NCBI RefSeq assembly: GCF_021168555.1
Contig: NZ_JAJOZS010000005.1
Span: forward strand, 186,001 to 250,000
Reading direction: 5' to 3'
DNA from: Stenotrophomonas sp. MMGLT7
Lineage (GTDB): Bacteria > Pseudomonadota > Gammaproteobacteria > Xanthomonadales > Xanthomonadaceae
DNA: 64,000 nucleotides
Shown here: positions 1 to 64,000 of the stretch, piece by piece
Position numbering within the stretch: position 1 is the stretch's first letter
How the letters are laid out: every line of letters starts with the position of its first letter
The notes under the pieces: model-generated
What the model saw: only the letters and a program-made list of their open reading frames with translations
Told to the model about the DNA's origin: nothing
The model's database searches: none
Made by a program: the position numbers and the translations under genes

Positions 1-1
1 G

Positions 2-364
2 AACGGCTGGTACGACGGCGATCCGCAGGGCCTGCTCGGCCAGCTCGACGCCGAGCTGTTCCGCGCGCGCCGGCTGGTGGTCGATACCGGCCTGCACGCG
101 ATGAAGTGGACGCGCCAGCAGGCGATCGACTACGGCATCGAGCGCTCGGAGGTGGACCGCTACGTGGTGTTCCCCGGCCAGGCCACCTCCTACAAGATCG
201 GCCAGATGGAGATCATCCGCCTGCGCGACAAGGCGCGCGCCGCGCTCGGCGAGCGCTTCGATCCGCGCCAGTTCCACGACCGCGTGCTGCTCACCGGCAC
301 CGTGCCGCTGCCGCTGCTCGAGCGCGAGGTCGATGCGTATGTCGCCGAGGCCGCGCCGCAGTGA
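2..364 (+). CDS. DUF885 family protein, C-terminal fragment
   Basis: Only the last 120 or so residues are in the window; the gene begins upstream of base 1. The fragment carries the conserved C-terminal signature of DUF885 proteins: a 'DTGLHAMKWTRQQAIDY' block followed by 'VDRYVVFPGQATSYKIGQ'. Full-length members are usually near 600 residues, exported, and often annotated as putative hydrolases or peptidases, but their substrate is not settled. The frame is open from base 2 to TGA 362-364. It converges with the carboxylesterase gene on the other strand, 67 bases away. Family assignment is good; function is unknown. Confidence 0.8.
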   Translation, partial: NGWYDGDPQGLLGQLDAELFRARRLVVDTGLHAMKWTRQQAIDYGIERSEVDRYVVFPGQATSYKIGQMEIIRLRDKARAALGERFDPRQFHDRVLLTGTVPLPLLEREVDAYVAEAAPQ

Positions 365-431
365 GGCGTGGCCGGCAGCGGAGCGGGAACCGGCCGTCGT
401 TGCACGCATCGGCGTGCCTTCGCTCCAGCGC

Positions 432-2072
432 TCACAACGTCCCGCGCTGCACGAACGGCGCCTGCGCATAGAGCCGCCGCTCGCCGCCGCGCGGGTCGTC
501 GGCCAGCCGGCAGGGCCGGTCGAACAGCATCGTCTGCCGCCGTGGCAGCGAGTACGGCTCCCAGCGCGGCAGCCCGGCGTGGCCGGGATCGCCGTGGCGG
601 GCGAAGGCGATCAGGGCATCGCCCATCGCCGCCGCCACCGACCTGGCATCGGCGCCGTCGCCGCTGCGCGCGCCGGGCCGGCCGGTGGTGCCGAACACCA
701 GCGGGATGTCCAGGGTGTGGAAGGCGCGCAGGCGTTCGCCGTCGCCGCCGCGCGTGTACCAGTCGAGCTGGTAGGCCCAGGTCGGTGCGCCCTGGCGCGC
801 GCGCGCCTGCAGTTCCTCCACCGCGCCGCGCCACGAGCGCCCGGCGGTGGTGGCGGCGAAGAACACCTCCGACGGCGTGTAGTGCGGGTACAGCCGGCGG
901 TACTCGGCGACCACCGTCGCCGGGTCGATGTCCACGTACTGCTGCGCCTGCAGCCGTTGCGGCAGCGCCGCCCAGTCCAGCGCGAAGTTGCGCGGGTCGT
1001 GGCCGAGGAAGGCGCGGGTCTCGTCGCGGGTGTTGCCGATCACCATCGGGATGCGCGCCGACTGCGGCGGCGCATCCGGCCAGAACGGATGCCGCGGCAG
1101 CACCTGCGCATCGACCACCGGGCCCAGGTACAGCGCGGTGTCCTCCGCGGTGGACGGGTCGCGCACCGCCAGCGCTTCGACCAGCGCCTGCGCCGGCAGG
1201 CCGCGCAGGCGTGCCACGGCATCGTCGCGCAGGCCCAGCGCGTCGAGGAAGATCCGCGCCCGCCCGCTGGCCGCGCGTGGGCCGGCGGCGGTGACCTGCT
1301 GCCCGCTCATGGTCCAGGCGCGGTGGAACAGACCGCGGGCGGCCGGCATCGCCATCAGCGTGGCGATCTTGGCGCCGCCGCCGGACTGCCCGAACACGGT
1401 GACGTTGCCGGGATCGCCGCCGAACTCGCCGGCGTGCTCGCGTACCCACTGCAGCGCCTGCACCAGGTCGAGCTGGCCGACGTTGCCCGACTGCGCCAGC
1501 TCCGGGCCGCCGAACTCGTGCAGGAACAGGTAGCCGAAGGCATTGAGGCGGTGGTTGACGGTGACCACCACCACGTCGCCGCGGCGGCACAGCTGGCCGC
1601 CGTCGTACAGCGCGTCGCTGCCCGAGCCGGTGCTGTAGGCGCCGCCGTGCAGGTAGACCAGGACCGGCCGCCGGGCGCCGTCGCGCAGGCCCGGCGTCCA
1701 CACGTTGAGGTACAGGCAGTCCTCGCTGCCGGGACCGTCGCCGCCGGCCTGCGGCGCGGCGGGGCCGTAGGCGTCGGCGGCGCGCACGCCGTGCCAGGCC
1801 GGCTCCGGCAGCGCCGGCATGAAGCGCCGCGGCGCGGTGTCGGCGCCGTAGGGCACGCCGCGGAACACGTGCACCGCGTCCTCGACGGTGCCGGCGATGC
1901 GCCCGCTGCGGGTGCGCGCCAGGCTGGAGCGGGTCGCCCGCGCGGCGGCGGCGGCGGGCGCCAGCGGCGCCAGCAGCAGGCCGGCGCCGGCGCCGAGGCC
2001 GCGCGCCAGCCAGCGCCGCCGCTGTGCATCGGCCGCCGCCGGCGGGTCATCGGGTGCGGGCCTAGCGTCCAT
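432..2072 (-). CDS. Exported type B carboxylesterase
   Basis: 546 residues, in the range of carboxylesterase/lipase type B (alpha/beta hydrolase) proteins. The N-terminus has a Tat-like signal (RRRWLARG, then an Ala/Leu-rich segment), suggesting export in folded form. Visible motifs are the oxyanion loop HGGAYS, the family signature EDCLYLNVWTP, the nucleophile elbow FGQSGGGAK with its catalytic Ser, the acidic residue in NTRDETRAF, and the catalytic His in FHTLDIPLVFG. The start at 2072 overlaps the end of the upstream esterase by 11 bases, so the two are probably translated from one message. Beside a GH43 gene and uronate genes, removal of acetyl or feruloyl esters from plant cell-wall polysaccharide is a reasonable but unproven role. 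Confidence 0.85.
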   Translation of the reverse strand: MDARPAPDDPPAAADAQRRRWLARGLGAGAGLLLAPLAPAAAAARATRSSLARTRSGRIAGTVEDAVHVFRGVPYGADTAPRRFMPALPEPAWHGVRAADAYGPAAPQAGGDGPGSEDCLYLNVWTPGLRDGARRPVLVYLHGGAYSTGSGSDALYDGGQLCRRGDVVVVTVNHRLNAFGYLFLHEFGGPELAQSGNVGQLDLVQALQWVREHAGEFGGDPGNVTVFGQSGGGAKIATLMAMPAARGLFHRAWTMSGQQVTAAGPRAASGRARIFLDALGLRDDAVARLRGLPAQALVEALAVRDPSTAEDTALYLGPVVDAQVLPRHPFWPDAPPQSARIPMVIGNTRDETRAFLGHDPRNFALDWAALPQRLQAQQYVDIDPATVVAEYRRLYPHYTPSEVFFAATTAGRSWRGAVEELQARARQGAPTWAYQLDWYTRGGDGERLRAFHTLDIPLVFGTTGRPGARSGDGADARSVAAAMGDALIAFARHGDPGHAGLPRWEPYSLPRRQTMLFDRPCRLADDPRGGERRLYAQAPFVQRGTL

Positions 2073-3099
2073 CGTCGTCGTCCTCCACGTCGTCTTTCGG
2101 CACGTCGCCTTCCAGTGCGGCCATCCACTGCAGCGCCAGCCGTGGCCAGGCAGCGAGCGGGCCGTGGGCGTCGCGGGTGCCGAAGCCATGGCCGCCGTGC
2201 GCGAACACGTGCATCTGCGCCGGCACGCCGGCGCGGCGCAGGGCGGCGTGGAAGAGCAGGCTGTTCTCCACCGGCACCGCGGCGTCGTCCTGGGCATGCA
2301 GCAGGAAGGTCGGCGGGGTATGCGCATCGACGTGCCGCTGCGGCGAGTGCCGCGCCACCTGCGCGGCGGTGGGCCGGGCACCGAGCAGGCGCTGGCGCGA
2401 ACTGGGATGCGCCAGCGGCGGGTCCATCGCGATCACCGGGTAGAGCAGCAGCACGAAGTCCGGGCGCGCCGGCAGCCGGTCGGCCGCGTCGACGGGCGCG
2501 TACGTGGCCCGCTCCGGCGAGGTGGCCAGGCTCGCCGCGAGGTGGCCGCCGGCGGAGAAGCCCATCGCCCCGATCCGGCCGGGGTCGATGCCCCATTGCC
2601 GGCCGTGCGCGCGCAGCAGCCGCATCGCGCGCTGGGCATCGGCCAGCGGCAGGTCGGCGTCTCGCGGCCGGCCGTCGGGCAGGCGGTAGCGCAGCACGAA
2701 CAGGGTGTAGCCGCCGCGTTCGGCGAAGGCCGGCACCAGTGCGCTGCCCTCCTTGTCCAGCACCACGCGGCGGTAGCCGCCGCCGGGAATGACCAGCAGC
2801 GCGCGGCCGTTGGGGCGGGGTGGGCGGTAGACCACCAGGTAGGGATCGGCGACCGGATCGATGTAGCGGTCCGGCTGCGCCGGGTCGTCGCTGCGCTCGA
2901 CGATGCGCCCGCCGGGAGCCGTGCGGTCCGCGCCGCGGTGCGGCCACAGCCACAGGCGCGACTGCGCCTCCTGCGCGGTTTCCGTGGACGGGTGCTGGGC
3001 CTGGACGGGGAGCGCCAGCGGCAGCCACAGGCAGGCGACGAGGCGCAGGCGGTAGATGGTGCGCCTGCGGCCGCGGATGGCCGTCGCGGCGCCGGCCAT
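2062..3099 (-). CDS. Secreted alpha/beta hydrolase (acetyl-xylan-esterase-like)
   Basis: 345 residues from the ATG at 3099. This start is preferred because it places a signal peptide (RRRTIYRLRL then a hydrophobic run ending LALPVQAQ) at the N-terminus. ATGs at 3174-3186 have better Shine-Dalgarno context (GAGGG/GGAG) and would add 25-29 residues. The fold is alpha/beta hydrolase of the COG0657 type: IPGGGYRRVV oxyanion motif, GFSAGGH nucleophile elbow, HAQDDAAVP acid residue, GGHGFG catalytic His. Such proteins deacetylate xylan or other plant polysaccharides. It is first in a two-gene minus-strand unit with the type B carboxylesterase and is divergent from the uronate operon, so both units may share the 3100-3490 control region. 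Confidence 0.8.
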   Translation of the reverse strand: MAGAATAIRGRRRTIYRLRLVACLWLPLALPVQAQHPSTETAQEAQSRLWLWPHRGADRTAPGGRIVERSDDPAQPDRYIDPVADPYLVVYRPPRPNGRALLVIPGGGYRRVVLDKEGSALVPAFAERGGYTLFVLRYRLPDGRPRDADLPLADAQRAMRLLRAHGRQWGIDPGRIGAMGFSAGGHLAASLATSPERATYAPVDAADRLPARPDFVLLLYPVIAMDPPLAHPSSRQRLLGARPTAAQVARHSPQRHVDAHTPPTFLLHAQDDAAVPVENSLLFHAALRRAGVPAQMHVFAHGGHGFGTRDAHGPLAAWPRLALQWMAALEGDVPKDDVEDDDDGR

Positions 3100-3403
3100 C
3101 CGTTCGCACGGCCGGCGGGGACCGCGATGGCCGGGGCTGTCGCAGGCATCTTCCGCACTGTCCTGTTTCCGCATCCTCATCTCCATCCCTCGTCTCTCGT
3201 ATCCGCTGTTCGCTGCGCGGGAGCCGGCACCGATTGCGGCAGGAAGCCTTGCGGGCATCCCCTGCGCCCACGGTCCCCGGTGGTCCGAAGGCATGGCGTT
3301 CGCCGAGCCGCGTGCCTTGCGGGCGACCCTGCCCACCTACCGCGGGCAGGAAAGACGCGATCACCGGGAGGCCGATGGCTTTTGCCGCACTGCACATTGC
3401 ACG

Positions 3404-3421
3404 ATGACACCGGTTTCCCAT
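3404..3421 (+). promoter_or_regulatory. Putative LacI-family operator (site 1)
   Basis: ATGACACCGGTTTCCCAT is centred on the palindrome ACCGGT. The first 15 bases are identical to those of the site at 10307-10324 ahead of kduI. A CG-centred core palindrome is typical of LacI-family operators, and a LacI-family gene lies between the two sites. It sits in the divergent region between the esterase pair and the hydratase/TRAP operon, just ahead of a possible -10 (TATACC, 3421-3426). Assignment to the LacI protein at 8799 is inference. Confidence 0.6.
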
Positions 3422-3490
3422 ATACCTCCCGGCAGGCCGCGCTGTCGATGGGCGGCGCAGCAATCCCCCACCGGACAGGGAGTCAACTTC

Positions 3491-4333
3491 TTGAGCAAGC
3501 ACCCAGCGTCTGCGCAGGACCCCGCCCTGGCGGCCATCGCCGCCAGCTTCGTGCAGGCGCGGCTGCAGGGGCGTGCGCTGGCCGGTTTCCCTGGGCAGGC
3601 GCCGGCCGGCCTGGTCGGCGCCTACAGCGTGCAGGACCTGGCCATCGCGCAGTGGCCCGACCGCATCGTCGGCTGGAAGGTCGGCTACATCGCCGAGGGC
3701 CGGCGCGAGGCCTCCGGCGACGACCGCCTGCTCGGGCCGATCTTCGCGCGCAGCCTGCAGCCGGCCGCGGACGTGGTCGACATCGAGGTGTTCGCCGGCG
3801 GCTTCGGCGCGGTGGAGGCCGAGTACGTGCTGCAGCTCGAAGGCGACGCGCCGGCCGGCAAGGACGATTGGACGCCGGCGCAGGTGGAGGACTTCCCGGC
3901 GCGGCTGTTCATCGGCGCCGAGGTCGCCAGCAGTCCGCTGGCCACGATCAATGCGCTGGGCCCGTGCGTGGTGGTGTCGGACTTCGGCAACAACAACGGC
4001 CTGGTGCTCGGCGCCGAGATCGCCGACTGGAAGCGCATTCCCGAACCCGAGCTGGTCGCCCGTACCTGGATCGGCGAGCGCCTGGCCGGCAGCGGCGGGG
4101 CGGCCACGCTGCCCGGCGGGCTGCGCGCGGCGCTGGCGTTCGCGCTCAACCGTTCGGCGCGGCGCGGGCGCCCGCTGCAGGCCGGCACGCTGGTCGCCAC
4201 CGGCAATGCCACCGGTATCCACGACATCGCGCCGGGCGAGGACAGCCGCGTCGAATTCGACGGCCACGGCGCATTGCGGCTGCGGGCGGTGGCGGCGCGC
4301 CCGCATCCGCGCGCGGAGGGAGGGCACGCATGA
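3491..4333 (+). CDS. FAH/MhpD-superfamily hydratase, first gene of the TRAP-GH43 operon
   Basis: 280 residues with the 2-keto-4-pentenoate hydratase (MhpD)/fumarylacetoacetase C-terminal fold: GWKVGYIAE, LLGPIFARS, the metal-ligand region VEAEYVLQL, and a late GIHDIAPGEDSRVEFDG block. Family members use a divalent metal on 2-keto acids. A TTG start is proposed because AGGGAG (3477-3482) lies 8 bases ahead of TTG 3491 and no suitable ATG exists nearby. The gene overlaps the TRAP binding-protein start by four bases (ATGA, 4330-4333), so it belongs to the transporter operon. In this context it probably handles a keto-sugar acid released from uronate substrates rather than an aromatic meta-cleavage product; that is inference. 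Confidence 0.75.
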   Translation: MSKHPASAQDPALAAIAASFVQARLQGRALAGFPGQAPAGLVGAYSVQDLAIAQWPDRIVGWKVGYIAEGRREASGDDRLLGPIFARSLQPAADVVDIEVFAGGFGAVEAEYVLQLEGDAPAGKDDWTPAQVEDFPARLFIGAEVASSPLATINALGPCVVVSDFGNNNGLVLGAEIADWKRIPEPELVARTWIGERLAGSGGAATLPGGLRAALAFALNRSARRGRPLQAGTLVATGNATGIHDIAPGEDSRVEFDGHGALRLRAVAARPHPRAEGGHA

Positions 4334-5334
4334 TCAGCCGCCGTCGCCTGCTGGCCGGCAGCCTCGGCGCCGCCTGCGCCGCGCCGCTGGCCGGCTGCGG
4401 TGCCGACCCTGCGCCGGCGGTCGCCGGCGCGCGGCTGCTCACCGCCTCGGACGTGCACGTGTCGGACTATCCCACCGTGGAGGCGGTGCGCTGGATCGGG
4501 CGCATGCTCGAACGCGAGACCGGCGGCCGGCTGTCGCTGCGGCTGTACCACTCCGGCCAGCTGGGGCGCGAGTCGGAGGCCATCGACATGGTCCGCTTCG
4601 GTGCCATCGACATCACCCGGGTGTATTCCGGAGCGCTCAACAACGCCTTCCCGCTGACCCGCGCGCTGTGCCTGCCGTACGTGTTCGACTCGGTCGCGCA
4701 CATGCGCCGCGCGCTCGACGGCGGCGTCGCCGACGACGTGCTGCGCGGCTTCGAGGCCCGCGGCCTGGTGGGGCTGGCGATCTACGACTCGGGCGCGCGC
4801 TGCTTCTACAACACCCGCCATCCGGTGCACGAGCCGCGCGACCTGCATGGACTCAAGCTGCGCGTGGCCTCCTCGGACATCTTCATCGAGCTGGTGCGGC
4901 TGCTCGGCGCCAACCCGACGCCGATGTCGCTGGGCGACACCTTCTCCGGCATGGAGACGCACATGATCGACGGCGCCGAGAACAACCTGCGCAGCTTCCA
5001 TTCCAGCCGCCACTTCGAGGCCGCGCACTATTGGTCCGGCAGCGAGCATTCCTATGCGCCGGACGTGCTGCTGGTGTCGCGGCGCACGTTCGAGTCGCTG
5101 CGCGCGGACGACCGCCGGCTGCTGGTGGACGCCGCGCGCGCCTCGGTGGCGGTGATGCGGCGGCTGTGGGACGCCTCCGAGGACGTCGCCCGCCGCGCGG
5201 TGCTCGACTACGGGGTGAAGTTCAACGAGGTGGACATGGCCGCCTTCCGCGCCGCCGCCGAACCGCTGCGCCGCCGCTACCTGGCGCAGCCGGAGCTGGA
5301 CGCGCTGTACCGCCGCATCCGCCGATTCGCCTGA
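4330..5334 (+). CDS. TRAP transporter substrate-binding protein (DctP family)
   Basis: 334 residues. The N-terminus combines an RRRLLAG Tat-like motif with a lipobox (LAGC), so the mature protein is probably an outer-leaflet lipoprotein in the periplasm. The DctP/TeaA fold is recognisable: ESEAIDMVRFGAIDITRV, FPLTRALCLPYVF, GLKLRVASSDIF (containing the ligand-carboxylate Arg of the family) and FSGMETHMIDGAENN. DctP proteins capture carboxylate substrates and pass them to the DctQM permease, whose genes follow. The neighbouring KduI/KduD genes point to a uronate or keto-deoxy uronate ligand. Start codon overlaps the previous gene by ATGA. Confidence 0.9.
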   Translation: MISRRRLLAGSLGAACAAPLAGCGADPAPAVAGARLLTASDVHVSDYPTVEAVRWIGRMLERETGGRLSLRLYHSGQLGRESEAIDMVRFGAIDITRVYSGALNNAFPLTRALCLPYVFDSVAHMRRALDGGVADDVLRGFEARGLVGLAIYDSGARCFYNTRHPVHEPRDLHGLKLRVASSDIFIELVRLLGANPTPMSLGDTFSGMETHMIDGAENNLRSFHSSRHFEAAHYWSGSEHSYAPDVLLVSRRTFESLRADDRRLLVDAARASVAVMRRLWDASEDVARRAVLDYGVKFNEVDMAAFRAAAEPLRRRYLAQPELDALYRRIRRFA

Positions 5335-5353
5335 CCTGCACGGACCTTCCGCG

Positions 5354-5872
5354 ATGCCAGACACGCCTCATGCCCCGCCTCCACCCACCGGTCTGCCGCG
5401 CCTGATCGATGCGCTGGCGCGCCTGTCCGTCGGCATCGCCGCCGTCTCGCTGCTGGGGCTGGTGGCGGTGCAGGGCTGGCAGGTGTTCGCGCGCTACGTG
5501 CTCAACGATTCGCCCAGCTGGACCGAGCCGGTCACGGTGCTGCTGCTGAGCATCGCCATGAGCCTGGGCGCGGCGGCCGGCGTGCACGGCAACCGCCACT
5601 TCGGCTTCTACCTGCTGCACGACCACCTGCATCCGCACGTGCGGCGCGCGGTGGACGTGCTGGTGCCGCTGGTGGTGGCCGGCATCGGCGCGGTGCTGGC
5701 CGGCTGGGGCGCGGTGCTGCTGGCCGACGGTTTCGCCATCCACGCCGCCGGCGCGGCGCTGCCGCAGAGCATCAACTACCTGCCGCTGTCGCTGGGCGGC
5801 GCGCTGATGGTGCTGTTCGCGCTCGAGCGCGCGGTGGCGGCGTTGCGCCGTCCGGCCGGGGAGGCGGGCTGA
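5354..5872 (+). CDS. TRAP transporter small permease (DctQ family)
   Basis: 172 residues with four predicted membrane segments, the usual size and topology of DctQ. The family's conserved region after the first helix is visible (QVFARYVLNDSPSWTEP), followed by the GVHGNRHFGF segment. DctQ forms the transporter with DctM in the inner membrane. The stop codon overlaps the ATG of the large permease by one base (5872), and the binding-protein gene ends 19 bases upstream, so expression is surely coupled. Confidence 0.9.
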   Translation: MPDTPHAPPPPTGLPRLIDALARLSVGIAAVSLLGLVAVQGWQVFARYVLNDSPSWTEPVTVLLLSIAMSLGAAAGVHGNRHFGFYLLHDHLHPHVRRAVDVLVPLVVAGIGAVLAGWGAVLLADGFAIHAAGAALPQSINYLPLSLGGALMVLFALERAVAALRRPAGEAG

Positions 5873-7155
5873 TGGCCATCGCCCTGCTGTTCGGCGTGTT
5901 CGCGCTGCTGCTGCTGATCGGCGTGCCGGTGGCCTTCGCGCTGGCAGCGGCCGCGCTGGCCACGCTGCTGTACCTGGACCTGCCCTCGGTGGTGCTGGTG
6001 CAGCAGATGTCCGCCGGCGCCGGCTCGGCGTCGCTGATCGCCATCCCGCTGTTCATCTTCGCCGGCGAGATCATGATGCGCGGCGGCATCTCCGAGCGCC
6101 TGATCGCGCTGGCGTCGTCGCTGGTCGGGCGCATGCGCGGCGGCCTGGGGCAGGTGAGCGTGCTGTCCTCGCTGTTCTTCGGCGGTGTGTCCGGCTCGGC
6201 CATCGCCGACGTCTCGGCGGTCGGCGGCACCATGATCCCGCAGATGGTCAAGCGCGGCTACGACCGCGACTTCGCCGTCAACGTCAGCATCACCGCGGCG
6301 CTGGTGGCGCTGCTGGTGCCGCCCTCGCACAACCTGATCCTGTTCTCGGCCGCGGCCGGCGGCGGGCTGTCGATCGCCGACCTGTTCGCCGCCGGCATCG
6401 TCCCGGCGCTGCTGATGACGCTGGCGCTGATGGTCACCGGCTACGTGGTGGCGCGCCGCCGCGGCTACGGCGTGGAGGCGTTCCCCGGCTGGCGCGCGGT
6501 GCTGCGCCGGCTGGTGGCCGCGCTGCCGGGGCTGGGGCTGGTGGCGCTGATCTTCGTCGGCATCCGCGCCGGCGTGTTCACCGCGGTGGAGAGCGCGGCC
6601 ATCGCCGTGGTGTACGCGCTGCTGGTCACCATCGTGCTGTACCGGCAGCTGCGCTGGAGCGAGTTCCGCCAGACCGTCACCCATGCCGCGCGCACCACCG
6701 GGGTGATCCTGTTCGTGATCGCCGCGGCGGCGGTGTTCGGCTGGCTGCTGGCCTACCTGCAGGTGCCGACCGCGGCGGTGGAACTGCTGCAGTCGTTCGC
6801 GCACAGCAAGTACATGGTGCTGCTGATGATCGTGGTGATGCTGCTGCTGCTGGGCACCTTCATGGACCTGGCGCCGATGATCCTGATCTGCACGCCGATC
6901 TTCCTGCCGGTGGCGCGCGCCTACGGCATCGACCCGGTCCACTTCGGCCTGGTGCTGGTGCTGACCGGCGGCCTGGGCCTGGTCACCCCGCCGGTGGGCT
7001 CGGTGCTGTTCATCGGCACCGCCATCGGCAAGATCAGCGTCGGCCAGAGCATGCGCAGCATCTGGCCGTTCTGGCTGGCCGGGCTGGGCGTGCTGCTGGT
7101 GATCGCCTTCTTCCCCGACCTGTCGCTGTGGCTGCCGCGGCTGCTGCGCAGCTAG
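5872..7155 (+). CDS. TRAP transporter large permease (DctM family)
   Basis: 427 residues, hydrophobic throughout, consistent with the roughly 12-helix DctM permease of TRAP systems, which import substrate using a sodium gradient. Typical blocks are IAIPLFIFAGEIMMRGGI, FFGGVSGSAIADVSAVG, PPSHNLILFSAAAGGG and LVTPPVGSVLFIGTAIGKI. It directly overlaps the small permease gene and is followed after 43 bases by the GH43 gene. The cassette of binding protein, small and large permease is complete and apparently intact. Confidence 0.93.
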   Translation: MAIALLFGVFALLLLIGVPVAFALAAAALATLLYLDLPSVVLVQQMSAGAGSASLIAIPLFIFAGEIMMRGGISERLIALASSLVGRMRGGLGQVSVLSSLFFGGVSGSAIADVSAVGGTMIPQMVKRGYDRDFAVNVSITAALVALLVPPSHNLILFSAAAGGGLSIADLFAAGIVPALLMTLALMVTGYVVARRRGYGVEAFPGWRAVLRRLVAALPGLGLVALIFVGIRAGVFTAVESAAIAVVYALLVTIVLYRQLRWSEFRQTVTHAARTTGVILFVIAAAAVFGWLLAYLQVPTAAVELLQSFAHSKYMVLLMIVVMLLLLGTFMDLAPMILICTPIFLPVARAYGIDPVHFGLVLVLTGGLGLVTPPVGSVLFIGTAIGKISVGQSMRSIWPFWLAGLGVLLVIAFFPDLSLWLPRLLRS

Positions 7156-7198
7156 CGGCGGCGATGCCGACGTGTTGCAAATGCCCGAGGACACCGTG

Positions 7199-8755
7199 AT
7201 GCGCAGATGGATCCCGTGCCTGCTGCTCGCCGTGCTGGCCGGCGCCGGCGCCCACGGCGCCGACTGGAAGCGCGGCATCGAACACCAGCGCATCGCCGAC
7301 CGCGGCGACGGCACCTACCTCAACCCGGTGCTGGCCGGCGACCATCCCGATCCGTCGGTGCTGCGCGTGGGCCGGGACTACTACCTCACCCTGTCCTCGT
7401 TCGACGCCTATCCCGGGCTGCCGCTGTGGCACTCGCGCGACCTGGTGAACTGGCAGCCCATCGGCCATGCCATCGACACCAATGTCGGCGCGATCTGGGC
7501 GCCGGACCTGGTGCGCCACGACGGCCGCTACTACATCTACTTCCCGGCCCGCACCGGCCAGCGCCGCAGCAACTACGTGGTCTGGGCCGACGCCATCGAA
7601 GGACCCTGGAGCGAGCCGGTGGACCTGGGGCTGGAGGGCTACATCGATCCCGGCCACGCGGTCGGCGAGGACGGCAAGCGCTACCTGTTCCTCAGCGGCG
7701 GCGACTACGTGCAGCTCAGCGACGACGGCCTGCGCGTGGCCGGCCAGCCGCGGCACGTCTACGACGGCTGGCGCTACCCGCAGGACTGGGACGTGGAGGC
7801 CTACGCCCAGGAAGGGCCCAAGATCGCCTTCCGCGACGGCTGGTACTACATGGTCACCGCGGTCGGCGGCACCGCCGGCCCGCCGACCGGGCACATGGTG
7901 ATCGCCGCGCGCTCGCGCTCGATCCACGGGCCGTGGCAGAACGCGCCCGGCAATCCCATCGTGCGCACCGCCAGCCGCGACGAGCCGTGGTGGTCGCGCG
8001 GCCACGCTACCCTGGTGGAGGACATCGCCGGGCGCTGGTGGATGCTCTACCACGGCTACGAGAACGGCTACTGGACGCTGGGCCGGCAGGCGCTGCTGGA
8101 GCCGGTCGAGTGGACGCCCGATGGCTGGTTCGCCGCCGCCGGCGGCGACCTCGGCGCGCCGCTGCCCAAGCCTGCCGGCGAGGCGGTGCCGCACGGGCTG
8201 ACGCTGTCGGACGACTTCCGCGGCGGCCGCCTCGGCCCGCAGTGGGCGTTCCACGACCCGGCGCCCGGCGAGGCGCGGCGGCTGGCGTTCGGCGACGGGG
8301 TGATGAGCATGCAGGGCAAGGGCCGTACGCCGCGCGACAGCTCGCCGCTGACGGTGATCGCCACCGACCCGGCCTACCGGTTCGAGGTCGAGATGGAGAT
8401 CGAGCCCGGCGCCCAGGGCGGCGTGCTGCTGTTCTACAGCGAGCGCCTGTATGCCGGCGTCGGCAGCAACGGCGAGCAGTTCGTCATGCACCGCTACGGC
8501 GAGGAGCGCCCGGCCGCACTGGCGCCCAGCCGCACGGGCGGGCGGCTGTGGATGCGGGTCAGCAACGACCGCCACATACTCACCGTGCACACCAGCAGCG
8601 ACGGCGAGACCTGGGAGAAGTACCCGGTGCAGATGGAGGTCTCCGGCTACCACCACAACGTCGCCGGCCGCTTCCTCGCGCTCAGGCCGGCGCTGTACGC
8701 CGCCGGCGACGGCCGCGTGCACTTCCGCCGCTTCCGCTACCAGGCGCTGGATTGA
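7199..8755 (+). CDS. Secreted glycoside hydrolase family 43 enzyme
   Basis: 518 residues from ATG 7199, with GAGGA seven bases upstream. A signal peptide (MRRWIPCLLL to AGAHGA) is followed by a five-bladed GH43 propeller. Candidate catalytic residues are Asp51 in GDHPDPSVL (general base), the Asp in YIDPGHAVGEDG (pKa modulator), and the Glu in AQEGPKIAF (general acid). Residues from about 330 to the end form a concanavalin-like sandwich such as the beta-xylosidase C-terminal domain. GH43 enzymes are mostly beta-xylosidases, alpha-arabinofuranosidases or arabinanases; the exact specificity cannot be read here. Its place in the TRAP operon suggests that it releases the sugar acid or pentose that this locus consumes. 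Confidence 0.88.
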   Translation: MRRWIPCLLLAVLAGAGAHGADWKRGIEHQRIADRGDGTYLNPVLAGDHPDPSVLRVGRDYYLTLSSFDAYPGLPLWHSRDLVNWQPIGHAIDTNVGAIWAPDLVRHDGRYYIYFPARTGQRRSNYVVWADAIEGPWSEPVDLGLEGYIDPGHAVGEDGKRYLFLSGGDYVQLSDDGLRVAGQPRHVYDGWRYPQDWDVEAYAQEGPKIAFRDGWYYMVTAVGGTAGPPTGHMVIAARSRSIHGPWQNAPGNPIVRTASRDEPWWSRGHATLVEDIAGRWWMLYHGYENGYWTLGRQALLEPVEWTPDGWFAAAGGDLGAPLPKPAGEAVPHGLTLSDDFRGGRLGPQWAFHDPAPGEARRLAFGDGVMSMQGKGRTPRDSSPLTVIATDPAYRFEVEMEIEPGAQGGVLLFYSERLYAGVGSNGEQFVMHRYGEERPAALAPSRTGGRLWMRVSNDRHILTVHTSSDGETWEKYPVQMEVSGYHHNVAGRFLALRPALYAAGDGRVHFRRFRYQALD

Positions 8756-8757
8756 CG

Positions 8758-8773
8758 ATGCTACCGGTAGAAT
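8758..8773 (+). promoter_or_regulatory. Putative autoregulatory LacI operator overlapping a -10 box (site 3)
   Basis: ATGCTACCGGTAGAAT contains the perfect 10-bp palindrome CTACCGGTAG (8761-8770) with the same ACCGGT core as the sites at 3404 and 10307. It overlaps a TAGAAT -10-like hexamer (8768-8773) in the 43-bp gap ahead of the LacI-family gene. A repressor bound here would block its own promoter. The flanks differ from the other two sites, so this is the weakest of the three. Confidence 0.45.
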
Positions 8774-8798
8774 CGCGGCATCCCATCGGTTCCACGAC

Positions 8799-9860
8799 AT
8801 GCCCGCCCGCAAGAAACCCGAAGCCGCGTCCGTGGCCGGCCTGAAGGGCCGCACGGCGACCATCAACGACATCGCGCGCCTGTCGGGCGTGTCGAAGAAG
8901 ACCGTCTCGCGGATCATCAACCACTCGCCGCTGGTGCGCCAGGACACCCGCGAGAAGGTCGAGGCGCTGATGCGCGAGGTCGGCTACACGCCCGACCCGA
9001 TGGCGCGCGGGCTGGCGTTCCGCCGCTCGTTCCTGATCGGCATGGTCTACGACAATCCCACCGCGCAGTACGTGGTGGACATGCAGTACGGCGCGCTGGA
9101 CGCGCTGCGCGGCTCCGGCTTCGAGCTGGTGGTGCACCCGTGCGACAGCCGCAGCCCCGGCTACATCGAGGGCGTGCGCCGCTTCGTGCAGCAGCAGAAG
9201 CTGCACGGGGTGATCCTGGTGCCGCGCGCCTCCGAGGACCAGGCGCTGGCCGACATGCTGGCCGGCATCGGCTGCCGCTACACCCGCATCGCCGCGGTGG
9301 CGCTGGACGCCACCTCGCAGATGGTGATCACCCACGACCGCGAGGGCGCGGCCGAGGCCGCCGACTACCTGCTCTCGCTCGGCCACCGCGACATCGCCCT
9401 GATCACCGGCCCGTCGGCCTACCGCTCCAGCCACGAGCGCACCGGCGGCATCGTCGACGCGCTGCGCCAGCGCGGGCTGGAGCTGGCGCCCGAGCGCATC
9501 GTCGAGGCCGGCTACACCTTCGAGTCCGGCGTGGCCGCGGCCGAGAAGCTGCTGGCCGGCCCGTCGCCGCGGCCCAGCGCCATCTTCACCGGCAACGACG
9601 AGATGGCCGCCGGCGTCTACCGCGTGGCCATGCGCCTGGGCATCGCCATCCCGCGGCAGCTGTCGGTGATCGGCTACGACGACAGCCCGCTGGCCTCGCG
9701 GCTGTGGCCGCCGCTGACCTCGGTGCGGCGGCAGACCCGCGACACCGGCCGCACCGCCGCGGCGATGCTGATCCAGCCCGACAGCGCGCAGGTGCTGGCG
9801 GTGGCCAGCGTGCGCCCGCACCTGATCGTGCGCGATTCCTGCCAGCCGCCGGAAAGCTGA
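8799..9860 (+). CDS. LacI-family transcriptional regulator
   Basis: 353 residues. A basic N-terminal tail precedes a LacI helix-turn-helix and hinge (TINDIARLSGVSKKTVSRII, then the YTPDPMARGL hinge region). A periplasmic-binding-protein-like sensor domain follows, with IGMVYDNPTA, GVILVPRAS, GHRDIALITGPS, AIFTGNDEMA and VIGYDDSPLA blocks. LacI proteins of this type are repressors released by a sugar or sugar-acid ligand. It lies between GH43 and kduI, and ACCGGT-centred sites occur before the TRAP operon, before itself and before kduI. A uronate-catabolism repressor is therefore the natural inference. The ATG at 8799 is the first start compatible with a full helix-turn-helix. Confidence 0.92.
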   Translation: MPARKKPEAASVAGLKGRTATINDIARLSGVSKKTVSRIINHSPLVRQDTREKVEALMREVGYTPDPMARGLAFRRSFLIGMVYDNPTAQYVVDMQYGALDALRGSGFELVVHPCDSRSPGYIEGVRRFVQQQKLHGVILVPRASEDQALADMLAGIGCRYTRIAAVALDATSQMVITHDREGAAEAADYLLSLGHRDIALITGPSAYRSSHERTGGIVDALRQRGLELAPERIVEAGYTFESGVAAAEKLLAGPSPRPSAIFTGNDEMAAGVYRVAMRLGIAIPRQLSVIGYDDSPLASRLWPPLTSVRRQTRDTGRTAAAMLIQPDSAQVLAVASVRPHLIVRDSCQPPES

Positions 9861-10014
9861 GCGGGCGGGCGTGTCCCTGGCTGAGCCGGGCCGCGGGCGT
9901 TCTTCGGGGTCAGGCGCGCCCATCGGGAACGAATCTCGCCCCGGGTCCGGCCTTCGTGGTTCGCCTTTGCTGTAGCCCCTGATAGGGAGCCTCGCCAGGA
10001 GCAGGCGCCACGCC

Positions 10015-10048
10015 CCACGTAGAGCCGAGCCTGCTCGGCTCTACGTGG
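10015..10048. repeat. GTAG-type REP palindrome, 16-bp perfect stem
   Basis: CCACGTAGAGCCGAGC (10015-10030) is followed by a CT loop and its exact reverse complement (10033-10048). The GTAGAGCCGAGC core matches the style of GTAG REP elements known from Stenotrophomonas and Xanthomonas, which are mobilised by RAYT transposases. No RAYT gene lies in the window. It could also act as a transcription barrier after the LacI-family gene. Confidence 0.75.
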
Positions 10049-10142
10049 AGCAGGATGCATCGGAGAACGAGAGCCGATGTCGGACGGTTAACCGACGGTC
10101 CTGCCTGGCTCGGGGACAACCCTTGGCCAATCGCAAGATGCT

Positions 10143-10187
10143 TGCCCGGACTGCCCGGACTGCCCGGACTGCCCGGACTGCCCGGGC
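10143..10187 (+). repeat. Tandem repeat of TGCCCGGAC
   Basis: Four perfect copies of the nonamer TGCCCGGAC (10143-10178) and a fifth with one change (TGCCCGGGC) lie in the untranslated interval upstream of kduI. Copy number could vary by slippage. No coding role is apparent. Confidence 0.85.
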
Positions 10188-10306
10188 TGCGCGGCTGCGC
10201 GGGGCTGCGACCTGCAACCTGCAAGCACCTCGAAGATGTCGAAAGGGACCGGGGCCAAGAGGGCGCTCGACGGGTCCGCTCCGTGCCCACCACCTTGCAG
10301 CGCAAA

Positions 10307-10324
10307 ATGACACCGGTTTCCAAT
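10307..10324 (+). promoter_or_regulatory. Putative LacI-family operator before kduI (site 2)
   Basis: ATGACACCGGTTTCCAAT shares 15 consecutive bases with the site at 3404-3421 and has the same ACCGGT core. It ends six bases before a TAGAAT -10 box (10331-10336), placing it in the promoter spacer and -35 region of kduI, an ideal position for repression. Regulation by the LacI protein encoded just upstream is inferred. Confidence 0.65.
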
Positions 10325-10330
10325 GCCGGC

Positions 10331-10336
10331 TAGAAT
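10331..10336 (+). promoter_or_regulatory. -10 box of the kduI promoter
   Basis: TAGAAT lies 49 bases before the kduI ATG and just downstream of the putative operator. Similar TAGAAT or TACAAT hexamers precede several other genes in this window (8768, 33728, 38537, 55893). Confidence 0.5.
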
Positions 10337-10385
10337 CCCCCGGACCCTGCGGGCCGCGCAGCCGCCCCCGCCCCTGGAGAGGCCC

Positions 10386-11240
10386 ATGTCCCTGTATTGC
10401 AAGACCCACTACGCCACCCACCCCGACGCCATCAAGGGCGCTGGCAACGACCAGCTGCGCGAGCTGTACCTGCTCGACGGCCTGTTCGCCGACGATGCGA
10501 TCACGCTCAAGTACACCCACTACGAGCGCTTCGTGATCGGCGGCGCCGCGCCGGTGTCCGCGCCGCTGGCGCTGCCGCGGCAGACCGAGCCGGCCTCGGC
10601 CGCCGGCCACCCGTTCCTCGAGCGGCGCGAGCTGGGGGTGATCAACGTCGGCGCCGGCACCGGCACGGTGACCGTGGACGGCACCGCCTACACGCTGGCG
10701 CCCAAGGACGGCCTGTACGTGCCGATGGGCAGCGAGGAGGTGGTGTTCGCCTCCGCCGATGCCGCCAGCCCGGCGAAGTTCTACCTCGCCTCGACGCCGG
10801 CGCACGCGCGCTTCGAGACCCGGCAGATCTCGATCAGGGACGCGGTGCCGCTGGAGCGCGGCGCGCTGGAGACCAGCAACGAGCGCACCATCTACCAGTA
10901 CATCGTGCCGGCCACCTGCCCGTCCTCGCAGCTGCTGCTGGGGCTGACCATCCTCAAGCCCGGCAGCGTGTGGAACACCATGCCGCCGCACCTGCACGAC
11001 CGCCGCAGCGAGGTCTACTTCTACTTCGACCTGGGCGAGGACGACCGCGTCTACCACTTCATGGGCGAGCCGCAGGCGCAGCGCCACATCGTCGTGCGCA
11101 ACGACGAGGCGGTGGTGTCGCCGCCGTGGTCGATCCACATGGGCGCCGGCACCTCAAACTACGCCTTCATCTGGGCGATGGGCGGGGAAAACCTGGACTA
11201 CACCGACATGCACGTACTGGACATCTGCCAGCTCAAGTAG
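10386..11240 (+). CDS. kduI: 5-dehydro-4-deoxy-D-glucuronate isomerase
   Basis: 284 residues, the expected length for KduI. The protein follows the family closely: [16 protein letters not shown] near the start, [27 protein letters not shown], the cupin metal-site region [18 protein letters not shown], and the C-terminal [22 protein letters not shown]. KduI converts 5-keto-4-deoxyuronate, from pectin or other uronate oligomers, into 3-deoxy-D-glycero-2,5-hexodiulosonate in the cytoplasm. KduD, the next enzyme, is encoded 78 bases downstream. A strong GGAGAGG ribosome-binding site (10376-10382) precedes the ATG. The putative LacI operator and TAGAAT promoter lie immediately upstream. Confidence 0.95.
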
Positions 11241-11318
11241 CGCCCGGCGGGCCCGGCCGCGCGGCGCGGCAGGCGCCGCCCGCGCAGCCGCATGCACCGC
11301 ATTCCGCGAGGGGATCCA

Positions 11319-12077
11319 ATGACGCAAAATCCGTTCAGCCTCGAAGGCAAGGTCGCGCTGGTCACCGGCGGCAACGTCGGCCTGGGCCAGGGCATCGCGC
11401 TGGCGCTGGCGCAGGCCGGCGCGGACATCGCCGCCGCCGGCATCAACCCGCCCACCGAGACGCGCGCCCGGGTCGAGGCGCTGGGCCGGCGCTTCCTCGC
11501 CATCGGCGCCGACCTGTCCAGCATCGAGCCGGTGCCGCGCATCCTCGACGAGACCCTGGCCGGCCTCGGCCGGCTCGACATCCTGGTCAACAACGCCGGG
11601 CTGATCCGCCGCGCCGACGCGGTGGACTTCAGCGAGAAGGACTGGGACGAGGTGATCGACGTCAACCTCAAGTCGGCGTTCTTCCTGTCGCAGGCGGCGG
11701 GGCGCCACTTCATCGCCCAGGGCCGCGGCAAGATCGTCAATGTCGCCTCGATGCTGTCGTTCCAGGGCGGCATCCGGGTGCCGTCCTACACCGCCAGCAA
11801 GTCAGGACTGGCCGGCATCACCCGCCTGCTGGCCAACGAGTGGGCGGCCCGCGGCATCAACGTCAACGCCATCGCGCCGGGCTACATGGCCACCGACAAC
11901 ACCGCCCAGCTGCGCGCCGACGAGGACCGCAACAAGGCGATCCTGGACCGTATCCCCGCCGCGCGCTGGGGCACCCCGGCCGACCTCGGCGGCGCGGCGG
12001 TATTCCTGGCCAGCGCGGCCTCGGACTACGTCAACGGCGCGATCCTGCCGGTGGACGGCGGCTGGCTGGCGCGCTGA
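11319..12077 (+). CDS. kduD: 2-deoxy-D-gluconate/2-keto-3-deoxygluconate 5-dehydrogenase (SDR)
   Basis: 252 residues, a classical short-chain dehydrogenase. The NAD-binding motif VTGGNVGLGQG is at residues 15-25 and NNAG at 91-94. Catalytic Ser144, Tyr157 and Lys161 fall in NVASML and SYTASK. The sequence fits KduD, which reduces the KduI product to 2-keto-3-deoxygluconate. The start at 11319 is preferred over an in-frame ATG at 11292 because GAGGGG (11308-11313) lies at good distance and the N-terminus then begins just before the FSLEGKVALVTGG core. Downstream KDG kinase and aldolase genes are not in the window. Confidence 0.93.
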   Translation: MTQNPFSLEGKVALVTGGNVGLGQGIALALAQAGADIAAAGINPPTETRARVEALGRRFLAIGADLSSIEPVPRILDETLAGLGRLDILVNNAGLIRRADAVDFSEKDWDEVIDVNLKSAFFLSQAAGRHFIAQGRGKIVNVASMLSFQGGIRVPSYTASKSGLAGITRLLANEWAARGINVNAIAPGYMATDNTAQLRADEDRNKAILDRIPAARWGTPADLGGAAVFLASAASDYVNGAILPVDGGWLAR

Positions 12078-12228
12078 CGGCCGCTCCTCTCTCCCCTGCG
12101 GTGATGGTGGCAGCCAAGGCCGGCACGCCCGCGTGCGATTGCCCGCAGGCAGGCGCCGGTACTCTTGCCGATCGCTGCGACCCCACCGCGGCCCGAGGCG
12201 CGAAGCGGACCGGAAGGTGGTCGCCGGT

Positions 12229-14643
12229 CTATGTCGCCGGCGGCGCGATGCGGTATCGCGGAGGTGTGGCGTCCATCAGGTTCTCCACGAAGTAGTCCCA
12301 CAGGCGGCGCATGAAGTAGACGTCGTTGCGGAAGAATTCGTGATCCTGGTTCGGCAGGTAAAGCAGGTCGTAGTCCTTGTTCGCCCGGGTCAGGGCACGC
12401 GCTAGCTGCAGTGTCAGCGCCGGCATGGCGTGCTCGTCGAGGTCGCCATAGGCCAGCATCAGCTTGCCGGCCAGGCGATCGGCAAGCTCGCTGTTGTCGA
12501 GTGGCGCGAAGAGTGCCGGAACCGCGTCGGCGTCCGGCCGCACTGCGTGGCCGTCCGCGTAGACCGGACGGCCTCCGACAAGTCGGTCCATGCCGTGGAT
12601 CGCGCCGCCATACATGCCCTGGAAACCATGGCTTCCCGCCGAGGACACGCCCACCTTGTAGAAATCGGGGTGCAGCAGCAGTGCACGGGTGGAACTGTAG
12701 CCGCCGAACGAGTGGCCGTAGATGCCCACCCGTCCAAGATCCATTCCCGTGTAGCGATCGGCCAGCTGGCGGATTGCGGCGACATGGTCGTCGAGCTGGG
12801 TATCCGAAGCGGTGAGAAAGCTGCTGTCGTGGAATGCCTTCGATCGCCCGGGTGTGCCGCGTGCGTCGATCGTGACGACGACGAATCCGAGTTGAGCCAG
12901 GCTCGAGCGCGAAACCGGGTTGGCCGTCGCCGTTGCATCGAGATAGCCGACCGGGGCATTGGTGACATGCGGTCCGCCGTACATCGCGTCGATGACCGGA
13001 TGGCGGCCGTCCGGCCTGTAGTCCGGCGGCAGGTAGACGGTGGCATGGATATCGGTCGTGCCGTCGGCCGCCTTGATCCGCTCACGTCGCGGGGCGAGCC
13101 AGCCCGCTTCCCGCAGGGCCGTCACATCGGCACGTTCGAGTTCGAGCAGCACCTGCCCGTCACGGGTCGAACGCAGCACGCTAACCGGTGGCTGGTCCAC
13201 GGTCGAATAGCTGTCGATCACGTACCGGGCCGAAGGTGAAAGCTGGCGGGACGGACGCCCACCCAGCAGCACTCCGGCGCCGCCGTCGATGGCGTGGTCG
13301 GCGGACTCGGGGGTGAGGAGAACGGGGGCGCCGCCATCCAGGGAAATGCGGTAAAGCCGGCGCTCGTAGGGATCGCCGGGTTCGCGTCCGCCTGCAGTGA
13401 AGAACAGCTGCCGCCTGTGTTCGTCGACACCGACGACATCGCGTACCAGCCAGGAGCCGGACGTCAGTCTGCGCAAGATGCGGCCATCGCGGCGATCGAG
13501 CAGATAGAGGTGGCCCCAGCCGTCGCGCTCGGAAAACCATACGATCTCGTCGCTGCTGCGGAGCACGTGTACCGCAGGGCGATTGTAGGTGTAGGAGTTG
13601 AGCTGGACGCGGGTGTCGGATCGTTCTTCGAGGATCGTGCGGACCGTACCGGCGCGCAGGTCGATCTCGACCAGGCGCAGGCGTGCCGGCCGGTCGTAGC
13701 GGACGATGGCGGTATAGACCTTGTCGGCGGATGCCGACCAGCCCAGCACGCCGGCTTCGGTCAGGCTGTTCCAGCCTTCGGGGATGTCGATCCGGCGCGT
13801 GCGCTCCGCTTCGACGTCGGTTACGAACCAGGCATCCCGGACTTGCTCGGCATCGCCCAGCAGCCCCAGGCGCACCTGGTGCACGACCGGGCGGAAGCCA
13901 TCTTCCGGGGCGTTGGCCAGATACGGATACGGAGCCACTCGACGCTCGTCGTAGCGTACGCCGAACAGTCGCCGCCCATCCGGCGACCAGGACACCGCGA
14001 ATGGCGGAATCTGCAGTCGGCCTTGTCGCCATGGAATGCCGCGCAACGCGAAATCAGGCAGTACGCCGTAGCCGTGCGACGGCTCACCGTCATGCGTCAA
14101 CGGCCTTTCTTCCCGCGCGCCATCGGTGCGCAGTACCAGGTTGGCGTCCCGCACCGACACCGAGCGGGTGCCATCGGGTGCAGGCAGCGAGCGCCGATCC
14201 GGCGCAGGCGCCGGCGAGAGCCGGCATGTGTAGGCCGGCACATGGCAGTCGATCGCCGAGTCGCGATCTACGCGCAACCTGATACGCAGATTGGACTGCA
14301 GTGCCTGTTCCACCGATTCGACGCGTGTGGTGATCGGGGCGGGGTCGGCGGGTACCAGCCCTGCGATGGCCTCGGCCATCCGTGCGGCATCGAACAGCGG
14401 CTGGCGATTGGGTCCGGCAGGATCGACCAGGATGAACTCGGCGCCGGCACGCGTCTTGCGCTCGTACCAGAATCGGCCATCGGCCAGCCAATTCGGCGAT
14501 ATCGCGGCGTTGAGGACCCTGCCCCTGAGATTGAAGTCCAGCACGCGTTCGGCGCGGGCATAGGTATCCACCGTTGGTTCCGCATTCGCGAGCGCCGGCA
14601 AGAAGCCAACGGCAAGCAGGAACACCACAATGCGCAGCCGCAT
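12229..14643 (-). CDS. Exported prolyl-oligopeptidase-family (S9) peptidase
   Basis: 804 residues with a signal peptide (MRLRIVVFLLAVGFLPALANA) from the ATG at 14643. The N-terminal two thirds (to about residue 560) look like a DPP-IV type beta-propeller, with repeated WSPDG-like, WFSERDGWGHLYLLDRRDG and LFFTAGG segments. The C-terminal alpha/beta hydrolase domain has the nucleophile elbow GHSFGGYSS, an acidic region YGDLDEHAMP and the catalytic His in NQDHEFF. It probably trims peptides in the periplasm or outside the cell. It converges with kduD. Base composition looks lower in GC than the flanking genes, possibly a sign of transfer or relaxed codon use. Confidence 0.88.
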   Translation of the reverse strand: MRLRIVVFLLAVGFLPALANAEPTVDTYARAERVLDFNLRGRVLNAAISPNWLADGRFWYERKTRAGAEFILVDPAGPNRQPLFDAARMAEAIAGLVPADPAPITTRVESVEQALQSNLRIRLRVDRDSAIDCHVPAYTCRLSPAPAPDRRSLPAPDGTRSVSVRDANLVLRTDGAREERPLTHDGEPSHGYGVLPDFALRGIPWRQGRLQIPPFAVSWSPDGRRLFGVRYDERRVAPYPYLANAPEDGFRPVVHQVRLGLLGDAEQVRDAWFVTDVEAERTRRIDIPEGWNSLTEAGVLGWSASADKVYTAIVRYDRPARLRLVEIDLRAGTVRTILEERSDTRVQLNSYTYNRPAVHVLRSSDEIVWFSERDGWGHLYLLDRRDGRILRRLTSGSWLVRDVVGVDEHRRQLFFTAGGREPGDPYERRLYRISLDGGAPVLLTPESADHAIDGGAGVLLGGRPSRQLSPSARYVIDSYSTVDQPPVSVLRSTRDGQVLLELERADVTALREAGWLAPRRERIKAADGTTDIHATVYLPPDYRPDGRHPVIDAMYGGPHVTNAPVGYLDATATANPVSRSSLAQLGFVVVTIDARGTPGRSKAFHDSSFLTASDTQLDDHVAAIRQLADRYTGMDLGRVGIYGHSFGGYSSTRALLLHPDFYKVGVSSAGSHGFQGMYGGAIHGMDRLVGGRPVYADGHAVRPDADAVPALFAPLDNSELADRLAGKLMLAYGDLDEHAMPALTLQLARALTRANKDYDLLYLPNQDHEFFRNDVYFMRRLWDYFVENLMDATPPRYRIAPPAT

Positions 14644-14806
14644 TCCTGCATGCCGCGTCGGCGCCGCATGCGGACCGGAGCGCCGAGAAGGGGAACATCC
14701 ATGGACAGGGCGGGCGACAGCGACAGCCTGATGTGGGGGCATGCGGGCTTCTCCGGTGCAGGTTGGGAACGCGGGTTGGATTCCCAGTATTGCTCCGCTG
14801 CCACGC

Positions 14807-15697
14807 TCACACGTCGCCGTCCGCGCTCCAGCCCTCGCCGCTGCCGCGCTGGAACAAGCAGTCCGCGTCCAGCACGGTGCCGGCCGGCAGGTGCGCCTGC
14901 TCGGCCAGGCCGGCGTAGATCGGCGCGAAGTCGGGCGCGGTGGCGGCCATCAGCTGCTCGAAGCCGTCGATGACGAAGTAGGTCTTCTGGTAGCTGTCGA
15001 TGCGGTAGCGGGTGCGCATGATCCGCTCCAGGTCGAAGCCGATGCGGTTGGGTGCGGCCGACTCCAGCGCATGCAGTGACTCGCCGCGGGACGAGACGAT
15101 GCCGGCGCCGTAGATGCGCAAGCCCGCCGGCGTGTCGACCAGGCCGAATTCCACCGTGTACCAGTACAGCCGGCTCAGGTGCGCCAGCGCTTCCGGGCCG
15201 ATGCCGTGCGCCTTCACGCCGCCGCGGCCGTAGGCCTGCATGTAGTCGGCGAACAGCGGGTTCATCAGCAGCGGCACGTGGCCGAACAGGTCGTGGAACA
15301 GGTCCGGCTCGGCGATGTAGTCGATCTGCTCGGGGCGGCGGATCCACCAGGTCACCGGGAAGCGGCGGTGCGCCAGGTGCTCGAAGAAGTCCAGCTCCGG
15401 CAGCAGCCCCTGCACGCCGATCAGGGTCCAGCCGGTGGCCGCGCCCAGCACCTCGTTGAGCTGGTCGAAGCGCGGGATGGAGTGCGGGCTCATGCCCATC
15501 TCGTCCTGCGCCTGCAGGAACTCGTCGCAGGCGCGGCCCACCAGCAGTTCGCGCTGGCGCTGGTACAGCGCGCCCCAGGTGGCATGGTCGTCGGCGCCGT
15601 AGCGCTCCCATGGCTGCTCGAGCACGGCGGTGGTGTAGACCGGCACGTAGCCCTTGTCGGTGTGCTGGTGTTCGACGCTGTGCGGCGTGGCCTGCAT
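14807..15697 (-). CDS. phhA: Phenylalanine 4-monooxygenase
   Basis: 296 residues, the size of bacterial iron- and pterin-dependent phenylalanine hydroxylases. The iron ligands are visible as the two His of FHDLFGHVPLL and the Glu of YWYTVEFGLV. The pterin/substrate surroundings PVTWWIRRPEQIDYI and IRIYGAGIVSS-type segments are conserved. The enzyme converts phenylalanine to tyrosine in the cytoplasm. AGGAG lies seven bases before the ATG at 15697. An Lrp/AsnC regulator is transcribed divergently 126 bases away, and an inverted repeat lies between them, so amino-acid-responsive control is likely. A pterin carbinolamine dehydratase gene is not adjacent. Confidence 0.95.
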   Translation of the reverse strand: MQATPHSVEHQHTDKGYVPVYTTAVLEQPWERYGADDHATWGALYQRQRELLVGRACDEFLQAQDEMGMSPHSIPRFDQLNEVLGAATGWTLIGVQGLLPELDFFEHLAHRRFPVTWWIRRPEQIDYIAEPDLFHDLFGHVPLLMNPLFADYMQAYGRGGVKAHGIGPEALAHLSRLYWYTVEFGLVDTPAGLRIYGAGIVSSRGESLHALESAAPNRIGFDLERIMRTRYRIDSYQKTYFVIDGFEQLMAATAPDFAPIYAGLAEQAHLPAGTVLDADCLFQRGSGEGWSADGDV

Positions 15698-15761
15698 GGC
15701 ACGGCTCCTGTGGGGCGATCCGTCGATGCTAGCGGCAGCGTCGCGCAACAGGCTTGCGAAT

Positions 15762-15790
15762 ATTGCGTCGATAGCGGGTATTGACGCAAT
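15762..15790. promoter_or_regulatory. Inverted repeat between phhA and the Lrp-type regulator gene
   Basis: ATTGCGTC (15762-15769) and GACGCAAT (15783-15790) form perfect arms whose centres are 21 bp apart, two helical turns, in an unusually AT-rich stretch. This geometry suits a dimeric Lrp/AsnC-family regulator controlling both divergent genes. Binding is inferred. Confidence 0.55.
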
Positions 15791-15823
15791 CTTGTTGCAT
15801 CGATTGCTGTTGCGGGGCAACAC

Positions 15824-16312
15824 ATGGCCGGGAACATCGCGCTCGACCGCACGGATCTGCGCCTGCTTGCGCTGCTGCAGCGGCAGGGCCGCGCCAGCAA
15901 TGCCGACATCGCCGCGCAGGTGCGGCTGTCGCCCTCGGCCTGCCTGCGGCGGATCCAGCGGCTGGAGGCCAACGGCGTCATCGGCGGCTATGGCGCGCGG
16001 GTGGTACCGCAGGCGGTGGGGCTGGGACTGCAGGCGTTCGTGCGGGTGCAGCTGGAGAAGCACGGCCAGGCCGGCATCGCCCATTTCGCCGCCGCGGTGC
16101 AGGAATGGGACGAGGTGGTGGCCTGCCACGCCCTGACCGGCGACATGGACTACCTGCTGCACGTGATGGTGCGCGACCTGGAGCACTTCTCTGCGTTCCT
16201 GCTGGACCGCCTGCTCAATGCCGCCGGCGTGGCCGACGTCAATTCCAGCTTCGTGCTGCGCACGGTCAAGGCCGACGCCGGCATCCCGCTGTCGCCGGTG
16301 CCGCCGGCATGA
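15824..16312 (+). CDS. Lrp/AsnC-family transcriptional regulator
   Basis: 162 residues. An N-terminal winged helix-turn-helix (LDRTDLRLLALLQRQGRAS to SACLRRIQRLEANGVIGGY) is followed by the RAM ligand-binding domain (LQAFVRVQLEKH, VVACHALTGDMDYLLHVMV, VNSSFVLRTVK). Lrp-like proteins sense amino acids, and this one is divergent from phenylalanine hydroxylase; control of phhA by phenylalanine or tyrosine is the simplest inference. Its stop overlaps the start of the DUF2238 gene by ATGA. Confidence 0.92.
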   Translation: MAGNIALDRTDLRLLALLQRQGRASNADIAAQVRLSPSACLRRIQRLEANGVIGGYGARVVPQAVGLGLQAFVRVQLEKHGQAGIAHFAAAVQEWDEVVACHALTGDMDYLLHVMVRDLEHFSAFLLDRLLNAAGVADVNSSFVLRTVKADAGIPLSPVPPA

Positions 16313-16944
16313 GCGGCGCGCCGCCGCGCATCGTGCCCGCGCGCCGGGAAAGGCATCTGCTGGCCTGGACCGTGGCGGCGGCGCTGCTGGCATCGGGGTG
16401 CATCGCGCGCGATCGCCTGACCTGGCTGATGGAAGTGATCTGGGTGATCGCGGCACTGCCGCTGCTGGCGTGGCGCTGGCAGCGGTTCCCGCTGACGCGG
16501 CTGCTGTGCTGGCTGCTGGCCCTGCACGCGCTGGTGCTGATCCACGGCGGCACCTACACCTATGCGCAGACCCCGGCCGGCTTCTGGCTGCGCGACCTGC
16601 TGGGCACCGAGCGCAACCCGTGGGACCGCGTCGGCCACCTGATGCAGGGCTTCGTGCCGGCGATCCTGGCGCGCGAGCTGCTGCTGCGCTGTACGCCGCT
16701 GCGCCGCGGCGGCTGGCTGGTCTACCTGGTGCTGGCCGCGTGCCTGAGCTTCTCGGCGTTCTTCGAGCTGCTGGAGTGGTGGGCGGCGCTGGCGTGGGGC
16801 GCCGATGCCGATGCCTTCCTGGCCACCCAGGGCGACGCGTGGGACACGCAGTGGGACATGTTCCTGTGCCTGTGCGGGGCGATCGCCTCGCTGCTGCTGT
16901 TCTCGCGCCTGCACGACCGCCAGCTGGGAACTGCCGGAACCTGA
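16309..16944 (+). CDS. DUF2238 (YjdF-like) inner-membrane protein
   Basis: 211 residues with about six hydrophobic segments. The family hallmarks are present: IHGGTYTYAQTPAG, NPWDRVGHLMQGFVPAILARE, FSAFFELLEWWAAL and the acidic TQGDAWDTQWDMFLCLCGA motif. Conserved His, Asp and Glu residues in the membrane hint at metal or proton chemistry, but no function is established for DUF2238. The ATG overlaps the regulator stop (16309-16312), so translation is coupled although the two products have no obvious link. Confidence 0.88.
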   Translation: MSGAPPRIVPARRERHLLAWTVAAALLASGCIARDRLTWLMEVIWVIAALPLLAWRWQRFPLTRLLCWLLALHALVLIHGGTYTYAQTPAGFWLRDLLGTERNPWDRVGHLMQGFVPAILARELLLRCTPLRRGGWLVYLVLAACLSFSAFFELLEWWAALAWGADADAFLATQGDAWDTQWDMFLCLCGAIASLLLFSRLHDRQLGTAGT

Positions 16945-17091
16945 GCGGCGGCGGCGCTGGTACAGTGGCGCCCCCGGGAACCCTGCGGCGGTGGAAACCG
17001 CCCGGGTTCCCCGCAGCCAGCCGATGCCGCCCACCGGCGCCATGCCAGCGCAACGCCTCACACCCGTTCGCCGACACGACAGGACTGCCCG

Positions 17092-18264
17092 ATGACCCGA
17101 TCCCCTCTGCTCCCGACCGCCCTGGCCGCCGCCATGGTCCTCGCCCTGGCCGGCTGCAAGCCGCAGCCGGCAAGCCCGCCCGCCGATTCCCGGGCCGCCG
17201 CGCCGGCGCCGGCCGCTGCCGAGGCCCGCGCGCCCGAGGTGCAGCGCCGGCAACTGGCGCGCGGGCTGTACGAACTGGCCTACAGCCCGTCGCAGGATGC
17301 GCTGTTCGTGGCCTCTTCCGGCGGCTTCGGCCCGGATGCGGCGCCGTCGCGGGTGCTGCGGCTGGATCCGCGCACGCTCGAGGTCCAGGCCGAGATCCCG
17401 CTCGAGCGCAAGGCCTTCGGCGTGGTGCTCGACGACGCTGGCGGCCGCCTGTACGTCGGCAACACCGTGGACACTTCGGTCACCGTGGTGGACATCGCCG
17501 CCAACGAGGCGGTCGGGCTGGTCCAGCTCGAAGCCAAGACCAGGGGCGCGGACGGCCAGGAACGCTACGCGCACGACCTGCGCGAGCTGGTGGTGGACCC
17601 GGCGGGCCGGCGCCTGTACGTCACCGGCCACTCCGAGCAGGGCAGCGTGCTGTTCGTGGTCGATACCGACGCGCTGAAGGTGGTGTCGACCGTCGAGGGC
17701 CTGGGCAAGGCCAAGGCACCGGGCCTGTTCCTGGATGCGGCGGGCAAGCGCGTGTTCACCTCCAACCTGCTGGGCGAGGTGGTGGTGGTCGATACCGACA
17801 CGCTGGCGGTGTCGCAGCGCCACCGCACCGGCATCGAGCAGCCGATGAACCTGGCCTACGACCCGGCCGGCAAGCGCCTGTTCGTCACCGACCAGGGCCT
17901 GGCGATGATCCGCGACTACCAGGCCAAGTCGATCCCGGGCTTCCAGTCGCGCAACCCCGGCAACCGCATCGTCGTGCTCGACGCCGACAGCGGCCGCGAA
18001 CTGCACAGCATCGCGACCGAGGCCGGCCCGCTGGCGATCCGCTTCGACGCCCCGCGCAAGCGCCTGTACGTCACCCATCGCGAGGCCGGCAAGGTCACCG
18101 TCCACGACAGCGACGACTACCGCCTGCTGCACAGCATCGACCTGCCCACCCATCCCAACAGCCTGGCGTTGGACGAGCAGCGCAACGTGCTCTACGCGAG
18201 CATCAAGAACGGCGAGGCGGACCCGGAGAGCGCCGAGGAGAGCGTGGCGCGGATCGCGCTGTAG
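17092..18264 (+). CDS. YncE-like beta-propeller lipoprotein
   Basis: 390 residues. A lipoprotein signal (lipobox LAGC, Cys about residue 23) and a Pro/Ala linker precede seven or so YVTN-type propeller repeats such as GRLYVGNTVDTSVTVVD, GRRLYVTGHSEQGSVLFVVD and KRLYVTHREAGKVTVHD. This matches the periplasmic YncE family, whose precise role is unclear. A TACAGT -10-like hexamer at 16971 suggests its own promoter with a leader of more than 100 bases. The gene stands alone between non-coding stretches. Confidence 0.85.
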   Translation: MTRSPLLPTALAAAMVLALAGCKPQPASPPADSRAAAPAPAAAEARAPEVQRRQLARGLYELAYSPSQDALFVASSGGFGPDAAPSRVLRLDPRTLEVQAEIPLERKAFGVVLDDAGGRLYVGNTVDTSVTVVDIAANEAVGLVQLEAKTRGADGQERYAHDLRELVVDPAGRRLYVTGHSEQGSVLFVVDTDALKVVSTVEGLGKAKAPGLFLDAAGKRVFTSNLLGEVVVVDTDTLAVSQRHRTGIEQPMNLAYDPAGKRLFVTDQGLAMIRDYQAKSIPGFQSRNPGNRIVVLDADSGRELHSIATEAGPLAIRFDAPRKRLYVTHREAGKVTVHDSDDYRLLHSIDLPTHPNSLALDEQRNVLYASIKNGEADPESAEESVARIAL

Positions 18265-18457
18265 GGCGCGTCATGCATTGCCGGGCACGGGGTCCGCGGG
18301 GGCGTAGCCCAGGCGAGGGCAAGCGCGGCACCCGGGCGCCATGGCCGATCCGGATGCAGCCTGCGGCCGAGCCGGGGCTGCCCGCGCCCGGCACGCCCCG
18401 CTTGGGAGTCGACGGCGCCGACGACGAGGAAGCGGGCGTCAATGAGATGAACCGTCT

Positions 18458-18600
18458 CCTTCTCCCGCTTGCGGGGCGAGGCACCGTTGAGGTGGAAGGT
18501 GCCCGCAGGGTGGATGGTGCTTGCCGGGAGCATGGGAAGGCCCCGGCGGAAGGGCCCCCATCCGGCGCTGCGCCCCCTTCCGCGCAAGCGCCAGGAGGGA
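18458..18600 (-). repeat. Diverged copy of the 164-bp dispersed repeat
   Basis: Read on the minus strand, this stretch follows the same order as the array unit at 41283-41962: the CCGGATG-AGGGC core, a CCCATGCTCC-like segment and CTTCTCCCGC palindromes. It carries many substitutions and small indels. It occupies the gene-free space between the YncE-like and patatin genes (18265-18723). The rest of that gap shows no gene. Confidence 0.65.
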
Positions 18601-18723
18601 ACGCGCCTGTCCCCGTCTCGCGATGAAGAGGGAGGACTTACCGCGGCCCGGACGCCGCGTGCATCGGCCGCACGGTGCCGGCCCACTGCCGGAACGTCGG
18701 CCGCATCCCCCGCGCCACGCCGG

Positions 18724-19758
18724 TCACTGTGCCGGCGCGGCGGTGCAGTCGCCCTCGCGCCGCATCAGCTTGCTCAGCCGCGAGCGCTTCTCCAGGCAGC
18801 CCTGTTGCGCGGCGGCGGCGGCCTGCTCCTGCGCGGCACGCGCGGCCGCGGCGCGCTGGGCCTGCAGCTGGCCGATCTTCTGGCGGATCTGCGGCATCGC
18901 CGCCAGCGCAGCGCGCTCGCCTTCCAGGATCGCGGTGTTGCGCTGGGTGAAATCGGCCGCGCCGATGTCCAGCACCTTGGGCCGGATCACCACGTCGGCA
19001 CGCTCCAGCTCGGCCTTGCCCAGGCGCTGGCCCATGATCGCGATCGACTGGTTGACGGTGCCGAACAGGCCGCCCGGGGTGCTGCCGCTGGCCCTGTTGG
19101 AGATGTCCACGGCGATGACGAACTCGGCGCCGAGCTGGCGCGCCGCGTCTACCGGCACCGGGCTGACCACGCCGCCGTCGACGTAGTGGTACTGGCCGAT
19201 GGCCACCGGCTCGAACACGCCGGGGACGCTGCTTGAGGCGCGTACCGCCTGGCCGGCGTTGCCGCGCACGAACACCGTGCGCTCGCCGTCCTCCAGCCGC
19301 GTGGCCACCGCGGCGAACGGCCGCCCGAGCTTCTCGATCGGGCGGTTGCCCAACTGCTGGTTGACGTAGTCCTGCAGCTTCTGCCCCTGCACCAGCCCGC
19401 CGGAGAACAGCCGCACGTCGCGGATGCTGGCCTGGTCCAGCGCCACCGCCTTCTCCTGCATGGCGAACGCATCCATGCCGCTGGCGTACAGCGCGCCGAC
19501 CACGCTGCCGGCGCTGGTACCGGACACCACCACCGGCTCGAAGCCGTTGGCCTCCAGCATCTTGATCACGCCGATGTGGGCGAAGCCCTTGGCGGCACCG
19601 CCGCCGAGGGCGATGCCGATGCGCACCGGCTTGGCCTCCGGCGCCGCCGCTGGGCCGGCCACCGGCGGCGCCGGAGGGCGGACATTGTCGCCACCGCAGG
19701 CGGCCAGCAAGCCGAGCAGGGCAAGGGGCAGCAGCAGGCGCGGGCGCAGCGGTTTCAT
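18724..19758 (-). CDS. Patatin-like phospholipase lipoprotein
   Basis: 344 residues with a lipobox (LLAAC, Cys21) and Pro-rich linker. The patatin domain spans about 44-250: glycine-rich LGGGAAKGFAHIG oxyanion region, Ser82 in GTSAGS, and the Asp of the DGG motif in YHYVDGGVVSPVPVD. It is close to the bacterial RssA type, with an additional Ala/Gln-rich helical C-terminal tail. Likely activity is acyl-ester hydrolysis at the cell envelope. Transcribed away from the TonB receptor gene, with about 430 bases between them. Confidence 0.9.
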   Translation of the reverse strand: MKPLRPRLLLPLALLGLLAACGGDNVRPPAPPVAGPAAAPEAKPVRIGIALGGGAAKGFAHIGVIKMLEANGFEPVVVSGTSAGSVVGALYASGMDAFAMQEKAVALDQASIRDVRLFSGGLVQGQKLQDYVNQQLGNRPIEKLGRPFAAVATRLEDGERTVFVRGNAGQAVRASSSVPGVFEPVAIGQYHYVDGGVVSPVPVDAARQLGAEFVIAVDISNRASGSTPGGLFGTVNQSIAIMGQRLGKAELERADVVIRPKVLDIGAADFTQRNTAILEGERAALAAMPQIRQKIGQLQAQRAAAARAAQEQAAAAAQQGCLEKRSRLSKLMRREGDCTAAPAQ

Positions 19759-20189
19759 CGACTAAGGTCAGGTCGGGAGAGGGCGCAAGCATACCCGCCC
19801 CCGGCACAATCCCGGAGCAACGGCGGCGCGGCCGCCTGCGTGCCGTCCGTGCGTCATCGCCGCGGCCCGGCAGGCTAGCCCCGCGATCCCGGCGACTCGC
19901 GATCCCGGCGCCGGCGCGACCCGATGTTCCGCGCATCGGAACCGCGCCGGTCGGCGGCGTGGAGCCGACCGGCGGCACGGCATTGCGCCGCCATCGCGCC
20001 CCGCTCCGCATCGCGCTCATGACGCGAACGGATAACCATATTCCCGTTGCTTATCGGCGATCCTTTGACATCGTTGTCGTGCCCGGGCGTCATATGCGCT
20101 GCTCGGTTGCGGCCGTATCGCGGTCCAGCGGTTCCTCCCCCTCTCCCCCCGATCAGGACCGGCGCCCAGGCGCCGGCTGGTATGCGCGA
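19759..20189. other. Gene-free divergent control region of patatin and TonB-receptor genes
   Basis: No gene is seen. Bases 20030-20100 are clearly AT-richer and contain TTGACA (20065-20070), a good -35, but no matching -10 at 16-18 bases was found. It is the probable promoter zone for the downstream TonB receptor. Confidence 0.45.
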
Positions 20190-22640
20190 ATGACGTCCAG
20201 GCTGTCCGTTTCCCTCCTCTCCGCCGCCCTCGCCGCGGGCCTGCCGGCTGCCGCCGTGGCCGCCGACCCGCCGGTCTCCACCCTCGATGCGCTGGTGGTC
20301 ACCGGCAACCGCGGCCAGCCGCGCACGGTGACCGACAGTCCGGCGCCGATCGACGTGATCTCCGCCGAGCAGCTGTCGCGGCTGGCCGCCGGCGCGCCGC
20401 TGCGCGACGTGCTGAGCCAGCTGGTGCCGTCCTACCAGAGCATGTCCGCCGGCAGCTCGTCGTGGAGCAGCGTCGCCCGCCCGGCCGGCCTGCGCGGCCT
20501 GTCCGGCGGCCACGTACTGGTGCTGGTCAACGGCAAGCGCCGCCACAACAGCTCGCTGGTGGACCTGAACACCGGCAACGTCGCCAACGGCGTCAACGCG
20601 GTGGACCTGGACCTGATCCCGGTCAGCGCGATCGGCCACATCGAGATCCTGCGCGACGGCGCCGCCGCGCAGTACGGTTCGGACGCCATCGCCGGGGTCA
20701 TCAACGTCATCCTCAAGTCCGACGCCGAAGGCGGGCAGCTGAGCCTGCAGGGCGGCGCGCGCTATCCGTGGAGCTACCGCGACGGCAGCCGCACCCGCAA
20801 CGACGGCGAAACCGTGCAGCTCGGCCTCAGCCACGGCTTCGGCCTCGGCGATGGCGGTTCGAGCACCTGGTCGATGGACTACAAGAGCCAGCAGTCGGCC
20901 TCGCGCGGCATCCGCTCCACCAGCACCTTCTATGCCGCCGGCGATCCGCGCGAGGCCACGGTCGACAAGCGCGTCTATGCCGGCGGCCTGCCCAAGCTGT
21001 GGCAGTTCGGCCTGGCGCAGAACACCGTGCTCCCGCTCGGCGACGGCCTGGATTTCTACAGCAACGGCACCTTCGCCTGGCGCCATGCCGAGGTCGGCCA
21101 GGCCGGACGCCTGCCCAACTCGAGCAACAACCTGGTCGAGGTCTACCCGGACGGCTTCACCCCCTGGTACGCGATGGACGAGTACGACTACCAGCTCACC
21201 GGCGGCCTGCGCGGGCTGTGGGGCGAGTGGGACTGGGACCTGAGCACCAGCTTCGGCCGCAACCACGTCGACCACGGCTCGGAGCATTCGCTCAACGCCT
21301 CGCTGGGCAGCGCCAGCCCGACCCGCTTCGACACCTTCACCTCGATCTCCGACCTGTGGGTGACCAACCTCGACCTGACCCGCGCGGTGCAGCTGGCCGG
21401 GCGGCCGCTGCAGATCTCCGCCGGCCTGGAGCATCGCTACGAGGCCTTCCGCACCCGCGCCGGCGACCTGGCCGCCTATGCCGACGGCGGCTACGTCTAT
21501 TCCGGCGGCAGCCTGGCCGGCCAGCCCGCGGCGGTCGGCGCGCAGGGCGCGATCATCGTCACCCCCGAGGACGAGGCCGACCTGCACCGCAACGACCTGG
21601 CCGCGTACGCCGACTTCTCCTGGGACCTGAGCGAGCGCTGGGTGCTGGGTGCGGCCGGCCGCTTCGAGCACTACGACGACAGCGCCGGCAACGTCGCCAG
21701 CGGCAAGCTGACCAGCAAGTTCGCCTTCACCCCGTGGCTGTCGCTGCGCGGCACGGTCAGCAACGGCTTCCGCGCGCCATCGCTGTCGCAGATGGGCTTC
21801 GGCCAGTCGTCCACCGCCTACGCCAACATCGACGGCGCCTACACCGCGATCCAGTCCAAGACCGTCTCCTCCAGCAGCGCGCTGGCGCGTGCCCTCGGCG
21901 GCCAGGACCTGGAGCCGGAGAAATCGACCAACTACAGCCTGGGCCTGGTACTGACCCCGGCCGACGACCTGTCGCTGACAGTGGACGCATACCGGATCGC
22001 GCTGCGCGACCGGGTCATGCTGACCGGCTACCTGTCCGGCAGCGGCGTGGACGCGATCCTGGCCGCCAACGGCTTCTCCACCGACCAGTACGTGCGCTAC
22101 TTCGCCAATGCGCTGGATACGCGCACCACCGGCGTGGACGTGGTCGGCACCTGGCGCCAGCGCAGCGCGGGCCTGGGCCAGTTCGACTGGAGCGTGGGCT
22201 ACAACTGGAACAAGACCGAGATCACCGGCATCGCCGCCAACCCGCCGGCGCTGGCCGACCTGGGCCTGACCCTGTTCAACCGGCAGATGCAGCGCTACGT
22301 CACCGACGGCACCCCGCACAACAAGCTCGCGCTGGCGCTGAACTGGCGCTACGGCCGCTTCGACGTCAATCTGCGCCAGACCCGCTACGGCAGCTTCGTC
22401 AATCCCGGCACCAGCGCCGCCTACGACGAACGCTACGGCGGCAAGTGGATCACCGACCTGGACCTGGGCTACCGGCTGACGCCCAGGGTCGCGCTGGCGA
22501 TCGGCGCCAACAACCTGTTCGACCGCTATCCCGACGCGCTGCAGGCCACCAACACGATCGGCTCGGCGCCCTATGCCTCGAACTCGCCGTTCGGCGTCTA
22601 TGGCGGCTACTACTATGCGCGAGTGACGGTGGACCTGTAG
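20190..22640 (+). CDS. TonB-dependent receptor
   Basis: 816 residues. A signal peptide (ending AVAADPP) is followed by a short [14 protein letters not shown] segment that may serve as TonB box. The plug domain (about 45-170) contains [32 protein letters not shown] and [20 protein letters not shown]. The rest is a beta-barrel with C-terminal VTVDL ending in a hydrophobic residue. Such receptors import siderophores, cobalamin or oligosaccharides using TonB energy. A penicillin-acylase-family gene and a small secreted protein follow within 25 bases, suggesting one transport-and-processing operon, perhaps for an acylated ligand. Substrate unknown. Confidence 0.93.
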
Positions 22641-22665
22641 CCCCCTACGAAACGAGACCCGGCCG

Positions 22666-24777
22666 ATGAAGCGATTGCTGCTGCTGTTGCTGTGCCTGTG
22701 CCCGGCCATGCCGCTGGCCGCCGCCAACGACACCGGTGCGTCCGTGCCCGGCCGCGGACAGGTGCTGTGGGACCGCTACGGCGTGCCGCACGTCTATGCC
22801 AGGGACGAGGCGGGGCTGTTCTACGGCTTCGGCTGGAGCCAGGCCCGCAGCCACGGCGACCTGCTGCTGCGGGTGTACGGCGAGGCGCGCGGCCGCGCCG
22901 CAGAGTACTGGGGCGGGAAGTACGAGGCGCAGGACCGCTGGCTGCTGAGCAACGACGTGTACGAGCGCGCGCGGCAGTGGTACCGGCAGCAGCCGGCGCA
23001 GTTCCGCGCCGACCTGGACGCTTTCGCCCAGGGCATCAACGACTACGCCGCGCGGCACCCGCGCGAGATCGGCGCCGAGGTCCGGGTGGTGCTGCCGGTC
23101 AGCGCCGTGGACGTGGTCGCGCACGCGCACCGGCTGATGAACTTCACCTACGTGGTCTCGCCCAACAAGGTGTTCCAGGGTTCGACCGGCAGTGCGGCCA
23201 GCAGCGCGGCCGGCGCCTCCAACGGCTGGGCGGTGATGCCCTCGCGCACCCGCGACGGCCACGCCATGCTGCTGGCCAACCCGCACCTGAGCTGGACCGA
23301 GGGCGTGTTCCGCTACTACGAGGCGCACCTAGTGGCGCCGGGCGTGGACATCTACGGCGCCACCCAGGTCGGGCTGCCGGTGATGCGCTTCGCCTTCAAT
23401 CCCGACCTGGGCTACACGCACACGGTCAACACCATGCTCGGCTACACCAACTACGCGCTGGAACTGGCCGACGGCGGCTACCGCTTCGACGGCAAGATGC
23501 TGCCGTTCCACAGCCGCAGCGTGCGCTACCGCGTGCGCCAGGCCGACGGTAGCGTGCAGGACAAGCTGCTGCAGATCCGCAGCAGCGTGCAGGGCACGGT
23601 GTTCACTCGCGACGACGGCAGGACCGTGGCCCTGCGCGTGGCCGGGCTGGACCGCCCCGGCGCGCTGCTGCAGTACTGGAAGATGAGCACCGCGCGCGAC
23701 TTCGCCGGCTTCCAGCAGGCGCTGCGGATGATGCAGGTGCCGATGTTCAACATCGTCTATGCCGACCGCGCCGGCCACGCGATGTTCCTGGACAACGGCC
23801 TGCTGCCGAAGCATCCCGATGGCGACCTGGACCACTGGCGCGGGCTGGTGCCGGGCGACACCTCGGCCACGCTGTGGACCGAGCTGCACGGCTACGACGA
23901 CCTGCCCAAGGTGATCGACCCGCCCGGCGGCTTCGTGCAGAACGCCAACGACCCGCCATGGAACTCGACCTGGCCGGCGCAGCTGCACGCCTCCGACTTC
24001 CCGGCCTACGTGGCCGCGCCCGGCCCGTACTCGCTGCGCGCGCAGACCTCGCTGGCGCTGCTGCGCGAGCATCCGCAGCTGGATTTCGAGCAACTGGTCC
24101 GGCTCAAGACCACCACCCGCTCGCGCCTGGCCGATCGCGTGCTCGGGCAACTGCTGCCGGCCGCGGCCGCCGATACGCGCCCGCTGGTGCGGCAGGCCGG
24201 GCAGGTGCTGGCGCGCTGGGACCGCGACAGCCTGCCCGACAGCCGCGGCGCGCTGCTGTTCGAGCGCTGGGCGCTGCACTTCGCCGGCCCCACCTTCTCC
24301 GGCCAGGGCCACTACGCGCGCAAGTGGAGCGCGGACGATCCGCAGGCCACCCCGGCCGGGATCGCCGACGTGGCGGGTGCGCTGGACATGCTCGAACAGG
24401 CCGCGCAGGAGACCGTGCAGCGCTACGGCAGCCTGGACCGTCCGTTCGGCGAGGTCTCGCGCTTCCGCATCGGCGAGGTGGACGTGCCGGGCAGCGGCGG
24501 CTTCGGCAACACCGGCGCGTTCCACGTCATCACGTGGGGCGAGCCGGGCGACGACGGCGTGCGCACCCCGCGGCACGGCGAGACCTGGGTATCGATGGTG
24601 GAGTTCTCCACCCCGCTCAAGGCCGTGGGCCTGCTGAGCTACGGCAATTCCACCCAGCCCGGCAGCGCGCACGCCGGCGACCAGCTGCCGCTGCTGTCGC
24701 GCCGGCAGTACCGCACCCTGTGGCTGAGCCGCGACCAGGTGGAAGCGAACCTGGAAGCCACCGACACCCTGCCCTGA
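22666..24777 (+). CDS. Penicillin acylase family N-terminal nucleophile hydrolase
   Basis: 703 residues with a signal peptide ([20 protein letters not shown]). The protein has the layout of penicillin/acyl-homoserine-lactone acylases: an alpha-chain segment ([26 protein letters not shown]), then the autoproteolytic site where Ser185 of GASNGWAV would become the N-terminal nucleophile of the beta chain. Later come [24 protein letters not shown] and the [19 protein letters not shown] block. These enzymes cleave amide bonds of beta-lactams, acyl-homoserine lactones or related acyl peptides in the periplasm. Located 25 bases after a TonB-receptor gene, it may process the imported ligand. True substrate not deducible. 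Confidence 0.9.
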
Positions 24778-24796
24778 TGCCCGAGGACCACTGCGC

Positions 24797-25273
24797 ATGA
24801 ACATCGTCCGCCGCCTGTCCGCCGCGCTGCTGCTGGCGGCGCTGCCGCTGGCCGCCAGCGCCGCCCACCCGTTCGACGGCCGCTACCGGGTGCAGCCCGA
24901 GCGCGTGGTCTGGAGCAACGGCCAGTTGCCGGCCGGCTTCAGCCTGACCCTCGACCTGGCCTTCGAAGGCGAGCGCATCCACTACCGCTCGGTCAACGAC
25001 ACCAACCCGCGCGATCCCAAGCGCAACGACTTCTACATCGAGCTGGACAACCGCCCGCACCCGCTGCCCGGCTATGCCCGCTACAACCAGATCCAGGGAC
25101 GCCGGCTGAGCGCCAGCGAATACGAGGTACTGCACCTGCAGGACGGCGACGTGATCGTGGCCGAGTTCTGGCAGTTCCTGCCCGACGCCCGGCAGCTGGT
25201 GCGGCGCGGCGTGGGCAAGTCGCCGGAGGGCCGCTCCAAGGCATTCGAGGAGTACTTCCAGCGGATCGACTGA
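24797..25273 (+). CDS. Small secreted protein of unknown function
   Basis: 158 residues with a clear signal peptide (RRLSAALLLAALPLAASAA). The mature part is a compact, probably beta-rich domain beginning HPFDGRYRVQPERVVW, with NDTNPRDPKRNDFYIELDN in the middle and a final KAFEEYFQRID. I do not recognise a family. It follows the acylase gene by 19 bases and precedes a large REP palindrome, so it is the likely last gene of the TonB-receptor/acylase operon and may bind the same ligand in the periplasm. That role is inference only. Confidence 0.8.
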   Translation: MNIVRRLSAALLLAALPLAASAAHPFDGRYRVQPERVVWSNGQLPAGFSLTLDLAFEGERIHYRSVNDTNPRDPKRNDFYIELDNRPHPLPGYARYNQIQGRRLSASEYEVLHLQDGDVIVAEFWQFLPDARQLVRRGVGKSPEGRSKAFEEYFQRID

Positions 25274-25306
25274 GCGCGCGCGCAGGCGCGATCCGCACGC
25301 CGGACC

Positions 25307-25376
25307 CGTAGGAGCGACTTCAGTCGCGATCGGGCTCTGCCGGTAAAGCCCGATCGCGACTGAAGTCGCTCCTACG
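25307..25376. repeat. Large GTAG-type REP palindrome
   Basis: Two perfect 30-base arms (25307-25336 and 25347-25376) around a 10-base loop; the arms begin GTAGGAGCGACTTCAGTCGC. The same core recurs as an inverted pair at 50132-50199. It separates the convergent secreted-protein gene and the AIM24/GYF gene, where such elements often act as bidirectional transcription stops. Confidence 0.88.
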
Positions 25377-25478
25377 GAAGAAGGCGAAGCGGGCAGCAGA
25401 AGGCGAAGCGGGAACCACGGGCCGGGGCCACGCCTCCGACGCCACGCAAGCAACCTGGGCGCGATCGTTCCCGGAACC

Positions 25479-26495
25479 TCAGAACCGGTTGTCGCCGTCC
25501 AGGATCCGCCCCAGCCCGCCCAGCACCGAGCCCTCGCCGCGGGCCTGCCCGCCGCCCTGCGGCGCGGCGGCGAACATGCGCCCGGCCAGCCGCGAGAACG
25601 GCAGCGACTGCAGCCACACGTGGCCCGGCCCGGTCAGGGTGGCCAGGAACACGCCCTCGCCGCCGAACAGCATGCTCTTGATGCCGGCCACCCGGCGCAC
25701 GTCCATGTTCACGCTGGCGTGGTAGGCGACCACGCAGCCGGTATCGACGTCGAGGCGCTCGCCCGCGGCCAGTTCGCGCTCGACCAGGGTGCCGCCGGCG
25801 TGCACGAACACCCAGCCGTCGCCTTCGAGCTTCTGCATGATGAAGCCCTCGCCGCCGAACAGGCCGGTCATGATGTTGCGCTGGAAGGCGATGCCCAGCG
25901 ACACCCCGCGTGCGCCGGCCAGGAAGCTGTCCTTCTGGCAGATCAGGCGACCGCCGTGGTCGGACAGCTTCAGCGCCAGCACCGTGCCCGGGTACGGCGC
26001 GGCGAAGGCGACCTTGGCCTTGCCCTGGCCGGTATGGGTGTAGACGGTGGTGAACATGCTCTCGCCGGTGACCACGCGCTTGCCGGCCGACAGCAGCTTG
26101 TCCAGCAGGCCGCCGCCGGCGCCGCTGTGGCTGCCGTCGCCGAAGATCGTGTCCATCTGCACGCTGGCGTCCTTGAACATCAGCGCGCCGGCCTCGGCCA
26201 CCGCGCTCTCGCCCGGGTCCAGCTCCACTTCGACGAACTGCATGTCGTGGCCGACGATGCGGAAGTCGATCTCGTCGGCGCGCGCGCCGTACCCGCCCGC
26301 CGGCGGCGGGGGCGGCGGCATCGACGCCGCCGCGCCGCCGAGCTCGGCGATCTCGCCGATCGGCTTCCAGCCGCTCATGCCCTCGCGCCAGCCCAGCGCG
26401 CGAGGATTGAGCCGGGCGTACTCGCGCGCGTCCTGCTCGTCCAGCGGGCCGGTGCGGTCGGGCAGGCCGGGGATGTGGAAGTACCACTGGGTCAT
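25479..26495 (-). CDS. AIM24/TIGR00266-family protein with N-terminal GYF_2 domain
   Basis: 338 residues from ATG 26495, which has AGGAG eight bases upstream; an in-frame GTG nine bases earlier is less likely. Residues 1-60 form a GYF_2-type module (WYFHIPGLPDRTGPLDEQD and ALGWREGMSGWKPIGEIAEL). After a Pro-rich linker, the TIGR00266/AIM24 beta-structure follows: ESAVAEAGALMFKDASVQM, GGLLDKLLSAGKRVVTGESMF, SLGIAFQRNIMTGLFGGEGF, and MLFGGEGVFLATLTGPGHVWLQSLPFSRLA. No signal peptide, so cytoplasmic. Function of the family is unsettled; it is distantly related to a mitochondrial inner-membrane-organisation protein. Confidence 0.88.
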   Translation of the reverse strand: MTQWYFHIPGLPDRTGPLDEQDAREYARLNPRALGWREGMSGWKPIGEIAELGGAAASMPPPPPPAGGYGARADEIDFRIVGHDMQFVEVELDPGESAVAEAGALMFKDASVQMDTIFGDGSHSGAGGGLLDKLLSAGKRVVTGESMFTTVYTHTGQGKAKVAFAAPYPGTVLALKLSDHGGRLICQKDSFLAGARGVSLGIAFQRNIMTGLFGGEGFIMQKLEGDGWVFVHAGGTLVERELAAGERLDVDTGCVVAYHASVNMDVRRVAGIKSMLFGGEGVFLATLTGPGHVWLQSLPFSRLAGRMFAAAPQGGGQARGEGSVLGGLGRILDGDNRF

Positions 26496-26641
26496 GGAAG
26501 CCACTCCTGCGTGATGGGGGAATGGAGTCTACGACGGGACGATGGCCGACGACGCGCATCGACGCAGGTGCCTGCGGGGATGGCGCAGCCGCCGCGACCG
26601 GGAAAACGGCGAGGTAATCGCGGTTTGCGTGTGCGGCAGGA

Positions 26642-26674
26642 CAGGAGCGGGTGGCCTGGCCATGCCCGCTCCTG
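26642..26674 (-). terminator. Hairpin just after the Oar-like receptor gene
   Basis: CAGGAGCGGG (26642-26651) pairs perfectly with CCCGCTCCTG (26665-26674) across a 13-base loop, 18 bases beyond the receptor stop. No T-run follows, so it is at best a weak or Rho-assisted terminator. Confidence 0.35.
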
Positions 26675-26691
26675 CCGCTGCGGTGCGGAGG

Positions 26692-29619
26692 TCAGAAGTC
26701 GTAGCGCGCGGTGAACCAGGTGGAACGCGGCGACTGGTAGGCTGGCAACCCGTAGGTCGCGTAGACGCTGCCATCGGAGTTCTCGTAATCCTCGTCGCGG
26801 TCCACTATCCCCTTGCGGTTGGCGACGTTGGTCATTTTCAGGTCCAGGCGGACCTTGCCGTGGCTGCCCAGGTCATAGGTGTAGCCGGCACTGAGATCCA
26901 GGCTCCAGTAGAACGGCAAACGCCCCTGCGAACCGCGCGTCGCCAGATCGCCGCCGCAGTAGAAGAAGTCGCCGGCGTAGCTGGTGAGCGTGCCGTCCGG
27001 CGAAGCCCCCAGGCAGCTGAGCGGGCGCCCGCTGCTCATCTGCACGCCGGCACCGAGCCGCAGGCCGTTGTCCCACTGGTAGTAGCCCAGCGCCTTCAGG
27101 CTGTGGCGGATGTCGGCCGAGAGATCGCCGGTGGCACCGACACCGAGCAGGGGGTAGTCGAATGCCGCATTGGACGACACGTTGCTGGTGCTCTTCTGGG
27201 TGACGTTCATCGCCCCGTCGTAGTTGCCGTACAGGTGCTGCCAGGTGTAGCTGACCTTGGCGTAGTAATGGTCGGAGAACGGATGCTCGAGGGTCAGGCC
27301 CAGTGCGTAGCGTTTGCGCTTGGCCTTGTCGATGCCGAGATAGCTGGAGGGGATGGTGATCCGCTCCAGGCTGCCGTCGCCATTCACGTCGCGCAGCAGC
27401 ACCTGGTCCTCGCCGGGGTTGACCAGGATGCACGACACCGTCTCGCCGGAGTAGTCGCTGTAACCCAGCACGTCGCGGATGTAGGCATTGCGCGTGGTGG
27501 CATCGCAGGTGTCCTCGACGATGTTCTTAAGGTTGCGATAGCTCGCCGTGGCCTTGCCGAACCAGCCGTCCGCCGCATTGCCCATCCACGCCGGCGCGAC
27601 GACGGAGAGGTCCTGCTCCAGGCTCAGCGCGTACTGGTCCTCGTACGAGGGTTTCAGGTTGTGGGACGCCACCAGCCGCGAGTCGGTGATGGTGCTGTTG
27701 TTGTTGTAGACGATGTCGCCGATCTGGCTGAGCCCGGTCGGGGTGGAGTCGCCGTCCATGCCGGTATAGCTGTAGTAGCCGTACCAGCTGGTGGTGGCCG
27801 TGCCGACGGTCTTGTTGATCGACAACGGCAGCGGCAGCGAGTAGCGGCCTGCGGAGAAACTCAGCTTGCGCGAGCCGTCGCCGGCCATGTCCCAGGACAC
27901 GCCCAGGCGCGGCGCGTTCAGCGCCAGGTCGGCGAAGCTCGATCCGATCGAGGTGTAGTTCTGGTAGCTGTCGCGGCGCAGGCCCAGGTAGACCACGACA
28001 TCGTCGGTCACGTGCCAGTTGTCGTCGATGTAGAAGCCGGTGCGCTTCGAGTCGAAGCTGCCGCCCGAGCTGTAGTAGTAGCGCCGCGCGTAGTGGTCCC
28101 CGGGAGTGAAGCCGGATACCCCGTTGACGATGCCGGTGGACGGAACGATGCGGTAGGTCCAGTAGTTGTTGTAGACCGACGCCGAGTGCACGAAGGTCTT
28201 GTAGGTCTCCGCGCCAAAGCCGATGTGGTGGTCGCCCAGGTCCCATTCGAAGTCCAGGCGTCCGCCCTTCTTGGTGTAGACGAAGTCGTCCGGCTTGGAG
28301 GCGCTGACGCCGTTGAGCGTGGTGTAGCTCGAGCTCGTGTCGTAGTACAGCACGTAGGGCTCGTCGTAGTAGTTGCCCGAATAGGCCAGGTCGCGCCGCA
28401 TGTAGCCGGTCATCGCCTTCATGGTGAAGGCGTCGGTCACCTGCCACTGGTAGTTGGCGATGGCGGTCTTCACCACGTCCGTGGTGGCGTACGAGGCGTA
28501 GTAGTCGTAGCCGTCCGCATCGTCGTAGGACGTGTGCAGCTTGCTGTAGTCGGTAGCGCCGTTTGAGCGCGAACGGCTGTAGTAGGCGTTGAGCGTCTGC
28601 CGGTCGGTGATGTTCCAGGTGAGGTCGACGATGCCGCTCCTGGCGTCGTCGCTGTAGTCGTAGCGATAGGTCTTGCCCGTGGCGCGCGAATCGTACGGAT
28701 AGGTGCGCGTACCTGCCACGTTGAAGAACAGGCGGTCCTTCAGCAGCGGGCCGGAGAGATAGACCGTCTGCGACAGCGTTCCATCGGTATGGTCTGCGTT
28801 GTTGTAGTCGTACCAGTTCCCGTCGGAGTCCCTGACGCTCGGGGCGTTGGGGTTGAGGCGGCCGGTGGCGGGCGTGTAGGTCAGCAGCGTGCCGCCATGG
28901 AGGTCGTTGGTGCCGGTGCGGGTGACGCTGCTGGTCACGCCACCCACGGCATTGCCGTACTTGGCCGGGAAGCCGTCGGAGATCACCTCGGTGGACGCGA
29001 GCGCCTCGTAGCTCGGCGCCGTGTAGCCCAGGCCGGTGTAGTCGTAGGTGATGTCGAAGCCGTTGATGTAGAACCGGTTCTCGGCAGGGGTGGCGCCGTT
29101 GAAGGCCGGCAGCGAGGTCCCGGTCGCGCTTTCGGAACGGACATTGGCGTTGGTCGCCGCCACCGCGCTGATGGAGCGCGACATCGGCAGGTTGTCGACG
29201 TCCTGGGTGAGCATCGCGGTCGAGGTGAACGGCGTGGTGACATCGATGGTGCTGGCACGTGCCGCAGTGACCTGCACGCCCTCCAGCGACGTGGCTCCCT
29301 CGCCGTCCAGGTTCAACGCGGTTGCCGAGCCGGCGGCCACCTGGACCTGCGCCACGGAAACGCTCTTGCCGTCGACCAGCAAGGTGACGTCGTAGACGCC
29401 GGGAGCGAGCCCGGAAAGCTGGAACCTTCCCTTGCTGACGGGGATCTCGCGGACGAAACCGGAGGCATTTCGCTCTATCCGGGCGGCCGTGTTCCCGCCT
29501 TGCGGAAGATGTTGCGCGTAACCGTTGATACCACCCGTCACCGTTTGCGCATCGACCTGGCCACAGGCCAGCAACACGGCTGCGGCCAACGCCGCAACCC
29601 TGGCATTGCATCTCGACAT
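26692..29619 (-). CDS. Oar-like TonB-dependent receptor with N-terminal carboxypeptidase-regulatory domain
   Basis: 975 residues from ATG 29619 (an in-frame ATG at 29640 would add seven). A signal peptide ending LACGQVDAQ is followed by a carboxypeptidase-regulatory-like beta domain (TVTGGINGYAQHLPQGG to GLAPGVYDVTLLVDGKSVS). Next are a LEGVQVTAARAST segment, the plug (LPMSRSISAVAATNANV, VISDGFPAKYGNAVGGVTSS) and a Tyr- and Ser-rich beta-barrel ending in Phe. This layout is that of Oar-like receptors found in Xanthomonadaceae for peptide or polysaccharide uptake. The promoter side has an AT-rich TATATATTCC stretch (about 29704-29713). It stands alone on its strand. Confidence 0.92.
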   Translation of the reverse strand: MSRCNARVAALAAAVLLACGQVDAQTVTGGINGYAQHLPQGGNTAARIERNASGFVREIPVSKGRFQLSGLAPGVYDVTLLVDGKSVSVAQVQVAAGSATALNLDGEGATSLEGVQVTAARASTIDVTTPFTSTAMLTQDVDNLPMSRSISAVAATNANVRSESATGTSLPAFNGATPAENRFYINGFDITYDYTGLGYTAPSYEALASTEVISDGFPAKYGNAVGGVTSSVTRTGTNDLHGGTLLTYTPATGRLNPNAPSVRDSDGNWYDYNNADHTDGTLSQTVYLSGPLLKDRLFFNVAGTRTYPYDSRATGKTYRYDYSDDARSGIVDLTWNITDRQTLNAYYSRSRSNGATDYSKLHTSYDDADGYDYYASYATTDVVKTAIANYQWQVTDAFTMKAMTGYMRRDLAYSGNYYDEPYVLYYDTSSSYTTLNGVSASKPDDFVYTKKGGRLDFEWDLGDHHIGFGAETYKTFVHSASVYNNYWTYRIVPSTGIVNGVSGFTPGDHYARRYYYSSGGSFDSKRTGFYIDDNWHVTDDVVVYLGLRRDSYQNYTSIGSSFADLALNAPRLGVSWDMAGDGSRKLSFSAGRYSLPLPLSINKTVGTATTSWYGYYSYTGMDGDSTPTGLSQIGDIVYNNNSTITDSRLVASHNLKPSYEDQYALSLEQDLSVVAPAWMGNAADGWFGKATASYRNLKNIVEDTCDATTRNAYIRDVLGYSDYSGETVSCILVNPGEDQVLLRDVNGDGSLERITIPSSYLGIDKAKRKRYALGLTLEHPFSDHYYAKVSYTWQHLYGNYDGAMNVTQKSTSNVSSNAAFDYPLLGVGATGDLSADIRHSLKALGYYQWDNGLRLGAGVQMSSGRPLSCLGASPDGTLTSYAGDFFYCGGDLATRGSQGRLPFYWSLDLSAGYTYDLGSHGKVRLDLKMTNVANRKGIVDRDEDYENSDGSVYATYGLPAYQSPRSTWFTARYDF

Positions 29620-30000
29620 CTTGATTGATTCTCCGGACATGATGGCCTTGGCAGGGCGTTCTGCCTGCCGGCGGCCGGTTGACTGCGGGCCTCCTCCCTT
29701 AACGGAATATATACAGCGGCGGAAAGTTGTTTATGTCGCTGGAACAGGGGTTTTGCCCGTCGTCCGGCATGCAATGACAAGAGATGACATCCGCGTTGCG
29801 CCGCCGCTTCGCCGATCGGCCAAGCGGCGGCGTCACGGCCGTTTCAGCCGTGGCGAATCCCTGGGTTGGGGAGAGTGGCCCGGGGCGCTGCGCGGCAGCG
29901 GCCAGCCGGGGGGGCGGGGCCGGTCCGCAGCGGGACCAGGGCTCCGTTGCTCGCGGATCCGGCGGCCAGGCGCGCGCCTGCGCCGGGACGGCGAAGCCGG
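29620..30000. other. Gene-free interval with GC-rich hairpin
   Basis: No gene is seen. A minus-strand -10-like TATATT (29711-29706) probably serves the Oar-like receptor. GCCGCCGCTT (29800-29809) and AAGCGGCGGC (29822-29831) form a perfect 10-bp stem around a loop that itself contains GCCGATCGGC. It lies 170 bases beyond the phosphatase stop and may limit read-through. Confidence 0.45.
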
Positions 30001-30852
30001 CTACAGCGCGCTGGCCGGCCTCACCTGCAGCGCCGCGGCCTCCGCCGCGCAGTCGCGCGACGGCTTCAGGCCGCCGGCGCGGGCGGCGGCGATCTCGCTG
30101 CGCGCCGCTTCCAGGTCGCGGCGGAACTCGGCGCTGCCGTGCAGCCTGGCCACCGCCGCGGCGCCCATGAAGCGGCCCTGCAGCACGTCGCTCTGCCAGT
30201 GCACGTTGCACACCAGCCGGCTTTCGCCGTAGTTGCGTCCTCGCGCCAGCAGCCGGTCGGCATTGGCCGGGTCGATCTCGCTCAGCACCAGCGCCCAGGC
30301 CCAGCCGATGGAGGTGTGGCCGGAAGGATAGGAGCCGTTGCCGCGCAGCCCGGCCTCGTCGTCCGGGGTGCAGGTGGGCTGGTGGTTGACCATGAACGGG
30401 CGCGGGCGCTGGTAGCGCTGCTTGGCGGTGCGGGTGGCGGCGCCGGCATCGGCGCGCACGCGCGACAGCAACTGGTACAGGTGCGGGGTCTGTGCGGGAT
30501 CGATGTCGATGCCGAGTGCGCAGCTGAACTGCTGTGCGCCGGCGGGGAAGCCCAGTTCGGCATCGCGTGAGGCCTGTTGCCAGCGTGCGCTGCCGCGCAG
30601 CGCCAGGGCCTCGCGGTTGACCGTATCGTCCAGCGCGGCGGCGGCCGAGCCGGCCTGCGGCGGCGCCGGCACCAGCAGCAGGCTGTCCGGCACCGCGTCC
30701 GGCGGCAGATAGCCGGCGACGCGATGCCCCGGCGGCTCCGGTGCCGTCGGCGCGCGCGCGGCGGGCGCGCTGCAGCCGGCCAGAGCCAGCAGCAGCGCGG
30801 CCAGTACGGCGGGTCGGAATCGGGCGGACGGAAGGGTGGCGGCACGCGGCAT
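30001..30852 (-). CDS. Class A non-specific acid phosphatase lipoprotein (PAP2 superfamily)
   Basis: 283 residues with a lipobox (LALAGC) in the signal peptide. The vanadium-haloperoxidase-like phosphatase signature is complete: K-x6-RP in KQRYQRPRP, PSGH in GSYPSGHTSIGWAWA, and SR-x5-H-x3-D in ESRLVCNVHWQSD. This is the pattern of PhoC/PhoN class A acid phosphatases, which release phosphate from organic esters in the periplasm. Being lipid-anchored is somewhat unusual for the class. The gene is probably monocistronic; the ABC ATPase gene upstream on the same strand ends 92 bases before its start. Confidence 0.92.
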   Translation of the reverse strand: MPRAATLPSARFRPAVLAALLLALAGCSAPAARAPTAPEPPGHRVAGYLPPDAVPDSLLLVPAPPQAGSAAAALDDTVNREALALRGSARWQQASRDAELGFPAGAQQFSCALGIDIDPAQTPHLYQLLSRVRADAGAATRTAKQRYQRPRPFMVNHQPTCTPDDEAGLRGNGSYPSGHTSIGWAWALVLSEIDPANADRLLARGRNYGESRLVCNVHWQSDVLQGRFMGAAAVARLHGSAEFRRDLEAARSEIAAARAGGLKPSRDCAAEAAALQVRPASAL

Positions 30853-30944
30853 TGCGTTGTCTCTGCATGGGTGGAGGCCGCACAGTGTAGGAGCCCGTTC
30901 GAGTTCCGGGTATCGGCGGGACATGCCGGTCCGGCGGTCGCCGC

Positions 30945-31775
30945 TCAGCTCGCTGCAGCCACCGTCCAGCTGTACCGGTCGCCGTCGCGCCGCACCCGGA
31001 TGGCCCCGCCGAAGGCATGCGACAGCGTGGCGTCGCCGAGCAGATCGGCGGTGGGGCCGTCGGCGAGGATGCGGCCCTCGCGCATCAGGATCACCCGCCC
31101 GATCTCGGGCACGATCTCCTCGATGTGGTGGGTCACCAGCACCAGGGTGATGCCTTGCCGCGCCAGCGTGCGCATCGTCTCCAGCAGCGACTGCCGCGCG
31201 ACGATGTCCAGTCCCGCGGAGGGCTCGTCCAGCAGCAGCGCCCGCGGCCGGTTGACCAGCGCGCGGGCGATCAGCACCCGCCGTGTCTGCCCGGCCGACA
31301 GTTCGGCATAGGCGCGTCCAAGCAGCGGCAGCGCGCCGGCCAGCTCCAGCGCCTCGCGGGCGCTCGCTCGCATGGTCGCGGTGACCTCGCGGTGCGGCGG
31401 CACCACGTAGCTGGCGAAGAAGCCGGAGATCACCGCGCTCTCCACGTCCAGCCCTGCCATGCCGGACAGGTTGAAGCTCAGGTCCGTGCTGACGATCCCC
31501 AGCTGCGAGCGCAGCCGCTCCACCTGCCAGCGGTCCTGTCCCATCACCTTGACCGGGCTTTCGCCCTCGCGCGCCAGCGGATGGAGCTCGCGGGTGATCA
31601 GCTTGATGAAGCTCGACTTGCCGCAGCCGTTGGGGCCGAGGATGGCAGTGTGCTGGCCCAGGTCGATGCGCAGGCTGAGCTCGTGCAGCACGCGGGCCTG
31701 GCCGCGGATCACGCTGGCGCGGTCCAGTTCGATCAGCGGGGCGGCGGGGGACGATGTGGCGGACGACGGGGGCAT
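30945..31775 (-). CDS. ABC transporter ATP-binding protein, orphan
   Basis: 276 residues. Walker A GPNGCGKSS, Q-loop region, signature LSAGQTRRVLIARAL, Walker B ALLLDEPSAGLD and the H-switch VLVTHHIEEI are all intact, so the ATPase should be active. The HIEEIVPEIGRVILMREGRIL block resembles ModF/iron-siderophore-type ATPases. No permease gene is adjacent: the neighbours are a phosphatase and a divergent desaturase. It may join a transporter encoded elsewhere or act as a soluble ABC protein. Confidence 0.88.
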   Translation of the reverse strand: MPPSSATSSPAAPLIELDRASVIRGQARVLHELSLRIDLGQHTAILGPNGCGKSSFIKLITRELHPLAREGESPVKVMGQDRWQVERLRSQLGIVSTDLSFNLSGMAGLDVESAVISGFFASYVVPPHREVTATMRASAREALELAGALPLLGRAYAELSAGQTRRVLIARALVNRPRALLLDEPSAGLDIVARQSLLETMRTLARQGITLVLVTHHIEEIVPEIGRVILMREGRILADGPTADLLGDATLSHAFGGAIRVRRDGDRYSWTVAAAS

Positions 31776-31894
31776 GGACGGAGCCGGGCGGACGGGGTGG
31801 ACCGCCTGAACACCATACGGCGGCGGTGGGTGAAGTTTGCCCTTTCAGCCCTCATCATGTCCCTTCATATCACCCGCCGCCTGGAGCCGCAGCC

Positions 31895-33094
31895 ATGTCC
31901 GATTCGATCCTCGACTTCCTCGGCGCAGGCCTGGCCGGGCTGGGCTGGTGGGGCATGCTGGCGGTGCTGCTGGTGTTCACCCAGATCACCATCTTCGCCG
32001 TGACCCTGTACCTGCACCGCAGCCAGACCCACCGCGGCGTGGACTTCCACCCCGTGGTCGCGCACTTCTTTCGCTTCTGGGTGTGGCTGACCACCTCCAT
32101 GATCACCAAGGAGTGGGTGGCGATCCATCGCAAGCACCACGCCAAGGTCGAGACCGAGGAGGACCCGCACAGCCCGCAGGTCAAGGGCATCGGCAACGTG
32201 TTCTGGCGCGGCGTGGAGCTGTACCGCGAGGCGCGCGCGCAGCGCGAGGACATCGAGCAGTACGGCCGCGGTGCGCCCGACGACTGGATCGAGCGCCGCC
32301 TGTACACCCCGCACGCCAACCTCGGCCCGGTGACGCTGCTGGCGATCAACTTCGTGCTGTTCGGCATCCCCGGCATCGCGCTGTGGGCGATCCAGATGGC
32401 GTGGATCCCGTTCTGGGCCGCCGGCGTGGTCAACGGCCTCGGCCACTGGTGGGGCTACCGCAACTTCGAGTCGGCCGACACCTCCACCAACCTGACGCCG
32501 TGGGCGGTGTGGATCGGCGGCGAGGAGCTGCACAACAACCACCACGCCTTCCCCAGCTCGGCGCGCTTCTCGATGCGGCGCTGGGAGTTCGACATCGGCT
32601 GGGTAGCGATCCGCGGCCTGCAGAAGCTGGGCCTGGCCAAGGTGCTGCGGGTGGCGCCGACGCTGGACATCCGTCCCAACATCGCCGTGCCCGATGCCGA
32701 CACCCTCAAGGCGCTGCTGTCGCACCGCTTCCAGGCCATGACCGACTACCAGCGCAACGTCATCAAGCCGGCGCTGCGCGAGGAAGCGGCCGCCGCCGGC
32801 GCCAGGCTGCGCCAGCTGCTGCCGCGGCGCATGCGTCGCGGCCTGGTCGACGATGGTCGCTGGCTCAAGCCCGAGGCACGCGAGCAGCTGCAGGCGTGGG
32901 TGTCGCAGCGGCCGCGCATCCGCACCGTGGTCGAGCACCGCGCGCGGCTGTCGGCACTGCTGGAGGCACGCTCGCACGATGCCGCCGAGCGGCTCAAGCA
33001 GCTGCAGGCCTGGTGCCACGAGGCCGAGGCCAGCGGCATCGCCGCGCTGCAGGCCTACGCCGCACGCCTGAAGGGCTACGCGCTGGCGCATTGA
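31895..33094 (+). CDS. Membrane fatty-acid (acyl-CoA delta-9-type) desaturase
   Basis: 399 residues. The three histidine boxes that bind the di-iron centre are present: HRSQTH, HRKHH and EELHNNHHAFPSSA. Hydrophobic segments flank them as in stearoyl-CoA desaturase-like proteins. An additional His (GLGHWWGYRN) matches the family. The last 140 residues form an Arg- and Ala-rich, probably helical cytoplasmic tail. It should insert a double bond into acyl chains for membrane fluidity. CTGGAG precedes the ATG at 31895. The stop overlaps the following EF-hand gene start by one base. Confidence 0.92.
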   Translation: MSDSILDFLGAGLAGLGWWGMLAVLLVFTQITIFAVTLYLHRSQTHRGVDFHPVVAHFFRFWVWLTTSMITKEWVAIHRKHHAKVETEEDPHSPQVKGIGNVFWRGVELYREARAQREDIEQYGRGAPDDWIERRLYTPHANLGPVTLLAINFVLFGIPGIALWAIQMAWIPFWAAGVVNGLGHWWGYRNFESADTSTNLTPWAVWIGGEELHNNHHAFPSSARFSMRRWEFDIGWVAIRGLQKLGLAKVLRVAPTLDIRPNIAVPDADTLKALLSHRFQAMTDYQRNVIKPALREEAAAAGARLRQLLPRRMRRGLVDDGRWLKPEAREQLQAWVSQRPRIRTVVEHRARLSALLEARSHDAAERLKQLQAWCHEAEASGIAALQAYAARLKGYALAH

Positions 33095-33474
33095 TGCCGG
33101 CGTCGCGGCCTGCCGCCATCCAGGTGCCCGGACGCCGCCTCGTGCGGCGTCTGTGCGTCTGCGTGGTGGCGATCGCGCTGCCCGCTGGAGCCCCGGCGCA
33201 GGTGACCGGCGGCAACGAGTACCTGCAGCGCATGGACCGCGACGGCGACGGCCGCGTCGGCCTGGAAGAATACCTGGCCTGGATGAGCTACGGCTTCGAC
33301 CAGCGCGACCGCAACGGCGATGGCGTGCTCGACGGCGACGAGCTGCTCGGCGGCCGCGGCCAGCCGGTCACCCGTCTGCAGCATCGCGCCGCCCTGGCCG
33401 AGCGCTTCCATCGCCAGGACGCCGACGGCGACGGCTACCTGAGCGCCCGCGAACTGCTGGCGCCGCCGCGCTGA
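33094..33474 (+). CDS. Secreted EF-hand protein
   Basis: 126 residues with an N-terminal hydrophobic export signal (RRLCVCVVAIALPAGAPAQ). Three calcium-binding loops are visible: DRDGDGRVGLEE, DRNGDGVLDGDE and DADGDGYLSARE. The mature protein is little more than these EF-hands, typical of small periplasmic calsymin-like proteins in Xanthomonadaceae. Its ATG lies within the desaturase stop (TGATG), so it is translationally coupled. A functional link with the desaturase is not evident. Confidence 0.87.
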   Translation: MPASRPAAIQVPGRRLVRRLCVCVVAIALPAGAPAQVTGGNEYLQRMDRDGDGRVGLEEYLAWMSYGFDQRDRNGDGVLDGDELLGGRGQPVTRLQHRAALAERFHRQDADGDGYLSARELLAPPR

Positions 33475-33493
33475 GATGCGGCGTCTCTCCACT

Positions 33494-33690
33494 CCCTTCT
33501 CCCGCGTGCGGGGGAAGGTGGCGCGCAGCGCCGGATGAGGGCGCTCTGGCTGTTGCTTTCCCATGCTCCAGGCACCCCCATCCGCCATTACGCGCCGCTC
33601 CTGCGGCACGCCCTTCGGGCCGGCTTCGCCGTTCGCTTCGGCATCCTGCCTTCGCAGTCGGGCACCTTCCCCCGCAAGCGGGGGGAAGGG
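33494..33690 (+). repeat. Copy of the 164-bp dispersed repeat with an insertion
   Basis: CCCTTCTCCCGCG palindrome, GGTGGCGCGCAGCGCCGG, CCCATGCTCC and CCTTCCCCCGC segments follow the order of the array at 41283-41962, with about 50 extra bases (33591-33650) in the middle. It fills the gap between the EF-hand gene and mutM. Confidence 0.75.
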
Positions 33691-33727
33691 AAGCCTGGCC
33701 AGGCCCGCCCCCGAATCGCCGACGTCC

Positions 33728-33733
33728 TAGAAT
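33728..33733 (+). promoter_or_regulatory. -10 box immediately before mutM (possible leaderless mRNA)
   Basis: TAGAAT ends six bases before the mutM ATG at 33740, so transcription would start at or next to the A of the start codon. No Shine-Dalgarno sequence is visible between them. Confidence 0.5.
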
Positions 33734-33739
33734 CCCCCC

Positions 33740-34555
33740 ATGCCCGAACTGCCCGAAGTCGAGACCACCCGCCGCGGCCTGGAACCGCACCTGCTCGGCC
33801 GCCGCATCCACGGCGTGATCCTGCGCCGCCCGGACCTGCGCTGGCCGATCCCGGCGGAGGTCGAGCGCGAGCTGCCCGGCCAGCGCATCGCCGCCGTGCG
33901 CCGCCGCGCCAAGTACCTGCTGGTCGATACCGAGGCCTCCGGCAGCGCGCTGCTGCACCTGGGCATGTCCGGCAGCCTGCGGGTGCTGCCCGGCGACACC
34001 CCGCTGCGCGCGCACGACCACGTCGACATCTGCCTGGACAACGGCCGCGTGCTGCGCTTCAACGACCCGCGCCGCTTCGGCTGCCTGCTGTGGCAGCCGG
34101 CCGGGCAGGTGCACGAACTGCTGCGCGAACTCGGCCCGGAGCCGCTGTCGGAGGCGTTCGACGGCGACTACCTGTACCGGCTCAGCCGCGGCCGCAGCGC
34201 GCCGGTCAAGAGCTTTTTGATGGACCAGCGCACGGTGGTCGGGGTGGGCAACATCTATGCCGCCGAAAGCCTGTTCCAGGCCGGCATCGGCCCGCGGCGC
34301 GAAGCCGGCGAGGTCTCGCGCCAGCGCTACCGGCGGCTGGCCGACGCGGTCAAGGCGATCCTCGGCCACGCCATCGCCCGCGGCGGCACCACCCTGCGCG
34401 ACTTCATCAGCCCGGACGGGGCGCCCGGCTACTTCGAGCAGGAACTGCTGGTCTACGGCCGCGAAGGCCAGGCCTGCAAGCGCTGCGGCCGCCCGCTGCG
34501 CCACGCCAGCATCGGCCAGCGCGCCACGGTGTGGTGCGCCTCGTGCCAGCGCTGA
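33740..34555 (+). CDS. mutM: Formamidopyrimidine-DNA glycosylase
   Basis: 271 residues, the standard length. The N-terminal catalytic motif MPELPEVET gives Pro1 (after Met removal) and the catalytic Glu. The central Lys sits in the [11 protein letters not shown] region, and the helix-two-turn-helix segment contains [13 protein letters not shown]. The C-terminal zinc finger has CKRC and CASC pairs. The enzyme removes 8-oxoguanine and other oxidised purines and nicks the abasic site. TAGAAT lies so close to the ATG that the message may be leaderless. Confidence 0.97.
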
Positions 34556-34664
34556 GCGGCCGCGGCGGGCCGAAACGCCGCCGGCGGGCGTATTCATGTT
34601 GTAGCCATCGCCTTCGCCGGCGACTGTCTATGATGAATGCTCCTTCGACGACGCCACCGCGCCC

Positions 34665-36269
34665 ATGCAACGACGACGATTCCTGAAGAATGCCGCCGCC
34701 GCTATCTCCGCCCTTGGGCTGCCGGCCATACCGCAGTGGGCCCTGGCCGCCGACAAGGCGGTGGGCCTGCGCCGCCTGGGCGAGCCGCACCCGTTCGACT
34801 ACGCCTGGCTCAAGGGCCAGGCGCGCGCGCTGGCCGCCGCGCCGTACAAGACCCACAAGCGGGTGCTGCCGGCGCCGGTGGAAGCGCTGGACTGGGACCA
34901 GTACCAGTCCATCCGCTACCGCCAGGACCATGCGCTGTGGGCCGATGGCGATGCGAAGTTCCAGGCCAAGTTCTTCCACCTGGGCCTGTACTTCCACTCG
35001 CCGGTGCACATGTACGACGTGGTCGACGGCCAGGCGCAGGAGCTGGCCTACGACCCGGCCGCGTTCGACTACGGCAGCAGCGGCCTGAAGGGCAAGCCGC
35101 TGCCGGCCGACCTGGGCTTCGCCGGCTTCCGCCTCAACACCCGCGCCGACACCGAGCGCGACTTCGCCGCGTTCCTCGGCGCCAGCTACTTCCGCGCGGT
35201 CGGCAAGGAAGGCCAGTACGGCCAGTCCGCGCGCGGGCTGGCGATCGACACCGGCACCGGCGGGCCGGAGGAATTCCCCGACTTCATCGCCTACTACCTC
35301 GAACAGCCCGCGCCCGGCTCGGACACCGTGGTGGTCCATGCCCTGCTCGACTCGCCCAGCGTGGCCGGCGCCTACCGCTTCGCCATCACCAACGGCGACG
35401 TGCTGCTGATGGACATCGACAGTGCGCTGTACCCGCGCGAGACCATCGAGCGGCTGGGCATCGCCCCGTGCACCAGCATGTTCCAGTATGGCGAGAACGA
35501 CCGCCGCATGGCCTGGGACTGGCGCCCGGAGATCCACGACACCGACGGCCTGCAACTGTGGACCGGCGGCGGCGAATGGATCTGGCGGCCGCTGGCAAAC
35601 CCGACGCACCTGCGCTTCAACATGTTCATGGACGACAACCCGCGCGGTTTCGGCCTGCTGCAGCGCGACCGCGACTTCAACCACTACCAGGACGACGGCG
35701 TCTTCTACGAGAAGCGCCCGTGCCTGTGGGTGGAGCCCAAGGACGGCTGGGGCAGGGGCTCGGTGCAGCTGGTGGAGATCCCCACCGTGGACGAGACCTT
35801 CGACAACATCGTCGCGTTCTGGAACCCGGAGCAGAAGCCGCAGCCGGGCGAGGAACTGCTGTACGGCTACCGCCTGTACTGGGGCGCGCAGCCACCGGCG
35901 TCCTCGCCGCTGGCGCACTGCGTGGCCACCCGCACCGGGCTGGGCGGGGTGGTGGGACAGAAGCGCAAGCATTTCTCCTGGCGCTTCGCCGTGGACTTCG
36001 AGGGCGGCGAGCTGGCGGCGCTGGCGCAGGCCAACGACCTGACGGTGGAGGCGGTGCTGCAGCTCTCGCGCGGCGGCACCGAGATCGTCTCGGCGCGCCC
36101 GCTGCACCAGATCAAGGGCTACCGCGCCATGTTCGACGTGGTGCCGCCGGACGAGTCCACCGAGCAGATCGACATCCGCCTGTTCCTGCGCCGCGCCGGC
36201 AAGCCGCTGACCGAGACCTGGCTGTACCAGTGGAACCCGCCGCCGCCGGCCGAGCGCACGCTGTACTGA
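34665..36269 (+). CDS. opgD: Glucan biosynthesis protein D (osmoregulated periplasmic glucan)
   Basis: 534 residues with a twin-arginine signal (QRRRFLKNAAAAISALG). The MdoG/MdoD family body is well conserved: FDYAWLKGQARALAA, AKFFHLGLYFHSPVHMYDVVDG, YFRAVGKEGQYGQSARGLAI, FQYGENDR, and EKRPCLWVEPKDGWGRGSVQLVEIP. OpgD is the Tat-exported paralogue of OpgG and shapes the linear or cyclic beta-glucans of the periplasm. A TATGAT -10-like box lies 30 bases before the start. opgG and opgH are not adjacent, as is common for opgD. Confidence 0.95.
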   Translation: MQRRRFLKNAAAAISALGLPAIPQWALAADKAVGLRRLGEPHPFDYAWLKGQARALAAAPYKTHKRVLPAPVEALDWDQYQSIRYRQDHALWADGDAKFQAKFFHLGLYFHSPVHMYDVVDGQAQELAYDPAAFDYGSSGLKGKPLPADLGFAGFRLNTRADTERDFAAFLGASYFRAVGKEGQYGQSARGLAIDTGTGGPEEFPDFIAYYLEQPAPGSDTVVVHALLDSPSVAGAYRFAITNGDVLLMDIDSALYPRETIERLGIAPCTSMFQYGENDRRMAWDWRPEIHDTDGLQLWTGGGEWIWRPLANPTHLRFNMFMDDNPRGFGLLQRDRDFNHYQDDGVFYEKRPCLWVEPKDGWGRGSVQLVEIPTVDETFDNIVAFWNPEQKPQPGEELLYGYRLYWGAQPPASSPLAHCVATRTGLGGVVGQKRKHFSWRFAVDFEGGELAALAQANDLTVEAVLQLSRGGTEIVSARPLHQIKGYRAMFDVVPPDESTEQIDIRLFLRRAGKPLTETWLYQWNPPPPAERTLY

Positions 36270-36384
36270 GTACCGGCCGTAACCGCAGGAGCGTCGTAGG
36301 AGCGGTCGCCCCGGCCGCCCCCCGGGTGACATTGCCCGGATGCTGCCCGCGGATCTCAAGGTATCCACGGGCCGGCACGCGCCA

Positions 36385-37626
36385 TCAGGCCGGGACGGGC
36401 AGTTCCTGGCCGGCCTCGACGCGCTGGGCCTTGGTGGGAATGCGCAGCGCGAAGCGGGTGCCGTCGCTGCCGGAGGTGATCTGCAGCTCGCCATGGTGGG
36501 CGCGGGCGATCTCCGCGGCCATGTGCAGGCCCAGGTCCATGCCCGGCTGCGGGTGCCCGCCGGTATGGGGGAGCATGGACACCCTGAGCGTGGCCAGCTG
36601 CCTGTCGGCGATGCCGTCCAGGTTGTGCACCAGCAGGTCCAGGTAGCCGCCGCCGCTGGTGGCCGACACCTTGATCAGCGACTCGGGCCGGCCGTGGACG
36701 ATGGCGTTGATCATCAGGCTGCCCAGCAGCTGCGCCATGCGCACCGCATCGCAGTGCACCGGCTCGTCGATGGCCACGTGCGCGGACAGCACCTGCGCCG
36801 CGTAGGCGGCGCGGGTCTCGGCCACCACCTGCAGCAATGCCTCCTGCAGCTCGCCGCTGTTGCCGTAGTCGAGCGCGATCCAGCCGAAATCGCCGCCACG
36901 GGCGAAATCCAGCGCGAAGTCGATCAGTTCTTCCATGCGCAGCAGGCTGCGCTGCATCGAGCGCAGTGCCACCGCGTTGCGCTGGTTGAGCTGGTCCAGC
37001 ACCAGCATGTCCACCAGTGCGCGCATCGACAGCAGCGGATTGCGCAGGTCGTGCCCGAGGATGCCGATCAGTTCCTCGCGCAGGCGCGCCGAGGCGCTGG
37101 CCTTGCCCAGCTCGGAACGGGCCGCGCGCGACTGCAGCTCGCTGCGTTCTGCGCGCGCCTCGGTCTGCAGCTGCGCGCCGACCAGCTGGGCCAGCAGCTC
37201 GATCTTCTCCACCAGCAGCGGCGACATCGGCCGCGGCTCCGGATCCAGCGCGCACAGCGTGCCGAACACGCTGCCGTCCTCCTGCAGGATCGGCACCGAC
37301 ACGTAGCTTTCGAAGCCGAAGTGGCGCGTGATCGGATGGTCGCGGAAGCGGGGATCGGCCGAAGCCTGGGCGAAGAAGATCGGCTGCCGGTTGCGGCAGA
37401 TGCTGTCGCAGAAGGTCAGGCGCAGCTCGAGCTGGCTGCCCGGCTCCAGGCCCAGGCCGTCGCCGCCGTGCACCTGGCAGGCGATCCAGTGCTGGTCGGT
37501 GACCCGCGCCACTGCGGCGAAGCGCATGCCGGTCAGCTGCGCGACGATGCGCAGGACCTCGGGGATGGAGTCGAGGCGGCCGGCCCGCTCGACGTCGGCC
37601 TGCAGTTCGGGAGGCAGCGTAGCCAT
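36385..37626 (-). CDS. GAF-domain sensor histidine kinase
   Basis: 413 residues, no membrane segment, so a cytoplasmic sensor. An N-terminal GAF domain spans about 15-155 (FCDSICRNRQPIFFAQASAD, FGFESYVSVPILQEDGSVFG). The HisKA region follows with His192 in GILGHDLRNPLLSM, then an HATPase domain with N-box LMINAIVHG and a G2-like GLHMAAEIARAHHGEL. The G1 box is degenerate: LLVHNLDGIADRQL in place of the usual DxGxG, so ATP binding may be altered. No response regulator is adjacent. Signal unknown; such GAF kinases often sense redox state, light or small ligands. Confidence 0.85.
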   Translation of the reverse strand: MATLPPELQADVERAGRLDSIPEVLRIVAQLTGMRFAAVARVTDQHWIACQVHGGDGLGLEPGSQLELRLTFCDSICRNRQPIFFAQASADPRFRDHPITRHFGFESYVSVPILQEDGSVFGTLCALDPEPRPMSPLLVEKIELLAQLVGAQLQTEARAERSELQSRAARSELGKASASARLREELIGILGHDLRNPLLSMRALVDMLVLDQLNQRNAVALRSMQRSLLRMEELIDFALDFARGGDFGWIALDYGNSGELQEALLQVVAETRAAYAAQVLSAHVAIDEPVHCDAVRMAQLLGSLMINAIVHGRPESLIKVSATSGGGYLDLLVHNLDGIADRQLATLRVSMLPHTGGHPQPGMDLGLHMAAEIARAHHGELQITSGSDGTRFALRIPTKAQRVEAGQELPVPA

Positions 37627-37742
37627 GCGTGTTCGATTCGTGGAAATGCGGCCAGTGTATGCCCTTGCGCGCAGAGCGACGGTGACGATCTGCCGGCGCG
37701 ACCGGCAGCTGAGCCGCGCCAGCTGCCGGCCGCCGCGCCGGC

Positions 37743-38363
37743 CTACAGCGGCAGCGATTCCTGCACCGGCTCGATGCGGCCCTCGCCGCGCATGATCTTC
37801 TTGAACTCGGCGCGGCTGACCGAGATGTAGCGCTCGTTGCCGCCGATCTCCACCTGCGGCCCGGCCTGCACCGCGTGGCCGTGCTCGTCCACGCGCACGG
37901 TCATCGTCGCCTTGCTGCCGCTGTGGCAGATGGTCTTGATCTCGTCGATCTCGTCGGCCCAGGCCAGCAGGTACTGGCTGCCCTCGAACAGCTCGCCGCG
38001 GAAGTCGGTGCGCAGGCCGTAGCACAGCACCGGCACGCGCAGCTGGTCGACCACTTCCGACAGCTGCCACACCTGCGCACGGGTGAGGAACTGCGCCTCG
38101 TCCACCAGTACGCAGTCGAGCTTGCCGCGGTCGCGGATGTCGTCCTTCACCAGCCGCTCCAGGTCGGTGCCGTGCTCGAAGGCCACGCCCTCGGCACGCA
38201 GGCCGATGCGCGAGGCGACCACGCCGGAGCCGGCGCGGTGGTCCAGGCGCGGGGTCAGGATCAGCGTGCGCATGCCGCGCTCGCGGTAGTTGTGCGCCGA
38301 TTGCAGCAGCGTGGTGGTCTTTCCGGCGTTCATCGCCGAGTAGTAGAAGTAGAGCTTGGCCAT
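37743..38363 (-). CDS. tdk: Thymidine kinase (type II)
   Basis: 206 residues. P-loop [14 protein letters not shown] near the start, Mg-binding DEAQFL (the Glu is the usual catalytic base), the [22 protein letters not shown] segment and the thymidine lasso [12 protein letters not shown]. It phosphorylates thymidine for salvage. Unlike Escherichia coli Tdk, whose zinc is held by paired cysteines (CFC and later C), the corresponding positions here are CHS and SVSRAE, so the structural zinc site appears lost. Divergent from rep with a REP pair in between. Confidence 0.95.
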
Positions 38364-38392
38364 GGGGGAATTCTAATGGGCCAGGCCCTTCC

Positions 38393-38518
38393 TTAGAGCC
38401 TAGCTTGCCCGGCTGGGGCTTTCGCGGTGAAGTCCCGGCCGAGCCCCGGAAAAGGGATGCAAGCACAAGCTTGGCTCTCTAGCCCCGTGAAGCCCCGGCC
38501 GGGCACGCTCGGCTCTAC
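38393..38518. repeat. Inverted pair of GTAG-type REP sequences
   Basis: A roughly 30-base element (38393-38421, starting TTAGAGCCTAGCTTGCCCGG) is repeated in inverted orientation at 38489-38518 (its complement starts GTAGAGCCGAGCGTGCCCGG), with related fragments between. It is a REPIN/BIME-like unit placed in the tdk-rep divergent region. Confidence 0.7.
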
Positions 38519-38536
38519 GTCCCAGGCGATCGCCAG

Positions 38537-38542
38537 TACAAT
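38537..38542 (+). promoter_or_regulatory. -10 box immediately before rep (possible leaderless or very short leader)
   Basis: TACAAT ends nine bases before the rep ATG, leaving at most a few bases of 5' leader and no ribosome-binding site. Confidence 0.45.
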
Positions 38543-38551
38543 GCGCGGCCC

Positions 38552-40531
38552 ATGCACGGTCTCAATCCCCCCCAGCGCGCCGCGGTCCTGCACTGCGAAG
38601 GTCCCCTGTTGGTGCTCGCCGGCGCCGGCAGCGGCAAGACCCGCGTCATCGTCGAGAAGATCGCGCACCTGATCGCCACCGGCCGCTACCCGGCCCGGCG
38701 TATCGCCGCTATCACCTTCACCAACAAGTCGGCCAAGGAAATGCGCGAGCGCGTGGCCAAGCGCATCAAGGGCGATGCCGCCGACGGGCTGACCATCTGC
38801 ACCTTCCATGCGCTGGGGCTGAAGTTCCTGCAGATCGAGCACGAGGCGGCCGGCCTCAAGCGCGGCTTCTCGATCTTCGACGCCGACGACGCGGCCGCGC
38901 AGATCAAGGACCTGATGCACGGCGCCAAGCCTGACGCGGTGGACGACGTGAAGAACCTGGTGTCGCGCGCCAAGAACGCCGGGCTGTCGCCGGCGCAGGC
39001 GCTGGCCGCCGCGCGCGGCAACCGCGAGAAGGAGGCCGCCGGCGTCTACGAGCGCTACCAGGCGCGCCTGTCCACCTTCAACGCGGTGGATTTCGACGAC
39101 CTGATCCGGCTGCCGGTGCAGATCCTGGAGGACAACCCGGACATCGCCCTGGGCTGGCGCGAGCGCATCGGCTACCTGCTGGTGGACGAGTGCCAGGACA
39201 CCAACGATGCCCAGTACCGGCTGCTGAAGATCCTCGCCGGCGAGCGCGGCAACTTCACCTGCGTGGGCGACGACGACCAGAGCATCTACGCCTGGCGCGG
39301 CGCCAATCCGGAGAACCTGCTGCAGATGGGGCGGGACTACCCGAGGCTGGAAGTGATCAAGCTGGAGCAGAACTACCGCTGCTCCAACCGCGTGCTGCGC
39401 GCGGCCAACGCGCTGATCGCCAACAACCCGCACGAGCACCTGAAGAAGCTGTGGAGCGAGCAGGCCGACGGCGAGCGCATCCGCGTGTGGGAATGCCGCG
39501 ACAGCGACCACGAGGCCGAGAAGGTCGCCGCCGAGATCTCCTACATCGCCACCGCCAGGCAGGCGCCGTGGAGCGACTTCTGCATCCTGTTCCGCGGCAA
39601 CTTCCAGTCGCGTCCGCTGGAGAAGGCGATGCAGCTGCTGCGCATCCCCTACCACCTGACCGGCGGCACCGCGTTCCTGGAGCGGCAGGAAGTCAAGGAC
39701 ACGCTGGCGTGGCTGCGGCTGATCGTCAATCCCGACGACGACGCGGCGTTCCTGCGCGCGGTGCAGTCGCCCAAGCGCGAGGTCGGCGCCGCCTCGCTGG
39801 CCAAGCTGGCCGAACTCGCATCGGCCAAGCACGTGCCGATGTCGCGCGCGGCCGAGTCGATGGGCGCGCTCAAGCTGCTGCCGCCGCGCGCGGCCAACGG
39901 CCTGTCGGCGTTCACCGATGCCCTGCACGACCTGCGCCACCACGCCGCGCAGCTGCCGGCCGGCGAACTGGTGCGGCGGCTGGCCGAGAAGTCCGGCCTG
40001 CTCCCCGAACTGCGCAACCAGAGCAAGGACGAGGTCTCGTTCCAGCGCCGCCGCGCCAACCTGGAGGAGCTGGCCGAGTGGTTCGAGGGCGGCCCGCGCG
40101 GCGCCAGCGCCGGCGACCTGGCCGCGCAGCTGGCGTTGCTCTCGCGCAACGACAAGGACGACGGCGGCAACCAGGTGCGGATGATGACCCTGCACGCCTC
40201 CAAGGGCCTGGAGTTCCGCTACGTGTTCATCGTCGGCTGCGAGGACGGCACGCTGCCGCACGAGGTCAGCCTGGACGAGGGCAACCTGGCCGAGGAGCGG
40301 CGCCTGCTGTACGTGGGCATCACCCGCGCCAAGGAGCAGCTGTGGCTGAGCCACAGCAAGCTCACCCGCAAGTTCGGCGAGCAGATCCGGCTCAAGCCCA
40401 GCCGCTTCTTCGACGAGCTGCCGGCCGAGGAGCTGCAGCGCGACGGCGCCGACCCGGTGGCCGACGCGCAGCGCAAGCAGGAGCGCGCCAAGGCCGGGCT
40501 GGCGGCGATCCAGGCGCTGTTCGACCCGTAG
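38552..40531 (+). CDS. rep: ATP-dependent DNA helicase Rep
   Basis: 659 residues, close to the 673 of the E. coli protein, superfamily 1A. Motif I GAGSGKTRVI, Ia AITFTNKSAKEM, II LLVDECQDTN, III VGDDDQSIYAWRGA, IV LEQNYRC, V TLHASKGLEF and VI YVGITRAKEQLW are all intact. Rep is a 3'-5' helicase that helps the replisome pass nucleoprotein blocks. Compared with UvrD it lacks a long C-terminal extension, supporting the Rep call. A 15-bp hairpin follows the stop. Confidence 0.93.
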   Translation: MHGLNPPQRAAVLHCEGPLLVLAGAGSGKTRVIVEKIAHLIATGRYPARRIAAITFTNKSAKEMRERVAKRIKGDAADGLTICTFHALGLKFLQIEHEAAGLKRGFSIFDADDAAAQIKDLMHGAKPDAVDDVKNLVSRAKNAGLSPAQALAAARGNREKEAAGVYERYQARLSTFNAVDFDDLIRLPVQILEDNPDIALGWRERIGYLLVDECQDTNDAQYRLLKILAGERGNFTCVGDDDQSIYAWRGANPENLLQMGRDYPRLEVIKLEQNYRCSNRVLRAANALIANNPHEHLKKLWSEQADGERIRVWECRDSDHEAEKVAAEISYIATARQAPWSDFCILFRGNFQSRPLEKAMQLLRIPYHLTGGTAFLERQEVKDTLAWLRLIVNPDDDAAFLRAVQSPKREVGAASLAKLAELASAKHVPMSRAAESMGALKLLPPRAANGLSAFTDALHDLRHHAAQLPAGELVRRLAEKSGLLPELRNQSKDEVSFQRRRANLEELAEWFEGGPRGASAGDLAAQLALLSRNDKDDGGNQVRMMTLHASKGLEFRYVFIVGCEDGTLPHEVSLDEGNLAEERRLLYVGITRAKEQLWLSHSKLTRKFGEQIRLKPSRFFDELPAEELQRDGADPVADAQRKQERAKAGLAAIQALFDP

Positions 40532-40587
40532 GCCGGGCCCGTGCGGCCGGACCCGCAATCCTTCGCCCGGGCAGGCGCGGCGCACCC

Positions 40588-40625
40588 GGGCAGGCGCGGT
40601 GCTCCCGGGTGCACCGCGCCTGCCC
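40588..40625. terminator. Strong hairpin after rep
   Basis: GGGCAGGCGCGGTGC (40588-40602) pairs perfectly with GCACCGCGCCTGCCC (40611-40625) across an eight-base loop. It lies 56 bases after the rep stop, and its left arm is partly duplicated at 40569-40583. No T-run, so it may be a REP-like element or a factor-assisted stop. Confidence 0.5.
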
Positions 40626-40717
40626 AGGCGGCGCGCTGTCCGACCGACCCGCGGCCACTTGCCAGCGGGTGCCGACGCGGCCACGCTGCACGGCAGTTTC
40701 CCCACCCGCATTGGCCG

Positions 40718-41254
40718 ATGACCCTGGTCACCGAAACCCCGCGCCTGCGTCTGCGCCTGCTCGATGCCGAGCGCGATCTGGCCGCGATGCTGGAACTGCA
40801 AAACGATCCGGCCTTCCTCGAGGGCATCGGCGACCACGGCGTGCGCACACTGGAACAGGAAGCGGCATTCCTGCGCCGGTGGGGTGGCTTTCGCTACGCG
40901 CAGTACGGCTTCGGCCACTACGCGATCGAGGATCGGCAGGGCGCATTCCTCGGCACCGCCGGATTGATCCAGCGCGACGACCTGCCGGCGCCGGACATCG
41001 GCTACGCGCTGCTGTCGGCACACCAGGGCCGCGGCTATGCCGAGGAAGCGGCCCGCGGCGTCATGGCCCATGCGCGCGACGTGCTGAAGCTGCCGCGCCT
41101 GCTCGGCATCGCCTCGCCGCACAACACCCGTTCGATCCGGCTGCTGGAGAAGCTCGGCCTGCGCTGCCAGGGCGAGTACGTCATGCTCGAGGGCAAGCCG
41201 GATGCGTTGTACGCGATCGATTTCGGCGACGCACAGGCAGGCGAGGATCGTTAG
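40718..41254 (+). CDS. GNAT-family N-acetyltransferase (RimJ/RimL-like)
   Basis: 178 residues. It begins with the RimJ/L-type TETPRLRLRLLDAERDLAAM segment. Acetyl-CoA binding is indicated by the GYALLSAHQGRGYAEEA motif (Q/RxxGxG/A) and the following PHNTRSIRLLEKLGLRCQG block. These enzymes acetylate protein N-termini, amino groups of antibiotics or small metabolites; the substrate cannot be inferred. Not obviously in an operon: rep ends 186 bases upstream beyond a hairpin. Confidence 0.88.
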   Translation: MTLVTETPRLRLRLLDAERDLAAMLELQNDPAFLEGIGDHGVRTLEQEAAFLRRWGGFRYAQYGFGHYAIEDRQGAFLGTAGLIQRDDLPAPDIGYALLSAHQGRGYAEEAARGVMAHARDVLKLPRLLGIASPHNTRSIRLLEKLGLRCQGEYVMLEGKPDALYAIDFGDAQAGEDR

Positions 41255-41282
41255 GGCGCTTCCGGTCCAAGTGTCGCCAGCT

Positions 41283-41962
41283 CCTTCCCCCGCATGCGGG
41301 AGAAGGGAACAGCGCTCGCTCATCCGTAATCGCCGCGGAACTTCCTTCTCCCGTTCACGGGAGAAGGTGGCGCGCAGCGCCGGATGAGGGCGCTTCTGCG
41401 GTGGCTCTCCCATGCTGCAGGCAGCCCCTATCCGCCCTTCGGGCACCTTCCCCCGCACGCGGGAGAAGGGAACAGCGCTCGCTCATCCGGAATCGCCGCG
41501 GAACCTCCCTTCTCCCGTTCACGGGAGAAGGTGGCGCGCAGCGCCGGATGAGGATGCTTTTGCTGCGGCTTTCCCATGCCCCGACCAGCCCCCATCCGCC
41601 CTTCGGGCACCTTCCCCCGCACGCGGGAGAAGGGAACAGCGCTCGCTCATCCGGAATCGCCGCGGAACCTCCCTTCTCCCGTTCACGGGAGAAGGTGGCG
41701 CGCAGCGCCGGATGAGGGCGCTTCTGCGGTGGCTTTCCCATGCTCCAGACAGCCCTCATCCGCCCTTCGGGCACCTTCCCCCGCAAGCGGGAGAAGGGAA
41801 CAGCGCTCGCTCATCCGGAGTCGCCGCAGGACCTCCCTTCTCCCGTTCACGGGAGAAGGGGGCGCGCAGCGCCGGATGAGGGCGCTTCTGCGGTGGCTTT
41901 CCCATGCTGCAGGCAGCCCCCATCCGCCCTTCGGGCACCTTCCCCCGCACGCGGGAGAAGGG
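41283..41962 (+). repeat. Tandem array of 164-bp palindrome-rich units
   Basis: Four full units start at 41283, 41446, 41610 and 41774 (spacing 163-164 bp), and a partial fifth starts at 41938. Each unit contains CCTTCCCCCGC/GCGGGAGAAGG, the nearly perfect CCTTCTCCCGT-TC-ACGGGAGAAGG stem, and GGCGCGCAGCGCC. Units differ by only a few bases. The period is not a multiple of three and no gene is supported, so apparent reading frames here are not credited. Diverged single copies occur at 18458 and 33494. Confidence 0.92.
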
Positions 41963-42059
41963 AGGTTGCCTGTTCCTGCTTCAGGGTGAACAGACAGGTG
42001 AAGGCGGGAACCCTATGCCGGTGCCTTGAGGGAGGGACCGTGAGATTCCATTGCTCATC

Positions 42060-42095
42060 GTGCAAGTCGCGGGGTCCCCGCCTGCGTGGGGACGA
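42060..42095 (-). repeat. Fragment of the GTCCCC palindromic dispersed repeat
   Basis: GGTCCCCGCCTGCGTGGGGA, flanked by GCAAGTCGCGG, matches on the minus strand the centre of the longer repeats at 54690-55037 and 63500-63830. The rest of 41963-42201 shows nothing else recognisable. Confidence 0.65.
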
Positions 42096-42201
42096 CGGAT
42101 TACCGGGCGCCGCGCCACTTCGACGGGCAGGTGATCGGCCGCGCATTGCCCCGGACAGTCGCGACAACGAATCGTTCCCTCGGCAACGGCGGCGTTTCCA
42201 C

Positions 42202-42230
42202 AAAAAGAGACGGCGCCCGCAGGCGCCGTC
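42202..42230 (-). terminator. Rho-independent terminator of the ubiD-to-aroD cluster
   Basis: On the minus strand GACGGCGCC pairs perfectly with GGCGCCGTC across four bases and is followed by TCTCTTTTTG. It begins 26 bases after the aroD stop, so it closes the seven-gene cluster. Confidence 0.85.
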
Positions 42231-42256
42231 CTTCGCGAATCGTCAGATCGACGCGA

Positions 42257-43162
42257 TCACTTGCCGCCGCTCACCGAGGCGTGGATCGTGTCCAGCACCT
42301 GCCGCAGCTGCTTGACGTCGACCTGGCCGGGCGCGGAGGGCACGCCGATCATGCCGAAGGTCATGTCGCTGCCGAACACCTCGCCGGACAGGCGCGAGAT
42401 CGCACCCAGGCCGCCCATGGACATGGTCAGCTGCGGCTTGAGCGAGTACTTGGCGCGCACCTGCTCGGTGGCGTCGAGCAGCCGGAGCACGTCGGCCGGG
42501 TTGTGCGGCATCACCGCGATCTTGAGCACGTCCGCGCCCAGCGCGTCCTGCTTGCGCAGGCGGGCGACGATCTCCTCGGTGGCCGGGGTGGCCTGGAAAT
42601 CGTGGCTGGACATGACGATGCGGGTGCCGGCCTTGTGCGCGGCGGCCACAACCTGCTCGACCACCTTCTGCTCGCGGAACATCTCCACGTCCAGCAGGTC
42701 GATGAAGTCGGCCTTGATCAGCGCCAGGTACAGCTTGCCGTAGTCGGCGTCGCTGATGGGCTTGGCGCCGCCCTCGGCCTTGGTGCGGAAGGTGAGGATC
42801 ATCGGCTTGCCCTTGGCGGCCTGGGCGACCTGCTTGCCCAGCGCGGCGACCTTGGCCGGGTCGGTGGCGAAGTCCAGGTAGTCGATGCGGAACTCGATCA
42901 GGTCGGCATCGGGGTTGGCGCCGATCACGCGGGCCTGCTCCAGCACCTGCTGCGGGTTGGCGCCGGTGGTCGGGACGATGGTCTTGGGCGCGCCCTGGCC
43001 GATGACGGTGTTGCGGATGGTGAACGGCTGCGCGTGGCGCACGTTCACTGCGGCGGCGCCGGCGCTGGTGGGCGCGGCGGCCAGGGCATCGGTGGTGCCG
43101 GCGGCCAGCATCGGGCCGGCGAGGAATGCGGAGATGGCGAGCATCAGGATGCGGTTGTTCAT
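42257..43162 (-). CDS. aroD: Exported type I 3-dehydroquinate dehydratase (QuiB-like)
   Basis: 301 residues. A signal peptide (NNRILMLAISAFLAGPMLA, cleavage near DALA) precedes a complete AroD-type TIM barrel. The catalytic residues align to E. coli AroD with a constant offset of 44: Glu90, Arg92 (IEFRIDY), Arg126 (LTFRTKAE), His187 (MSSHDF), Schiff-base Lys214 (VLKIAVMP) and Arg257 (AISRLSG). The enzyme dehydrates 3-dehydroquinate to 3-dehydroshikimate. Export argues for quinate catabolism, where membrane quinate dehydrogenase makes dehydroquinate in the periplasm, as with QuiB of Acinetobacter. It is the last gene of the cluster, 74 bases after the porin gene. Confidence 0.92.
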   Translation of the reverse strand: MNNRILMLAISAFLAGPMLAAGTTDALAAAPTSAGAAAVNVRHAQPFTIRNTVIGQGAPKTIVPTTGANPQQVLEQARVIGANPDADLIEFRIDYLDFATDPAKVAALGKQVAQAAKGKPMILTFRTKAEGGAKPISDADYGKLYLALIKADFIDLLDVEMFREQKVVEQVVAAAHKAGTRIVMSSHDFQATPATEEIVARLRKQDALGADVLKIAVMPHNPADVLRLLDATEQVRAKYSLKPQLTMSMGGLGAISRLSGEVFGSDMTFGMIGVPSAPGQVDVKQLRQVLDTIHASVSGGK

Positions 43163-43236
43163 GGCAATGACCTTGAGTCTAGGCAATTGGAGCGGCGGCA
43201 GCGAACCCGCCGCCGCTCGAGGGGGGGATGCGGCGG

Positions 43237-44619
43237 TCAGAAGGTGATCTTGGCCTGCAGGCCGAGCGCCAGCACGTTGTCGGTATTCTTGTAGCGGAAC
43301 GTGCCCGGGTTGGTGATGTACTGCACGTCCGGACGCAGCGACAGCCACGGCTTGACCTGGAAGGTGTAGGCCACCTCCCACAGCTCCTCGGCCTGGTTGA
43401 GCTCCCAGTCCGGGTCGCTGATCAGGCCCATCGCCTGCAGCTGCAACTGCTGCTCCAGCAGGTGGCGGTTGATCGAGGCGCGCACGTAGCCCACCGCCAC
43501 GCGGTCCTGCGGACGGCTGTGGAAGATCCCCTGGTAGACGAAGCCGGCGGAGAACCAGCGGTTCATCACCGCGGTCTGCTGCGACTGCGCGGTGTACTGC
43601 GCGAACAGGCTCAGGCCGCCGTCGACCGCGTTGTTGGTGATCTTCTGGTCGGTCATGATGTAGCCGCCCTCGCGATGGTCCGCGATCAGCGCGTTGCGGT
43701 TGCCGACCATCCTCGCGTCCGAGGTGTCGTAGTAGTAGCCGATCTTGTAGTGGCCGGGGAAGTTGCCCTTGTTGGCGGTGCCCGGCGCCCATTCGAACTC
43801 GATCGGGTACAGGTGGCCGGTGGTGCCGTGCTCGTGCAGGCTCCAGCGGTTGGCCTCCAGGTTGTAGTTGGTGTTGACCAGCACCATGCCGGTGCGCAGC
43901 GTCGTCTCCGGCGTGGGATGGATGGTGACGTGGGTGGCCCAGCGCGGCCGCGGCCAGTTGGTCCAGCCGGCGCTGGTGGACAGCGAGATCGGGTGTGCGC
44001 ACAGCGCGGCGTTGACGAAGTTGGTCATGATCTGGTTGATGCCGAAATCATTGCCCATCACGTAGAAGCCGGCCTTCCAGTTGAGCTTCTTGTCGAAGAA
44101 GTTCTGGTCGTAGCTCAGTTCGGTCAGGCGGGTGAACTGGTCGCTGTAGATCTCCTGGATCGGCATGTAGTCGTTGCCGGCCAGGTCCTGCGAGGTGCCG
44201 CGGCCGCGGCGGTCGTTGATGGTCAGGTGGAAGCGGGCGTCGCCCCAGAAGCTGGTGAGCTTGCCCATGTCCAGGTCCACGCCGACCTGGGTCTGGAAGG
44301 CGTTGCGCGCGCTGTGGTCGATGCCGCCGTCCACCACGCCCATGGCCTCGGTGATGAAGCCGCCGCGGAAGGAAATGCCGTTGGCGGCCCACTCGCTGCG
44401 CTTGCCGTTCCAGTCGCCGGTCATGGTCTTGCCGGTGTACAGGTCCGGTACCGCCGCCGCCGCCGCGGCGGACGCCAGCGCGACACTCCCGCCCGCGGCC
44501 GCCCCGGCCGGGGCGCCGGCCTCTTCGGCCAACGCCGTCCACGACGGGCCCGCCAGGGCGCAGGCCACCAGCAGCGGCAGCGCCGCGCGGCGGGGATGTC
44601 TGTGATTGATCGTGTTCAT
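43237..44619 (-). CDS. OprB-family carbohydrate-selective porin (QuiX-like)
   Basis: 460 residues from ATG 44619. A signal peptide ends near TALAEEA, followed by an Ala/Gly-rich spacer. The mature protein is a beta-barrel rich in aromatic residues. OprB family features include LYTGKTMTGDWNGKRSEWAANGISF near the N-terminus, FYVMGNDFGINQIMTNFVNAALCAHP, and the C-terminal YTFQVKPWLSLRPDVQYITNPG, ending in Phe. OprB porins admit sugars and polyols. Between a beta-helix protein and an exported dehydroquinate dehydratase, uptake of quinate or shikimate through the outer membrane is likely, parallel to QuiX in the Acinetobacter qui operon. A 242-base gap upstream may hold an internal promoter. Confidence 0.88.
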   Translation of the reverse strand: MNTINHRHPRRAALPLLVACALAGPSWTALAEEAGAPAGAAAGGSVALASAAAAAAVPDLYTGKTMTGDWNGKRSEWAANGISFRGGFITEAMGVVDGGIDHSARNAFQTQVGVDLDMGKLTSFWGDARFHLTINDRRGRGTSQDLAGNDYMPIQEIYSDQFTRLTELSYDQNFFDKKLNWKAGFYVMGNDFGINQIMTNFVNAALCAHPISLSTSAGWTNWPRPRWATHVTIHPTPETTLRTGMVLVNTNYNLEANRWSLHEHGTTGHLYPIEFEWAPGTANKGNFPGHYKIGYYYDTSDARMVGNRNALIADHREGGYIMTDQKITNNAVDGGLSLFAQYTAQSQQTAVMNRWFSAGFVYQGIFHSRPQDRVAVGYVRASINRHLLEQQLQLQAMGLISDPDWELNQAEELWEVAYTFQVKPWLSLRPDVQYITNPGTFRYKNTDNVLALGLQAKITF

Positions 44620-44861
44620 GTACTGCCTCGTCTTCAGTTGATCGTCGTCGTTGTCGTGTTGCCGTAGGCGGCCATCGACGGCCGCCCGCATCGTTCGGGT
44701 CCGACCCGGCCGGCCGCGACGGGCGGCTTGCCGGCCATGCGCATGGCATCCGGGCCGTCGTGGACCGGAAAGCCAGCCGGGGGAGAGGTGCGCAACGCCG
44801 GGGGAGCGGCGCTGCGCGGGAGCGCGCGGGTGTCCTCGTCACACCCGCACGTCCCTGGGAC

Positions 44862-46445
44862 TTACTTGCGCAGCGCCAGCGGCTTGCTCAGCGGCGAGGT
44901 GGCGCCGTCGACCGTGGTCACCGTCGCGGTGACGTTGGCGATCCCGGCGGCGTCCTGGCCGGCCAGCTCGTAGCTGAAGCTGGCTTTGCCCTGGGCGTCG
45001 ACCGGCACGCTGACGTAGCCGAGGTAGCGCTCGGCCTCGTCCTGCTCGGGCCGGCTGTTGGCGAACAGCTCGACGCGGTAGAGCGTGCCCGGCTGGCCGT
45101 CGAAGCGTCCGTCCACCTGCACGCCCTTGCCGCTGCGGCGCGCCGCGGTCAGCACCGGCGCGGGCTGGCCGTAGTTCGGGGTCTGCTCGCAATCGGCGCT
45201 GTCGCCGTCCAGCGCGCAGATCTTCTCCAGCTTGCTCGGATCGCTCTCGATGCCGCCGCCACGGTTGCCGATGTACTTGCCGTGCTCCAGCCCGGGCACG
45301 TTGAACACGATCGCGCCCTTCTGCTCGGGCAGGCAGGCGCCGCCGGCGAAGCAGCGGAGGATGTCCTTGCCGTTGTCGACCATCACGTTGCCGGTGATGG
45401 TGTTGATGGACGGGCCGAGCACGCGGTTCTTGCCGTAGGTGCCGTCGGGGCCGGGCAGCGCTTCCGGGCGCACCGACACCGCCACGCGGTTGCCGCGCAT
45501 GATGTTGCCCGAGACGATGTTGCCGGTGCCGCTGAGGGTGACCGCCGAGGAGATCCCGGTGAAGGTGTTGCCGGAGATGAAGTTGCGGTTGCCCCAGTTC
45601 AGCTGCACGCCGTCGGACATGTTCTCGAAGTGGTTGTGCACGATCGTGTTGTCGTTGCCCCACAGGATCTCCAGGCCCTGCGACGGCTCCTTGTTGTTCT
45701 TGTCGCTGCTGGTGATGTAGTTGTCGGCGATCAGGTTGAACGCCGAGCCGCGCGTGGCCTCCATCGCGTCGCCGTTGTCGATGAACACGTTGCGCAGGAT
45801 CTTGTTGTGCACCGTGGTGGTCGCGGTGGAGTTGCCCTGGCCGTCGTCGCCGGTGAGCATGATGCCGGCGCCGCCGATGTTGTGGACCAGGCGGTTTTCG
45901 TGGATCAGGCTGCCGCTGGCGCGGTTGAGCAGGATGCCGATGCAGAAGTTGCGCACCTCGATGCCGTGCAGTTCCACGCCATTGGTGTCGCGCAGGATCA
46001 GGCCGGGCAGCGTGGTGGTGCGCACGTTGGTGCCGAAGGTGCCGGGAACGGCGCCGGGGCACGATTCCGGGTCGGTGCCGCCAATGTACTCGGAGCCGTC
46101 GATCACCACGTAGGTGCCGTTGCGGTTGTAGTCGACGTTGTCGATCACCACCGGTCCCTTGATCGGCGGCAGTTCGCTCTTGGTCTTGATCACGTACGGG
46201 CCCTTGCCGATCGCCGACAGCTCGATGCGGTACTTGCCCGGGGCGGCGTTGTTCTGTTCCAGCGCCCAGCGGAAGGTGCCCTGGCTGCCGTCGTCGGCGT
46301 AGCTGGTGACCTTCAGTACCTGGCTCGGCTGCGGACGCGGCTGCGCCATGCCGGCGACGGCCGGATCATGGCCGGCGTTCTGGGCGAGGGCGGGCGTGGC
46401 CATCAGCGCCAGGGCCAGCAGGGAATAGGAAGTCGTGGTGCTCAT
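44862..46445 (-). CDS. Exported right-handed parallel beta-helix protein, candidate 3-dehydroshikimate dehydratase
   Basis: 527 residues. Signal peptide (MSTTTSYSLLALALMATPALA), then from about 110 to 370 a series of PbH1 repeats such as GVELHGIEVRNFCIGILLN, NLIADNYITSS, NTIVHNHFENMSDGVQLN and NFISGNTFTGISSAV. A C-terminal beta-sandwich-like region follows (YRVELFANSRPEQDEAERYLG). The fold is that of pectin lyases and of NosD-type proteins. Placed between an OprB porin and an exported dehydroquinate dehydratase, it is the best candidate for a QuiC-like periplasmic 3-dehydroshikimate dehydratase. QuiC of Acinetobacter is, as I recall, also of pectin-lyase-like type. A carbohydrate lyase remains possible. 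Confidence 0.8.
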   Translation of the reverse strand: MSTTTSYSLLALALMATPALAQNAGHDPAVAGMAQPRPQPSQVLKVTSYADDGSQGTFRWALEQNNAAPGKYRIELSAIGKGPYVIKTKSELPPIKGPVVIDNVDYNRNGTYVVIDGSEYIGGTDPESCPGAVPGTFGTNVRTTTLPGLILRDTNGVELHGIEVRNFCIGILLNRASGSLIHENRLVHNIGGAGIMLTGDDGQGNSTATTTVHNKILRNVFIDNGDAMEATRGSAFNLIADNYITSSDKNNKEPSQGLEILWGNDNTIVHNHFENMSDGVQLNWGNRNFISGNTFTGISSAVTLSGTGNIVSGNIMRGNRVAVSVRPEALPGPDGTYGKNRVLGPSINTITGNVMVDNGKDILRCFAGGACLPEQKGAIVFNVPGLEHGKYIGNRGGGIESDPSKLEKICALDGDSADCEQTPNYGQPAPVLTAARRSGKGVQVDGRFDGQPGTLYRVELFANSRPEQDEAERYLGYVSVPVDAQGKASFSYELAGQDAAGIANVTATVTTVDGATSPLSKPLALRK

Positions 46446-46502
46446 CTTGCATTTCCTTGTGTTGACGTTCTCGTCGTAATCGAATGACGGGGCAGAGGCG
46501 GC

Positions 46503-46940
46503 TCAGCGGTCGTGCCTGTCCCACAGGATCTTGGTGCCGAAGCCCAGCCGGTTGTCGGTGAGCTTGAGCTGCAGCAACTGGATCTCCCATACCGGTGCGG
46601 ACATGCCGCGGGCCTGCGGGAAGCGCTGGTAGTACATCGCCAGCGCCGCTTCGCGTTCGCTCTCGTCCTCGAGGACGCGGGCCGGGCCGTAGAACTGCAG
46701 CCCGCGCACCTCGGAGATCTCCAGCGGCTGGCCGGTGATGGTACCGGCGGCGTAGCGATTGGCCAGCAGCATCTCGCTGTGGCGGGTGTCGCGGCTGCCC
46801 AGCAGCACGAAGCGGTTGCTTCCGGCGTCGAAGGCGAAGAAGGCGTTGGCGGCCCACGGCACGTCGCCGAAGCACACCGCCAGCGACAACACGTGGTGTT
46901 CGAGCAGGAAGTCGGCGATGGGGTCGGGCAGCGGTTTCAT
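46503..46940 (-). CDS. YhbP-like (UPF0306) flavin-fold protein, copy 1
   Basis: 145 residues from ATG 46940; an in-frame ATG at 46970 would add ten. It belongs to the pyridoxamine-5'-phosphate-oxidase-like split-barrel group and resembles E. coli YhbP throughout: NAFFAFDAGSNRFVLLGSRD, TRHSEMLLANRYAAGTI, GLQFYGPARVLE, FPQARGMSAPVWEI, and LTDNRLGFGTKILWDRH. Family function is not established; flavin or a related cofactor may bind. It lies in the ubiD/ubiX cluster, and a close paralogue is encoded at 53680-54117. Both loci carry a perfect FNR-type box upstream, suggesting a role under low oxygen. Confidence 0.85.
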   Translation of the reverse strand: MKPLPDPIADFLLEHHVLSLAVCFGDVPWAANAFFAFDAGSNRFVLLGSRDTRHSEMLLANRYAAGTITGQPLEISEVRGLQFYGPARVLEDESEREAALAMYYQRFPQARGMSAPVWEIQLLQLKLTDNRLGFGTKILWDRHDR

Positions 46941-46976
46941 GGAAGTTCCGGAAGGGGTCGGGGTGGACATCTGGGT

Positions 46977-47696
46977 TCAGCCGAAGACCCGGACCCAGAG
47001 TGCCGAGATCGGCATGGCGAACAGCAGCGCCGGCAGCATGTTGGCGACCGGGAAGACCTTGATGCCGCAGATGCGGAAGCCGGTTGCTAGCATCAGCAGG
47101 CCGCCCACCGCGGAGAAGTCGGCCTGCATCGCCGGCGTGGTCAGCGGCAGGATCAGCACCGCGCCGAAGGCCAGCGCCAGCTGGATGGCCAGCTGCGGCA
47201 CGGCGATGGTGGCCACCGCGTAGCCGAGCGTGGTGGCGAAGATCGCCGCAGTGAAGAAGTCCAGGAACGACTTGGCGATCAGCACCGAGGAGTCGCCGGT
47301 CATGCCCTCGTGCATGGAGCCGAAGATGCCGGTGCCGCTGGCGCAGAACAGCACGATGATGGCGACGAACTTCTCCAGGAATTCCTCCTGGGTGATGCCG
47401 GTCTTGGGCGCGGGCAGGATCTTCTCCACGCCGTTCCTGGCGAAGTTGCCGAGCTTGCCGATGCCCTTCTCCAGGTAGATCATCTCGCCGACCAGCGCGC
47501 CGAGGATGCCCGAGAGCACCATCACCGGCATGTGCGCGGCCTTGTTGATGAGGATGACCGACATCGCCATAGAGGCGGCGCCGAAGGTGAGCGGCATGGC
47601 GCTGCGCAGCCGCTCGGGCATGCGCTTGGCCAGCATCGCGCCGCCGATGGCGCCGAAGAGAACGGCGGCACCGTTGATATAGGGTCCGATGATCAT
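46977..47696 (-). CDS. DUF554 (YqgA/YdfK-like) membrane protein
   Basis: 239 residues with about seven membrane segments and alternating Gly-rich loops: [21 protein letters not shown] at the start, [42 protein letters not shown], and [20 protein letters not shown]. This is the DUF554 family of putative transporters. Start 47696 overlaps the ubiX stop by ATGA, so it is tightly coupled to the UbiX/UbiD pair. Transport of the aromatic acid or its decarboxylated product across the inner membrane is a testable guess. Confidence 0.88.
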
Positions 47697-48307
47697 GGGG
47701 CTTCCCCTTCTTGGGTGATGGCGGGCAGGGTCTCGCCCCACCGCGGCAGAGTCTTGGAATCGAAGCCGAGCAGGCCGATGGCCCGGGCGGCGCTATGGGT
47801 GACGATCTGGTCGATCGATTGCGGGCCGGCGTACAGCGCCGGGACCGGCGGGAACACGATCGCCCCGTATTCGGTGGCGGCGGCCATGTTGCGGATATGG
47901 CCCAGGTGCAGCGGTGTCTCGCGCACCATCAGCACCAGCTTGCGGCGCTCCTTGAGCACCACGTCGGCGGCGCGGGTGAGCAGGTTGTCGGTGATGCCGT
48001 TGGCGATGGCGGCCAGCGAGTGCATCGAGCACGGCGCCACGATCATGCCGGCGGTCTGGAACGAGCCGCTGGAGATCGCCGCGCCCACCGCGCCGGTGGG
48101 ATAGAACACGTCGGCCATCGCGATCACCTCGTCGCGGCTGAGCTGGGTCTCCTGCTCGCGGGTCAGGCCGGCGGCCTTGGACATCACCAGGTGGGTCTCG
48201 GCCCCCAGCTCCCGAAGGAGCTGGAGTGCCTTGACGCCATACTGGAAGCCGGTGGCACCGCTGATACCGACGATCACCCTCGGTCTTTGCATGGCGTGGC
48301 TTTGCAT
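47693..48307 (-). CDS. ubiX: UbiX-family flavin prenyltransferase
   Basis: 204 residues. Flavoprotein motifs typical of UbiX/Pad1 are clear: [74 protein letters not shown] and the Pro-rich VFPPVPALY. UbiX attaches a dimethylallyl group to FMN to make prenyl-FMN, the cofactor of UbiD decarboxylases, one of which is encoded 13 bases upstream. GGAG lies seven bases before ATG 48307; an in-frame ATG at 48292 is also possible because 15 bases at the start are duplicated. As it sits in a catabolic cluster it may be a dedicated copy rather than the ubiquinone-pathway one. Confidence 0.93.
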
Positions 48308-48320
48308 GGTGTCGCTCCGC

Positions 48321-49820
48321 TTACTGCTTGTTGAAGCCGGGGATGAAGCGGTTCACGTCCACTTCCAGGAACTGCGAGCGCTGGAAGTTGGCCTTCAGCT
48401 TGTACGGCACCGTGCAGTCGTAGATGGTCTTGCAGGTGACGCCGTGGTCGCGGATGGACGGACTGAACGCGGGATCCTGCGACGGATCGAGCGGATGGCA
48501 GCGCACGCCGGGGATGAAGATGGTGTCCACGTCGCCCTGGTAGCGGGTGGTCATCGCCCACATCACGTCCGACAGGTCGAAGATGTCCACGTCCTCGTCG
48601 ACCAGGAACACGTGCTTGAGCTCGGAGAAGGCCGAGAAGGCCAGCAGCGCGGCCTGGCGCTGGCGTCCCTCGTCCTGGCCGGTGCGCTTCTTGATCTGCA
48701 GCACCGCCACGTACTTGCCGGTACCCGGCGACGGGCAGTGCACGTTCTGCACCAGGCCCGGCAGCGCCATCTCGATCAGGGTCAGGATGCTGGCCTCGGT
48801 CGGGATGCCGGCCATGTTGGTGTGCTCGTCCGACGGGCCGATGCAGGTCTGCAGGATCGGGTGCTTGCGGTGGGTGACGGCCTTGACCTTGATCACCGGA
48901 ACCGCGGCCTTGGCCTCGCCGGTGTAGCCGGGGAACTCGGGCATGGCCTTGCCGGTGTTGGTGTTCTGGTCCTCGCGCACGCGGTAGTCCGGCAGCAGCT
49001 CGCCTTCGATCACGATCTCGGCGTTGGCGATGCCCAGGGTGCCCTTGACCGCCACGCCCTCGACCAGCTCGACCGCCTTGCCGCGCAGGCCGCCGGCGAT
49101 GGACAGCTCGTCGAAGCCCAGCGGGGTGGTCGGGGCCTCGAAGCAGGCGCCGATCTCGATGGCCGGGTCCACGCCGATGGAGATGGTGATCGGCATCGGC
49201 TTGCCGTCCTTCTCGTACTTCTGGCGGAACTGGTCGAGGTGGCGGCCGGGGACGAAGTACATCGAGATCTCGTCCTTGCCCTGCACGCACAGGCGGTGGA
49301 TGGTGACGTCGTGCTCGCCGGTCTCCGGGTCGGCGCCGTAGCACATGCCCAGGGTGAAGTAGGGGCCGGCATCCTCAGGGGTGTTCTTCGGCGCCGGCAG
49401 CAGCGTGCGCAGGTCGAAGCCGGGGTCGCTGGCCAGGTGCACCACTTCCTGGCACACCGCCTTCTCCTTGGGAATGACCACCGGCGCGATCGCGTTCTTG
49501 ACCGCTTCGCGCATCTGGAAGCCGAGCTTCTCCTTGTCCATGCCGAACATGCGCGCCACGCGCTGGCGCGAGGCCAGCAGGCCGATCAGCACGCGCACGT
49601 CGTCGAAGCCCTTGACCTTGTTGAACATCATCGCCGGACCGGTCTGGGTCGGGCGCTGCACGGTGCCGCCGGCGCCGACATAGCGATAGACGCCGGACAG
49701 TTCGGCTTCCGGATCGACCGGCTCGTTGGTCTCGATGTATTCGCCTTCGTACTGCTTGAGCAGTTCGATCGCTGAGCGCAGATCGTGTACCTGCGAGGCG
49801 TTGGGGGTGTTGTTGCTCAT
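48321..49820 (-). CDS. UbiD-family prenyl-FMN-dependent aromatic decarboxylase
   Basis: 499 residues from ATG 49820 (501 from the adjacent ATG at 49826, which sits closer to GGAG). UbiD features include [54 protein letters not shown], the [15 protein letters not shown] region and [17 protein letters not shown]. Members decarboxylate hydroxybenzoates, protocatechuate (AroY-like), vanillate, phenylacrylates and others. With qui-like dehydratases in the same cluster, protocatechuate to catechol is the favoured reaction, but the substrate is inferred, not read. First gene of the cluster, about 80 bases downstream of a perfect FNR-type box. Confidence 0.9.
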
Positions 49821-49899
49821 TGTCATGTGTCTCCGGGAATGAAGGTTTCCGCCAGGCTTCCGCCGCAGCGAATACTCCTCCCTCGCGGGCCGGGACACA

Positions 49900-49913
49900 T
49901 TGATCCTGATCAA
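49900..49913 (-). promoter_or_regulatory. Perfect FNR/ANR-type box upstream of the UbiD cluster
   Basis: TTGATCCTGATCAA matches the consensus TTGAT-N4-ATCAA exactly. It is centred about 80 bases before the ubiD start, and a GAGTATTC -10-like stretch (49877-49870) lies at the distance expected for class II activation. It implies oxygen-responsive control by a CRP/FNR-family protein; which one is not known. Confidence 0.7.
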
Positions 49914-49944
49914 TCTAAGTCATTGATTATTAAGGACTTTTTCG

Positions 49945-49994
49945 CAAAAGAAATGGCGCCCGTCCCGCGCTGCCACTGCGGGAAAGGACGCCAT
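49945..49994 (-). terminator. Likely terminator of the two-component operon
   Basis: On the minus strand ATGGCG(TCC) pairs with CGCCAT (49989-49994 with 49953-49958), enclosing a second GC-rich stem, and is followed by TTTCTTTTG. It lies about 310 bases after the kinase stop, beyond a REP pair. Confidence 0.5.
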
Positions 49995-50131
49995 CGGATG
50001 GGGGGCTGGGCAGGGTTGGCTTCCAGCTTTGGGCGCAGCATAGGGGCCGCCTGCGCGGAAACTTTGCAAAAGTGTGGCGTGCGCGACGGGCGCCGGATGC
50101 AGGCACCCGCTGCCGCGTTTCGGCCATGGCC

Positions 50132-50222
50132 GTAGGAGCGACTTCAGTCGCGATGAGGCCTTCGCGGGAAGGCCCATTCGCGACTGAAGTCGCTCCTACA
50201 CGGGACGCCGCAGGTCGCTCCT
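50132..50222. repeat. GTAG-type REP pair plus half-site
   Basis: GTAGGAGCGACTTCAGTCGC (50132 on) recurs inverted at 50178-50199, forming 22 perfect base pairs plus an inner GGCCT stem. A further GTCGCTCCTGC fragment lies at 50212-50222. It is the same family as the palindrome at 25307-25376. The remaining parts of 49995-50304 show no gene. Confidence 0.85.
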
Positions 50223-50304
50223 GCAAGAGGCCTTGAAAGAAGGCTGGAGGGCTCGCCGATGTCCTCACGGCGCCTGGCTCCTGCGGGAGCCGGCGGGCCG
50301 CCGC

Positions 50305-51684
50305 TCAGGCCATCGCGTCAACGTCGCGATGCGACGGCAGCACGATGCTGGCCACCAGCCCGCCCGAGGCGCGGTTGTGCAGGTGGATGTTGCCGCCGTG
50401 GGCGCGGATGCAGTCGCGCGCGGTGGCCAGGCCCAGGCCGACGCCGTTGCCCTTGTCCTCGCGGTTGCGCGACGGGTCGAGCTGGAAGAACGGCTCGAAC
50501 ACGCGTTCGAGCAGGTGCTCGGGGATGCCCGGGCCGTGGTCGGCGATGTCGATCAGGATGTCGCCGTCGCGCTGGTCGCGACGCATCGACACCTCGGCGC
50601 GCTGGCCGTGGCGCAGCGCGTTCTCGATCAGGTTGCTGAGCGCGCGCTTGAGCGCCAGCGGGCGGCAGCGGTAGGACAGGCGCGACGGCGCCCGCAGCTC
50701 CACTTCGTGGCCGAGGTCGCGCTGGCGATCGAGCACGTCGTCCATCAGCTGCACCAGGTCCACCTGTTCGCTGGCTTCGCCGCGGGCGTTCTGGTGGGCG
50801 AAGCTCAGGGTCTCGTTCACCATCTGCCGGACCTCGTCGAGCGTGCGCAGCATCTCGTCGCGCTCCTCGCTCTCGGGCAGCATCGCCGCCTGCAGTTCCA
50901 GCGAGGTCAGCGGCGTGCGCAGGTCGTGGCTGATCGCCGCCAGCATGCGCGTGCGCTCGTCGACGAAGCGGGTCATGCGCTCCTGCATGTCGTTGAACGC
51001 CAGCGCGATCTCGCGGATCTCGTCCGGTCCCTGGATCGTCAGCGGATCGATGCGTTCGCCGCGGCTCATGTTCTCGGCCGCCGCGGTCAGCGCCGCGGTC
51101 GGGCGCAGGATGCGGTTGACGAACACGTACATCAGGATCAGCACCGGCGGGATGCCGACGATCAGCGAGAAACGCAGCAGCTGCCAGCCCTCGCGCCACA
51201 GCGACTGCGTGGGCAGCGACTGCCGCGTGTGCAGCCAGCGGCCATGGTCGAGCGCCAGGTCGATCTCGACGCACTCGATGCTGTCGCCGGCGACGTTGTC
51301 CATCTGTGCCAGCGAACGGCTGGCGGCATCGCGGCGGCACGGCATGCGCACGGTGACCGCCTGCGCGTTGAGGCGCTGCTTGAGCGCGGTGGCCAGCGAC
51401 AGTTCGCGCTCGTCCATGTCGCGCACGTTGGGCGTGTGGTCGATCCACAGGTGCGCGACCTGGGTATTGAACGAGTCCAGCCAGTTGTCGCCGCCTTCGG
51501 CCGGCATCCGGTTGGCCAGCCGGTAGGCGGTGATGGTGCGCGAGAGCGCGTGTTCGCGCGCGATCGGGTGCAGCGCGCCGGCCTGCGACCACAGCCCCAG
51601 CGTGCCGAACAGGTTGCCGACGATGAAGCCGCCGAACATCAGCACGAACAGCTGTCCGCCCAGGCTGCGCGGCAGCAGCTTCAT
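50305..51684 (-). CDS. Two-component sensor histidine kinase
   Basis: 459 residues. One membrane segment near residues 11-31, a periplasmic sensor region to about 170, a second membrane segment near 172-190, then HAMP, HisKA with His253 in AAISHDLRTPLTSLE, and HATPase with N-box NLIENALRHG, G1 DIADHGPGIPE and G2 GNGVGLGLATA. The layout is EnvZ/QseC-like. The start overlaps the response-regulator stop by ATGA (51681-51684), so the pair is co-translated. The signal is unknown; the periplasmic part has two Cys that might pair. Confidence 0.93.
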   Translation of the reverse strand: MKLLPRSLGGQLFVLMFGGFIVGNLFGTLGLWSQAGALHPIAREHALSRTITAYRLANRMPAEGGDNWLDSFNTQVAHLWIDHTPNVRDMDERELSLATALKQRLNAQAVTVRMPCRRDAASRSLAQMDNVAGDSIECVEIDLALDHGRWLHTRQSLPTQSLWREGWQLLRFSLIVGIPPVLILMYVFVNRILRPTAALTAAAENMSRGERIDPLTIQGPDEIREIALAFNDMQERMTRFVDERTRMLAAISHDLRTPLTSLELQAAMLPESEERDEMLRTLDEVRQMVNETLSFAHQNARGEASEQVDLVQLMDDVLDRQRDLGHEVELRAPSRLSYRCRPLALKRALSNLIENALRHGQRAEVSMRRDQRDGDILIDIADHGPGIPEHLLERVFEPFFQLDPSRNREDKGNGVGLGLATARDCIRAHGGNIHLHNRASGGLVASIVLPSHRDVDAMA

Positions 51685-52391
51685 GCCTCCACCTTCCTCA
51701 CCTCGGCGGCGAACAGGTAGCCGTCGCCCCAGATGGTCTTGAGCAGCACCGGGTGGCGCGGGTCGTCCTCCAGCTTCTTGCGCAGCCGGCTCACCTGGCT
51801 GTCGATGCTGCGGTCGAAGGCGCTGTTGTCGCGGCTGGTCAGGTCGAGCAGGTCGTCGCGGCTGAGCACCTGGTTGGGCCGCTCCAGGAACACGCGCAGC
51901 AGGCGGAACTCCATCGTGCTCAGCGGCACGTCCTGCCCTTGCGGGTCGAGCAGGGTGTGGCGGGTCAGATCCAGCGTCCAGCCTTCGAACTGCAGGCTGC
52001 CGGCCTCGTCCAGCACGGCCGGCGGCGGCATGTTCGCCCGGCGCAGCACGCTGCGGATGCGCGCCACCAGCTCGTCGACGCTGAAGGGCTTGGTGACGTA
52101 GTCGTCCGCGCCCAGGTCCAGGCCGACGATGCGGTCGGAGAACTCGGCCTTGGCGGTGAGCATGATCACCGGCGTGTGCAGCTCGGCGTCGATGTAGCGG
52201 CACAGCGACAGCCCGTCCTCGCCCGGCAGCATCAGGTCCAGCACGATCAGGTCGAAGCGCGTCTCGGCCAGGCGCGCGCGGGTGGAGGGTCCGTCGCTGG
52301 CGGTGGTCACCTCGAAACCCTGCCTGCGCAGGTAGGCGGCCAGCGGCTCGCGGATGGAACGGTGGTCGTCGACAACCAGGAGATGGGCCAC
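51681..52391 (-). CDS. OmpR/PhoB-family response regulator
   Basis: 236 residues with a GTG start at 52391, chosen because it places the usual short N-terminus directly before HLLVVDDHRSIREPL; no ribosome-binding site is strong. The receiver domain has the phosphorylation site Asp52 in LIVLDLMLPGEDG and the Lys in DDYVTKPFSVDEL. The winged-helix output domain follows, with LLDPQGQDVPLSTMEFRLL, RDDLLDL and VSRLRKKLEDDP. Partner of the kinase that follows with four-base overlap. Divergent from idi. Confidence 0.92.
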   Translation of the reverse strand: MAHLLVVDDHRSIREPLAAYLRRQGFEVTTASDGPSTRARLAETRFDLIVLDLMLPGEDGLSLCRYIDAELHTPVIMLTAKAEFSDRIVGLDLGADDYVTKPFSVDELVARIRSVLRRANMPPPAVLDEAGSLQFEGWTLDLTRHTLLDPQGQDVPLSTMEFRLLRVFLERPNQVLSRDDLLDLTSRDNSAFDRSIDSQVSRLRKKLEDDPRHPVLLKTIWGDGYLFAAEVRKVEA

Positions 52392-52499
52392 GGCAGCGGG
52401 AAGGGTGTGGGTCGGAGGCGGGGAAAATACCAAGTTGTCGATGCCGGTGCCGTAATGGTCGCACTCACATCCATCCGTACTTGCTGGTAACGTCATCCC

Positions 52500-53048
52500 A
52501 TGTCTCCCCCTAGCACCGCCGCCGATCCGCTGATCCTGGTCGATGCCCAGGACCGCCCCCTGGGGCCGCTGGACAAGCCCGACTGCCACCGTGGCGAGGG
52601 TATCCTGCACCGGGCGTTCTCGGTATTCCTGTTCGATGCGGCCGGGCGCCTGCTGCTGCAGCGTCGCAGCGCGCTCAAGCCGCTGTGGCCGCTGTACTGG
52701 GCCAACAGCTGCTGCTCGCATCCGCGCTGGGGCGAGCAGCTGCAGCCGGCGGCCGAGCGCCGCGTGCGCGAGGAACTGGGCACGGCGGCGCAGGCGCCGC
52801 TGGCCTGGCGCTTCAGCTTCGTCTACCAGGCCCGCTATCTCGATGTCGGCAGCGAGCACGAGTTCTGCCACGTGTTCACCGGATGCGTCGATGCGTCCAC
52901 GGTGCGGCCCGACCCGGCCGAGGTGGACCAGGTGCGGTGGATCGAGCCGGAGCAGCTGCAGCGCGAGCTGGACGACCCGCAGGCGCCGTTCACGCCGTGG
53001 CTGCGGCTGGAGTGGCCGCGGCTGCGGGCCATGTGCCCGCAGCCGTGA
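52500..53048 (+). CDS. idi: Isopentenyl-diphosphate delta-isomerase, type I
   Basis: 182 residues, the length of bacterial type I Idi. Nudix-like fold with metal ligands and the active-site Cys in WANSCCSHPRWGE, the RRVREELG box, the FSFVYQARY segment and EHEFCHVFTG with the catalytic Glu. It interconverts IPP and DMAPP for isoprenoids. A TAACGT -10-like box (52488-52493) ends only six bases before the ATG, so the message may start at the initiation codon. Confidence 0.93.
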   Translation: MSPPSTAADPLILVDAQDRPLGPLDKPDCHRGEGILHRAFSVFLFDAAGRLLLQRRSALKPLWPLYWANSCCSHPRWGEQLQPAAERRVREELGTAAQAPLAWRFSFVYQARYLDVGSEHEFCHVFTGCVDASTVRPDPAEVDQVRWIEPEQLQRELDDPQAPFTPWLRLEWPRLRAMCPQP

Positions 53049-53082
53049 CCTGACCGCCGCGCGGCGCACGACCCGCGGCGGC

Positions 53083-53628
53083 TCAGCTACGGGCGTCGCC
53101 GGGCCTCGGCGCGCACAGGCTGATCACGCTCCAGATCGCCAGGATGACGAAGGTGACCAGGCTCCAGGCCGGCATCGACAGGCCCAGGAACGTCCAGTCG
53201 ATCACCGCGCACTCGCCCGAACCGGTGAACACCTGGCGCAGCACGTCGGCCAGCGGCCAGGACTGCATCATGAAGGCCAGGTCGGGGCCGCAGGCCGGCA
53301 CCAGCTCCGGCGGCAGCGTCTGCAGCCAGACGTGGCGGGTGGCGATGGCCGCGCCGATCGCCGCGGCGATCACCGCCAGCAGCACGTAGACCGCGCGTCC
53401 GCCGCGCCCGCGCGGGCCGTGCATGGCGCCGACGAAGAACACCAGTCCCAGCAGCACGAAGGCGCCGCGCTGGAAGGTGCACAGCGGGCAGGGCTGCAGG
53501 CTGTCGAAGAACTGTACGTACAGCGCGTACAGCAGCACGCCCAGGCAGCCCAGGCCGCCGGCCAGGAAGCGTTGCCGGAAGGTCCAGCTGAAGGGATTGA
53601 GGAGTTTCGGTTGTGGGGTCGGTGACAT
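53083..53628 (-). CDS. dsbB: Disulfide bond formation protein B
   Basis: 181 residues, four membrane segments. The two periplasmic cysteine pairs are present: Cys47 and Cys50 in PCPLC, and Cys113 with Cys140 (PACGPDLAFMM and GSGECAV). DsbB reoxidises DsbA and passes electrons to quinone. The YhbP-like gene lies 51 bases upstream on the same strand, so they may share the FNR-type promoter; coupling dsbB to an oxygen-sensing regulator would be notable because its electron acceptor changes with oxygen. Convergent with idi. Confidence 0.93.
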   Translation of the reverse strand: MSPTPQPKLLNPFSWTFRQRFLAGGLGCLGVLLYALYVQFFDSLQPCPLCTFQRGAFVLLGLVFFVGAMHGPRGRGGRAVYVLLAVIAAAIGAAIATRHVWLQTLPPELVPACGPDLAFMMQSWPLADVLRQVFTGSGECAVIDWTFLGLSMPAWSLVTFVILAIWSVISLCAPRPGDARS

Positions 53629-53679
53629 GTCCTTCTACCTCCGGGTTGAATGCGTTGGCGTGCCGGCGCGAACGGCCGC

Positions 53680-54117
53680 TCAGTTGCCGTGGCGGTCCCA
53701 CAGCAGCCGGGTGCCGTAGCCCTGCACGTCGTCGACGTACTTCACCTGCAGCAGCTTGATCTCCCACGCCGGCGCGGAGACGTCCAGCACCCGCGGGAAG
53801 CGCCGGCGATAGATCGCCAGCGCCGCCTCGCGTTCGCGCGGGTCCTCCAGTATCCGCGCCGGGCCGTAGAACTGCAGGCCGCTGGCGACGGAATAGTCGC
53901 GCGGTTCGCCGGCGATGGTGCCGGCGGCGTAGCGGTTGGCCAGCAGCATCTCGCTGTGGCGGGTGCCGCGGCCGCTGAGCATGACCAGGCGATTGTCCTG
54001 CTCGTCGAAGGCGAAGAAGGCATTGGCCGCCCACGGCACGTCGCCGTAACAGACCGCCAGCGACAGCAGGCGATGCCGCGCCAGAAAGCCAATGATGGGG
54101 GCGGGCAGGGGTTTCAT
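53680..54117 (-). CDS. YhbP-like (UPF0306) flavin-fold protein, copy 2
   Basis: 145 residues, clearly a paralogue of the protein at 46503-46940: same MKPLP start, VCYGDVPWAANAFFAFDEQ, TRHSEMLLANRYAAGTIAGEP, GLQFYGPARILEDPREREAALA, and WEIKLLQVKYVDD-type ending with GYGTRLLWDRHGN. PNPOx-like split barrel; function unknown. The ATG overlaps the stop of a possible 27-codon leader frame (54197-54114) by ATGA. A perfect FNR-type box lies about 160 bases upstream, and dsbB follows. Confidence 0.85.
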   Translation of the reverse strand: MKPLPAPIIGFLARHRLLSLAVCYGDVPWAANAFFAFDEQDNRLVMLSGRGTRHSEMLLANRYAAGTIAGEPRDYSVASGLQFYGPARILEDPREREAALAIYRRRFPRVLDVSAPAWEIKLLQVKYVDDVQGYGTRLLWDRHGN

Positions 54118-54197
54118 GCAGGCGGCACCGGCATCGGCCGGCCAGGCAAGGGGTACAGGTCGGGGAGCCGCGCGCTGCGGGGACGGGGGCTGGACAT
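54114..54197 (-). CDS. Possible Pro-rich leader peptide ahead of yhbP-like copy 2
   Basis: ATG 54197 has GGAG eight bases upstream, the best ribosome-binding site in the region. It opens a 27-codon frame (starting MSSPRPRSARL, six Pro in the second half) whose TGA overlaps the yhbP-like ATG. The start resembles the optional extension of copy 1 (MSTPTPSGTS), so it may be an out-of-frame relic rather than a true peptide. Confidence 0.4.
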   Translation of the reverse strand: MSSPRPRSARLPDLYPLPGRPMPVPPA

Positions 54198-54276
54198 GGA
54201 TGTGGCTCCGGGGGAGGTGTTGGGCAGGGAACGTTGCCGCCGTGCTCCACGATCCCGCCTGTCATCTGCAGCCGCA

Positions 54277-54290
54277 TTGATTCGCATCAA
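54277..54290 (-). promoter_or_regulatory. Perfect FNR/ANR-type box upstream of yhbP-like copy 2 and dsbB
   Basis: TTGATTCGCATCAA fits TTGAT-N4-ATCAA exactly, like the box at 49900. It is 80 bases before the leader frame and 160 before the yhbP-like ATG. No second intergenic gene competes for it on this strand. Confidence 0.65.
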
Positions 54291-54689
54291 AGCTGTCGCC
54301 GGATGCTGAATCCGTTACGAAAGGCGAAGGACGCTTGACGACGCCACGGCGTGCGCGTGGATCTGAGACCTGTGGCGGCCTTTCATCGCCGCTTGATCGG
54401 CTGGACTGCGTTGCCGTGCAGGCCGTTGTCGCCAGCGTCGGTGGCATTGCTGCCGGATCGCCTTCGAGAGGCGGGCGTCCGCGGAACATCCGCGTCGTCG
54501 CTCCCGTGCAGGTGCGGGCCATCCATGGACGTTGCCGCGATCGGCCGTCCGTCCCTGGTTCCTCGCTTGCGGACACTGCTGTCCGAGGAGGATGTTCCTG
54601 CGTGTCGGTGAACGCTTGCGGCAGCAGGGTTGCGGCATCGCTGGGCAGCGGCGGGATGCGAATCGTGTGTCGGCATCCCTCCTGCCCGT
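54291..54689. other. Gene-free interval
   Basis: No gene, RNA or clear repeat is recognised. Open frames occur on both strands, but none has family motifs or a good start site. Confidence 0.5.
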
Positions 54690-55037
54690 TGTCCCCGCGA
54701 AGGCCTGTCCGGGGAAACTTTCCTGCCTGGCCGGCGATGACTTGCGGCAGAAACCTTGCGCCCTCGCTGGCGACGGCGGGACTCGGACCGTGGTCCGCCA
54801 TCCATGTGCTCGTCGTCCCCGCGCAGGCGGGGACCCAGCGACTTGCGCGGCGAAATCGATCAGCTACGCAATCTCCCGGTTCCACCTTTCAATGCGCAGG
54901 CACCGGGTCCCCGGCTGACCTGCCATGCGGCTGTGGAAAGCCGCGGGGACGATGGTTTCAGGCTTTCCGGGCGTGAGCCAACCACTCCGGCTGACAGCTG
55001 GCCCAATCCTGTGTCTTTCTGCGGACGGTGCGGCGCT
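54690..55037 (+). repeat. Composite dispersed repeat, locus 1 (modules A, B, C)
   Basis: Module A (54690-54819), module B (about 54837-54907, GACTTGCGCGGCGAAATCGA on) and module C (54967-55037, CCACTCCGGCTGACAGCTGG region) each have a matching copy at 63500-63830. A GTCCCCGCGCAGGCGGGGAC palindrome (54816-54835) separates A from B. Translated pieces such as VVPAQAGTQRL are typical of such repeats, not of a gene. Confidence 0.7.
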
Positions 55038-55125
55038 GCAATGCGCCTGGCAGTAACGGCGGCTTCGAGTTTCCCGAGCACCGGCAGCATCGGCCCCGCC
55101 GTTTCACCTATCGCTGCGCGGCCGC

Positions 55126-55800
55126 CTAGGCCTGCGGGTCGATGCGTTGCAGCCGCTGCTGCAGCTGCTCCAGCCGGTCCTGCAGCTCGGCCACGGTGTC
55201 CTCCAGCTGCGCCAGCCGCTGCTGCACGCCGGCATCGGCCGCCGCGGGTGGGGTCGAAGCCGGCAGGCGTGCCGCCAGCGCCTGCACGTCGACCGGGCCG
55301 CACAGCTGGTGCGTGTAGCGGTCCTCGCGCTGGCCGGCCGCGCGCGGCAGCTGTACCGCCAGGCCGCGCTGCGCCAGGCGTTCCAGGTGGTGGTGCACGT
55401 CGTCGGCATCGCTGAACTTGGCCAGCCGCTCGCTGCGCGAGAACAGTTCGCCCAGGGTCTGCGGCCCGCGCAGCAGCAACAGCCCCAGCAGCGCCACCTG
55501 CTGCCGGGTCAGGCTGAGCGCGCCGGCCACGCAGTGCTCGTAGCGCTCGGCGCGCGAGGAAAACTGCTGGCGCACCAGCCGCCGCGATTCCAGCCGCCGC
55601 AGCGCGCCGTGGACCTCGCCCGGCTCCAGCGCCAGCACCGGATCGCGCGCGGTCTTCTGGTTGGCCGCCACCAGCGTGGCGTTGACCGTGAGCGGATAGG
55701 CATCCGGCGTGGTCGCCTCCTTCTCGATCAGGCAGCCCAGCGCGCGCGCCTCGGCGGCATCGAGCACGGGGATCTCGGCGGTGGCGGTTTCCTGGTTCAT
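55126..55800 (-). CDS. yceH: YceH family protein (UPF0502/DUF480)
   Basis: 224 residues. The DUF480 double winged-helix is well conserved: [26 protein letters not shown] at the start, [46 protein letters not shown] and [11 protein letters not shown]. The C-terminal 35 residues form a heptad-like coiled coil ([20 protein letters not shown]). Probably cytoplasmic and nucleic-acid binding; cellular role not established. Divergent from the e(P4)-type phosphatase gene. The start at 55800 lacks a strong ribosome-binding site. Confidence 0.92.
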
Positions 55801-55929
55801 GGTCTGGCCGTGGGCATCGGGGCCGGGCAGCATAGCCGAGCGCGGCGGCCGCGAAGGATCGGCCGCGCCGGATCGGCGACATGCCGAGGCGCTAGAATCG
55901 CCCGCTTGTTCCCAGCCGGTTGCCGACGC

Positions 55930-56829
55930 ATGCGTGGTTTTCTCGCGACTTCCTTCCTTGCCCTGGCGCTCGCCAGCGCGCTCTCCGCCTGCAAGCGCGC
56001 GGAGCCGCCGCCCGCGCCCGCGGCCGCGCCGGCCGCAACCGCGCCGGCGACGCAGGCGGCCGACGACAACCTCAACGCGGTGCTGTGGATGCAGCGCTCG
56101 GAGGAGTACCGCGCGCTGGCCGAGCAGACCTACCGCGCCGCCGCCGACCGCCTGGACGAGGCCCTGCGCCAGCCCAACTGGGACGCGCTGGTGCCCGAGG
56201 AGCGCGACAACGCCGTCAAGGGCCTGAAGCCGGCGGTGGTGATGGACGTGGACGAGACCGTGCTCGACAACTCGCCCTACCAGGCGCGCCTGATCCACGA
56301 CGGCAAGGAATACGACGAGCTCAGCTGGGACCAGTGGGTGGCCGAGAAGAAGGCCAGGCCGGTGCCCGGCGTGGTCGATTTCGCCAGGGCCGCGGACGCC
56401 AGGGGCGTGACCATCCTGTACATCTCCAACCGCGCCGTGCACCTGAAGGAGGCCACCCTGGCCAACCTGCGCCAGGCCGGGCTGCCGGTGGCCGACGACA
56501 GCGTGTTCCTGGGCCTGGGCACGGTGCTGCCCGGCTGCGAGCAGAACGGCAGCGAGAAGGACTGCCGCCGCCGCCTGGCCGGGCAGAAGTACCGGGTGCT
56601 GATGCAGTTCGGCGACCAGCTCGGCGATTTCGTGCAGGTGGTGTCCAACACCCCGCAGGGCCGCGGCGAGCTGCTGCAGCAGTACCACGACTGGTTCGGC
56701 GAGCGCTGGTGGATGCTGCCCAACCCGAGCTACGGCGGCTGGGAGCCGGCGCTCTTCGGCAACGACTGGGCGCAGCCGCGCGAGCAGCGGCGCCAGGCCA
56801 AGCGCGCCGCGCTGGAGCTGGCGCGATGA
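55930..56829 (+). CDS. Acid phosphatase / 5'-nucleotidase, lipoprotein e(P4) family
   Basis: 299 residues with a lipobox (LSAC) and an Ala/Pro linker. The HAD-type class C phosphatase motifs are [15 protein letters not shown] (both catalytic Asp) and [19 protein letters not shown] (motif II), followed by the late GDQLGDF motif. Members such as Haemophilus e(P4) dephosphorylate nucleotides and NAD-derived NMN outside the inner membrane. It overlaps pyrF by four bases (ATGA), a curious pairing of nucleotide scavenging with de novo pyrimidine synthesis. A TAGAAT -10 box lies at 55893-55898. Confidence 0.92.
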
Positions 56830-57551
56830 GCCGCGCGCCGCTGTCGCTGGGCCCGCGCGAGCGGCTGATCTTCGCCCTGGACGTGCCCGGCCGCAGCGAG
56901 GCTGTGGAGTGGATCGAGCGCCTCGGCGATGCGGTGTCGTTCTACAAGATCGGCATGGAGCTGCTGGCCTCGGGCGAGTACTTTCAGGTGCTGGACGAAC
57001 TGGCGCGGCGCGGGAAGCGGGTGTTCGTCGACCTGAAGTTCTTCGACATCCCCGCCACCGTGGCCGGCACCATCGCCCGGCTGTCGGACTGGCCGGTGAG
57101 CTACTGCACGATCCACGGCTGGCACCCGGCGATGATGGAGGCCGCCGCCGACGCCAACCGCAACCCGGGCATGCACCTGCTCGCGGTCACCGTGCTGACC
57201 TCGATGGGCCGCGCCGACCTGGCGCAGATGGGCATCGACCGCGCGCCGGTCGAGGTGGTGGTCGAGCGCGCGCTGACGGCCCGCGCCGCCGGCATCGACG
57301 GGGTGATCGCCTCGGGCCAGGAGGCCGCGCCGATCCGCCATGCCGCCGGCCCCGGTTTCGCCATCGTCTGTCCCGGTATCCGTCCCGGCGGCCCGGTCGG
57401 CGACGACCAGCAGCGCACGGTCGGCGTGGCGCAGGCCTTCGCCGCCGGCGCCGATGCTATCGTGGTCGGCCGGCCGATCCGGCTGGCGCGCGATCCGGGC
57501 GCCGCCGCGGAAGCCATCCAGGCCGAGATCGCCAAATCAATTCCCAATTAA
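56826..57551 (+). CDS. pyrF: Orotidine 5'-phosphate decarboxylase
   Basis: 241 residues, TIM barrel. [12 protein letters not shown] with the first Asp, the KIGMELL strand, and the catalytic [13 protein letters not shown] with Lys71 and Asp74 are conserved; later [10 protein letters not shown] and [16 protein letters not shown] bind phosphate. It makes UMP from OMP in the cytoplasm. Start 56826 overlaps the phosphatase stop, indicating co-translation. Confidence 0.96.
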
Positions 57552-57582
57552 TTCATTGGGTTGCATCGCAAAACTTCACGTG

Positions 57583-57611
57583 TTGCTTCAATTGCGCAGG
57601 CAGCGTAGGAT
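57583..57611 (+). promoter_or_regulatory. Promoter for a short transcript after pyrF
   Basis: TTGCTT (57583-57588) and TAGGAT (57606-57611) are separated by exactly 17 bases in an AT-rich pocket. The predicted start near 57618 leads into about 95 bases ending at a terminator. Confidence 0.55.
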
Positions 57612-57617
57612 GCCCGC

Positions 57618-57713
57618 CATCCGGCCTCGCGGCCGGGATTGCGCCACCACCGAGTCTTCCGGCCCCTGGCCGGTTTTGAGGGGGCCGCCTGCGGGCGAGC
57701 CCCCTTGTTTTTC
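57618..57713 (+). ncRNA. Candidate small RNA (or terminated leader)
   Basis: The stretch is framed by a well-spaced promoter (57583-57611) and a Rho-independent terminator (GGGGGC/GCCCCC then TTGTTTTTC), giving a transcript of about 95 bases. It contains an internal CGGCCTCGCGGCCG stem. No convincing peptide is encoded. It could alternatively be an attenuated leader of the lipoprotein/plsB genes that start at 57820. No Rfam family is recognised. Confidence 0.45.
57679..57713 (+). terminator. Rho-independent terminator
   Basis: AGGGGGC (57679-57685) pairs with GCCCCCT (57699-57705) around a GC-rich inner stem, followed by TTGTTTTTC. It ends the candidate small RNA and any read-through from pyrF. 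Confidence 0.75.
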
Positions 57714-57819
57714 TGTCGCGGCGGCGCGCCTGCGGCCCTGCCGGGGGCGCACCGCGGCGCTTGCTGGGTCCGGCCGCCTGCACGCAAGATGCGGGTTCCC
57801 AGGCCATCCGCCCACCTCC

Positions 57820-58758
57820 ATGACCGCCATCCCCCCTCCCTGGCGTCTGCTCTGGTTCGGCCTGCTGGCGAGCTGCCTGCTGCTGGCGGCCTGCCAGCGC
57901 CGCCAGCCGGAACTGCCCGGGCAGGCCGCCGAACCGGCCGAGGCGGTGCGCCAGCTGGCCCGCCACCTGCACGACAACGACCTGGTCGGCTACGCCCGCG
58001 CCTCGGTGGCGCCGGACCAGTACGCGCAGCTGGAATCGGCCTGGCGCCGCGGCCAGAGCCGCTGGCCACTGACCGACCTGCCGCTGTCGCGGCAGTTGCC
58101 GGGCCTGCTGGCCACGCTGTCGGCGCCCGGCGCCGAGCAGTCGCTGCAGCGGGCGTTCCGCGCCCAGTTCGCCGGGCAGGGCGCGGCGATCCGCCAGGCG
58201 GCCAATTCGCTGGGGCTGTTCGGCGTGCAGTACCTGACCCACCAGGGCGACTACACCGCCACCCAGCGCGAGCACTACCTGCAGGTCGTGGCGGCGCTGA
58301 GCCGCTGGGCCGCACAGGCGCCGCTGAGCGACAGCGCCCATGCCGATGCCGCGATCGCGCGCCTGACCGCCGCCGCGCGGCGTACCGGGCTGGCCTCCGA
58401 CGCCGACCTGCAGCAGGCCGGCATGGAGGAAAGCCTGCGCCGGCTGGGCCCGTTCATGGCCGAGTTCAAGGCGGTGCTGGCCGGCTACGGCCTCGACCTG
58501 AACCTGGTGCAGCTGCGCGCGGGCGTGATCGAGCAGCACGGCGACAGCGCCATCGTCCGCATTCGCTACCCGCTGGCCGGCAGCGAGATCGACCTGCGCG
58601 AGTCGATGGTTCGCCGCGGCCGCCACTGGTACCTGGCGCAGACCCAGCAGGAAGTGGCGCAGTTGCAGCAGCGCATCGCCGCGGCCGCCGCGACTGCGAG
58701 CCAGGCCGATGCCGCCGCCGGGCCCGACGCGGCGCCGGCATCGACGCCTGAGCCATAA
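57820..58758 (+). CDS. Lipoprotein of unknown function coupled to plsB
   Basis: 312 residues with a lipobox (LLLAAC, Cys near residue 25). The mature protein is mostly helical and rich in Ala, Gln and Arg: repeated amphipathic segments such as EAVRQLARHLHDNDLVGYARAS, a central ALSRWAAQAPLSDS region, and a C-terminal strand-rich part (VIRIRYPLAGSEIDLRESM-type, then GRHWYLAQTQQEV). I do not recognise a family. The TAA overlaps the plsB ATG by one base, so the two are translated together; an envelope or lipid-related role is inferred from that only. Confidence 0.8.
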   Translation: MTAIPPPWRLLWFGLLASCLLLAACQRRQPELPGQAAEPAEAVRQLARHLHDNDLVGYARASVAPDQYAQLESAWRRGQSRWPLTDLPLSRQLPGLLATLSAPGAEQSLQRAFRAQFAGQGAAIRQAANSLGLFGVQYLTHQGDYTATQREHYLQVVAALSRWAAQAPLSDSAHADAAIARLTAAARRTGLASDADLQQAGMEESLRRLGPFMAEFKAVLAGYGLDLNLVQLRAGVIEQHGDSAIVRIRYPLAGSEIDLRESMVRRGRHWYLAQTQQEVAQLQQRIAAAAATASQADAAAGPDAAPASTPEP

Positions 58759-61421
58759 TGATGAAGATGCCAGAACAGAATCCCCTGCCCTTCCCGGGCG
58801 AACGCCCCGGCCCGGACGATGCCGCCGCCGCGCCCGCCGCCGAGACCACCCAGCAGGCCCCGGCTGCGACCGATGCCACCGCGACCGCGCCTCCGCTCGA
58901 GGCGGCGGCCGCCGTCCGTGGCGGCGCGCGCCGCCCGCTGTGGGCGCGCCTGCTGGGCTGGCTGGTCGATCCGTGGCTGGGCCTGAAGATCGAGCCGGAC
59001 GACCCCGGCCAGTACGACGACGGCCGCCCGGTGGTCTACGTGCTCGAGGACTACGGCCTGTCCAACGCGCTGATCCTGGACAAGGCCTGCCGCCAGGCCG
59101 GGCTGCCCTCGCCGCTGGTGCCGCTGCCGGGCGACCCGCTGGGGCGCAAGCGCGCCTACCTGGCGCTGTCGCGGCGCAGCTCCAGCAACTCGCTGATCCC
59201 CGAGCAGCGCGGCGCCAAGACCCACTCCGATTCGCTGGCGCGGCTGCTGCATGCCCACCGCGCGCGCCGCGAGATGGACGTGCACCTGGTGCCGGTGTCG
59301 ATCTTCGTCGGCCGCGCCCCGGACAAGCAGAGCGGCTGGTTCGCGGTGCTGTTCTCGGAGAACTGGGCGCTGGTGGGCGGCTTCCGCCGCCTGCTGGCGG
59401 TGCTGCTCAACGGCCGCGACACCATCGTGCGCTTCTCGCCGCCGGTGTCGGTGCGCGAGACGGTCGACGAGGGGCTGGATCCCGAGCGCACCGTGCGCAA
59501 GCTGCAGCGCGTGCTGCGCACCCATTTCCGCCGCATCCGCGAGTCGGTGATCGGCCCGGACCTGTCCACCCGGCGCCTGCTGGTGGGCAAGGTGCTCGAG
59601 TCCGAGCCGGTGCGCGAGGCCATCGCCGCGCAGGCCAAGCGCGACAACAGCACCCCCTCCGAGGCCTGGAAGAAGGCCCATGCCTATGCCTGGGAGATCG
59701 CCGCCGACTACTCCAGCCCGGTGGTGCGCTCGGCCAGCTTCCTGCTCACCCACGTGTGGAACCGCATCTACGACGGCGTGCTGGTGCACCACCTGGACAA
59801 GTTCAAGGAAGCCGCGCCCGGGCACGAGATCATCTACGTGCCCAGCCACCGCAGCCACATGGACTACCTGCTGCTGAGCTACCTGCTGTACGAGCGCGGC
59901 ATCGTGCCGCCGCACATCGTGGCCGGCATCAACCTTAACCTGCCGGTGGTGGGCACCCTGCTGCGCAAGGGCGGGGCGTTCTTCATCCGCCGCTCGATCC
60001 GCGGCAACGCGCTGTACTCGGCGGTGCTCGGCGAGTACGTGGCGCAGCTGGTGGGCGGCGGCTACTCGATCGAGTACTTCGTCGAGGGCGGTCGCTCGCG
60101 CACCGGCCGGCTGCTGCAGCCCAAGGGCGGAATGATCGTGATGACGCTGCGCGCGTTCCTGCGGCAGCCGAAGAAGCCGGTACTGTTCCAGCCGATCTAC
60201 ATCGGCTACGAGAAGCTGATGGAGGGCACTAGCTACCTGGACGAGCTGTCCGGCCGGCCCAAGGAGAAGGAGTCGATCTGGGCGCTGCTGTGGGGCATCC
60301 CCAAGGTGCTCAAGCAGAACTTCGGCCAGGTGGTGGTGAACTTCGGCCAGCCGATCGCGCTCAACGAGGTGCTGGCGCGGCAGGCGCCGGAGTGGAACGG
60401 CGAGCCGATCCCCGAGGACGCCAAGCCGGCTTGGCTGTCGCACACCGTCGATACCCTGGCCGAGCAGATCCAGGTGCACATCAACGGCGCCGCCGACGTC
60501 AACCCGATCAACCTGCTGGCGCTGGCGCTGCTGTCCACGCCCAAGCACGCCATGGGCGAGGCCGACCTGATCGCGCAGATCGAGTTGTGCAAGAAGCTGC
60601 TGGCCGACCGGCCGTACTCGGACCGGGTCACCGTCACCCCGCACTCGCCCGAGCGCATCATCGCCCACGCCGAGCACATCAACGTGCTCAGCCGCATCAA
60701 GCACCCGCTGGGCGACGTGCTCAGCGTCAGCGGCGATACCGCGGTGCTGCTGAGCTACTTCCGCAACAACGTGCTGCACCTGTTCACCGCCTCCTCGTGG
60801 GTGGCGTGCTGCTTCCAGAACAACCGCCGCATGAGCCGCGCCACGCTGGTGCGGCTGGGGCGCAGCGTGTACCCGTTCCTGCAGGCCGAGCTGTTCCTGC
60901 CGTGGAGCGAGGACGAGTTCGCCGCGCGCATCGAGCACACCATCGAGGTGTTCGTGCGCGAAGGGTTGCTGCAGCACGTCGGCGACGACGACGGCGGCAT
61001 GCTGGCGCGCAACACCGGGCAGACCGACGAGGTGTTCCGCCTGCGCGCGATCGGCCATTCGCTGCAGCAGGCATTCGAGCGCTACTACATCACCATCTCG
61101 GTGCTGGTGAAGAACGGCCCCGGCACGCTCGGCGCGGCCGAGCTGGAGAGCCTGTGCCAGCAGGCGGCGCAGCGGCTGAGCCTGCTGTACGCGCCGGCCG
61201 CGCCGGAGTTCTTCGACAAGACCCTGTTCCGCGGCTTCATCCACAAGCTGCGCGAGCTCAAGCTGGTGTGGCCGGACGAGAACAGCAAGCTGGTGTTCGA
61301 CCATCGCCTGGACGATTGGGCAAAGGACGCCAAGTTCATCCTCGGCCGCGAGCTGCGCCACACCATCGAGCGGGTCAGCCCGGAAGCGGCCAAGATCGAG
61401 GAGCCGGCGCCGCAGGCCTGA
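58758..61421 (+). CDS. plsB: Glycerol-3-phosphate 1-O-acyltransferase
   Basis: 887 residues, a little longer than the E. coli enzyme (about 800) because of an Ala/Pro-rich N-terminal tail. Acyltransferase block I is the HRSHMDY motif (H-x4-D) within IYVPSHRSHMDYLLLSYLL. Block II is GGAFFIRRSI, block III YFVEGGRSRTGRLLQPK, and block IV VLFQPIYIGYEKL. It acylates glycerol-3-phosphate at the inner membrane, the first step of phospholipid synthesis. In-frame ATGs at 58761 and 58767 are alternative starts. The last 33 codons are duplicated downstream (61535-61634). Confidence 0.96.
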   Translation: MMKMPEQNPLPFPGERPGPDDAAAAPAAETTQQAPAATDATATAPPLEAAAAVRGGARRPLWARLLGWLVDPWLGLKIEPDDPGQYDDGRPVVYVLEDYGLSNALILDKACRQAGLPSPLVPLPGDPLGRKRAYLALSRRSSSNSLIPEQRGAKTHSDSLARLLHAHRARREMDVHLVPVSIFVGRAPDKQSGWFAVLFSENWALVGGFRRLLAVLLNGRDTIVRFSPPVSVRETVDEGLDPERTVRKLQRVLRTHFRRIRESVIGPDLSTRRLLVGKVLESEPVREAIAAQAKRDNSTPSEAWKKAHAYAWEIAADYSSPVVRSASFLLTHVWNRIYDGVLVHHLDKFKEAAPGHEIIYVPSHRSHMDYLLLSYLLYERGIVPPHIVAGINLNLPVVGTLLRKGGAFFIRRSIRGNALYSAVLGEYVAQLVGGGYSIEYFVEGGRSRTGRLLQPKGGMIVMTLRAFLRQPKKPVLFQPIYIGYEKLMEGTSYLDELSGRPKEKESIWALLWGIPKVLKQNFGQVVVNFGQPIALNEVLARQAPEWNGEPIPEDAKPAWLSHTVDTLAEQIQVHINGAADVNPINLLALALLSTPKHAMGEADLIAQIELCKKLLADRPYSDRVTVTPHSPERIIAHAEHINVLSRIKHPLGDVLSVSGDTAVLLSYFRNNVLHLFTASSWVACCFQNNRRMSRATLVRLGRSVYPFLQAELFLPWSEDEFAARIEHTIEVFVREGLLQHVGDDDGGMLARNTGQTDEVFRLRAIGHSLQQAFERYYITISVLVKNGPGTLGAAELESLCQQAAQRLSLLYAPAAPEFFDKTLFRGFIHKLRELKLVWPDENSKLVFDHRLDDWAKDAKFILGRELRHTIERVSPEAAKIEEPAPQA

Positions 61422-61422
61422 G
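61323..61422 (+). repeat. Source copy of a duplicated plsB 3' end
   Basis: These 100 bases, the final codons of plsB plus one base, recur at 61535-61634 with a single visible substitution (GTCAGCCC versus GTCGGCCC), 212 bases further on. Confidence 0.9.
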
Positions 61423-61534
61423 CCGGCAGGCGCGCAGGTTGGGAGCGGGTTGTCCCCGGGGCCGGCGGTGACATGCGGGCGCGTGGCGACGCGACCGGCA
61501 TCGCGGCGCCTCGGCTGGAGTCGAGGCGCGGGCC

Positions 61535-61634
61535 AAGGACGCCAAGTTCATCCTCGGCCGCGAGCTGCGCCACACCATCGAGCGGGTCGGCCCGGAAGCG
61601 GCCAAGATCGAGGAGCCGGCGCCGCAGGCCTGAG
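61535..61634 (+). repeat. Downstream partial duplicate of the plsB 3' end
   Basis: Near-identical copy of 61323-61422, including the in-frame TGA. No start codon or upstream plsB sequence accompanies it, so it is a non-functional tail duplicate. The 112 bases between the copies are unrelated GC-rich DNA. Confidence 0.9.
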
Positions 61635-62131
61635 TCGTCGGGGATTCGCCGTTCCCGCCCTGCGTGCGCCGCTGTCCGGGGAGGTTGCCCGTGCCATCGG
61701 TGCGGAACCGCGCCAGCAGCGTCGCACTATTGACTTGGCAACAGCGGGATTCGAATCGAACGCCGGCGGGTTCGGATTTTCCCGGCATGAGCGGGTCCCA
61801 CCGTTTCGATCCACGGTTGTTCGTTCCCGGTGCTTTTCCCGGCAGTCACGCCATCCCGGGGATTTGCCGAGAGCCTCATCGCCCTCCCGACCTGGTCCGA
61901 TCTGCGCGTTCGACCCGGCCCCGCGCGCCTGCGCCGCATTCACCTGCGTCCTTCGTGATGGCAACCTGCCGGTCGGTGCCGGCGGCGGCGTCATCGCGCC
62001 GTCGCCGCCCATCGTGAAGCAGCGCATCGACCGCTGCCTTCGCTACATCGGCGCCCGCCAACCGCGTGGCCGGGAAGACCCCGGCCCGCGGGCGGGCGTT
62101 TCCGTTGCGCGAGCCACATACGACTTGTCCG
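61635..62131. other. Gene-free interval before alanine dehydrogenase
   Basis: No gene is seen. The centre (61720-61800) is somewhat AT-richer and contains TTGACT (61730-61735), a possible -35, but without a convincing -10. A TTCGAATC stretch recalls a tRNA T-loop, but no cloverleaf can be folded. Confidence 0.5.
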
Positions 62132-62146
62132 TGGAGAGTTACCCCA

Positions 62147-63259
62147 ATGCTGATCGGCGTCCCCAAGGAAATAAAGAACCACGAGTACCGCATAGGCCTG
62201 ACCCCGGCCGGTGCGCGCGAACTGGCCGAGCATGGCCACCAGGTCATCGTGCAGCGCGGCGGCGGCAGCGCCATCGGCCTGACCGACGAGCAGTACCTGA
62301 GGGCCGGCGCGGAGATCGTCGACACGGCCGAGGAGATCTTCCGGCGCGCTGGCATGATCATCAAGGTCAAGGAACCGCAGCCGGGCGAATGCGCGATGCT
62401 GCGCCCCGGCCAGTTGCTGTACACCTACCTGCACCTGGCGCCGGATCCGGCGCAGACCGCGGCACTGGTCGCCTCCGGCGCCACCGCGATCGCCTACGAG
62501 ACCGTCACCGACGACAGGGGCGGCCTGCCGTTGCTGGCACCGATGAGCGAAGTGGCCGGGCGCATGTCGATCCAGGCCGGCGCGCACGCGCTGGAAAAGG
62601 CCCAGGGCGGGTCCGGCGTGCTGCTGGGCGGGGTGCCGGGGGTGAAGCCGGCCGAGGTGCTGGTCATCGGCGGCGGCGTGGTCGGCATCAACGCCGCGCG
62701 CATGGCCATGGGCCTGAATGCGCACGTCACCGTGCTGGACCGTTCGCTGGAGCGGCTGAAGTACCTGGACGAGGTCTACGGCGACCGCCTGACCACCATC
62801 TATTCCACCCGCGACGCCATCGAGGAGCGCCTGCCGTACACCGACCTGGTGATCGGCGCGGTGCTGATCCCGGGTGCGGCCGCGCCCAAGCTGATCGCGC
62901 GCGGCCAGCTCGGGCTGATGCGTCCGGGCTCGGTGCTGGTGGACGTGGCCATCGACCAGGGCGGCTGCTTCGAGACCAGCAGGGCCACCACCCACCAGAA
63001 CCCGACCTACGAGGTGGACGGCATCATCCACTACTGTGTGGCCAACATGCCCGGCGGCGTCGCGCGCACGTCGACCTTCGCGCTGACCAATGCCACCCTG
63101 CCCCACGCGCTGCAGCTGGCCGACAAGGGCGCGAAGGCATTGCTGGACGACGAGCACCTGCGCAACGGCCTGAACGTCCACGCCGGCCACGTCACCTACA
63201 AGGCGGTCGCCGACGCGCTGGGCTACGAGTACGTGCCGGCGGTGCGCGCGCTGGATTGA
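62147..63259 (+). CDS. ald: Alanine dehydrogenase
   Basis: 370 residues, exactly the family length. [20 protein letters not shown] at the start, substrate residues Lys75 (IKVKEPQ) and His96 (YTYLHLAPD), and the Rossmann motif [15 protein letters not shown] are present. [13 protein letters not shown] holds the conserved Asp, followed by [16 protein letters not shown]. It interconverts L-alanine and pyruvate plus ammonia with NAD. GGAGAG ends ten bases before the ATG at 62147. It is monocistronic, with long non-coding stretches on both sides. Confidence 0.97.
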
Positions 63260-63499
63260 TCCAGCGCCTGTTGCGGGGAGAGGAGGACAGGGCCGGCGGC
63301 GGCTCCCCGGACGCGGGGGGCCGCCGTCGTGCCGGCGCGATGGCGGCGGTACTGCCGCGCGCACGCTGGCGGCTCGGATGCGCCGCTGGCGGCCGCCGAG
63401 TGGACGGCGGGCCGGCACCGGCGGATGGTGACGGGAGGATGGTGCAGGCCGGGATGCAGCAGAGCGACCAAGGGGACCATTCCCGCCGTACCCGCGAAG
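63260..63499. other. Gene-free interval after ald
   Basis: No gene, terminator or RNA is recognised; the sequence is very GC-rich with short GGCGG-type runs only. Confidence 0.5.
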
Positions 63500-63830
63500 G
63501 CGCACTACCGTCCGATGAAAACGCAGGATCCGGCCAGCTGCCAGCCGGAGTGGATGGCTCCGGCCCGGAAGTATCGACTCGTCGTCCCAGGCCGGGGATC
63601 CGGCGACTTGCGCGGTGAAATCGATCAGCTACGCAGTCTCCCGGTAGCTGCACCTTCCAAGGCACAGGCACTCGGTCCCCGCCTGCGTGGGGACGACGAG
63701 TGCTGGGAGGGCGGCCCACGGCCCGAGTCCCGCTGTTTCTGGCGAGGTCGCAAGGCCTCTGCCGCAAGCCCTCGCCGCCAGGCAGGAAAACTTCCCAGGA
63801 CAGCAGTGCGCGAAGGCGGGGACCCAGCGG
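63500..63830 (-). repeat. Composite dispersed repeat, locus 2 (modules C, B, A)
   Basis: Read on the minus strand, module A (63830-63693) and module C (about 63570-63500) follow the same order as at 54690-55037. Module B (63604-63670, GACTTGCGCGGTGAAATCGA on) is in plus orientation, that is inverted relative to its flanks. A GTCCCCGCCTGCGTGGGGAC palindrome (63677-63696) separates B from A. Confidence 0.7.
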
Positions 63831-63930
63831 CTTTCGTCCAGTTGAAGGTCAAGCCACTGGATCGCCGCTTGACCGGCCATTGGGCTGCTGAAAAGCCGCG
63901 GGAATGGCGCGTTTCGTCGGAGGCTCCCGC

Positions 63931-63988
63931 AGGTCCAGGTCCAGGTCCAGGTCCAGGTCCAGGTCCAGGTCCAGGTCCAGGTCCAGGT
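63931..63988 (+). repeat. AGGTCC hexamer microsatellite
   Basis: Nearly ten uninterrupted copies of AGGTCC (58 bases), ending at GGTGCAACC. Perfect copies suggest active slippage. No gene context is visible before the window ends. Confidence 0.95.
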
Positions 63989-64000
63989 GCAACCGGCGCC

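Follow-up and report, generated by a model that had tools for sequence, protein, structure and literature searches.

The window, a 64,000-nucleotide stretch of the genome of a Xanthomonas-like bacterium (4.27 Mb in 43 contigs, 99.9% complete), holds a cluster of seven minus-strand genes in the transcription order ubiD, ubiX, DUF554, yhbP-like, quiC, oprB and quiB. All seven were present, with the families that an initial annotation of the DNA had given them. The first gene, ubiD (48321–49826), encodes a 501-residue putative AroY-type protocatechuate decarboxylase (62% identity to AroY 5ny5). It is followed by ubiX (47693–48307, 204 residues), whose VdcB-like flavin prenyltransferase product matches NF004685 above the cut-off, by a gene for a DUF554 membrane protein (46977–47696, 239 residues) that is kept alongside ubiD-ubiX, and by a gene for a YhbP-like protein of the PNPOx fold (46503–46970, 155 residues). 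The latter is also found in a paralogous cluster and in Xanthomonas massiliensis (L072), the nearest locus to the window cluster. The remaining genes encode a predicted exported beta-helix 3-dehydroshikimate dehydratase (quiC, 44862–46445, 527 residues), an OprB-family porin that likely serves outer-membrane uptake (43237–44619, 460 residues) and a predicted exported type I 3-dehydroquinate dehydratase (quiB, 42257–43162, 301 residues).

As initially described, the cluster is bounded by an FNR-type box and a terminator. The box is a perfect site, TTGATCAGGATCAA (49900–49913, no strand assigned), whose centre precedes the ubiD ATG by 80 nt; the Rho-independent terminator lies 3' of quiB on the minus strand (42208–42231, with a stem at 42231–42208 and then CTTTTTG). 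The ubiD start had been placed at a TTG at 49913, which falls within the box, and was corrected to the ATG at 49826 that fits the homologues. In transcription order, the intergenic gaps measure 13, -4, 6, 57, 242 and 74 nt. The ubiD-ubiX-DUF554-yhbP genes are thus packed tightly, nearly or truly overlapping, and the gap of 242 nt between quiC and oprB leaves room for a further promoter. Given this spacing, a single transcript across the seven genes is likely. The decarboxylase and qui genes had been called 'fused', which holds for their clustering but not literally.

The beta-helix protein, formerly a mere candidate, proved a close match to the 3-dehydroshikimate dehydratase 8wm1 in the PDB (477 bits over residues 41–523, next match 24 bits) and is predicted to be QuiC. 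Its N-terminus, MSTTTSYSLLALALMATPALAQ, is signal-peptide-like as judged by eye. NosD, suggested by Pfam for the same protein, was rejected (41 bits versus 477 for the dehydratase). QuiB matched PF01487/TIGR01093 above the cut-off and has conserved the HDF and K-x-A-x-MP motifs of type I enzymes, in agreement with the parallel to Acinetobacter quiB drawn at the outset; a hydrophobic, signal-peptide-like stretch forms its N-terminus. The corresponding parallel between the porin and quiX stood only in part. The protein is an OprB-family homologue, but its match to the porin of a paralogous module without quiBC on contig C5 of the same genome is the closer one, at 556 bits compared with about 400 bits for porins from canonical qui loci, and the QuiX label is therefore uncertain. 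For the DUF554 protein, an AlphaFold model obtained from a shallow alignment reached a pLDDT of 36 and was discarded.

We then compared the window UbiD with structurally characterised UbiD enzymes. Within this set, the AroY structures 5o3n, 5ny5 and 5o3m scored 680–683 bits and the next enzyme 214 bits. Residues R195, E297, H335, K371 and H444 align with AroY R188, E289, H327, K363 and H436, the exchange of which abolished activity (PMC5656893). Arg181, also named in the AroY paper (PMC5656893), gave no mapping onto UbiD; residue 181 in 5ny5 is S. The two NCBIfam models of the VdcC/VdcB/VdcD hydroxyarylic acid decarboxylase, VdcC and VdcB, stayed below their cut-offs (VdcC against UbiD, 452 bits versus a curated cut-off of 650; VdcB, 228 bits versus 290). 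Judged by its identity to AroY and the five retained active-site residues, the window UbiD is a putative AroY-type protocatechuate decarboxylase, with predicted activity in the presence of prFMN. This agrees with the conversion of protocatechuate to catechol first proposed for UbiD/UbiX.

The membrane quinate dehydrogenase had been noted as absent from the window. A TIGR03074 search of the genome returned four membrane PQQ dehydrogenases, one of which, C18:13761-16127, groups with every qui-linked PQQ dehydrogenase (clade support 100/100). We regard this protein on contig C18, unlinked to the cluster, as the QuiA candidate; pqqC was found in the genome as well. Searching the genome with PF00775 (intradiol dioxygenase) yielded one protein, CatA (431 bits versus a cut-off of 392). 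Its gene belongs to a catechol operon on contig C41, together with catB, catIJ, pcaF and pcaD, and a BenM/CatM-like regulator adjoins the cat genes. The same PF00775 search gave no protocatechuate 3,4-dioxygenase (PcaGH). Nor was a protocatechuate 4,5-dioxygenase recognised in the genome, where the sole LigB-family protein scored 118 bits and had no NCBIfam match at the strict limit. Canonical benzoate or anthranilate feeds into catechol were not found either; the nearest Rieske protein resembling benzoate/anthranilate dioxygenases stayed far below the BenA and AntA cut-offs. Protocatechuate made by QuiC would thus have no recognised ring-cleavage route here except via decarboxylation to catechol. 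Since the genome is without PcaGH but has a catechol operon, the predicted decarboxylase would fill a gap in the pathway.

For a comparison of gene order, 80 loci with QuiC relatives were fetched. The ubiD-ubiX-DUF554 genes lie directly upstream of quiC in 8 of them; seven of these come from genomes of Pantoea, Rahnella and Rouxiella, the eighth from X. massiliensis. Downstream, quiB was detected in 7 of the 8 ubiD-linked loci, and in X. massiliensis yhbP is located between DUF554 and quiC. That is, the gene-order comparison proposed in the initial annotation revealed that the ubiD-ubiX-DUF554-quiC-quiB core recurs in a second bacterial order, the Enterobacterales. Relatives of pcaH were located at most 10 kb from quiC in 11 loci (Stenotrophomonas, Pseudoxanthomonas, Solimonas and Acinetobacter); the eight loci with linked ubiD have no pcaHG at this distance. 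While quiC-oprB-quiB is found near pcaHG in related Xanthomonadaceae, ubiD-ubiX takes that position in the window. Among 296 sampled Enterobacterales the cluster was present once, in the query genome itself, and the UbiD proteins encoded in the window, on a plasmid of Pantoea dispersa and in the Enterobacterales clusters share 79–83% identity. This sporadic occurrence and the high identity point to horizontal movement of the module between Xanthomonadaceae and Enterobacterales.

Perfect FNR-type boxes occur 12 times in the 4.27 Mb genome (about 0.2 expected from base composition), and another perfect box, TTGATCTGAATCAA, occupies the equivalent position in X. massiliensis. Both observations argue against a chance occurrence of the window box. 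FNR-like proteins with a C-x2-C-x5-C motif are encoded in both genomes. Upstream of the Enterobacterales ubiD-qui clusters an FNR box is absent, and a divergent LysR gene is found instead. Judging by the putative site and the FNR-like proteins encoded in the genome, expression of the window cluster is probably coupled to low oxygen by an FNR-type regulator. In air, AroY has a half-life of 5–8 min, while it is stable for 14 h without oxygen, and maturation of its cofactor requires oxygen (PMC5656893). Since maturation takes oxygen, yet air inactivates the enzyme within minutes, a microaerobic setting would suit an AroY-type UbiD and the oxygen-using CatA alike. CatA requires oxygen, which limits an anaerobic reading of the pathway.

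Taken together, the cluster is probably a quinate/shikimate catabolic operon that employs the catechol branch and not the protocatechuate branch. From the genes, their families, the active-site residues, the gene order in two bacterial orders, the absence of pcaGH and the presence of cat genes, all read from the sequence, we infer the reactions, the transport and the direction of the oxygen control as follows. Quinate and shikimate would enter through the OprB porin, and the unlinked membrane PQQ enzyme QuiA (contig C18) would convert them to periplasmic 3-dehydroquinate or 3-dehydroshikimate. Exported QuiB and QuiC would catalyse the dehydration to protocatechuate in the periplasm, from where a carrier, for which DUF554 is one candidate, would take the product across the inner membrane. 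There, the AroY-type UbiD would decarboxylate protocatechuate to catechol with prFMN supplied by the adjacent UbiX. CatA would open the ring of catechol, and the products would pass into the cat/pca lower pathway encoded on contig C41. The probable control by an FNR-type regulator would tie expression to low oxygen, which would fit an enzyme that needs brief oxidation to mature but is soon inactivated in air. The quinate/shikimate-to-catechol route via periplasmic protocatechuate, as outlined in the initial annotation, is thus supported by QuiC, the AroY residues, the QuiA clade, the cat operon in a genome without pcaGH, and the gene order.

The Enterobacterales bear on the fate of catechol. 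No PF00775 dioxygenase was detected in the six cluster genomes scanned (of seven), which, without CatA, argues against ortho cleavage of catechol there, and in the scanned Pantoea, Rahnella and Rouxiella genomes no catechol 2,3-dioxygenase match reached the cut-off of the family. Catechol might be an excreted end product, and the removal of CO2 would then render a phenolic acid harmless or regulate pH at low oxygen; the FNR box hints at low-oxygen use in the window species. We consider this unlikely as an explanation of the window cluster, as its genome contains the cat operon and X. massiliensis has a matching dioxygenase region; in two Pantoea genomes, catechol 2,3-dioxygenase-like proteins were found, although below the cut-off. 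Three Rahnella genomes encode a high-scoring LigB-family protein, identified in one of them as a gallate dioxygenase. For the Enterobacterales, catechol is probably excreted or takes another route.

The paralogous module on contig C5 comprises a LysR gene divergent from ubiD-ubiX-DUF554-yhbP-oprB, which is the window cluster minus quiC and quiB, and its UbiD is AroY-like. The window cluster can therefore be read as a hydroxybenzoate-decarboxylase module with two periplasmic dehydratases inserted. Since a second AroY-like module exists without quiBC, the window UbiD may take protocatechuate from other sources as well. Plasmids of Enterobacter mori and Rahnella also carry DUF554 after ubiX in a ubiD-ubiX-DUF554 core. 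These quiBC-less modules would fit two functions within one operon, where the ubiD module acts on hydroxybenzoates from outside (protocatechuate, gallate, vanillate) and the qui products go to another sink such as aromatic amino acid synthesis; dehydroshikimate does leak into biosynthesis in A. baylyi (PMC4213383). Such a division is quite improbable, however, because the QuiC product protocatechuate is exactly the substrate of AroY, because ubiD and the qui genes are linked in a second bacterial order as well, and because an alternative intradiol sink for protocatechuate is missing from the genome. A different hydroxybenzoate as main UbiD substrate, for example gallate or 4-hydroxybenzoate, is similarly doubtful: relatives in this group vary in substrate under names transferred by homology, and the VdcC match is below cut-off, but the five mapped AroY catechol-binding or catalytic residues are all kept and QuiC is linked.

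Of the known systems, the quiBCXA and pca operon of Acinetobacter baylyi, where QuiA, QuiB and QuiC turn quinate into protocatechuate in the periplasm (PMC4213383), resembles the preferred catechol route in its homologous QuiC, QuiB and OprB-type porin. There, PcaHG cleaves protocatechuate, whereas the window genome lacks pcaHG and has a decarboxylase instead; quiA and pcaHG lie in the region of Acinetobacter-type qui operons, while quiA is on contig C18 and an FNR-type box precedes the cluster here. With the AroY systems of Klebsiella and Enterobacter (KpdB/KpdD or EcdB/EcdD), the window cluster shares UbiD plus UbiX, 62% identity and the conserved active site. A third small D subunit like theirs was not seen in the cluster, which has DUF554 and YhbP instead and is linked to quiB and quiC. 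The Enterobacter mori and Rahnella plasmid modules share the ubiD-ubiX-DUF554 core and are without quiB and quiC. Engineers have already put aroY in the place of pcaHG in P. putida and other hosts, and in P. putida delta-pcaHG with aroY, ecdB and catA protocatechuate is rerouted via catechol to the ortho pathway (PMC13406360). Unlike that bypass, the proposed window version occurs naturally, and its cluster also encodes periplasmic quinate dehydratases and carries an FNR-type site. Catechol formation from quinate was reportedly described long ago for lactobacilli.

Each single enzyme, the A. baylyi periplasmic qui route and the engineered aroY bypass are thus known, while the natural linkage of quiBC with an AroY-type gene appears to be new. 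In the literature searched, mostly other than subscription journals, we found no description of a natural cluster of quiBC with an AroY-type decarboxylase in genomes without pcaGH, as the initial annotation had anticipated, and none of DUF554 in association with UbiD. What AroY-type decarboxylases do physiologically is usually a matter of guesswork; in these clusters, the genes are tied to a defined protocatechuate source and, in one lineage, also to a defined sink in genomes without the classical enzyme. The proposed route would be a natural counterpart to the bypass used for catechol and muconate production from lignin, with low oxygen suggested as the condition for choosing the catechol branch. 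DUF554 and YhbP are candidate accessory genes for the temperamental AroY-type enzyme.

A second module, paralogous to the window cluster and composed of LysR and ubiD-ubiX-DUF554-yhbP-oprB, was found in the genome of Stenotrophomonas sp. MMGLT7 (contig C5, 29722-34570). Its UbiD is 70% identical to the window UbiD, and the genes for the exported dehydratases, quiBC, are absent. On Pantoea dispersa megaplasmids (NZ_CP082347.1, locus L161), ubiX-ubiD are adjoined by LysR genes and the UbiD shares 83% identity with the window protein; neither DUF554 nor quiBC accompanies them. In addition, an operon for a two-component Rieske aromatic dioxygenase in the Stenotrophomonas genome (C40:163331-164038) is a possible second source of catechol.

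The genomes of X. massiliensis, Rahnella sp. AA and Rouxiella aceris encode PQQ dehydrogenases, and pqqC was found in none of them. QuiA, the PQQ quinate dehydrogenase, may therefore need external PQQ in these organisms, or the assemblies may be incomplete. In X. massiliensis, we detected one type II dehydroquinate dehydratase (PF01220), flanked by dsbD and accB. None was found in the MMGLT7 genome, which may reflect an assembly gap, a different type I enzyme or, surprisingly, reliance on the exported enzyme.

The window contains a second perfect FNR-type box (TTGATTCGCATCAA, 54277-54290, plus strand). At the 3' side of the cluster, repeated sequence at 41350-41990, which looks like interspersed repeats, gives rise to spurious overlapping ORFs on both strands.
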